Position numbers and translations under genes: made by a program. 32,995 bases of DNA from an uncultured Chloroflexota bacterium (GTDB lineage: Bacteria; Chloroflexota; Anaerolineae; Anaerolineales; Villigracilaceae), in assembly GCA_903914955.1 (NCBI GenBank), contig CAIWRB010000202.1, forward strand, positions 1 through 32,995, written 5' to 3'. The first letter of the stretch is position 1. The number at the start of each line of letters is the position of its first letter. Positions 1-32,995 of this stretch are shown here, piece after piece. The notes beneath the pieces are model-generated. The model saw only the letters and a list, made by a program, of their open reading frames with translations, made no database searches and was not told where the DNA came from.

Positions 1-8
1 TCTATCAT
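1..8 (-). CDS. Start of a gene leaving the left edge (partial)
   Basis: On the minus strand an ATG lies at 8-6, preceded by AAGGAG with a five-base spacer. It begins just after the stop of the SUMF1-domain gene at 59. Only the first codons are inside the window, so no product can be named. It is probably the next gene of the same leftward operon, inferred from the 50-base spacing and the good ribosome binding site. Confidence 0.45.
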
Positions 9-58
9 TCGGTCTCCTTATACTATTAATCATCCAGCCTTGCCGTTTCGCAGGAACC

Positions 59-883
59 TTATTGGGATATTCTACGGGAACATCGAAAGCCGAGTTCGTC
101 ACTCGTCCCCGAAGGACCGCTCCCGTAGCGGAAGGCAGAGCGAGTGCTGTTATCATCACTATTCCAAGACCCGCCTCGATACATTCGAAATACATCAGAG
201 TCCTGCCCCAAAGGATTTGAAGTGGGTGAATTTTTATAATAAGTTTCACCGTACCAATCGTAAACCCATTCCAATACATTGCCAGCCATATCATATGCGC
301 CATAAATGCTTGCGCCAGCAGGATACTTGCCTCCTTCTGTTGTATCACCTACGATCGCATTGGAATTAAGTAAATTCGGATTGGGAGATCCACTGCCCCA
401 GGGATATGTTCTTCCGTCCACTCCACGCGCGGCTTTCTCCCATTCAGCTTCAGTGGGCAATCTGCGCCCTGCCCACGAACAATAAGCAACTGCCTGATCC
501 CAATTCACATAGGTCACCGGGTATGTATCATATTTCGAAACACCATAATAATTATCACGCTTATCTGACCTTACCGCTGAGGGAGGCGTACATGCGTCAT
601 TATCAGCTACGCACTTTGCATACATGGCATTGGTAACCTCTATTTGGTCTATCCAGAAAGAGTCAATATAAACGGTGTGAACTGGTGTTTCATCTGAGTT
701 GCCATATTCACTGCCCATTGTAAACTCACCTGCAGGGACGTAGACTAAAACCATACCGTCTTTTTCAGAAATCCCCCTTGAACCAACGCTTGGAGTTGGT
801 GTATTTCTACGAAAAAGAATGAAAAGCACTGCAATAACGACGAATCCGCCAATGAGGAGCAAACGTACTCTCGATATTTTCAT
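59..883 (-). CDS. Membrane-anchored SUMF1/FGE-sulfatase-domain protein, probably not a true formylglycine-generating enzyme
   Basis: The 274-residue protein starts with a basic tail and one hydrophobic segment (about residues 7-24), so it is probably anchored with the domain outside the membrane. Residues 43-270 carry the SUMF1 fold: VPAGEFTMGS, GRRLPTEAEWEKAARG, YDMAGNVLEWVYDW, RGGSW and GFRC. In genuine formylglycine-generating enzymes the RGGS motif is followed by two copper-binding cysteines. Here that stretch reads RGGSWNSDDNSTRSAFR and has none, so the sulfatase-activating reaction is unlikely. Many such domains act as ligand-binding or structural modules, which is the best guess here. 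The start ATG overlaps the stop of the small ORF at 880-1014 (ATGA), and AAAAGGCG lies just upstream. Confidence 0.85.
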   Translation of the reverse strand: MKISRVRLLLIGGFVVIAVLFILFRRNTPTPSVGSRGISEKDGMVLVYVPAGEFTMGSEYGNSDETPVHTVYIDSFWIDQIEVTNAMYAKCVADNDACTPPSAVRSDKRDNYYGVSKYDTYPVTYVNWDQAVAYCSWAGRRLPTEAEWEKAARGVDGRTYPWGSGSPNPNLLNSNAIVGDTTEGGKYPAGASIYGAYDMAGNVLEWVYDWYGETYYKNSPTSNPLGQDSDVFRMYRGGSWNSDDNSTRSAFRYGSGPSGTSDELGFRCSRRISQ

Positions 884-1014
884 GCTGATTCGCCTTTTAA
901 ATAAGGCTGTATGAACCGATCTATTCCAACCAGTTGCAGCATTCCAAGCGGATTTTTCCCGATAACTCCAATCACATTATTATGTTTGTCTTTTGATCCT
1001 GGTAGACCTGTCAT
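880..1014 (-). CDS. Small 44-residue protein translationally coupled to the SUMF1 gene
   Basis: An uninterrupted 44-codon frame begins with ATG at 1014 and ends with TGA at 880-882, which overlaps the ATG of the SUMF1-domain gene. AAAGGAGAGAGA lies directly upstream, among the best ribosome binding sites in the window. The frame is closed by a TAA only about 35 bases upstream, so this is not the tail of a longer gene. The peptide starts MTGLPGSKDKHNN, then has a mildly hydrophobic stretch (VIGVIG, LGMLQLVGIDRFIQPYL). There is no signal peptide or clear membrane segment. I do not recognise a family. It may be a real microprotein or a leader whose translation feeds the next gene. Confidence 0.55.
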   Translation of the reverse strand: MTGLPGSKDKHNNVIGVIGKNPLGMLQLVGIDRFIQPYLKGESA

Positions 1015-1055
1015 TCTCTCTCCTTTAGTTGAAAGCAATTTTACCGTCTTTTAAG

Positions 1056-1093
1056 AACAGACCTCTGAGTTATGTAAAACTCGAAGGTCTGTT
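1056..1093. repeat. Inverted repeat, operator or hairpin, upstream of the small ORF
   Basis: Two 16-base arms, AACAGACCTCTGAGTT (1056-1071) and AACTCGAAGGTCTGTT (1078-1093), pair over nine plus five bases with two mismatches and a six-base loop. The element lies 42 bases upstream of the minus-strand ATG at 1014, in the gap between divergent genes, so it could be an operator. There is only a weak T tract on either side, which argues against a classical terminator. I see no convincing gene or promoter in the remaining 1094-1292. Confidence 0.5.
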
Positions 1094-1292
1094 TTATCAA
1101 TCAATTTATTGCTATGCTTCATCCATTTTCGCTTCAACACGCAGTACCAACGGAAGTTTATGACAGCTGTTCCTGCTAAAAATGGAATATTCTTCTGCGA
1201 ATCCCTTGCTCAAGTTGGAGAGAATCCGTCCGATAATAGACTCAGACTGAATATCTCTATCCATCCATAATCAGAGAAACCAAGTCCAATTT

Positions 1293-1967
1293 ATGAACAC
1301 AAACCTTGATACCTCCCTCGCAAAAATTTCGACATCGTTTGAGAGTACATACTCGAGCGAGGCATATAAGGGCGTCCAGAGCCAACGAGACGGGTCCATT
1401 CCGACAAGTAAGCCTGGTGCACCGCTTGAAACGCAGGAATTACAACCTTACCGTGTCACTATTTCGGAAGATGCCTTGCGAAAAGCGGGTTTATTGAAAG
1501 ATGAATCCAAAACTAACAAGAGCGAGAATCCCGAAGAAAACAATGCGATGAACGCAAATAATAAACCTGACACGAATTCTGAAGAAACCCGTCAGTTGGA
1601 AAACCTTAAACAGACCGATATTGAAGTCCGCGCGCACGAACAAGCTCACGTTATCGCCGGGGGCAATCTGGTAAGAGGCGCCGCCCATTTTGGGTACGCC
1701 ACCGGACCGGATGGAAAACTGTACGCAGTCAGCGGCGAAGTTTCGATCGACTCCAGTCCGGTACAGGATAACCCAGAAGCGACAATTCGCAAAATGATGC
1801 AGGTCGTAAGGGCTGCATTAGCTCCCTCGCAGCCCTCCGGACAAGACCGGGCAATGGTATCTGCGGCGTTAAAAAATCAAATGGAAGCTCAACAGCAGAT
1901 CGCCCAGCAATTAATGGATCAGACTCAGGGCAGCGGACAATCAACAGGAATAAACATCAAAGCATAA
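1293..1967 (+). CDS. SprA-related putative metalloprotease (CJM1_0395-type family)
   Basis: A 224-residue soluble protein. Residues 1-105 are polar and low in complexity, rich in N, E, S and K, and probably disordered. The conserved block follows: EVRAHEQAHVIAGGNLV, then AAHFGYATGPDGKLYAVSGE, then SPVQDNPEATIRKMMQVVRAALAPS. HEQAH fits the HExxH zinc motif, and the spacing matches the SprA-related family, whose members are annotated as putative metalloproteases without proven activity. The C-terminus is Gln-rich and helical. No signal peptide is visible, so it is probably cytoplasmic or exported by another route. No good ribosome binding site precedes the ATG. The gene stands alone and is followed by a hairpin. 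Confidence 0.8.
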   Translation: MNTNLDTSLAKISTSFESTYSSEAYKGVQSQRDGSIPTSKPGAPLETQELQPYRVTISEDALRKAGLLKDESKTNKSENPEENNAMNANNKPDTNSEETRQLENLKQTDIEVRAHEQAHVIAGGNLVRGAAHFGYATGPDGKLYAVSGEVSIDSSPVQDNPEATIRKMMQVVRAALAPSQPSGQDRAMVSAALKNQMEAQQQIAQQLMDQTQGSGQSTGINIKA

Positions 1968-1983
1968 AAATATTTCGCTACTC

Positions 1984-2023
1984 AGGATAGAAACCGATTT
2001 CCGTCATAATCGGTTTCTATCCT
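1984..2023. terminator. Hairpin between convergent genes, likely terminator
   Basis: Perfect 16-base arms, AGGATAGAAACCGATT and AATCGGTTTCTATCCT, with an eight-base loop. It lies 16 bases after the SprA-type gene and about 70 bases after the end of the leftward glycosyltransferase operon, so it can serve both strands. The flanking T tracts are short, so intrinsic termination may be imperfect. Confidence 0.7.
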
Positions 2024-2094
2024 ATTAATGGGGAAAACGTTTTTTTGAGGCATGATAAATACAGATCACCTCCAGAATTTCATCTTCAAAATAA

Positions 2095-3186
2095 TTACCT
2101 CCGTGAATTAACAAATTCTCTGAATTCCTTGATGAAATTATCCTTCTTGAATATTCTGGAATTTTTTAGAAGGTCGGGCACATGAAAGCCTGAATAAATC
2201 CTCTCGAATCTTTGCAGGGCATCGATTAAATTTTCAGCCGACTGTTCATCAAAAAAAACTCCTGTAATCTCATTGACGACGGTTTCAAGTGCGCCGCCTT
2301 GTCCATAGGCGATTACGGGACATCCGGCTGCCTGGGCTTCGACAATAGCAATACCAAAATCCTCTTCGGTTGCACAGACAAATCCTCGGGCGCGGCCAAG
2401 TAGCTCTGCCACTTTTTCGTCTGATTGACACCCTAGGAAAATGATATTTGGACTCGCCATGTTCTTTAGTCGCGGTAGTTCCGGGCCCTCACCGACGATA
2501 AGTAACGGAAGACCCAACTGCGAAAATGCTCGCACAAGAATATCAACCCTTTTGTGCGCGACCAACCTTGTCACTGTGATGTAGTAATTATCTCGGTTTG
2601 GAGCTGGCTTAAATCGATCAGTTTCAACGGGTGGATATATACACAAAGCTTCGCGCTGGTATGCGCTCTGAATCCGCTGGGAAACAGCTTTTGAAATTGC
2701 TGCAAATTGATGGACGCGCGAAGCAGCTCTTTTATCCCATTCTCTAAAGGAGCGCATATATTTTTCAATGATCAGATTCTTGTGCGCATGAATTCCATTA
2801 ATATTTAGAGCCATCCACGCATAGCGCATTGGGGTATAGGTATAAGAGATGTGGCGCGCGCCATTGAAGTTCTGCACACCGTGAGCCACTGCATAGCTGA
2901 ATGAAACGATGATTTCATAATCATTCAGCTTGAATTGTTCGACTGCACTAGGCATAAATGGCAGGAACATCCGATGACGAGTATGTGCAAAAGGAATGCG
3001 GTCAATAAAAGATGTGTTGACTTTACGATTTGCAATGGGTGTTCCGCAAAACGCATCCTTGTTGTAAACAAGCGTGAACAAATCTGCTTTTGGAAATATT
3101 TCCAAAGCAGTGAAAAGCACTTTTTCACTGCCTCCAAGGGACGGGAGTGAATCGGTCACAAAAGCAATTCGAGGCTCAGATTTCAT
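2095..3186 (-). CDS. GT4-family glycosyltransferase
   Basis: A 363-residue protein with the GT-B layout of family 4. The N-terminal acceptor domain opens with RIAFVTDSLPSLGGSEKVL. The C-terminal donor domain carries TRLVAHKRVDILVRAF, then EEDFGIAIVEAQAAGCPVIAYGQGGALE; its E-x7-E pattern is the retaining nucleotide-sugar site. It would transfer a sugar to a lipid-linked or polysaccharide acceptor at the cytoplasmic face of the membrane; donor and acceptor cannot be read from sequence. The start overlaps the end of the upstream glycosyltransferase by 11 bases. It is the last gene of the leftward glycan operon. Confidence 0.9.
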   Translation of the reverse strand: MKSEPRIAFVTDSLPSLGGSEKVLFTALEIFPKADLFTLVYNKDAFCGTPIANRKVNTSFIDRIPFAHTRHRMFLPFMPSAVEQFKLNDYEIIVSFSYAVAHGVQNFNGARHISYTYTPMRYAWMALNINGIHAHKNLIIEKYMRSFREWDKRAASRVHQFAAISKAVSQRIQSAYQREALCIYPPVETDRFKPAPNRDNYYITVTRLVAHKRVDILVRAFSQLGLPLLIVGEGPELPRLKNMASPNIIFLGCQSDEKVAELLGRARGFVCATEEDFGIAIVEAQAAGCPVIAYGQGGALETVVNEITGVFFDEQSAENLIDALQRFERIYSGFHVPDLLKNSRIFKKDNFIKEFREFVNSRR

Positions 3187-4171
3187 TCAATGTGTCCCAG
3201 ATCAATTCAGCGGTTTGTTCCCATGTAAATGAATGGATGTGCGCGAGTCCTTTTTCTTTCAATCTTTGGCGAAGATCATTTCTACTCAGGCATTCACGGA
3301 TTGCTATTTTTAACCCGTCAGGATTTGATAATTCAAAAATCAAACCAGCGTCGCCGACAATTTCGGGTAGCGCGCCTCCATCAGAAACGATGACGGGTGT
3401 TCCACAAGCCATGGCCTCTATGACTGGTAGACCAAAACCTTCATCATAAGAGGGCAGCACAAGCAAATCAGCTTGTGCGTATATCCCCGGCAAATCATCA
3501 TCGTTGACATATTTCAAAAACAAGATTCTTTCTTCCTCAACAAACTTTATACCCTGAAATACCTGCCCAGATTGCCCCACAATGACAAGCCAGATGTCCT
3601 TGAAATCATCTTTGATCGTCTGCCACGTTTTCAGCAATTCAAGTATGTTTTTTCGTGGTTGTAATGAACCGACGAACAAAATATATTTCCGAGGGAGTTT
3701 GTAAGTTAGCTGGCATGCTTGAGGGTGAAATCTGGTAGTGTCCACTCCGTTGGGCGTGACGATCACGTTAGTTACTTTTAAGCGATGTAGTATCTTTTTC
3801 TTAACGAATTCCGATGGAGTAAATACAACTCGCACCCTCTTCGCCAACAATGGTAAAAACAAACGATACCACATTGCAAAGTTTTTATTGAACCATTCCG
3901 GATGTTCAAGTGGACTCAGATCATGAACTGTCAATGCCTGATTTCCAACCATAAGCGGACCCGTGTTCGCGGGCGACCACATAATTGATTTTGGATTTAA
4001 TTTTACAGGGAGTACGAACTGTTCCCATGCATGACCGAATAATCCATTTTCCTGGGTCATTACAATCCGACACCTGCTCCCCATTAACGAAATGATCTCG
4101 CGACCATAGCGTTCAACGCCAGTAACACGCCTTGATAGAAACCGTCCATTGATTACTATATCACGCATCAT
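3176..4171 (-). CDS. GT4-family glycosyltransferase
   Basis: About 331 residues from the ATG at 4171. A longer frame opens at 4210 but lies inside the preceding gene. The tandem ATG at 4171/4168 sits at that gene's TGA (4163-4161) and gives the usual N-terminus, RDIVINGRFLSRRVTGVERYG. The donor domain shows KYILFVGSLQPRKNILELL, then PSYDEGFGLPVIEAMACGTPVIVSD and GGALPEIVGDAG. These match mannosyl- or rhamnosyl-transferase-like GT4 enzymes, although the sugar cannot be assigned. Its overlaps with both neighbours suggest coupled translation within the glycan operon. Confidence 0.9.
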   Translation of the reverse strand: MMRDIVINGRFLSRRVTGVERYGREIISLMGSRCRIVMTQENGLFGHAWEQFVLPVKLNPKSIMWSPANTGPLMVGNQALTVHDLSPLEHPEWFNKNFAMWYRLFLPLLAKRVRVVFTPSEFVKKKILHRLKVTNVIVTPNGVDTTRFHPQACQLTYKLPRKYILFVGSLQPRKNILELLKTWQTIKDDFKDIWLVIVGQSGQVFQGIKFVEEERILFLKYVNDDDLPGIYAQADLLVLPSYDEGFGLPVIEAMACGTPVIVSDGGALPEIVGDAGLIFELSNPDGLKIAIRECLSRNDLRQRLKEKGLAHIHSFTWEQTAELIWDTLNEI

Positions 4172-7100
4172 GCTCAACCTGCCCTGCCCACAAACCAAGC
4201 GCAAACCCAAGCATCAAGCGGCCCGGCGCAAGCGTCCAGAGGTAGTGATCGAATAGACTAATGACGCCAAATCCTATAAGTGTGGCGCCTGCCAAGGTCG
4301 CTTTCGGAGATTTTAACTTTATGATACTAATCGCAATTGAAATAAAAAGGCTCACAATAACGGTCAATCCAATCAGGCCAAGCTCGGCTGTTTCAAGAAA
4401 TAATATATTATGAACAGGTTCGATCGGCGCGCCATCCACAGCGGTTTTCGAAAGCTCAAGAACGAACGAACCGATTCCAACGCCGCCGACAGGATGTTTT
4501 TGGATCATATCCATCGCTTGGCGGGTGAACCACAACCGCCCAAGTATCGAATTTTGCTCAGTCGAGATTTCGGAATTGCCAATACGCGCGAAAACCAAAT
4601 CTCTAAAAGGGTATAACGCAAGAATGGCCGTAAGCGAAATGGATAGGATTAGCAAGAAAAATCTTTTACTGTCAAGATATTTTAACTTTAAAGTCAGTAT
4701 AAAAACAAACGCGATTAACGCCAGCCATGCTGAACGAGAAAATGTTAATCCTATCAAAAATATTCCGAGGCAAAGAAGAATGAGCGCTGGATAATTTGGT
4801 TTACTGGACGTGAGAAATAAACTCGCCGGTCCAAGCAGGGTGATAAATACTAGTCCACCAAGTATGTTGGGATGGGGCAAAGTTCCATAAGCGCGGAGTA
4901 TACGAAGACCGTTTGCCAATTGAACAACGCTCGCTCCGTGCATAGAAGGTTCCAAGTTGCCGGGCCATTTGAGATTCAACGGTTGAAGAAAAGCTGTGGA
5001 TTGCAATGCAAAACCAGTAAACCCCGCACAAATTTGAATAACAAGTGCAGCGCAAAGACCAAGCATGGCCGCCTTCCATGCTTCATGCCAATCACGTAGT
5101 GAGAGGACAAGAAAATAAACTAACCAAAAATGCAGGGAGATATATAGTGAGGTACGCCAATCGTTAGACCAAAGAAGACTAAGTGTCGTAATTGAACAAA
5201 AGGCAAAAAGAAAAAGAATAAATCCACATTTAGCAGTAGAAAAAACAATTTGGTGAAAGGAGCGCCGAAGAGAGAATGATGGTTGGGAGATTTTAACAGT
5301 TACCCAAAGAACGATAGCAATAACTGCCAGGCCATCGCTGACAAAGAATAAGGCATTATCATACGTGAAATACACACGAGCGTGAGAGAATTCTCCAATG
5401 ACACGATATGCCCAAAAGCAAAACGAAAGTGGGAGCAAGCCGATCGTTAAGCTATATATCTTCCGTATGATTCCTTCTGCTTGAATCGGATACACCCGCA
5501 GCAGACCCAACGCCGAGCCTGTCACAAACGTCAGTATGGGAATTACGCCCCATAAAAAGGAGATAATGGGTGGCGCATCAGGTGTTTTACCAGGGATAAG
5601 AGGTACAGCATTTGAATTTTCATAAACCAAAACACCATTGTCAAGAGTTTTTATTTTTTTCCAACCCAATTCATTGAGAACCGATATAAACGGACTGCGC
5701 TGGATCTTTCCGCGCGGCGACTGTTTTGTTTCTACTATGCTTGGGTTTACAAATCCCCAGCGCACACTGTACTTGCCGGAATTTTTCAGAATGGGAATGA
5801 TCGCTGTCATTCCATTCAGTGCCCAGTAGGAAGTGTCTATCTGGCCGATCCCGCTGTCACGAAGTTCAGGAAGAGTCCTTGCGGTGTGGTAGCTGCCGTC
5901 GATGGTGGTGGCTTTGGTAAGTAGATTCAGGAATGCAAATTGATCGCCAAAGCCAAACGTGAGGTAACGCCATTGGGAATTGTCGCCTGCGTTGAGGAAA
6001 TCAACAATGGGTTGCATATTTATAACTTTGGGTTGGAGAGGAACGATAAGCGGCGTAAACCAACCTCCGAGTGCGGTAGCTGTGAAGACGAAAAAAGTCA
6101 CAGTTGAGATAATATTAATTCGATAGGTACCAAACCACAGATTAAGTGCAAGTCGGAATTTTTTCTTTAATCCAATAAATAGAATCCCGAAGAACGGAGT
6201 CAGAGTCAGGCTTGCCCAGAATGCGAAACGATCATATGTCAGCCATTCCCAAGCATCACCAAAAAAGATATGTGGTAGTGGAGTAGTACCTCCGAGACCC
6301 AGTAAAAATAAAACCGTGAATGAAATGAGGAGACCGACAAAACGCGGATGCCATTTGCGAAAGAGAAACGGTATCACCACGATCAGCGGCCCATATAGCG
6401 GGAAAAAGAATATCGCCAGCGCGAGCGGATCGGCGATAAAGTTGTGGCGAGAGAGGTGATCGATCGGGGTTTGCATGATTTGACCAGCTCCCCATTGCCA
6501 AAAGGGAAGGATAACAAGAATACTTGCGGAAACAGCGAAAGCAATAAAAGCAAAAAGTCTTTTGAAGAGTATCGACGTAACAGAATCTTTGAATACAATA
6601 TTGAATCCACTATCCGATATTATTTTGCTCCTTTCAGGTCGCAATAAATTATTGGCAAAAACTGCGAATATAAAAAAAGGCTGCGCAAGGAGAGTGGCAT
6701 GATGCATCGCCATGGATGTTGCGACGAGAGTAATAGACAGAACGAAATTATGGATTCCCCCTTCGCGCAAATATCGATTAAAACTCGCCGCTGCAAACAA
6801 CGCAGTGAGCGTACTCATGAGGAATGGCAGTTGACCGAATATATACGCCGTGATGTAAATCGGCAGGAGCACAGCGGAAGCAAGCGCAGCGTAGGAGGCT
6901 GATGATCTGCCAGTAAATATTCTACTGAACACAAAAATCCCTAAAGGAAAAAGACTTGTGACCCCCCACAGAACAAGAGCGAATGCTTTATCAAAACCAA
7001 ATATTGGAATAAATATCGCGATCAGCTGGTGTGTGAGTGGAGGATAAGATACGATCGGAAAGCCAGCATACCAACGCGTTTCCCATAAGGAAAACCAATT

Positions 7101-7232
7101 TTCTGCATAGTGATTTGCGAACAACATATGGGTAAAAGCATCATAACTCAGGCGGTAACGTGCAGTCAGTATAAACAGACCATGACATACAAAAGCAATT
7201 AAGACTGCAGTTCGAACACGCCGCGGTATCAT
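4161..7232 (-). CDS. Bimodular membrane protein: GT-C-like N-half joined to O-antigen ligase-like C-half
   Basis: A 1023-residue polytopic protein with about 20 or more hydrophobic segments. The first half (about 1-560) starts with a membrane segment followed by RLSYDAFTHMLFANHYAENW and YPPLTHQLIAIF. This resembles membrane GT-C or 6-pyruvoyl-tetrahydropterin-synthase-related proteins, with a soluble portion near 390-540. The second half (about 660-1023) has the O-antigen ligase/polymerase core: GLTFSRSAWLALIAF, the loop NSILGRLWFTRQAMDMIQKHPVGGVG, and the PVHNILFLETAELGLIGL motif. A single chain could transfer a lipid-linked sugar outside the membrane and also ligate or polymerise glycan. 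The frame is continuous, so this is not an assembly join between two genes. Its ATG overlaps the stop of the upstream GT4 gene as ATGA. Confidence 0.8.
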   Translation of the reverse strand: MIPRRVRTAVLIAFVCHGLFILTARYRLSYDAFTHMLFANHYAENWFSLWETRWYAGFPIVSYPPLTHQLIAIFIPIFGFDKAFALVLWGVTSLFPLGIFVFSRIFTGRSSASYAALASAVLLPIYITAYIFGQLPFLMSTLTALFAAASFNRYLREGGIHNFVLSITLVATSMAMHHATLLAQPFFIFAVFANNLLRPERSKIISDSGFNIVFKDSVTSILFKRLFAFIAFAVSASILVILPFWQWGAGQIMQTPIDHLSRHNFIADPLALAIFFFPLYGPLIVVIPFLFRKWHPRFVGLLISFTVLFLLGLGGTTPLPHIFFGDAWEWLTYDRFAFWASLTLTPFFGILFIGLKKKFRLALNLWFGTYRINIISTVTFFVFTATALGGWFTPLIVPLQPKVINMQPIVDFLNAGDNSQWRYLTFGFGDQFAFLNLLTKATTIDGSYHTARTLPELRDSGIGQIDTSYWALNGMTAIIPILKNSGKYSVRWGFVNPSIVETKQSPRGKIQRSPFISVLNELGWKKIKTLDNGVLVYENSNAVPLIPGKTPDAPPIISFLWGVIPILTFVTGSALGLLRVYPIQAEGIIRKIYSLTIGLLPLSFCFWAYRVIGEFSHARVYFTYDNALFFVSDGLAVIAIVLWVTVKISQPSFSLRRSFHQIVFSTAKCGFILFLFAFCSITTLSLLWSNDWRTSLYISLHFWLVYFLVLSLRDWHEAWKAAMLGLCAALVIQICAGFTGFALQSTAFLQPLNLKWPGNLEPSMHGASVVQLANGLRILRAYGTLPHPNILGGLVFITLLGPASLFLTSSKPNYPALILLCLGIFLIGLTFSRSAWLALIAFVFILTLKLKYLDSKRFFLLILSISLTAILALYPFRDLVFARIGNSEISTEQNSILGRLWFTRQAMDMIQKHPVGGVGIGSFVLELSKTAVDGAPIEPVHNILFLETAELGLIGLTVIVSLFISIAISIIKLKSPKATLAGATLIGFGVISLFDHYLWTLAPGRLMLGFALGLWAGQVEHDA

Positions 7233-8416
7233 GTGGATTTTTGCTCAGGTATCGGAAACGAAATTCTTTTGAGACTTCGCCTTTTTTCAAGAGCGCGATT
7301 GAAAGCTTGAATATACTTTCGACAGGTCTCTTGAGGACGGGCGCGCTGAATGGAACAGAAGTTATGGGATGCCTGACTAAGCCTTTTTTCCTTGGAATCA
7401 ATTAATTTTCGGATTGAATCGCACAGACTCTGTACATCTCCATTATTAAAGAACTCAACCTGCAAGTCACTTTCAATGGTTAATTTTTTTATTTCATTTA
7501 GGTTTGAAGCAACGACTGCACGCCCCCAGGTTGCGGCTTGATAAAGGACGCTTGAAGCGCCTGTTGATGCGAGATATGGAAGCACAATAACTTGCGCCTG
7601 ACGAAACAGTTCGATCACGTCATCTTCCGAAGTTTGTCCCAACCAATTCACTCCATCCATATGGCCGAACCGTAACTTCAATTCACTGAAATAATCAGGG
7701 AACCGCACATGCTCAGAACCTGCGATGGATAATTTTAGTTTTCGGTTTTCCACTCGTAATAATTGAAATGCTTCGAGTAATAATTCCAGTCCTTTGAACG
7801 GGGCAAGCGTTGTGAAAAATAAAAGCTCCTGTGAATCAGATTCTTCGAGCAGCTCGGGTTCATGATAGGCACCGATCGGAATGTGCACGCAATCCACTTT
7901 TTGCGCTGTGAGCCAGTCTGAGTAATGGCGCATCGTCAGACATAACACATCAGCCTGTGTCGCGATATTCGTTAACAATCGCGCTCCTGCCTTAGCAAAA
8001 GGGCCACCTGGCGCGTTAAGCGTGCGCAAGTCAGTTAACTCGATCAGTTCATGCAAAGTAACAACCGTCGGATATCCCAGCCGTTGTACGAACATTGGCG
8101 TAAACAAACCGGACACATTCACCCATGGCGATCTTCCAAAGACACTCGCCCCCGCATTGAACCAAACAATATCAGGTTTCAAACTATTCACACGAGACAA
8201 TATCGCCTGGCGCGCGCTAAATTGGCCGGGTACCCAGCAATAATCCAATTCAGTCAGACCAAGGTCATTGGGAATTGCCCTGTTTATTTCTGAACCGGCC
8301 AGCACGGTGATACGTGAAAACATCCCTGACTTTGCCAGTGAACGCGTAACGTGGTATCCATATTGACCAATACCGGTAATTGTCGGGGGAAACGGGCTAA
8401 TGATGACAAGATGCAT
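7229..8416 (-). CDS. GT4-family glycosyltransferase, first gene of the leftward glycan operon
   Basis: A 395-residue GT-B protein. The N-terminus LVIISPFPPTITGIGQYGYH contains the Gly-rich loop of GT4 enzymes. The donor half has LLFFTTLAPFKGLELLLEAF, a conserved AGSEH strand end, and a degenerate nucleotide-sugar region, LPYLASTGASSVLYQAATWG, followed by RAVVASN. The usual E-x7-E is weak here: the first Glu is replaced in the ASTGASS stretch, so donor use may differ from the two other GT4 proteins. It is transcribed from the promoter at 8446-8473 and is coupled to the 1023-residue membrane protein by ATGA. Confidence 0.85.
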   Translation of the reverse strand: MHLVIISPFPPTITGIGQYGYHVTRSLAKSGMFSRITVLAGSEINRAIPNDLGLTELDYCWVPGQFSARQAILSRVNSLKPDIVWFNAGASVFGRSPWVNVSGLFTPMFVQRLGYPTVVTLHELIELTDLRTLNAPGGPFAKAGARLLTNIATQADVLCLTMRHYSDWLTAQKVDCVHIPIGAYHEPELLEESDSQELLFFTTLAPFKGLELLLEAFQLLRVENRKLKLSIAGSEHVRFPDYFSELKLRFGHMDGVNWLGQTSEDDVIELFRQAQVIVLPYLASTGASSVLYQAATWGRAVVASNLNEIKKLTIESDLQVEFFNNGDVQSLCDSIRKLIDSKEKRLSQASHNFCSIQRARPQETCRKYIQAFNRALEKRRSLKRISFPIPEQKST

Positions 8417-8445
8417 GGAATAATATATTTATCTATTGAAGATGC

Positions 8446-8473
8446 ATTATAGACGATTACATCAGCTGGTAAA
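8446..8473 (-). promoter_or_regulatory. Leftward sigma70-type promoter for the glycan operon
   Basis: On the minus strand TTTACC (8473-8468) is followed after 16 bases by a perfect TATAAT (8451-8446). Transcription would start near 8439, about 23 bases before the ATG at 8416. It is back to back with the rightward promoter at 8480-8508. Confidence 0.6.
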
Positions 8474-8479
8474 TTACGT

Positions 8480-8508
8480 TTGACAGGAACCTGCTCGGCA
8501 AGTATAGT
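8480..8508 (+). promoter_or_regulatory. Rightward near-consensus sigma70-type promoter
   Basis: TTGACA (8480-8485), a 17-base spacer and TATAGT (8503-8508) make a near-perfect promoter. The expected start site is near 8515, four bases before the ATG at 8519, so the transcript would have almost no leader. This also decides the gene start: the upstream TTG codon at 8480 is the first half of the -35 box and cannot be a start codon on this transcript. Confidence 0.75.
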
Positions 8509-8518
8509 TTTGTTCAGA

Positions 8519-9472
8519 ATGTTTACTGATGAGCTTGAACACGCAATTTTGAAAACTTTGGCATACTCTGATATTTTTGATTATCCATTGCGGCTGGATG
8601 AATTATATTCTTACCTACCCATCCGTGCAGAGATCGAACAGATGTCGCTCGCGCTTGGGTCATTGAATGGACTAGTAGGGATAAAAGATGGTTATTATTT
8701 TTTAACTGATCGTGAAATAATCGTAGAAATCCGCAAACAGCATAATGCATATTCTCAAAAGTTATTTCAACATGCTTTAATATTTGGGCAGATACTCGGC
8801 GCCCTGCCCTTTATCCGCATGGTGGCGTTGACTGGGTCATTGGCGGTCATGAATTCGTTTAAGAATGCCGATTTCGATTATATGCTTATCGCCGCCCCCG
8901 GGCGTGTGTGGATGGCGCGCGGTTTCGCCTTGTTATTAAACCGTTTAGCCCGCCTATTTGGCTGTACGCTTTGCCCAAATTTAATTGTCTCAGAATCCTC
9001 GCTGGCCTGGCCCACGCATGATCTATATTCTGCACACGAATTATGTCAGATGATCCCAATCGCGGGTATGGATGTGTACCTCAAATTAATGAAAGCAAAC
9101 CATTGGACACAAGAGTTTTTTCCAAATGGATTCAAGACCTTCAAATCCTCGGACGATTCGCAGGCTTTAATCCAAAAAATACTTGAAGCTCCTCTGCGCG
9201 GTAAATTAGGGGATCACATCGAACAATGGGAAATGAAACGTAAGATAACGCAGCTTTCTAAACAGGCTGATTTTGGCAACGAGACGGTCTTCAATGCTAA
9301 TATATGTCAGGGAAATTTTGCCCATCACAATCAGCGGACTAATGAAGCTTTACAGGAAAGATTGCAACAATACATCAACGCGAATACTGGCGGGGAAAAA
9401 ACAAATTCCTCTCACGAACGAAATTTATCAAATCAACCTGCGGTCATTCAGAATGACAAGGAATTGATATGA
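8519..9472 (+). CDS. Nucleotidyltransferase-fold protein of the glycan operon
   Basis: 317 residues from the ATG at 8519. The N-terminal third (FTDELEHAILKTLAYSDIFDYPL) looks like a winged-helix-like helical domain. The middle carries MVALTGSLAVMNSFKNADFDYMLIA, which fits the GS...DxD pattern of polymerase-beta-type nucleotidyltransferases with two Asp three positions apart. The C-terminal part has no recognised motif, and its last 30 residues are polar. Reaction and substrate are unknown. Its place beside a radical SAM protein and a methyltransferase suggests it helps modify or activate a glycan or lipid building block. No Shine-Dalgarno sequence precedes the ATG. Its stop overlaps the next start (ATGA). 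Confidence 0.7.
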   Translation: MFTDELEHAILKTLAYSDIFDYPLRLDELYSYLPIRAEIEQMSLALGSLNGLVGIKDGYYFLTDREIIVEIRKQHNAYSQKLFQHALIFGQILGALPFIRMVALTGSLAVMNSFKNADFDYMLIAAPGRVWMARGFALLLNRLARLFGCTLCPNLIVSESSLAWPTHDLYSAHELCQMIPIAGMDVYLKLMKANHWTQEFFPNGFKTFKSSDDSQALIQKILEAPLRGKLGDHIEQWEMKRKITQLSKQADFGNETVFNANICQGNFAHHNQRTNEALQERLQQYINANTGGEKTNSSHERNLSNQPAVIQNDKELI

Positions 9473-10890
9473 CCGAAATTCTCCTAGGTCAATCCTATTT
9501 CCTGCGATTTGACCCCAAATTATGGGATGCGATGCAACCCTACCCGCCATTAGGGACATTGTATGCCGCGAGTTGGTTGCGTCAACATGGCTATCAGGTT
9601 GCGTTATTCGATGCAATGCTCGCAAACTCAGAAGATGATTGGGACCAGCTGCTCGAGGAACACAAACCAAAATATGCGATCTTATACGAAGATAACTTCA
9701 ATTATCTTTCCAAGATGTGTTTGTTGCGGATGCGTGAAGCAGCGTTCAAAATGATCGGAATGGCCAAGAAGCATGGATGCACCGTCATCCTATGCGGGGC
9801 GGATGCAACCGATCACTATTCAGAATATTTAGAAAAAGGCGCGGATTACTGTCTGCTCCGCGAAGGGGAGGATACGCTGATCGAATTACTGAGTCAGTTA
9901 TCGGCTGGCCAGAAGGCGCATGCGGCGCAAGTGATCGGGTTGGCGTCGCGCAATACCATACACCCTTCACATCGTCCCGATATAACTGATCTTGACAAGC
10001 TTCCTTTTCCTGCATGGGATCTTGTGGATGTGGAAAAATATCGCGCCATCTGGATAAAACGGCACGGATATTTTTCGATGAATATGGTCACGACCCGCGG
10101 TTGTCCGTATCATTGTAATTGGTGTGCCAAACCGATCTGGGGCCAGCGCTATAATTCACGATCGCCCGAAAACGTGGCGCGGGAAATGAAATGGTTGAAA
10201 GAAAATTTTGCTCCTGATCACATTTGGTTTGCAGATGATATTTTTGGTTTGAAACCAAGGTGGATCGAAGCGCTTGCAACTTTGCTGCAAAAGATGGATG
10301 CGGCGATCCCATTCAAATGTCTACAACGAGCAGATCTAGTGAATGAAAAAACTGCTGCTGCTTTGGCAAAAGCCGGCTGTAAAACCGTGTGGCTTGGCGC
10401 AGAATCTGGTTCACAAAAAATTCTCGACGCGATGGACAAGGGCGCTCAAGTGGAAGATATTTACCAGGCCGCAAACCTTCTGCGTAAAAATGGGATCGAA
10501 ATTGGATTCTTTTTGCAGTTCGGGTATCCAGGTGAGTTATGGGAGGATGTGCAAAAAACATTGAAAATGGTGCGCGAATGCGCTCCAGATGATATTGGCA
10601 TCTCAGTCTCTTATCCCCTGCCCGGGACGAAATTCTTTGAACGGGTGAAGTTAGAACTGGGTGATAAACAAAACTGGATAGACTCGGAGGATCTGGCCAT
10701 GCTCCATCAAGGTCCGTTCCCGACCGGGTTTTATCGAATTTTGCATGGCCGGGTGCATTATGAATTTCGAATACGAAAGGCTTGGCGAAAAAATAATTGG
10801 CTGCAAATTCTACGAACGCCCTATTATCTGATTGGATTGTTTTATTCAGAATTGAAACTTCGAAAACAGGTTTATTTTTATGGAAGTTGA
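9469..10890 (+). CDS. B12-binding-domain radical SAM protein
   Basis: A 473-residue protein. Residues 1-180 form a cobalamin-binding-like Rossmann domain, PPLGTLYAASWLRQHGYQV, then a GADYCLLREGEDT turn. The radical SAM domain follows, with Cys212, Cys216 and Cys219 in TTRGCPYHCNWC holding the 4Fe-4S cluster. Later motifs are DHIWFADDIF and KTVWLGAESGSQKILDAMDKG, typical of the B12-radical SAM methyltransferase-like group. It probably performs a radical methylation or rearrangement on a glycan or lipid precursor; the substrate is unknown. It overlaps the previous gene by four bases and the next by eleven, so it is embedded in a tight operon. Confidence 0.88.
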   Translation: MTEILLGQSYFLRFDPKLWDAMQPYPPLGTLYAASWLRQHGYQVALFDAMLANSEDDWDQLLEEHKPKYAILYEDNFNYLSKMCLLRMREAAFKMIGMAKKHGCTVILCGADATDHYSEYLEKGADYCLLREGEDTLIELLSQLSAGQKAHAAQVIGLASRNTIHPSHRPDITDLDKLPFPAWDLVDVEKYRAIWIKRHGYFSMNMVTTRGCPYHCNWCAKPIWGQRYNSRSPENVAREMKWLKENFAPDHIWFADDIFGLKPRWIEALATLLQKMDAAIPFKCLQRADLVNEKTAAALAKAGCKTVWLGAESGSQKILDAMDKGAQVEDIYQAANLLRKNGIEIGFFLQFGYPGELWEDVQKTLKMVRECAPDDIGISVSYPLPGTKFFERVKLELGDKQNWIDSEDLAMLHQGPFPTGFYRILHGRVHYEFRIRKAWRKNNWLQILRTPYYLIGLFYSELKLRKQVYFYGS

Positions 10891-12400
10891 CCTCTATTTG
10901 CGTGTGCGCGAAAAGGAAAATCGTCTCTATTCAGATGCTGTTGTCGCGGCACTTCCTTTCATACCGGACGGAAACCCTCTTTCGAGCGAATGGCGCGCAC
11001 GGTCAATCTCTGCATCTCGCTTGACCCGCTACCTATCACGCCACTCGAGACCACTCACCATTCTTGAGATCGGATGCGGCAATGGCTGGCTGTCGAATCT
11101 ATTGTGTAATTCGGGTCACCATGTAATCGGTCTGGATCAAAATCTCTACGAACTTAAACAAGCCGCACGGGTTTTCTCATCAAATTCGAGCTTATCCTTT
11201 CTTGATGCAGATATATTTTCCGCGCCATTTATACTAGGGAGTTTCGACGCGATCATCCTTGCCAGCGTTATTCAATATTTCCATGATCTCCCTGCTCTGC
11301 TAATGAACTTGCTCCAATATCTAAAACCAAATGGGAGTATCCATATCGTGGACAGCCCACTTTACGCCGACTCTGAAATTTCCGATGCGGTGAATCGCAG
11401 TGAACAATATTATTCAAGACTTGGCTTTCCTGAAATGGCCCGACATTATTTTCATCACCGCGAATCTAAACTGAACTCATTTAATCCAAAATTGCAATTT
11501 CGCCAGCCTTTGCAATTCCTCCGCTGGGGAGGTTTTTTACGATCCTTCATCTCACCATTTCCCTGGGTAATTATCAGTAAACTGGAGATTGACGATCATG
11601 ACGAGATCATTTCCACGGCTTTTTCACGTACTGCCAAAAAATATGATGCGTTCGCCGAAGACCATCCCCACCTAACCCAGATGCGCAATAAGGTCTATAC
11701 GCACGTGGAACGCTTCATTCCAAAAAGCGCCCGTATACTTGAATTAAATTGCGGTACTGGTATTGATGCTGTTGAACTGGCCAAACGTGGTTATACGGTC
11801 CACGCCACAGACAATGCTCCCGGCATGTTGGATCAAATCCCCGAAAAAATTGACGAGCAAACTATCAGCGAAAAAATAAGCTTTCAGCAATGTTCATTCA
11901 CCGATTTGGATAAGGTGCTAGGAGCCCCGTTCGATGCGGTTTTTTCCAACCTGGGCGGGCTAAACTGTCTTGCCGACCTTTCCCCGGTAATTGCCAAGTT
12001 ACCGGAAGTTCTGCGGCCGAACGGCCTTGTCACCTGGGTGTTGATGCCGCCCATTTGTTTATGGGAACTAGCTGAGGTCTTTCGCTTACATCCGCGTTTG
12101 GCGTTTCGCCGTTTTTCGCGCAATGGCACTCACGCGCATCTCGAGGGCTTGGATTTTTTGGTGTATTACTTCACTCCAGCCAAAGTCTTACAATGGTTTG
12201 GAGATGATTATGAATGTCTTGCGATAGAAGGCCTATCGGTCTTCACTCCGACTGCCGAAAGTAAGAACTTTGCCAAACGCTATACGCGTCTTTATCGTGC
12301 ATTGAGCTTGCTCGATGCACGATTGGCACTTCACCGCCCTTGGAGCGGATGGGGCGATTTTTTCATCATCACGTTACGATATCGACCTAAAGGAGAATGA
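10880..12400 (+). CDS. Tandem SAM-dependent methyltransferase (two class I domains)
   Basis: 506 residues with two class I methyltransferase folds in one chain. The first SAM-binding motif I, ILEIGCGNGWL, lies near residue 61 and is followed by an acidic GLD. The second, ILELNCGTGIDAVELAKRG, lies near residue 285, followed by ATDNAPGMLDQ. Between them is a linker of about 30-60 residues. It could methylate two positions, or one domain could be structural. As part of the glycan operon it probably methylates sugars or a lipid carrier precursor. The start lies inside the end of the radical SAM gene, and its end overlaps the flippase start as ATGA. Confidence 0.8.
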   Translation: MEVDLYLRVREKENRLYSDAVVAALPFIPDGNPLSSEWRARSISASRLTRYLSRHSRPLTILEIGCGNGWLSNLLCNSGHHVIGLDQNLYELKQAARVFSSNSSLSFLDADIFSAPFILGSFDAIILASVIQYFHDLPALLMNLLQYLKPNGSIHIVDSPLYADSEISDAVNRSEQYYSRLGFPEMARHYFHHRESKLNSFNPKLQFRQPLQFLRWGGFLRSFISPFPWVIISKLEIDDHDEIISTAFSRTAKKYDAFAEDHPHLTQMRNKVYTHVERFIPKSARILELNCGTGIDAVELAKRGYTVHATDNAPGMLDQIPEKIDEQTISEKISFQQCSFTDLDKVLGAPFDAVFSNLGGLNCLADLSPVIAKLPEVLRPNGLVTWVLMPPICLWELAEVFRLHPRLAFRRFSRNGTHAHLEGLDFLVYYFTPAKVLQWFGDDYECLAIEGLSVFTPTAESKNFAKRYTRLYRALSLLDARLALHRPWSGWGDFFIITLRYRPKGE

Positions 12401-13683
12401 ATCTGCTCGTACGGCTTACTCGTAATAGTCTGTGGTTATTGATCGCGCGAGTTGGAACGCAGGGTTCCATGGTGATCATCACCTACATTCTCGCGCGACG
12501 GTTGGGCATTGTTGGGTTTGGCGAATACGGTTTCATTGCAAGCGCGATCGTGATCGGCAATACACTCACCTCCTTTGGTTCTGACATGTATCTCATCCGT
12601 GAAATTGCCGCAGAGTCAGATTTCTCCAAAATGCCGTCAGTACTATTTCTTCAGCTTGCCCTATCCTGCTTGTTTATTGGATTTATTCTATTGTTCATCC
12701 AATATTTGCCAAACCAGTCAGCTGGCAGCAACGCTGCTTTGAAAATTTACAGCTTCGCTTTAATTCCTCTTGCTTTTTTTACCGTAACTACCTCTGCGCT
12801 GCGCGGGTCACAAAAAATGATCTCGTACGCCTGGCTAAGTCTTGTAATTCCAATTCTTCAAGTCGTAAGCATATCCATTTTTATTCAACGCGGCACAAGC
12901 GTAGTGACGCTTGCAACCCTATTGCTTTTCATTCAAACACTGGGAGCAATGTTTGGTGTTATTTTTTGCTCAACTATTTTCCCTCGTTTTTGGATGGACT
13001 TACGATTTTCGCTCAATGGAATAATTCACATCTTCATAGCTTGCCTGCCGATCGCGATGATAGCTATCCTTGGTGTTATCTACCAAAAATTGAATTTTGC
13101 CATGCTCTCGTTTTTCGGAAATGCCTCAATGGTGGGGATATTCTCTGCGGCGGCACGTGTCCTGGAGGCAGCGCGGATGGGTCACTTCGCTGTGTTTACA
13201 GCATTATTTCCTGCCATGGCGAGTATCAGAAGTGGAAAAGACCCTGTCAAAGATTTCAGATTTTCATGGTTTCTGCTTCTGGTCATGGCCGTTATCGGGT
13301 CTGTTTTAATATTTTTCCTCGCGAAACCTGTTGTGATTATTTTCTTTGGAACAGACTATCAATTATCGATCCCTGTTTTACAAATTTTAGCTTTTACTTT
13401 GATCCCATACACGATTAATACCTTCCTAACCTTGGCATTTCTGGTGAAAAATAAAGAAATGATTGTTATTCTTATCCTCCTGGCTTCCTTGGTAATTCTA
13501 TTCTTGTTGAATCTATCCTTAATTCCACTTGCAGGACAAATCGGCGCGGGTTGGGCATTTCTCTTTTCTGAAATTGCGCAGGCGGTCTTATTTTTAATTG
13601 TGTGGATGATCGATCTATTCCGTCAATCAGACGCCGATCATTCCAAAGGAGTATTATATGAACTATCCGATCTACCCGGATAA
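12397..13683 (+). CDS. Oligosaccharide flippase (Wzx/MATE-like)
   Basis: A 428-residue polytopic membrane protein of the polysaccharide transporter family, about 12 hydrophobic segments. It starts RNSLWLLIARVGTQGSMVII and contains the RRLGIVGFGEYGFI loop common to such flippases. It would move lipid-linked oligosaccharide across the membrane. That fits with the O-antigen ligase-like half of the 4161-7232 protein as the downstream step. It is the last glycan gene of the rightward operon, and its final 26 bases overlap the nucleoside phosphorylase start. Confidence 0.88.
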   Translation: MNLLVRLTRNSLWLLIARVGTQGSMVIITYILARRLGIVGFGEYGFIASAIVIGNTLTSFGSDMYLIREIAAESDFSKMPSVLFLQLALSCLFIGFILLFIQYLPNQSAGSNAALKIYSFALIPLAFFTVTTSALRGSQKMISYAWLSLVIPILQVVSISIFIQRGTSVVTLATLLLFIQTLGAMFGVIFCSTIFPRFWMDLRFSLNGIIHIFIACLPIAMIAILGVIYQKLNFAMLSFFGNASMVGIFSAAARVLEAARMGHFAVFTALFPAMASIRSGKDPVKDFRFSWFLLLVMAVIGSVLIFFLAKPVVIIFFGTDYQLSIPVLQILAFTLIPYTINTFLTLAFLVKNKEMIVILILLASLVILFLLNLSLIPLAGQIGAGWAFLFSEIAQAVLFLIVWMIDLFRQSDADHSKGVLYELSDLPG

Positions 13684-14434
13684 ATATAAGCTAAAGGAGC
13701 TTTATGGTGCTCAGGAAATAGTTGATTATCGTAAACGAATTGGACGAATGCCTGCACTGACTTCACCGAAGGGAGTCTTATTTTGTCTCGAACGCGGCCT
13801 GCCATGGAAATTACGTTGGCGGGTTCCAGTCACTCGGGTTGGCGGGATGAATGGTGATTTGTATGCCTTAAAGAAACCAAAAGGCAAAATCGGGATTATG
13901 ACCGGTTTTGGTGGTGGATCCCCGATGACCGTGGAACTCGCTGAAGAATTCGCAGCGATGGGTGTGAAGTGCATGATTCTCATGACCTGGGGCGGAATGC
14001 TTCAACCTGAACTAAAACCTGGAGACATAGTGGTTGTTGATAAGGCAATCCGTGATGAGGGGACTTCCTATCATTACCTGCCCCCGGCAAAATACGTCGA
14101 AGCAGATCTACAATTGGCAGATCAATTGATCAGAGCGATCAAAGATCGTGGAGGTCAATACATACGCGGAACATCCTGGACCACGGATGCTCCCTTCCGC
14201 GAAACAGTCGATGAAATTCGTCAATATCAATCCGAAGGCGTGAAGACCGTCGAAATGGAGTCCGCCGGATTGTTCACTGTCGGGCAGGTACGAAAAATAC
14301 CAACCGTCTCGGTAGTGGTCGGCATGGATGGCCTGTCTGACTTTCGCTGGCAAGTACCCGAGCGATTGGATAAGATCATCCACTCACTCGAATTAGTGTA
14401 TGAAGCATCTCTCGACGTACTAAAAAGCAGGTAA
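13658..14434 (+). CDS. Uridine phosphorylase-like nucleoside phosphorylase
   Basis: 258 residues of the PNP/UDP phosphorylase superfamily. The phosphate-binding region is GGMNGDLYALKK with IGIMTGFGGGSPM, and the nucleoside-binding hallmark is VKTVEMESAGLFTVGQ near residue 200. The family cleaves nucleosides with phosphate to a base and a ribose-1-phosphate; the exact nucleoside cannot be read. AAAGGAG eight bases before the ATG lies inside the end of the flippase gene and fixes the start. The overlap suggests coupled expression with the glycan operon, although the function looks like salvage. No terminator is seen downstream; 14435-14611 contains no ORF or clear promoter. Confidence 0.82.
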   Translation: MNYPIYPDKYKLKELYGAQEIVDYRKRIGRMPALTSPKGVLFCLERGLPWKLRWRVPVTRVGGMNGDLYALKKPKGKIGIMTGFGGGSPMTVELAEEFAAMGVKCMILMTWGGMLQPELKPGDIVVVDKAIRDEGTSYHYLPPAKYVEADLQLADQLIRAIKDRGGQYIRGTSWTTDAPFRETVDEIRQYQSEGVKTVEMESAGLFTVGQVRKIPTVSVVVGMDGLSDFRWQVPERLDKIIHSLELVYEASLDVLKSR

Positions 14435-14611
14435 TGTTTTGTGTTGTCTGTACTTTTTGAAACGACGGTCGTGCTAAGATCGGCTCGCATCCAAGGAAAA
14501 CGATTGACGAGTTATGATTTCTTAGGCGTGTTTGGATCACGAATTCCGCAAACAAGCGAGTTTTGCTAGTAAAATCATTAATGTCAAAAATCCCTTCAAA
14601 AAGAGAAGCAA

Positions 14612-15031
14612 ATGAAATCCTATCGCAAAGAACTTTGGTTTAACATCTCAACCCGGCGTGGGTTTATAAACATCACCCCGCAGGTAGAGAAATGTTTGCA
14701 CGAAAGCGGCATTCAAGAAGGACTCTGTCTTGTGAATGCCATGCATATTACAGCTTCTGTTTTTATAAATGATGATGAAAACGGCTTGCATCATGATTAT
14801 GAAAAATGGCTGGAGTCCCTTGCCCCACACGAACCTGTAGATCAATATCGGCATAATGACACCGGCGAGGACAACGCAGATGCTCACATGAAACGCCAAA
14901 TTATGGGGCGCGAAGTTGTTGTTGCCGTAACAAATGGTCAACTTGACTTTGGCACATGGGAACAAATTTTTTACGGCGAATTCGACGGTAAAAGAAAGAA
15001 AAGAGTCCTGGTTAAAATTATTGGTGAATAG
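14612..15031 (+). CDS. yjbQ: YjbQ family protein (secondary thiamine-phosphate synthase-like)
   Basis: 139 residues, the usual family size. The signatures [44 protein letters not shown] and [18 protein letters not shown] are all present, with the conserved His cluster. The family has weak thiamine-phosphate synthase activity in some members; the true role is uncertain. An AGAG-rich ribosome binding site precedes the ATG. Nine bases separate it from the DJ-1 family gene, so the two form a small operon. Confidence 0.9.
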
Positions 15032-15040
15032 GAGAATTAT

Positions 15041-15565
15041 ATGCGTTTACAAAATAAAAAAATCGCGATATTGATCGCCGAAGGCGTGGAAGATTATGAA
15101 TATATTGTCCCCACCATGCGGCTGCAGGAAGAAGGCGCACAGGTGCTCTCCGCAGGTCTTGACTTAAAACCCATAAAAGGAAAAAACGGTTTAACGATCG
15201 TGCCCGACACTTTGATCGACTCACTTAATGCGGAAGACCTTTTTGCGCTCATCATTCCAGGAGGCTGGGCGCCGGATAAATTACGAAGATATGCCGTGGT
15301 AAAAAATATCGTCAACCAGATGGACGTGGCAAATAAAATCATTGGCATAATTTGTCACGGCGGTTCCATCGCGATCTCGGCGGGGGTCATCAAAAAAGGT
15401 CAACGCGCCACGGGTTCACTTGGCATCAAAGATGATCTCGTGAACGCGGGCGCGGTTTGGGTTGACGAACCTGCTTTTCGAAGCGGCAATCAGGTTTGGG
15501 GGCGGGTGGTTGCGGATATTCCAGATTTCAATCGCGAGTTGGTGAAGGCTTTAGTCGAGGGATAA
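15041..15565 (+). CDS. DJ-1/PfpI family protein
   Basis: 174 residues. The fold opens KIAILIAEGVEDYEYIVPTM, with the conserved glutamate in GVED, then IIPGGWAPDKLR. The nucleophile elbow IICHGG places a reactive Cys at 105 followed by His. Members are proteases, glyoxalases, or protein and nucleotide deglycases. AGGAG lies before the ATG. The end converges on and overlaps the alkaline phosphatase-like gene by 15 bases, with no room for a terminator. Confidence 0.9.
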   Translation: MRLQNKKIAILIAEGVEDYEYIVPTMRLQEEGAQVLSAGLDLKPIKGKNGLTIVPDTLIDSLNAEDLFALIIPGGWAPDKLRRYAVVKNIVNQMDVANKIIGIICHGGSIAISAGVIKKGQRATGSLGIKDDLVNAGAVWVDEPAFRSGNQVWGRVVADIPDFNRELVKALVEG

Positions 15566-16366
15566 TGGCTTTTGCCCCATCGTTTCCGGGATTGGCACAT
15601 CCAATAATTTTAGGATGGTGGGTGCGATCTGCAAATGCGAGATGATCTCGCCGGTATCGCCTCTACCTTTAACTTTTGGCTGGAAACAGAACAACGGAAC
15701 TTCCCTTTGCTCGGGGGTAGTACCGCCATGCGCTCCATCCTTGTTGATGCCATGATCGCCTGTGACGAAGATGGAGTAATCGTGTTCCATCCATTCCTGA
15801 ATTAAAGGCGCCAGCCACATATCTTGATGAATGGCATGGTTGCGATATTCCTTTGAATCAGAGCCATAAGTTTCGCCGTGATAATCCATACCCATGGGAT
15901 GAAGCAAAAGATAATCAGGGGAAAATTTTCGGATGAGGTGCGCGGCAGTTACAAAGAGTTCAATATCAGGATAATCATCCTCGGTGTAAAAACGGCCGTG
16001 CTGAATGGATAAAGATCCGTCATCGGTTTCTTTATCGTCAATACGGTCATACGGCGCGCGGTTGTATAACTCTGAGACCCAATAGTACGCAGCGGCCGCT
16101 GTAACTTTTTTGGCTTCTGCAACTGAGCGGAAAATATTCGGCATGCTCGAACGACGAACAACGGAATTGGCAACGATCCCATGCACACTTGATGGAACAC
16201 CTGTATGAATGGTCTCATACATTGGGCGGGACATGCTCGGCAGTTCGCCAACAATTTTAAAAAGTGTCGCAAGTTTTGATTCCACCAGATGGCCAAGAAA
16301 TCCCATGTTGGCCACAGCAACATCATAGCGCAACGCGTCAGACAAAATAAGGATAACTTTACTCAT
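15551..16366 (-). CDS. Alkaline phosphatase superfamily hydrolase (NPP/phosphonoacetate hydrolase-like)
   Basis: 271 residues with the two-metal site of the superfamily. Asp10 is in ILSDALR, a Ser44/Ser46 nucleophile is in LPSMSRPMYETIHTG, and Asp161/His163 are in MGMDYHGE. Asp204/His205 are in VTGDHG, and His213 is in GAHGG. No signal peptide is visible, so it is probably cytoplasmic. It should hydrolyse a phosphate ester, phosphodiester or phosphonate. It lies just downstream of the ABC importer terminator at 16381-16420, and GAGGTGAG precedes its ATG. Its expression is therefore either readthrough or separate, and the neighbourhood hints at an imported organophosphorus compound. Confidence 0.8.
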   Translation of the reverse strand: MSKVILILSDALRYDVAVANMGFLGHLVESKLATLFKIVGELPSMSRPMYETIHTGVPSSVHGIVANSVVRRSSMPNIFRSVAEAKKVTAAAAYYWVSELYNRAPYDRIDDKETDDGSLSIQHGRFYTEDDYPDIELFVTAAHLIRKFSPDYLLLHPMGMDYHGETYGSDSKEYRNHAIHQDMWLAPLIQEWMEHDYSIFVTGDHGINKDGAHGGTTPEQREVPLFCFQPKVKGRGDTGEIISHLQIAPTILKLLDVPIPETMGQKPLSLD

Positions 16367-16380
16367 AACTCACCTCAAAT

Positions 16381-16420
16381 AAAAATGGTTCAGAGTGTTA
16401 ATTACTCTGAACCATTTTTT
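16381..16420. terminator. Bidirectional Rho-independent terminator
   Basis: AAAAATGGTTCAGAGT (16381-16396) and ACTCTGAACCATTTTT (16404-16419) form a perfect 16-pair stem with a seven-base loop. A/T runs flank it on both strands. It ends the ABC transporter operon 16 bases after its last gene. It leaves the hydrolase gene at 15551 dependent on readthrough or its own weak promoter. Confidence 0.9.
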
Positions 16421-16435
16421 ATAACAAATCAATTT

Positions 16436-17497
16436 TCATTCATCCAGCACAAGCACGGCTTCACGCGAACAGGTAACCTGTTCTATTGCACCGATCTTTG
16501 GAAGTTCAAGGAATGGATTATTGAATGTGTCCATGTTGAATTTGGTATTGCCGATCTTCAATTGAATACGAACGACTGAACCCAAAAACGTAATGTTCTC
16601 TATGGTGGAATCAACGACATTGGCTTTCTTTTGTTCCGAGGCAAAACCAAAACGTTCAGGGCGAATGGCGATTTTTATTTTATCACCTTTCTTTCTGTCT
16701 TTTGTGCCTTCGGCTGATTCAAAATGGATGCCGTCCATGCTCAACAATCCTTTGACAGGGTCAACCACTTCGGCGTCTGCAGTATTCAAGGAGCCGACAA
16801 AATTCGCCACAAAACGAGTATTGGGAAAGTTGTATACTTCGAATGGAGTGCCAACTTGTTCAATCCTGCCTTCATACATGACAACAATGCGGTCTGAAAT
16901 AGACAAAGCTTCTTCCTGATCGTGCGTCACGAAGATTGCAGTTATGCCCATTTTCTTTTGGATGGCACGAATTTCAGAGCGAAGTTGGACGCGGATCTTC
17001 GCATCCAACGCAGAGAGCGGCTCATCGAGCAGAAGCACCTGAGGACGATTCGCCAAGGCACGCGCCAAAGCCACGCGCTGTTGCTGTCCGCCCGAAAGTT
17101 GGAAGGGGTATTTATTGGCATGTTTTTCAAGATTGATCAAAGCCAACATTTCATTCACGCGTTCTTTGATGGCTCCTTTGGATTCCTTGTGAATCTGCAT
17201 GCCAAAGCCGATGTTTTGCGCAACGGTCATATTGGGGAAGAGCGCATAAGCCTGAAAGATCATGCCCACGTTACGCTGGTTCGGAGCGATATTCGTAATA
17301 TCCTGGCCGTTAATGGTGATCGTGCCGCTGGTTGGCTTTTCAAATCCTGCAACCATGCGCAAAGTGGTTGTCTTGCCGCATCCCGACGGTCCAAGGAAAG
17401 AAACGAATTCACCCTGTTCCACATCAAGATTGAAATCCTGAACCACAGTGGTTCCACCATATTCTTTGGATATATTCGTAAGTTTAAGATGTGTCAT
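16436..17497 (-). CDS. ABC importer ATPase, iron/polyamine/aminoethylphosphonate-type
   Basis: 353 residues from the ATG at 17497. The longer GTG frame to 17557 runs back into the permease and is rejected, and GAGG lies 11 bases upstream of the ATG. Walker A is GPSGCGKTTTLRM, the signature is LSGGQQQRVALARAL, Walker B is LLLDEPLSALDAK, and the switch His is VTHDQEEA. The C-terminal 110 residues form a TOBE-like domain, including IAIRPERFGF. This is the PotA/FbpC/PhnT subfamily that pairs with two permeases and a binding protein. The gene is followed by the terminator at 16381-16420. Confidence 0.92.
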   Translation of the reverse strand: MTHLKLTNISKEYGGTTVVQDFNLDVEQGEFVSFLGPSGCGKTTTLRMVAGFEKPTSGTITINGQDITNIAPNQRNVGMIFQAYALFPNMTVAQNIGFGMQIHKESKGAIKERVNEMLALINLEKHANKYPFQLSGGQQQRVALARALANRPQVLLLDEPLSALDAKIRVQLRSEIRAIQKKMGITAIFVTHDQEEALSISDRIVVMYEGRIEQVGTPFEVYNFPNTRFVANFVGSLNTADAEVVDPVKGLLSMDGIHFESAEGTKDRKKGDKIKIAIRPERFGFASEQKKANVVDSTIENITFLGSVVRIQLKIGNTKFNMDTFNNPFLELPKIGAIEQVTCSREAVLVLDE

Positions 17498-17519
17498 ATC
17501 AATATTATCCTCGGTTGCA

Positions 17520-18302
17520 TTAATGTCCACCGGCGATTTGTGCCTGCTGGCTACCACGACCTACCAACTGGATAATCCCCAAACATCCCCAAGTAAGAGC
17601 AAAACTGATGACCGCCAGGGCCGCCGGCTCATATGCTTTTTGTTGGATCAGATATGCCATATAAGGCGCGAAGGCAGGCTTGGCAAGGTACTGGGCTAAA
17701 ATATACTCGCCCATCACAATGGCAAAGCTCAGGAAAGCGCCATTCAGGATGGCAACGCGTATGTTGGGCAGGATGATACGAAAAAGGATTGTCTCCCAAC
17801 CCGCACCTAAACTCTGGGCAGCTTCTGTCAAGGTCTGCACATCAATGGCTCGCAAACCTGTATCAATCGAGCGATACATATAGGGCATTGATAGAACGGT
17901 GTATGCAGCAATCAACAAAGCCGGGCTATTTACGATCAGAAACGGCGGATGGCTGAAAGTTCTCACCAAGCCAAAGACAAATACAATTCCGGGAATTACG
18001 AAGGGGAGCAGAGTGACAAACTCGACCGCGGTTCGAAACTGCGGCACCCTCAGTCGGACCCAGTATGCGGTAGGAACGAAAATCAAGATTCCCACAACAA
18101 TGGTGAAAATCGCCCAAACCAACGAATACGAGAAGTTCGTCACAAAATCGGTGGTAACAAATAGGTTCTGATAGGCTTTGAAACTTAGTACTCCTTTGAT
18201 CGCACGCAGCGAAAACAGAAAGGTCGCCAACAGCGGCAAAAAGAAGTATAGGATGCCGAGTATCATCCAAAACCAGGACCAAACTAGGCCGCCTCGCTTC
18301 AT
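17520..18302 (-). CDS. ABC importer permease 2
   Basis: About 260 residues from the ATG at 18302, which overlaps the stop of permease 1 as ATGA. Six hydrophobic segments and the cytoplasmic coupling loop EAAQSLGAGWETILFRI are seen. This is the second member of a PotB/PotC, PhnU/PhnV-like permease pair. Together with permease 1 it forms the channel that the ATPase at 16436-17497 drives. Confidence 0.9.
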   Translation of the reverse strand: MKRGGLVWSWFWMILGILYFFLPLLATFLFSLRAIKGVLSFKAYQNLFVTTDFVTNFSYSLVWAIFTIVVGILIFVPTAYWVRLRVPQFRTAVEFVTLLPFVIPGIVFVFGLVRTFSHPPFLIVNSPALLIAAYTVLSMPYMYRSIDTGLRAIDVQTLTEAAQSLGAGWETILFRIILPNIRVAILNGAFLSFAIVMGEYILAQYLAKPAFAPYMAYLIQQKAYEPAALAVISFALTWGCLGIIQLVGRGSQQAQIAGGH

Positions 18303-19201
18303 CGCAACCACCTTTCAGTTTGTCTCTGAAGTAACGTATATCCAGTAATTGCTATCACCATCACTACGACCATCCCAGACGCCAGGGCGTAGCCTAACCC
18401 GGCATCACCTAGAACATCGCCTCGCAACTGGGAACCAATTACGATGGTCACAAGATTAATCGCCCCCCCCGTAAGTGCCTGTGCGGTTGCGAATGCACCA
18501 AAGGAGTTTCCAAAGAGCAAGATCATGGTGCCCAATATAGCGGGTAAGAGTATCGGAAAAGCCACATAGCGCCAGTACTGAAAACTGGACGCTCCAAGGT
18601 TTTCAGCGGCTTCTAGCCATTCCTTCCGCAAGCCGTCAATTGCCGGTGCAATGACCAATACCATCAAGGGGAATTGAAAGTACATGTATACAATGCTTAG
18701 GCCCCAGAAATTGTAGAGTTGGAAGCCGTGGAAATACGGGTTATACCCCATTGCTTTCAACCAACCCGTCAATACTCCCGATGGACTAAGCAAGGTAATG
18801 AAAGCAAAAGCCAGCGGTACCCCGGCAAAGTTTGATGCAACCCCGCAAAAAGTCATGAGGCTGGAACGCATGAAGCGAGGTAATCCACCTCGGATAGCCG
18901 AGTAAGCTAGCAAGAATCCAAAGATGCCACCACCTATAGAGGTAATCAGGCTGATCTTAATACTGATCCAATAGGAAGCGATCAGGGATGGACTTTGCAA
19001 TAGATGGGCAAAGTTTTGGAATGTGAAGGTGTGCGTTTTTGTGTCTTGAAAACTTCCCAAAGCGATGGTTGAGGAGGGATAAATCAAGAACATAAACGCA
19101 AACAGAAAAAAGGGCAATACGCCGAGCCATGCCCAGGAAAACTTGGAAAGAGCGGGACGCGCTTTAGGCGCGTCCCGCTTTACAACATCAAAAGTAGCCA
19201 T
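18299..19201 (-). CDS. ABC importer permease 1
   Basis: About 300 residues from the ATG at 19201. The longer frame to 19255 runs into the binding protein gene and is rejected, and TAAGG precedes the ATG. The N-terminus is polar (MATFDVVKRDAPKARP), followed by six membrane segments. The coupling loop EWLEAAENLGASSFQYW contains the EAA motif. It lies four bases after the binding protein gene, consistent with one transcript. Confidence 0.9.
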   Translation of the reverse strand: MATFDVVKRDAPKARPALSKFSWAWLGVLPFFLFAFMFLIYPSSTIALGSFQDTKTHTFTFQNFAHLLQSPSLIASYWISIKISLITSIGGGIFGFLLAYSAIRGGLPRFMRSSLMTFCGVASNFAGVPLAFAFITLLSPSGVLTGWLKAMGYNPYFHGFQLYNFWGLSIVYMYFQFPLMVLVIAPAIDGLRKEWLEAAENLGASSFQYWRYVAFPILLPAILGTMILLFGNSFGAFATAQALTGGAINLVTIVIGSQLRGDVLGDAGLGYALASGMVVVMVIAITGYTLLQRQTERWLR

Positions 19202-19205
19202 GACC

Positions 19206-20498
19206 TTACGGTGTAGCAGTTGGGATCGAAACGCCAACGGTCGACATCCAACCACCGGTAATCAATGTTTTTGCAGCAGTCAGTTGATCGACAGTAGGAG
19301 CAACCGCGGCAGCCAAAACTGCAGGATCTGGCAACATCTTTAATACATCCGCAGGAATTACACCGCGTGTTTGCATATCTGCCTGGGAAACGGCAGAAGC
19401 TCCGCCTTTAATCCAAGCCAATTGTCCTTCATCAGAGTTAATGACTTCCATCCAAACTTTAGCACAATTGAGATGGGGCGCATAAGCGCTAATGGCCTGA
19501 ATATATGCACCACCGATGCTAGGAGACGGATAATCGATCTCGATCTCTGGGTTCCCAGCGAGAGATTGCTGATCACTCAAGGCATTGTAATTCCAAGCCA
19601 ATACAATAGGAGTTGCCCCCTGAGCAAGGGTTCCTACCTTGGCAGTCACTGGAACAAAATTGCCTGCATCATTCAACTTCTTGAAGTAATCAAGACCTGG
19701 CTGGGCGTTATCCAAAGAACCACCATTGGCTAATCCGGCAGCGTAAACAGCCATAATCGCCTGATTGGAGGCTTGTGGATCGCCTGTTAAAGCAACCTGA
19801 CCCTTGTATTCGGGCTTAAGCAAGTCAGACCAGTTCTTCGGCGGATTCTGGACAACGGCGGTATTGGTCTCGATCACCATGATGCCAAAGTAACCGATCG
19901 ACCACATTCCATTCGGATCAGCTGTGGGGATACCCAGGGTAGTCGCAGGAAGCTTGCTGGAATACGTACCTTTATAGGCCTGGTAGGCACCGGCAGCAAT
20001 GCCTTGCGCGCCATAAGCATATCCAACATCAACGATATCAGGAGCCTGTGGTCCGGTGTTACCTTTGTTGGCTTCGATAGCAGCGAGTTCATCAGCAGAC
20101 CCTGCATTGGGGTCCAACGAGTTAAGCTCGACACCCGATCCGACAGTGGCTTGGAAGTCGGCGAAAATCTCACCATAATTTGCCCAGTTGGGCGGCGTGG
20201 CAATGATCGTCAACATGCCTTCTTTTTGGCAGGCAGCAACTAGATCAGCTGGCACACTTGAAACCACTGTGCCGTTGTAGCCTTGAGCTACGCCCGTACC
20301 AGCAAATACAGCGGGAGCTACTACAACAGGGGCTTCGGTAGCGACTACGGGGGCTTCGGTAACCACCGCGGCAGGCGCTTCAGTCGCGGCACCTTCTGAT
20401 GATTCTTTTGCTGGAGATTCAGCGCCACCACATGCGGACAAAACAGTTGCCGCGATTACGAACAGAGCGAACAATTGAAAAGCAAATTTTTTATTCAT
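19206..20498 (-). CDS. Solute-binding lipoprotein of the ABC importer
   Basis: 430 residues with a lipoprotein signal: basic start, hydrophobic core and lipobox TVLSAC with Cys23 as the lipidation site. Residues 25-65 are an Ala/Pro/Thr/Glu linker with TEAP units (TEAPAAVV, TEAPVVATEAPVV). A type II periplasmic-binding fold follows, including GMLTIIATPPNWANYGEIF and NWSDLLKPEYKGQVALTGDP. The fold resembles iron, polyamine and aminoethylphosphonate binding proteins; the ligand cannot be told. AGGAGTAAGGAAGAG precedes the ATG. It is the first gene of the importer operon and has its own promoter at 20598-20626. Confidence 0.9.
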   Translation of the reverse strand: MNKKFAFQLFALFVIAATVLSACGGAESPAKESSEGAATEAPAAVVTEAPVVATEAPVVVAPAVFAGTGVAQGYNGTVVSSVPADLVAACQKEGMLTIIATPPNWANYGEIFADFQATVGSGVELNSLDPNAGSADELAAIEANKGNTGPQAPDIVDVGYAYGAQGIAAGAYQAYKGTYSSKLPATTLGIPTADPNGMWSIGYFGIMVIETNTAVVQNPPKNWSDLLKPEYKGQVALTGDPQASNQAIMAVYAAGLANGGSLDNAQPGLDYFKKLNDAGNFVPVTAKVGTLAQGATPIVLAWNYNALSDQQSLAGNPEIEIDYPSPSIGGAYIQAISAYAPHLNCAKVWMEVINSDEGQLAWIKGGASAVSQADMQTRGVIPADVLKMLPDPAVLAAAVAPTVDQLTAAKTLITGGWMSTVGVSIPTATP

Positions 20499-20521
20499 AT
20501 CTCTTCCTTACTCCTATTTGA

Positions 20522-20557
20522 TTATTGTTGATTGGACGAACAGAACAAACCAAACAT
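20522..20557 (-). CDS. Possible 11-residue leader peptide
   Basis: In the leader of the importer operon an ATG at 20557, preceded by GGAGG at a long spacing of 12 bases, opens a short frame ending in TAA at 20522. The peptide would be MFGLFCSSNQQ. It could affect translation of the binding protein gene 24 bases on, or be chance. No terminator-antiterminator structure was seen. Confidence 0.2.
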   Translation of the reverse strand: MFGLFCSSNQQ

Positions 20558-20597
20558 TTTTCTTGCACACCTCCAATCTTATTAATAAGGCTTTTTG

Positions 20598-20626
20598 ATT
20601 GTAGCATTATCAATATTCAAAGTCAA
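20598..20626 (-). promoter_or_regulatory. Promoter of the ABC importer operon
   Basis: On the minus strand TTGACT (20626-20621), a 17-base spacer and TACAAT (20603-20598) match sigma70-type boxes at 5/6 each. The start site would be near 20591, giving a leader of about 90 bases. That leader holds a CTTATTAATAAG palindrome and the small frame at 20522-20557. Confidence 0.75.
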
Positions 20627-20678
20627 ATAGCTCGACCTTAAATATATTGATACTGGTGAATTTTTCCACAGAGCTTGG

Positions 20679-21662
20679 CTATTTCATAGTCGTAATCAAC
20701 CAATATATGCCTGCAGAAAATAAAGCGCTAACCGGGATCGTCACAAGCCAGGCTGTCAGAATATCACCTGCAACACTCCAGCGGACTTTACCCAAGCGTT
20801 CAGACGAACCGACACCGATGATCGCAGAACTAACTACCTGAGTGGTGCTGACAGGAAGTCCGATGAATGACGCTGTCAAAATTACAACTGCTGAAGTCAT
20901 CTGCGTGGCAAAACTATGCACAGGACGGATCTTATAAAATTTGCCGCCAAGTGTGCGGATCAATCTCCAGCCGCCAAGCGCTGTCCCCAACGCCATGGTC
21001 GAAGCGCTGGCGAGGATCACCCAGAAAGGGATTGTGAAATTGGTCAACTGCCCGCTGATGATCAGACTCAAAGTAATGATGCCCATTGTCTTTTGCGCAT
21101 CGTTCGTGCCATGACTAAAAGCCAATCCCACAGCTGTAAAGAATTGTCCGTTCTTGAAAAGATCATTAACGCGCGGGGTTGCATTTCGCGCCAGGAAAAA
21201 TATGACCCGCATAACAATAAATCCCACAACAAACCCAATGACAGGCGAAGCGAATAAAGCGATCAACACTCTATCCAGGCCTTGAAATTTGATGGCGCCC
21301 AGCCCCACTGAGACGAAGACCGCGCCCATCAGCCCGCCGATCAATGCGTGTGAGGAACTGCTGGGAATTCCAAAAAACCAGGTGATCAAATTCCAAATAA
21401 CGGCGCCCATCAAACAGGCGATCAGCGCATCAAGTGTCAGGATACGCGAGTCAACGATATCACTTCCAATGGTTTTGGCTACGGTCACGCCAAATAAAAA
21501 GGGACCAAAAAATTCAGCGATGGCTGTCAATCCAAGTGCGGTTTGTGGACGAAATGCCCGCGATGAGATCATGGTCGCAACGATATTGCTCGAGTCACGC
21601 ATCCCATTAAGGAATTCAAAGATCAGCGCCAGAATAATAACAAATATGAGTTGGCTGGACAT
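20679..21662 (-). CDS. PiT-family inorganic phosphate permease
   Basis: About 327 residues from the ATG at 21662; GTG six bases before it is an alternative, and AGGTG lies upstream. The protein is strongly hydrophobic and carries the duplicated PiT signatures FEFLNGMRDSSNIVATMISS and AFSHGTNDAQKTMG. The family moves phosphate, usually as metal phosphate, by ion coupling. It lies 10 bases after the DUF47 gene, a standard pairing in which the DUF47 protein modulates the permease. Confidence 0.9.
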   Translation of the reverse strand: MSSQLIFVIILALIFEFLNGMRDSSNIVATMISSRAFRPQTALGLTAIAEFFGPFLFGVTVAKTIGSDIVDSRILTLDALIACLMGAVIWNLITWFFGIPSSSSHALIGGLMGAVFVSVGLGAIKFQGLDRVLIALFASPVIGFVVGFIVMRVIFFLARNATPRVNDLFKNGQFFTAVGLAFSHGTNDAQKTMGIITLSLIISGQLTNFTIPFWVILASASTMALGTALGGWRLIRTLGGKFYKIRPVHSFATQMTSAVVILTASFIGLPVSTTQVVSSAIIGVGSSERLGKVRWSVAGDILTAWLVTIPVSALFSAGIYWLITTMK

Positions 21663-21672
21663 GAACACCTGG

Positions 21673-22293
21673 TTAAGTTTTCTTTACAACGATATCAGCA
21701 ATGGTGTTCGCGGCTTCATCCCCGCGATCTGCCGCGTTGGATAGATGACGATACACTTCGCGCATTTTCAACATTTCGACAACGTGATGAATATCTTCAG
21801 GGCCGCTGAACAGATCCGCGACCGCTTCGCGATAAACAGCTTCCACGCGATTCTCGAGAGCCTTGGCGCGCTGCGCGTGATCGGTAGCGACGTTTGGATG
21901 AGTTGGAAGGCGTTGAACCGCGTGCCAGATCTCGTAGGCGGCATCCTTCAGCAAATTCGCCATCCGCAACATATAAGGCGTCGATTTCACTTTAAGGATC
22001 ACCATTTCCATGACGGTCGTATCCGCATAATCTACAATATCATCGATCGAGCGGGATAAGGAAAATATATCCTCGCGGTCAAATGGCGTGACAAATGTGT
22101 TATTCAATTCGTCGATCAAGATGCGGCGTACTTCATCCGCTTCTTTTTCTTTCATAGACAACTCTTCAGCAACTTCTGAATCAAGGGTTTCCAAATATTT
22201 AACCAATAACCTTAATGCTTCATAGGTAATGGAGGCCTGCTGTTCGATCAACTTTTGAAATACGTCTTCCTTGCGTTTAAAAAACCTTAACAT
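21673..22293 (-). CDS. DUF47 (PhoU-like) regulator of phosphate transport
   Basis: 206 mostly helical residues with the DUF47/PhoU-like pattern: AEELSMKEKEADEVRRILIDEL, then TPFDREDIFSLSRSIDDIVDY and the C-terminal EVYRHLSNAADRGDEAANTIADIV. The D/E-rich helices bind metal in the family. It is paired with the PiT gene. GGAG precedes the ATG. The gap 22294-22375 holds a perfect CAGGAATTCCTG palindrome (22352-22363) but no clear promoter. Confidence 0.9.
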   Translation of the reverse strand: MLRFFKRKEDVFQKLIEQQASITYEALRLLVKYLETLDSEVAEELSMKEKEADEVRRILIDELNNTFVTPFDREDIFSLSRSIDDIVDYADTTVMEMVILKVKSTPYMLRMANLLKDAAYEIWHAVQRLPTHPNVATDHAQRAKALENRVEAVYREAVADLFSGPEDIHHVVEMLKMREVYRHLSNAADRGDEAANTIADIVVKKT

Positions 22294-22375
22294 AAATTCT
22301 CCAATTTTAGATCATCGAAAATCTCTCCACTGTCAGCGGAGGCGTTTTTCACAGGAATTCCTGGGCTAATTTTGA

Positions 22376-23812
22376 CTATTCAATGGGTTTCAGATTCCCT
22401 GAAACCAGACCCGGAAATTCTGCTCGGAGTTTTTCTTCCATTTCAGGCGCGACCAGTGAAGTTGTATTATTGTTCATGAGCTCTTTGGCTTTCTTCATGG
22501 CACGCGCTTGAATATCCATTGCGCCTTTCTTTACCCAGGCAGTGCGCGCATCACGGTCTGCCAGCTTGGTCATCACAGCTTCGGTCTTCATGCGGCTGAT
22601 GGTGTGCTTGGCAACAATGAATGAACCGCCCGGACCGACCTCTTTGATCAAGTTCATAGCCAGATCATCTTCGCTGAATGACACTCCACGCTGGACGCGT
22701 TTCATCATCTGGGCCACTTCATCGTCGATCACGGCTTTGGCAAAGTCAAAAGTTTTTAGGGCGTCGATCAAACCGCCAATGTTGAACATGTCCATTCCGC
22801 TAACCAGGCCGCCCATCGCGGACATGCCTGTTTCATATCCCGCCTGGGCATCATTAACTTTGGAATTGGTTAACCCGATATATCCGCCGCACGGCACATT
22901 ATAAAAATGCGCGATCTGCGCGAAAGCCATGTGCAGCATACCACACTCAATTCCACCGGAGGTATATGCGCCAGTACGCATGTCAGCCACCGTGGCAAGC
23001 GTGGCGTAGATCGTTGGCGTGCCTTCCTTTACCATTTGCATCAAAACAGCCGTGGCAAGAAATTCGGCATTGCCCTGGGCAAGCGTCCCCGCCATAGACA
23101 TGGGCGAAGTCAACCCGGCGTTCGGTACAATGGTCGGGTAGACAGGCAAGCCCTCGCCGGCAAAGTAGATCACATTTTCAGTTGAAAGCTTATCCATCGA
23201 GAGCGGTGAAACCGTCGGACAATAATGGTGCGTCAGAAATGGATGTTCCTTGTACGCCGCTTCTCCGCCCGCCACCATATAAGCCATCTTCATAACGCTC
23301 AATGTATCTTTGTGATCGGTGGTGGTGACTCTGATCGGTTTGAGACAATACTTGAGAGTCGGATACAGCCTCGAGATCGTGAATTGATCCTCAGGCGCAT
23401 CATCAGCCAAAGTGGAAATGGAAAAGACATCGTAGCCGGGCAGTTCATTGATCAGATGCGCGATTTGCGCGATATCACCAGATTCAGCGCGTCGCTCCAC
23501 GCCTGTCACAGGGTCAATAATATCTGGAGCAGAACTGGCCGTTACAATGACCGGGCTATCGCGCGGGATCGTTTTGTCAAATTTCGGGTCGCGCGCATAA
23601 AACGTGAAAGTCGGCGGGATCATCTTGCGGTATTTTTCCACCACCGCGCGCGGAAATTTAACACGTTCGCCATCCACACTGCAACCGTGTTGTTTAAATA
23701 TTTCGATCGCAGGTTCATAACGGACTCTTAAACCTACTTCTTCAAGGATCTCAAGCGCAGCGTCATGAATTCGTTGGACCTGTTCTTGTGTAAGAAGTTC
23801 TGCAAATGCCAT
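22376..23812 (-). CDS. MttB-family corrinoid methyltransferase without pyrrolysine
   Basis: 478 residues from the ATG at 23812. A second ATG nine bases upstream is less likely because AAAAGG would touch it, whereas it is well placed for 23812. The family signature appears as GYIGLTNSKVNDAQAGYETG near residue 318, with VSPLSMDKLSTENVIYFAGEGLPVY before it. The reading frame has no internal stop, so the pyrrolysine of true trimethylamine methyltransferases is absent. It belongs to the MtgB-like group, whose tested members demethylate glycine betaine, proline betaine, carnitine or similar. It should pass a methyl group to a corrinoid protein, but no corrinoid protein gene is in the window. It is the last gene of the DeoR-led operon. 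Confidence 0.85.
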   Translation of the reverse strand: MAFAELLTQEQVQRIHDAALEILEEVGLRVRYEPAIEIFKQHGCSVDGERVKFPRAVVEKYRKMIPPTFTFYARDPKFDKTIPRDSPVIVTASSAPDIIDPVTGVERRAESGDIAQIAHLINELPGYDVFSISTLADDAPEDQFTISRLYPTLKYCLKPIRVTTTDHKDTLSVMKMAYMVAGGEAAYKEHPFLTHHYCPTVSPLSMDKLSTENVIYFAGEGLPVYPTIVPNAGLTSPMSMAGTLAQGNAEFLATAVLMQMVKEGTPTIYATLATVADMRTGAYTSGGIECGMLHMAFAQIAHFYNVPCGGYIGLTNSKVNDAQAGYETGMSAMGGLVSGMDMFNIGGLIDALKTFDFAKAVIDDEVAQMMKRVQRGVSFSEDDLAMNLIKEVGPGGSFIVAKHTISRMKTEAVMTKLADRDARTAWVKKGAMDIQARAMKKAKELMNNNTTSLVAPEMEEKLRAEFPGLVSGNLKPIE

Positions 23813-23839
23813 GGGACACATCCTTTTATTTATAAAATA

Positions 23840-24922
23840 CTATCCAACCAGTGATTTCTTGATCTTTCTTTTTTGTTGAGACTTCTTTTTTGACATCAAT
23901 CTTTCTGCAAACTTTTTACTTTCCAACACCAGCGGACTTTGCTGGGCCTGCGATAATAATTTATCAATTTCATAAAACCGATTATCGCGATAAACCATGC
24001 GCTCAACGCGCAAAGTATTTGCCAGCGCCTTGATCTCTTTAACAGGGAACATCTTCAAGCCGGAGCGCGTGACCTTTAGTGACGCAGCGGCGATCGCAAA
24101 CCGAATGGATTCTTCGAGACTCCATCCTTTTAGATACGCATAAATATAACCTGAAGAAAAAGTCGCGCCTGCGCCGGAACCATCGACAGCCTTGACCTTT
24201 GGCGCGTACACCCGCACAATTTCATCATCCTGAACGACCAAGCAGCCCTGACTAGCCATTGTAATGATCGCGGTCTTGATGCCTGCCTTGAGCAGTTTTT
24301 TCGCGACATTAAGCATGGCGCCTTTTTTTCCGATCTGTGCGGCGTCTGTGACCGCCTGACAGATCGTGGCGCGGCTGGCGTATTTCTCCAGGATCTGAGG
24401 GTCGGCGTGTCCGTGTTCAAGATTTAAGAACACTGGAACATTGCGCCGTCTGGCTTCATTCATCGCGCGGATGATATGGTCCCCATCGTACCAATCCACA
24501 TACATCAACTTCGCGCCGCTCAGCATTGATAAATCCGCTGTATCGAGAGTACTTAATATCTCCGGCGAGCGCTGCCAGAAATAAGTTCGCGCGCCTGTTT
24601 TATCAGAGACATTTACTTCGAGCGGTGTTTTGTATTTCTTTGTAAAACGCACACTGCCTTGCACGCCCATTTCTTCAAGAGTATTTGCGACGTAATGCCC
24701 AAGCATGTCATCGCCGACGGCTGTGCCGATCATGCCGGTGGATATATTCCACTGGCGCAGGTTGCATGCAATGATGGCGGCGTCATCGTAAATATATTCG
24801 CTGACCTGATGAACGATCGCGCCTGTATTATGGCTGGGAAGTTTATCCAATGCCATAATATAGACGGGAGTTAACATACCGAAGCCAATGTAAGCGGGAG
24901 ATGTTGTTTTCTTGGTAGTCAT
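23840..24922 (-). CDS. PfkB-like carbohydrate kinase with altered active site
   Basis: 360 residues with the ribokinase/PfkB fold: GFGMLTPVYIMALDKLPSHN, GDDMLGHYVANTLEEMGV and a C-terminal AVDGSGAGATFSSGYIYAYLKG. The usual signature is DTxGAGD with the last Asp as catalytic base. Here the codon reads GCG, giving GAGAT, so the base is replaced by Ala. Family members with this change may bind a sugar or a nucleotide without phosphorylating it, or use another residue. A REP-like repeat lies between this gene and the FAD/GcvT gene upstream; its GAGAGGG may serve as the ribosome binding site. Confidence 0.75.
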   Translation of the reverse strand: MTTKKTTSPAYIGFGMLTPVYIMALDKLPSHNTGAIVHQVSEYIYDDAAIIACNLRQWNISTGMIGTAVGDDMLGHYVANTLEEMGVQGSVRFTKKYKTPLEVNVSDKTGARTYFWQRSPEILSTLDTADLSMLSGAKLMYVDWYDGDHIIRAMNEARRRNVPVFLNLEHGHADPQILEKYASRATICQAVTDAAQIGKKGAMLNVAKKLLKAGIKTAIITMASQGCLVVQDDEIVRVYAPKVKAVDGSGAGATFSSGYIYAYLKGWSLEESIRFAIAAASLKVTRSGLKMFPVKEIKALANTLRVERMVYRDNRFYEIDKLLSQAQQSPLVLESKKFAERLMSKKKSQQKRKIKKSLVG

Positions 24923-24932
24923 AATAAACTTG

Positions 24933-24971
24933 CCCTCTCCCCTTCCCGCAAGGGGAAGGGTCGGGGATGAA
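24933..24971. repeat. REP-like intergenic palindrome
   Basis: CCCTTCCC (24940-24947) and GGGAAGGG (24953-24960) with a five-base loop form a GC-rich hairpin, flanked by CCTCTC and TCGGGG. It sits in the 54-base gap between the FAD/GcvT and PfkB genes. This pattern matches extragenic palindromes common across many genomes. It could lower downstream expression or stabilise the upstream mRNA. No second copy was seen in this window. Confidence 0.5.
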
Positions 24972-24976
24972 GGAAA

Positions 24977-27406
24977 TTACGCACGGGACCTCTCGCCTTT
25001 GGGGTCAAATAACACAGAAGCGGTCACTTCCGCTTCGCGCCGTCCCTCTATCAGGTCAACACTGAATCGATTTCCTTTTTGAGCCAATTCCGTTGGCAGA
25101 TATGCATACAGAATATTCTTCCTGATCGTGAATCCATATCCGCCGCTGCGGACGCGGGTCAACACTTTGCCTTCGTGATAGATCGCTTCACCGCCATAAA
25201 TTTGAGTGAACTCATCGCCATCGACAAGAATGAACGTGCAGAGTTTGCGTTGAACACCTTCCGCTTTTTGTTTGATCAACGCAGCGCGTCCGATAAAATC
25301 ACCTTTATCGAGATGGACGCAGAAACCGAGGCCGCCTTCGAAGGGAGTTTCTAACGGAGTGAGGTCGGTCGTGAAATAGCGGAATCCTTTTTCTAGGCGC
25401 AGCGAATCTAAAACTTTGTAACCGCCGACTTCGATACCGAATTCCTTGCCGAATTCCATCAACTTATCCCATAGCATGGTGGCGCGTTCGTTGGGAATGT
25501 AAAGCTCCCAGCCAAGTTCGCCCGCGTAGCTGACGCGCTGCGCGTACACTTTCGCGCCATTGACATGGATCAATTTGGTTTGCAGGTATGGATGCGCCGC
25601 ATTGGAGACATCATCGTTTGATATTTTTTCCAAAACCTTGCGGGCATTCGGTCCCCACAAAGCGAGACAGGCATACTCCTGCGTGATATCACGAATAGAC
25701 ACTTCGCCGTCTTTTTCATCCACGTGCATTTGGAGGCGTGCGAGATCATTGGCGATAAAGCCAGAACCCGTGATGACCCAGAAATAATCCTCGCCCAAAC
25801 GGGTGACGGTTAAATCAGATTCGATACCGCCGCGTGAATTCAGGAATTGTGTATAGACCGCGCTGCCAACCGGTTTATTGATATCGCTATCGGTCAGCCG
25901 CTGTAGCAGAGGCAATGCGCCTTTTCCCTTTACTTCTATTTTTCCAAAAGAAGTCAGATCAAAAAGCGTGACTCTTTCACGAGTGGCTTTATGCTCTTCG
26001 CCCATACGCTCAAAGAACGGAGGCTTGCTCCATCCCCATTGACGTTGATCTTCACCCATGCGCCGCGAAGGTTTTCCTGGTTGGAAATAATTGACACGCT
26101 CCCAGCCGAATTTTTCACCGAAGACCGCGCCATGTTCCAGCAAACGATAATGCACGGGACTGACTCGATGAGGCCGTGCTAATTCATGTTCATCATGCGG
26201 AAAGCGCAAGCGATAATAATATTTCACGCTTTCTTTCGTGCGTTCCGCCGCGTAGACAGGGTCGGAATAATAATTTCCAAAACGTGTGGCACGATAGGCG
26301 TACACGTCCATCGGCGCTTCACCGTCGATGATCCACTCGGCGATCAACTTGCCCATGCCGCCAGCGCCGCCATATCCATTTAACGACATGCCTGCCGCCA
26401 TCCAGAATCCGCGCACGCCTGCCATCGGTCCAAGCATGGGCTGGCAGTCAGGTGTATATGCGCCAGGGTGGCAAACCAGCGTGATAATTCCCGCCTTGTC
26501 CAAGAATGGCAGGCGTTTGATCGCTCCTTCAAGCAGCATTTCAAATTGATCAAAATTAGACGGCAGCGATGAGCCGCCATGTTCCCATGGCACGCCATCG
26601 ATCCAGCGCGCGATCGGGGTCGGCTCATAACCGCCGATAACAAGTCCGCCCTGCTCCTGGCGCATGTAAACCAAATTGTCAGGGTCGCGCAAACATGGTG
26701 TTTCCTGTGTGAACTCGTGACCAGGCACAGCTTTCAATGCAATGTGTTGATGATCTACGGGTGTCGTCGGGACGTTGATTCCCACCATCGCGGCGATGCG
26801 CGGCGCCCATAGCCCTGCCGCGTTGATGACGATCTCGCATCGGATCGCGCCTTTATCTGTTAATACGCGCTGAACTTCTCCCTTTGCTGAAAGTTCGATG
26901 CCCGTCACGCGCGTGTTGGTATAGATCTCCACGCCGAGTTCCTTTGCAAAACGCGCCATTGATGTTGTTGTTGTATATGGGTCGAGTTGTCCGTCACGCG
27001 GAAGATAAATGCCGCCATATAGATCTTTTTGAGAAATCTGCGGCATGACCTTGAGCGCTTCATTCGGCGAGATCACATCCACTTCGAGTCCCAAAGCCTT
27101 TGCGCGGCTGACGCTTCGTTCCAGCTCTTTGAGCTGCTCCTTGCTCGAAGCGACTCTCAAACTGCCGACATGGTCAAACAAACCGAGCTCCGAATACAAC
27201 TCAATACTATACATGCGGAATTTCAACATGGCTTGTGATGTGGCGAACTGCGTCACAAGTCCTGCCGCGTGCGATGACTCTCCGCTGGCTATTTCACCCT
27301 TTTCCAAAATCACAACATCCTTACGGCCAAACTTCGCAAGATGATATGCGATATTGGCTCCAAAAATCCCGCCGCCTATGATGACAATTTGTGCTTGATC
27401 TTTCAT
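24977..27406 (-). CDS. Dimethylglycine/sarcosine dehydrogenase-like FAD oxidoreductase with GcvT domain (copy 1)
   Basis: 809 residues. The N-terminal DAO domain has IVIIGGGIFGANIAYHLAKFG, then GESSHAAGLVTQF with His46 where the family binds FAD covalently. A central FAD-linked cap follows. The C-terminal GcvT-type aminomethyltransferase region includes VTLFDLTSFGKIEVKGKGAL, SYAGELGWELYIPNERATML and GFRYFTTDLTPLETPFEGGL. Relatives oxidise N-methyl groups of dimethylglycine or sarcosine and hand the one-carbon unit to tetrahydrofolate. AAAGGTG precedes the ATG. It lies 20 bases after the DeoR gene, in the same operon. The substrate is not fixed by sequence. Confidence 0.85.
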   Translation of the reverse strand: MKDQAQIVIIGGGIFGANIAYHLAKFGRKDVVILEKGEIASGESSHAAGLVTQFATSQAMLKFRMYSIELYSELGLFDHVGSLRVASSKEQLKELERSVSRAKALGLEVDVISPNEALKVMPQISQKDLYGGIYLPRDGQLDPYTTTTSMARFAKELGVEIYTNTRVTGIELSAKGEVQRVLTDKGAIRCEIVINAAGLWAPRIAAMVGINVPTTPVDHQHIALKAVPGHEFTQETPCLRDPDNLVYMRQEQGGLVIGGYEPTPIARWIDGVPWEHGGSSLPSNFDQFEMLLEGAIKRLPFLDKAGIITLVCHPGAYTPDCQPMLGPMAGVRGFWMAAGMSLNGYGGAGGMGKLIAEWIIDGEAPMDVYAYRATRFGNYYSDPVYAAERTKESVKYYYRLRFPHDEHELARPHRVSPVHYRLLEHGAVFGEKFGWERVNYFQPGKPSRRMGEDQRQWGWSKPPFFERMGEEHKATRERVTLFDLTSFGKIEVKGKGALPLLQRLTDSDINKPVGSAVYTQFLNSRGGIESDLTVTRLGEDYFWVITGSGFIANDLARLQMHVDEKDGEVSIRDITQEYACLALWGPNARKVLEKISNDDVSNAAHPYLQTKLIHVNGAKVYAQRVSYAGELGWELYIPNERATMLWDKLMEFGKEFGIEVGGYKVLDSLRLEKGFRYFTTDLTPLETPFEGGLGFCVHLDKGDFIGRAALIKQKAEGVQRKLCTFILVDGDEFTQIYGGEAIYHEGKVLTRVRSGGYGFTIRKNILYAYLPTELAQKGNRFSVDLIEGRREAEVTASVLFDPKGERSRA

Positions 27407-27426
27407 TTTGATTCACCTTTTATATT

Positions 27427-28221
27427 TTAAATACTTATGTTCATATTATTTGCTATTAGTGTCTCAATGGATTTTTCTTTTAGGTCTTCGATTGCTTCCA
27501 TGCTAAAACCTTCATCGGTAACGAACTTGTCGATCTCGTCAATATCCGCCACCGGGAAGTTGGATACCGCACCCCATTTGCTATGATCCGCCACAATGAT
27601 TACCTGCCCTTTGGTACGATCGATCATGCGGCGCACCACTTCCGCCTCGGCATTCGTCGGTACGGTGCAGCCATGTTTTAATGAGATTCCATCAACCCCA
27701 AGGATCACCTTGTTGGCAAAGACCAGATTCAAATTGTCCAGCGCGAAGCGGCCTGCCAAAGAGTTGGAACGTGGCTGGAACTCGCCCCCGGTCAAATAGT
27801 AGTGAAAGCCGGGGTCGCCGATTTCCATCGCCGCATTAACATTATTCGTAAATATCGTAATTCGAAAATCACGTTTGATGTGTTGAAGTACTTGTGTGGC
27901 GGTTGTACCGCTATTGATAAAAACAATATCGCCTTCTTCGATAAGCGAAGCGGCGAGCTGGCCGATGAGTTTTTTTTCTTCAGGATAATGCTGCGCGCGC
28001 TGTTGATATTCCTGCTCAAAGATCACGCGCTGACTTAAGATCGCCCCGCCGTGTGTGCGTTCCAAGATCCCCTTTTGCTCCAGCCACTCAAGGTCACGCC
28101 GCACCGTTGCTTCAGAAGTTTCCAACAAATTACACAGATCAACCGTGCGGGTGATTTGGTGAATTGCCAGATATTCCTGAATTCGCTCTCTTCGTTGTGC
28201 GGGTATGAGGGGTTTTCCCAT
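27427..28221 (-). CDS. DeoR-family transcriptional regulator, probably leaderless
   Basis: 264 residues from the ATG at 28221. An in-frame TTG at 28257 overlaps the -35 box and is rejected. The helix-turn-helix is RTVDLCNLLETSEATVRRDL near residue 25, followed by LEQKGILERTHGGA. The DeoRC effector domain includes INSGTTATQVLQHI, ILGVDGIS and GQVIIVADHSKWG. In studied members this domain binds phosphorylated sugars. No Shine-Dalgarno sequence precedes the ATG, and the TATAAT box ends seven bases before it, so the mRNA probably starts at or next to the A of the ATG. It likely controls both arms of the divergent locus. Confidence 0.9.
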   Translation of the reverse strand: MGKPLIPAQRRERIQEYLAIHQITRTVDLCNLLETSEATVRRDLEWLEQKGILERTHGGAILSQRVIFEQEYQQRAQHYPEEKKLIGQLAASLIEEGDIVFINSGTTATQVLQHIKRDFRITIFTNNVNAAMEIGDPGFHYYLTGGEFQPRSNSLAGRFALDNLNLVFANKVILGVDGISLKHGCTVPTNAEAEVVRRMIDRTKGQVIIVADHSKWGAVSNFPVADIDEIDKFVTDEGFSMEAIEDLKEKSIETLIANNMNISI

Positions 28222-28228
28222 TAGGAGG

Positions 28229-28257
28229 ATTATATAAGAATTTGAAGGAATTTGCAA
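28229..28257 (-). promoter_or_regulatory. Leftward promoter of the DeoR-led operon
   Basis: On the minus strand TTGCAA (28257-28252), a 17-base spacer and a perfect TATAAT (28234-28229). Transcription should begin about seven bases on, at or beside the ATG at 28221. It shares its -35 with the rightward promoter. Confidence 0.8.
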
Positions 28258-28280
28258 GTTTTTGATTTTTTCATTATAAT
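28252..28280 (+). promoter_or_regulatory. Rightward promoter of the CBS-led operon
   Basis: TTGCAA (28252-28257), a 17-base spacer and a perfect TATAAT (28275-28280). The start site would be near 28287, giving a leader of about 95 bases before the ATG at 28383. Confidence 0.8.
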
Positions 28281-28299
28281 CCGTTCAATTCCTTTCACA

Positions 28300-28357
28300 A
28301 GAAAACCCTAAAGGTTCTCTTGATAATAACAAACCTGCCTGTTACAGGCAAATTTGT
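28300..28357 (+). promoter_or_regulatory. Two imperfect dyads in the CBS operon leader
   Basis: An imperfect repeat spans 28300-28320 (AGAAAACC / GGTTCTCT around CTAAA). A second spans 28329-28357: ACAAA, three unpaired bases, GCCTG, loop TTA, CAGGC, three unpaired bases, TTTGT. They lie downstream of the rightward promoter and upstream of the ribosome binding site, so they are candidate operator or RNA hairpin sites for the neighbouring DeoR regulator. The role is inferred. Confidence 0.4.
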
Positions 28358-28382
28358 AGGGGTTGTTTTTATTGGAGTCTCC

Positions 28383-29195
28383 ATGACCAAACTCGTCAAA
28401 GATCTGATGCACCCAGGCGTGATCACTTGCAAACCCAAAGCCGCCTTGGGGCAAGTAGCCGTGCTGCTCAACCAGCACAAAGTACACGCGCTATTCGTCA
28501 CCGACCGCGATGGACGCATCATTGGGGTCATTTCGGATTTCGATCTGCTGGCCGGCGAATGGCTTTCATCAGACTCTGAAAGTTTAACAGCCATGCGGAA
28601 TTTAACAGCCGCAGATCTGATGACCCAGCCGGTTGATTCTATAGAAGCAAACATTCCCCTCTCTCAAGCAGTAGATCAATTCATGGAAAAAAGGATCAGT
28701 CGTTTTCTGGTGACAGATAACGGAAAACCTGTCGGCATTATTTCGCTCTCTGATTTTGTTGCCAGCATAGCTAGTGAAATTAAAACAAAACGTGATACCG
28801 TCGGCGACGTGATGTCTGACGCCATTTTGGTTTGCCGCGGAAAAACTCCGGTGGCATCCGCTGCGCGCGCGATGACCTCCTCAGGCTGGCGTTCTGTTTT
28901 AGTTGTGGATGCAAAAGGGAAGATCCTCGGCGTGGTCAGCGGGCACGACCTGCTGCGCTTCGTCAATGAAGATGCGCGCAAAAAATTGATCGTACGTGAT
29001 GTAATGCACCCCGCGTTAACAATTGACATCCACGCCAGTCTGCGCGAAGCAGCAGACTTAATGATACAGAATCATCATCACAGACTCGTGGTGATCGACA
29101 AAGACGACCCTGACGCATTCCCGCTCGGCGTAATCTCCACTTTTGATATTGTCGCCGAAATGGCGCGCCCTGATTCGGTTTGGCAAAAAAATTAA
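28383..29195 (+). CDS. Four-CBS-domain protein
   Basis: 270 residues from the ATG at 28383, six bases after GGAG. The longer frame from 28320 includes the leader hairpin and is rejected. Four CBS motifs are seen in series: KDLMHPGVITCKPKAALGQV, ADLMTQPVDSIEANIPLSQA, GDVMSDAILVCRGKTPVASA and RDVMHPALTIDIHASLREAA. Each ends in a typical turn such as GVISDFDLL. Two such pairs make two Bateman modules that bind adenine nucleotides or SAM. With no attached catalytic domain it is probably a sensor, and its place at the head of the operon suggests it tracks energy or methyl-donor status. Confidence 0.88.
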   Translation: MTKLVKDLMHPGVITCKPKAALGQVAVLLNQHKVHALFVTDRDGRIIGVISDFDLLAGEWLSSDSESLTAMRNLTAADLMTQPVDSIEANIPLSQAVDQFMEKRISRFLVTDNGKPVGIISLSDFVASIASEIKTKRDTVGDVMSDAILVCRGKTPVASAARAMTSSGWRSVLVVDAKGKILGVVSGHDLLRFVNEDARKKLIVRDVMHPALTIDIHASLREAADLMIQNHHHRLVVIDKDDPDAFPLGVISTFDIVAEMARPDSVWQKN

Positions 29196-29264
29196 CTTTA
29201 ACGGTAGACCGTAATCTGCTGTCAAGGTAAAAAAATAGCACATAAATTTTCACAGGAGTAAAGC

Positions 29265-31697
29265 ATGTCAGAATTCCCAACACAGGCACAAGTAGTGATC
29301 ATCGGCGGCGGCGTAGGCGGGGCGAGCATTGCTTATCATCTCACGCTCATGGGATGGAAAGATGTCGTCATTCTTGAACGACACGAATTAACAGCAGGAT
29401 CCACATGGCATTCGGCGGGGCTGGTCGGTCAGATGCGTTCGGATGCGAATCTCACACGCATGATGCACTACAGCACCGACCTGTATCGCAAGCTCAAAGC
29501 TGAAACAGGCGTTGATACCTCGTGGCGTGAAGTTGGTGGTCTCCGTCTGGCTTCATCCGCTGAACGCATGGAGGAGAATAAAAGACTGGTCGGCATGGCG
29601 CGCTCATTTGGTGTTCCAATGGAATTGATCTCGGCAAAAGAAGCGCAGAATATGTTCCCGCTCATGTCTATTGAGGGTGTGCTCGGCGCAGCATTCACAC
29701 CCAACGACGGTAGTATTGACCCGACCGGCATGACCAATGCACTGGCTGCTGGCGCAAAGAATCGCGGGGCAAAGATATTCACGAACACAAGCGTTGAAGG
29801 GATAAACCTCAAAGATGGCCGCGTCTGTGAAGTAGTGACTGATAAAGGTGTGATAAAAACTGAAATCGTAGTCAACGCCTCAGGCATGTGGGGACGCGAA
29901 GTAGGCAAGATGGTTGGCTTGAATCTACCTGTCGTGCCGATGGCTCATCTTTACATTATGACCAAGCCGATAGAAGGCGTTACCCACAGCTTCCCCAATT
30001 TACGTGACCCTGACCTTTTGGTTTACTGGCGCGAAGAAGTTGGCGGATTGATCACAGGTGGCTACGAACGTCAGCCCGCGACCTTTGGCATGAACGGTAT
30101 TCCAAAGGATTTCAAATTCCAACTACTCCCGCCAGATTGGGAACGCTTCACCCCTTTGATGGAAAATTCGATCAGGCGCGTGCCAGCTATTGAACATGCT
30201 GAAGTTGTCAAACTATTGAATGGCCCCGAAGGCTTTACCCCCGATGGCGAATTTTTGCTCGGTCCCACAACTGTCAAGGGTTTCTGGGTGGCGTGTGCAT
30301 TCTGTGCACATGGACTCGCCGGCGCGGGCGGCATCGGCAAAGTCATGGCTGAATGGATCATTGATGGAAGTCCCGAATGGGATATGTGGCGCCTGGATGT
30401 TCGCCGCTTTGGCCCGAACTACAATAGCATCAATTACACTGTGGCGCGCACATTCGAAACCTACACGCAGTATTATGACATTCACTTCCCCGGTGAAGAG
30501 CGCCTGTCAAAACGCAACGTCCGCACCTCCCCCACTTATTATCGACTGCGCGACCTCGGTTGTTACTTCGGCGAAAAGATGGGCTGGGAACGCCCGAACT
30601 GGTTTAAGAAATACGAGGAACTCGCCACACATGGGCACGAACCGCGGGGTTGGGCTCGCCAAAATTGGTCACGCGCCATCGGTCACGAACACTTGATGAC
30701 ACGCGAGAATGCGGGTCTCTTCGATGAAACATCCTTCAATAAATTTGAAGTGCGCGGCATTGGCGCTTTAAATTTCCTCAACACAGTCTGCGCGAATGAA
30801 ATAGACCAGCCGGTCGGCACTATCATCTATACGCAAGCACTCAACAAACGCGGCGGAATTGAATGTGACTTCACCGTCACACGCCTTGCGCAAGATCGCT
30901 TCTTCATTGTAACTGGCACAGCGTTCGGCCAGCATGATATGTCGTGGCTCTCACTTAATATGCCCGAAGACGGCACTGTCTCGATCGAAGATGTCGGTTC
31001 GGCGTACGCCTGTATCGGTTTATGGGGACCGAAGGCTCGCAAGATCCTGGAGAAAGTCACTTCGGATGACGTGTCCAATACCGGATTCCCCTATATGACA
31101 AATCGCCGCATCACCATAGGCGACATCCCTGTGCTCGCTTCGCGCGTAACTTATGTTGGCGAGCTCGGCTGGGAATTCTACTGCCCGACGGAGTACGGGC
31201 TGCGGCTGTGGGACACACTCTGGGAAGCAGGCGCACCCGAAGGCATGGTCGCTGGCGGCTACAAGGCCATAGACACTTTGCGCCTTGAAAAGGGTTATCG
31301 TTATTGGAGCGGTGAAATTTCCCCCGATTACACTCCTTATGAAGCAGGCCTCGGTTTTGCAGTGAAGTTGGATAAAGCGAACTTCACTGGTAGGGATGCG
31401 TTAGTAAAACAAAAAGCTGAAGGCATCAAACGCAAGCTTTGCACACTCACACTTGCTGATGACCGCACAATCGTTCTCGGCAAGGAACCGATCCGCGCCG
31501 GCGATATCATTGTCGGCTGGGTGGCTTCAGGCGGATTCGGCTATTCGGTGAACAAGTCCATTGCCTACGCTTATCTTCCAATGGAGTACACGAAGGTTGG
31601 AACAAAATTACAGGTTGAATGTTTCGGGGAACAAGTCGGCGCGGAAGTGGCGCAAGCCGTGTTATGGGACCCGAAGGCTGAGAGAATTCGTCAGTAA
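29265..31697 (+). CDS. Dimethylglycine/sarcosine dehydrogenase-like FAD oxidoreductase with GcvT domain (copy 2)
   Basis: 810 residues, paralogous to the gene at 24977-27406. It starts QAQVVIIGGGVGGASIAYHL, with GSTWHSAG placing His49 at the covalent FAD position. The cap region and GcvT part follow, including FDETSFNKFEVRGIGALNFL, TYVGELGWEFYCPTEYG and FTGRDALVKQKAEGIKRKLC. The N-terminal motif is closer to the consensus GSTWH than in copy 1 (GESSH), which suggests different substrates or steps. It probably passes electrons to an electron-transferring flavoprotein not present here. ACAGGAGTAAAGC precedes the ATG. Confidence 0.87.
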   Translation: MSEFPTQAQVVIIGGGVGGASIAYHLTLMGWKDVVILERHELTAGSTWHSAGLVGQMRSDANLTRMMHYSTDLYRKLKAETGVDTSWREVGGLRLASSAERMEENKRLVGMARSFGVPMELISAKEAQNMFPLMSIEGVLGAAFTPNDGSIDPTGMTNALAAGAKNRGAKIFTNTSVEGINLKDGRVCEVVTDKGVIKTEIVVNASGMWGREVGKMVGLNLPVVPMAHLYIMTKPIEGVTHSFPNLRDPDLLVYWREEVGGLITGGYERQPATFGMNGIPKDFKFQLLPPDWERFTPLMENSIRRVPAIEHAEVVKLLNGPEGFTPDGEFLLGPTTVKGFWVACAFCAHGLAGAGGIGKVMAEWIIDGSPEWDMWRLDVRRFGPNYNSINYTVARTFETYTQYYDIHFPGEERLSKRNVRTSPTYYRLRDLGCYFGEKMGWERPNWFKKYEELATHGHEPRGWARQNWSRAIGHEHLMTRENAGLFDETSFNKFEVRGIGALNFLNTVCANEIDQPVGTIIYTQALNKRGGIECDFTVTRLAQDRFFIVTGTAFGQHDMSWLSLNMPEDGTVSIEDVGSAYACIGLWGPKARKILEKVTSDDVSNTGFPYMTNRRITIGDIPVLASRVTYVGELGWEFYCPTEYGLRLWDTLWEAGAPEGMVAGGYKAIDTLRLEKGYRYWSGEISPDYTPYEAGLGFAVKLDKANFTGRDALVKQKAEGIKRKLCTLTLADDRTIVLGKEPIRAGDIIVGWVASGGFGYSVNKSIAYAYLPMEYTKVGTKLQVECFGEQVGAEVAQAVLWDPKAERIRQ

Positions 31698-31832
31698 GCT
31701 GGATCAAAATGAAAGTTTAGGAAGAAGCTATGTTCTTCATCCAAAAATAAACTGGAGGTGGCCGTCTGAAATATTAATCATGGAAAGCGCTCACGCAAGC
31801 AAAAATCCTAATCCTAAATTGGAGAAAATGCC

Positions 31833-32768
31833 ATGTCAGTACTCGCAATTGATAAAGCCATTGATAAAGTCCCATTTCTGGCCGGGTCAAAGAATATCAA
31901 GAAGACTCCTTTGAGCGGCGGCATCACAAATTTGAATTTCCGGATCGATGCAGACGGCCGATCGTATGTGATAAGACTCGCAGGCGAGGGCACGGAACAA
32001 CTCGGTATTAAACGCGATGTGGAATATGCAGCGAATTACGCGGCGGGACAAATGGGGATCGCACCCGAAGTTGTATTTTTTATTGAGCCTGAGAATTACA
32101 TCGTAACGCGCTTTGTCGCTGGAAAGGTCATTCCGCCTGATCTGATCAAGACACCTGATTATCTTGCGCGCGTGGCAAAAAAGATCCGCCTCTTTCATAT
32201 GCGCGGGCCAAAGTTAAAAGGCGAGTTTAATGTATTCCGACGTGTGGAAATGCTGACGAAGATTTCAAAAAAAAATAATGCAAAGTTTCCGCACGATTGG
32301 GATTGGATCATGCAGAAGACAAAGGAAGTGGAGAAGGCGCTCGCGAAAGATCCTTACATCCCCACTCCGACGCATAACGATCTTCTCAATCTAAACTGGC
32401 TTGAAGAGGATGTGCCCGGCGATATTGGCGAGATTCGTTTGCTCGATTGGGAATACGCGGGCATGGGTGATATTTTCTTTGACCTGGGAAATTTCTCTCA
32501 CCACCATCGGTTGAATGAAGACCAGGTGGATAACTTCCTATATGAGTATTTTGGTGAAGTGACCGACAAGCAATATGCGCGTTTGCGCCTGATGTGGCCG
32601 ATGTCTGAACTTCACGAGTCGATGTGGGGAACAACACAGACGGGCATCTCTAAACTCGAAGAGGATTTCCAGGGATATGCAGATCTGTGGTTTGCGCGCT
32701 TCCGCCAGCACGTCACAGATTATCGCTGGGATCAGTGGTTGAAGGATGTTGGGAAGAAAAGCAAGTAG
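31833..32768 (+). CDS. Choline/ethanolamine kinase-like phosphotransferase
   Basis: 311 residues of the APH/choline kinase superfamily. The Gly-rich loop is PLSGGITNLNFRI, with a Lys-equivalent position replaced by Arg in SYVIRLAG. The catalytic Brenner motif THNDLLNLNW and the metal-binding LLDWEYAGMGD are both intact. Relatives phosphorylate choline, ethanolamine or similar alcohols. GGAG lies nine bases before the ATG. The 135-base gap upstream (31698-31832) holds no gene I can support. In context it may trap a choline-like or amino-alcohol intermediate. Confidence 0.82.
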   Translation: MSVLAIDKAIDKVPFLAGSKNIKKTPLSGGITNLNFRIDADGRSYVIRLAGEGTEQLGIKRDVEYAANYAAGQMGIAPEVVFFIEPENYIVTRFVAGKVIPPDLIKTPDYLARVAKKIRLFHMRGPKLKGEFNVFRRVEMLTKISKKNNAKFPHDWDWIMQKTKEVEKALAKDPYIPTPTHNDLLNLNWLEEDVPGDIGEIRLLDWEYAGMGDIFFDLGNFSHHHRLNEDQVDNFLYEYFGEVTDKQYARLRLMWPMSELHESMWGTTQTGISKLEEDFQGYADLWFARFRQHVTDYRWDQWLKDVGKKSK

Positions 32769-32815
32769 GCAAGCATGCAGGATGAAATAATTTCATTAAA
32801 CATAAGGAGTAACAA

Positions 32816-32995
32816 ATGTCTATCGTAAATGCAAAAGAAATCATGATCCCCGCGGCGAAAGAGGGATGGGCTGTGGGCGCGTTCAATATCACTGATTTGA
32901 TCCAGTTTGTAGCTGTGATCGATGCGGCTATTGTAAAGAGAAGCCCGGTTATCGTTCAGTCCTCAGTCAAGCCCTCGCAATTTCTAGGGTCTCAA
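32816..32995 (+). CDS. Class II aldolase, fructose/tagatose-bisphosphate type (partial)
   Basis: The first 60 codons are in the window and run off the right edge. AAGGAG lies six bases before the ATG. The start SIVNAKEIMIPAAKEGWAVG, then AFNITDLIQFVAVIDAAI and SPVIVQSS, matches class II aldolases, which use a divalent metal to cleave or form ketose bisphosphates. Metal-binding histidines lie beyond the window. It follows the phosphotransferase by 47 bases, so it is probably in the same operon and would join the locus to sugar-phosphate metabolism. Confidence 0.8.
   Translation, partial: MSIVNAKEIMIPAAKEGWAVGAFNITDLIQFVAVIDAAIVKRSPVIVQSSVKPSQFLGSQ

Follow-up and report, generated by a model that had tools for sequence, protein, structure and literature searches.

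Two divergent operons of an uncultured Chloroflexota bacterium appear to be served by a single 52-bp element, in which one palindromic -35 hexamer is shared by two promoters facing in opposite directions. We studied this element in a window of 32,995 nucleotides (the whole stretch of DNA analyzed; contig C202 of a 4.4-Mb genome in 470 contigs). It probably acts as a compact two-way promoter with an operator centred on the palindromic -35, where the repressor DeoR would close both promoters. By sequence and conservation, the element can be placed among overlapping divergent sigma-70-type promoters, whose core elements overlap on opposite strands. Two divergent promoters using one palindromic -35 had been proposed in a first-pass annotation of this DNA, and constraint on three hexamers, exact spacing, leaderless distances and recurrence all argue for that proposal.

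The mirror element and the genes on both sides

Read on the plus strand, positions 28229..28280 consist of ATTATA, 17 bases, TTGCAA, 17 bases and TATAAT. The central hexamer (28252..28257, used on both strands) is its own reverse complement, as the first-pass annotation had noted. Perfect TATAAT boxes lie at 28229..28234 on the minus strand, forming the -10 of the predicted deoR operon promoter, and at 28275..28280 on the plus strand, forming that of the CBS operon promoter; these coordinates and letters, and the two 17-base spacers, had also been given correctly.

The repressor gene deoR (27427..28221, minus strand) starts with an ATG at 28221, and in 70 of 70 loci the corresponding position is also an ATG. 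Its product carries HTH_DeoR and DeoRC domains (Pfam E 1.3e-15 and 4.5e-41) and hence belongs to the DeoR family; we assign it to no named member because its scores stay under the cut-offs of all NCBIfam equivalogs that it matched. Among 39 named loci with matching proteins, 38 are from Chloroflexota (74-99% identity; many from Anaerolineales, one from Candidatus Villigracilaceae), and one match, at 25%, is from Fusobacteriales. Behind deoR lies a gene for a FAD oxidoreductase/GcvT-like protein (24977..27406, minus strand; Pfam), followed leftward by genes for a PfkB-like kinase and an MttB-like methyltransferase. The divergent operon opens with a gene for a protein of four CBS domains (28383..29195, plus strand; Pfam), preceded by GGAG at 28374-28377, and continues with a second FAD oxidoreductase/GcvT-like protein (29265..31697, plus strand; Pfam) and a choline-kinase/GntI-like protein. 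The FAD oxidoreductase/GcvT proteins of the two operons are 809 and 810 aa long. Judged by Pfam domains, the gene content of both sides points to one pathway, which would act on methylated amines or related compounds. Further left on the minus strand (15551-22293), in the same orientation as the deoR operon, are genes for a phosphodiesterase/sulfatase-like protein, an ABC transporter with an SBP_bac_6 binding protein, a PHO4 phosphate transporter and a DUF47 protein; together these might indicate a substrate of the phosphorylated methylamine type.

In the window 7 bases lie between the end of the deoR -10 and the ATG of the gene, a point absent from the first-pass annotation. The predicted transcript start (28221..28222, minus strand) would therefore make the deoR mRNA leaderless or nearly so, and by its sequence deoR fits the pattern described for leaderless genes, in which the start codon follows a TATAAT-like box at about 10-12 bp and a leader is lacking. 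The distance from -10 to ATG is 7 bases in 29 of 70 family copies, 46-54 in 38 and 95-98 in three. Chloroflexi are listed in PMC3160421 among the groups with leaderless genes marked by TAtaaT, and in the genome of the window TANAAT-4-8-ATG occurs 789 times, against 393 for the control, an about twofold enrichment. On the plus strand, the predicted CBS transcript start (28287..28288) is 7-8 bases past the -10, and 102 bases separate this -10 from the CBS ATG. At three related loci (L059, L060 and L062) the CBS ATG stands 6 bases past the plus -10, so both mRNAs look leaderless there; at L059 and L062 the start codons of the two genes are just 65 bases apart. The repressor match contains one stop codon in L060 (G096) and in L059 (G105). 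Two promoters are thus supported by the leaderless distance at deoR and by the CBS ATGs of three relatives.

Just beyond the plus -10, the CBS leaders contain several kinds of short inverted repeat, which looks like the repeated insertion of small palindromic elements. Repeats of the GACCTGACAG...CTGTCAGGTC type occur in the divergent leaders of L007, L008, L014, L016, L017, L031, L056 and L058, those of the CCCGCAGG...CCTGCGGG type in L019, L036, L037 and L055, the window itself carrying a GCCTGTTACAGGC hairpin near 28337-28349.

A candidate operator on the shared -35

The likely DeoR operator, which we call O1, is a 23-mer, TCAAAAACTTGCAAATTCCTTCA (28243..28265, minus strand), centred on the shared -35. 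It is a conserved, repeated unit whose pattern is kept across the genus: TCAAA-N4-6-CAAWTTYCNTCA has 60 matches, spread over 47 of the 57 genomes of the genus, compared with 1 for the reversed control. At the deoR locus lie 57 of these 60 matches, and in the genome of the window O1 is the sole one. We rejected DeoR as a wide regulator in the genus on the basis of this near confinement.

A second copy, O2, is present in 37 of the 38 deoR leaders of 46-54 bases, at 42 bp (26 leaders) or 43 bp (11 leaders) from O1, or about four helical turns. At the place of the TTG, O1 has TTG throughout and O2 has it in 1 of 38; column 29 is A in O1 throughout and in 26 of 37 O2 copies. O2 serves here as a natural control: since it departs from O1 at -35 letters, more than the operator must be keeping the TTG of the deoR -35 and, in the divergent TTG, the first T. 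Columns 27-28 are fixed in O2 as well, and part of the -35 conservation may belong to the operator. A weak O3-like copy, CAATTCCTTTCA (28286..28297, plus strand), near the predicted plus start is tentative; between 14 and 19 of 70 divergent leaders reach 9 of 12, against 1.5-1.6 expected.

We propose that TTGCAA receives a single sigma-A-type holoenzyme at any one time, in one orientation or the other, and that the enzyme then opens the -10 found 17 bases ahead of it, producing either the (leaderless) deoR transcript or that of the CBS operon. A single binding event of DeoR at O1 would close both promoters, and DeoR would repress itself and both arms of one catabolic regulon until released by an inducer. 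Where O2 is present, autorepression would be reinforced by this second site four turns away. Since O1 covers the shared -35, bound DeoR should block both promoters, and since the genes of both sides point to one pathway, the simplest scheme would have a metabolite of that pathway derepress both together.

The first-pass annotation had envisaged a different use of the element, namely that the operons compete for polymerase at the shared -35 as an either/or switch which DeoR tips one way. Its premise, that two polymerases cannot occupy the same -35 at once, is sound: exclusion of one polymerase by another is unavoidable from the geometry, and the same is stated for overlapping promoters in PMC12825309 and PMC4207663, the latter describing overlapping divergent promoters and a regulator as a switch. 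However, whether exclusion matters depends on promoter strength according to PMC12825309, which reports that, where native promoters share a -10, weakening the -35 of one direction by mutation barely affected the other and that competition was slight until one direction was strengthened. The operator-like unit on the shared -35 favours joint blocking, and joint control suits the presence of related FAD oxidoreductase/GcvT enzymes in both operons better than an either/or choice. On these grounds we regard a DeoR-biased switch as unlikely and the closing of both promoters together by DeoR as the most likely outcome.

Constraint on both promoters

With spacers of 16-18 bases, the pattern occurs once each in 76 of 152 family genomes and its reversed form in 0. 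All 76 copies lie upstream of the same deoR gene, and 75 have exactly 17/17 spacing (one, in G028, has 16/17). The repressor itself was detected in 82 of the 152 genomes (E up to 1e-50). The six repressor-bearing genomes without the exact pattern comprise two in which the repressor is cut by a contig end (G120 and G142), three that keep TTGCAA and a perfect plus -10 with a weaker deoR -10 (G036, G037 and G040), and one in which the repressor is kept and the element is absent within 113 upstream bases (G004).

An alignment of 70 family copies, 45 of them distinct, shows no variation in CTTGCAA or in the deoR TATAAT; the plus -10 is kept in 69-70 of 70 per column, the exception being L072, whose spacer of 16 bases is one shorter. 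Changes per column were counted by parsimony on a quick tree built from the repressor N-terminus and the CBS protein of the 60 genomes with enough CBS sequence. Each -35 column and each deoR -10 column shows 0 changes, and those of the plus -10 show 0-1, the change arising solely through one 1-bp spacer deletion. The two spacers average 4.3 and 2.9 changes, the 15 columns beyond the plus -10 have 15-29 each and the seven columns beyond the deoR -10 have 10-22 each, although flank counts may be inflated by indels because flanks were compared ungapped. The case for two real promoters rests most firmly on these sharp edges of conservation at both -10s.

The element is kept though the first gene of the divergent operon varies. 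Among 81 loci in the partner table this gene is gene X at 43, CBS at 29, FAD/GcvT at 5 and choline kinase at 3, with none at 1; L007 and L068 carry false negative starts from secondary CBS hits (the actual partner at L068 is a FAD/GcvT frame at +338), and L117-L119 stand outside the table, their choline-kinase partner having been taken from the frame list. At L048 and 42 other loci, gene X separates the CBS gene from the promoter; its product has 262 aa, and the gene is absent from that place in the window. A Pfam search of gene X gave no match; the letters GS...DID in its protein resemble those of a nucleotidyltransferase.

The same data bear on a reading in which the deoR promoter alone is real, the plus TATAAT is unused and the rest of the 52 bp is an operator with an UP-like A-tract. 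Conserved A-tracts (columns 10-14 and 17-21) do lie upstream of the deoR -35, and the CBS gene of the window sits 102 bases past the plus -10. Yet the plus -10 is conserved over exactly six bases next to a flank that changes 15-29 times per column, CBS start codons follow it at 6 bases in three relatives, and G036, G037 and G040 hold it perfect despite their weaker deoR -10. We therefore consider this reading quite improbable.

Still less probable is that the plus-side octamer ATTATAAT (28273-28280) serves both strands as a common -10, in the manner of known bidirectional promoters, with starts about 18 bp apart. The octamer is palindromic, and an additional promoter-like match on the minus strand, TTGTGA-16-TATAAT (28300-28273), which the first-pass annotation does not mention, ends there. 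Nevertheless its minus-strand half varies (columns 7, 8 and 9 change 3, 7 and 15 times) and TTGTGA falls in the unconserved flank; we rejected the octamer in this role, as it is conserved solely in the half that forms the plus -10. Nor do the predicted starts of the two operons, about 65 bp apart, fall within the 7-25 bp of the shared -10 class.

A chance arrangement in this AT-rich intergenic stretch has a negligible probability and was ruled out by reversed-pattern controls, wrong-spacing controls and conservation. At up to 3 mismatches the element is the sole match in the window, and 100 dinucleotide shuffles of the window gave a mean of 0.03 matches (2 of 100 with any match). The exact pattern occurs once in the genome, and up to 3 mismatches yield 5 sites against 1 for the reversed pattern. 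Of 396 class genomes, the right spacing is matched in 26 and the wrong spacing of 20-22 in 0; in a phylum search, exact 17/17 matches were found in 15 of 390 genomes, all 15 in the family of the window. The genome contains a second mirror-like site with one mismatch (L002, G000:C272:12088-12139), between frames that by eye are metallophosphoesterase-like and kinase-like; it was left out as support because the left frame may start within the element. We also ruled out a structured RNA: an Rfam search of 28000-28600 (E up to 1) gave two sub-threshold matches, neither on the mirror element, which lies upstream of both predicted starts.

No palindromic hexamer but TTGCAA starts with TTG, and none comes closer to TTGACA, which it matches at 4 of 6 positions, as do three other palindromes. 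In the genome of the window, TTGACA-16-18-TATAAT occurs 15 times (control 0) and TTGCAA-16-18-TATAAT 4 times (control 1), two of the 4 being the mirror element and one the C272 site with one mismatch. TTGCAA is thus not simply the usual -35 of this genome, an explanation that these counts do not bear out. Nine repressor paralogues (about 40-50% identity, by eye) were inspected: seven have TTGACA 17 bases before the -10, one has TTGTCA and one nothing clear. Unshared TTGCAA does exist, since a second deoR copy in G034 (L116, 56% identity) has TTGCAA-17-TACAAT with no mirror -10 at 17; no divergent neighbour was seen at L116. Further second deoR copies, L120 and L122, have no clean mirror. At the deoR paralogue promoters L101-L106, L108 and L121, an operator-like spacer of the kind ACAAACAAAAACATTCATG stands behind TTGACA (by eye), apparently marking another autoregulated DeoR group.

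Recurrence and relation to known systems

The class search gave 12 matches in 10 genomes outside the family, six of which adjoin the same repressor (in G441, on two contigs of G417, and in G189, G283 and G327). The partner there is gene X in G441 and G417, FAD/GcvT in G189 and G283, and choline kinase in G327. G417:C2 and G327 have a broken or split repressor frame, and the frame of G189 starts some 340 bases off. These recurrences at deoR relatives fall in families f42, f46 and f48, with different spacers. Of five full-length repressors found outside the family at 55% identity or more, four have the element; it is absent in G364, where the orthologue (L100) has another divergent neighbour, no opposite TATAAT, and TTGCAG in place of TTGCAA. 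At L099 (1411-1636) the mirror geometry, with TTGCAA central, is put to an unrelated use, the element lying between diverging genes for tRNA-Arg and tRNA-Pro, 14 and 9 bases from their 5' ends. A tRNA-Pro gene also flanks the element on one side at L095, and L075, L093, L096 and L124 have other or unclear neighbours.

On viral contigs the right spacing was found in at least 120 stretches and the wrong spacing in 52. Among the matches listed, 25 of 66 look-alike groups (a crude grouping) have 17/17 spacing, against 7.3 expected if nine spacer combinations are equally likely (P about 1e-8), and no open frame of at least 100 aa covers 66 of the 96 distinct elements, compared with 15 of 52 at the wrong spacing. 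Mirror promoters with a palindromic -35 TTGCAA, two perfect -10s and 17/17 spacing may thus form a distinct recurrent class that couples two transcription units in cells and viruses, a generalization that we hold to be about as likely as not. In Anaerolineae the operator would be fused with the -35, making one 52-bp element a promoter pair, an operator and an autoregulator together, with start codons down to 65 bases apart.

Such an element uses symmetry at the -35 rather than at the -10, and it is conserved widely enough for a phylogenetic reading. It is a minimal system, one whose -35 cannot be adjusted in favour of a single direction, and one protein could silence both operons together if the operator lies on the shared box. 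Polymerase orientation choice, the coupling of divergent operons and the fusion of operator and promoter become testable with 52 bp of DNA, and the search at right versus wrong spacing can be applied to any genome set with mapped starts.

In the open-licence literature, as far as its accessible text extends, we found no description of one palindromic -35 serving two promoters. The nearest described case found is ddrR-umuDAb of Acinetobacter (PMC7273328), a divergent co-regulated pair, as ours would be. There both -35s overlap one inverted repeat in the repressor region, and joint repression by a single binding has been proposed. The -35s of ddrR-umuDAb are adjacent and different (TTGACG and TTGAAT in A. 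baylyi), whereas here one palindromic hexamer is flanked by mirror 17/17 spacers; the UmuDAb repressor also belongs to a family other than DeoR.

Bidirectional promoters with a shared -10, as described by Warman, Grainger and co-workers (PMC12825309, PMC10268837), resemble the element in their symmetry and in having two mutually exclusive polymerase orientations. Their starts are 7-25 bp apart, 18 being commonest, in contrast to the shared -35 and the wider separation of predicted starts here. The Pr/Pc pair of plasmid pLS20 (PMC4207663) combines overlapping divergent promoters, an operator lying on them and an autoregulated regulator gene, as we propose for the present locus. For that pair the authors favour reciprocally coinciding -10 and -35 boxes, with one promoter strong, the other weak, and a loop in the DNA, whereas in our case a single -35 would serve both promoters and neither -10 departs from TATAAT. 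Autoregulated repressors of the DeoR/GlpR/AgaR type offer a further likeness, as the HTH_DeoR and DeoRC protein studied here also appears to have a repeated operator-like unit in its own promoter, but in this locus the unit lies on a -35 that two operons would use. Overlapping divergent promoters were thus already known; what differs here is the identical palindromic -35 with mirror spacing.
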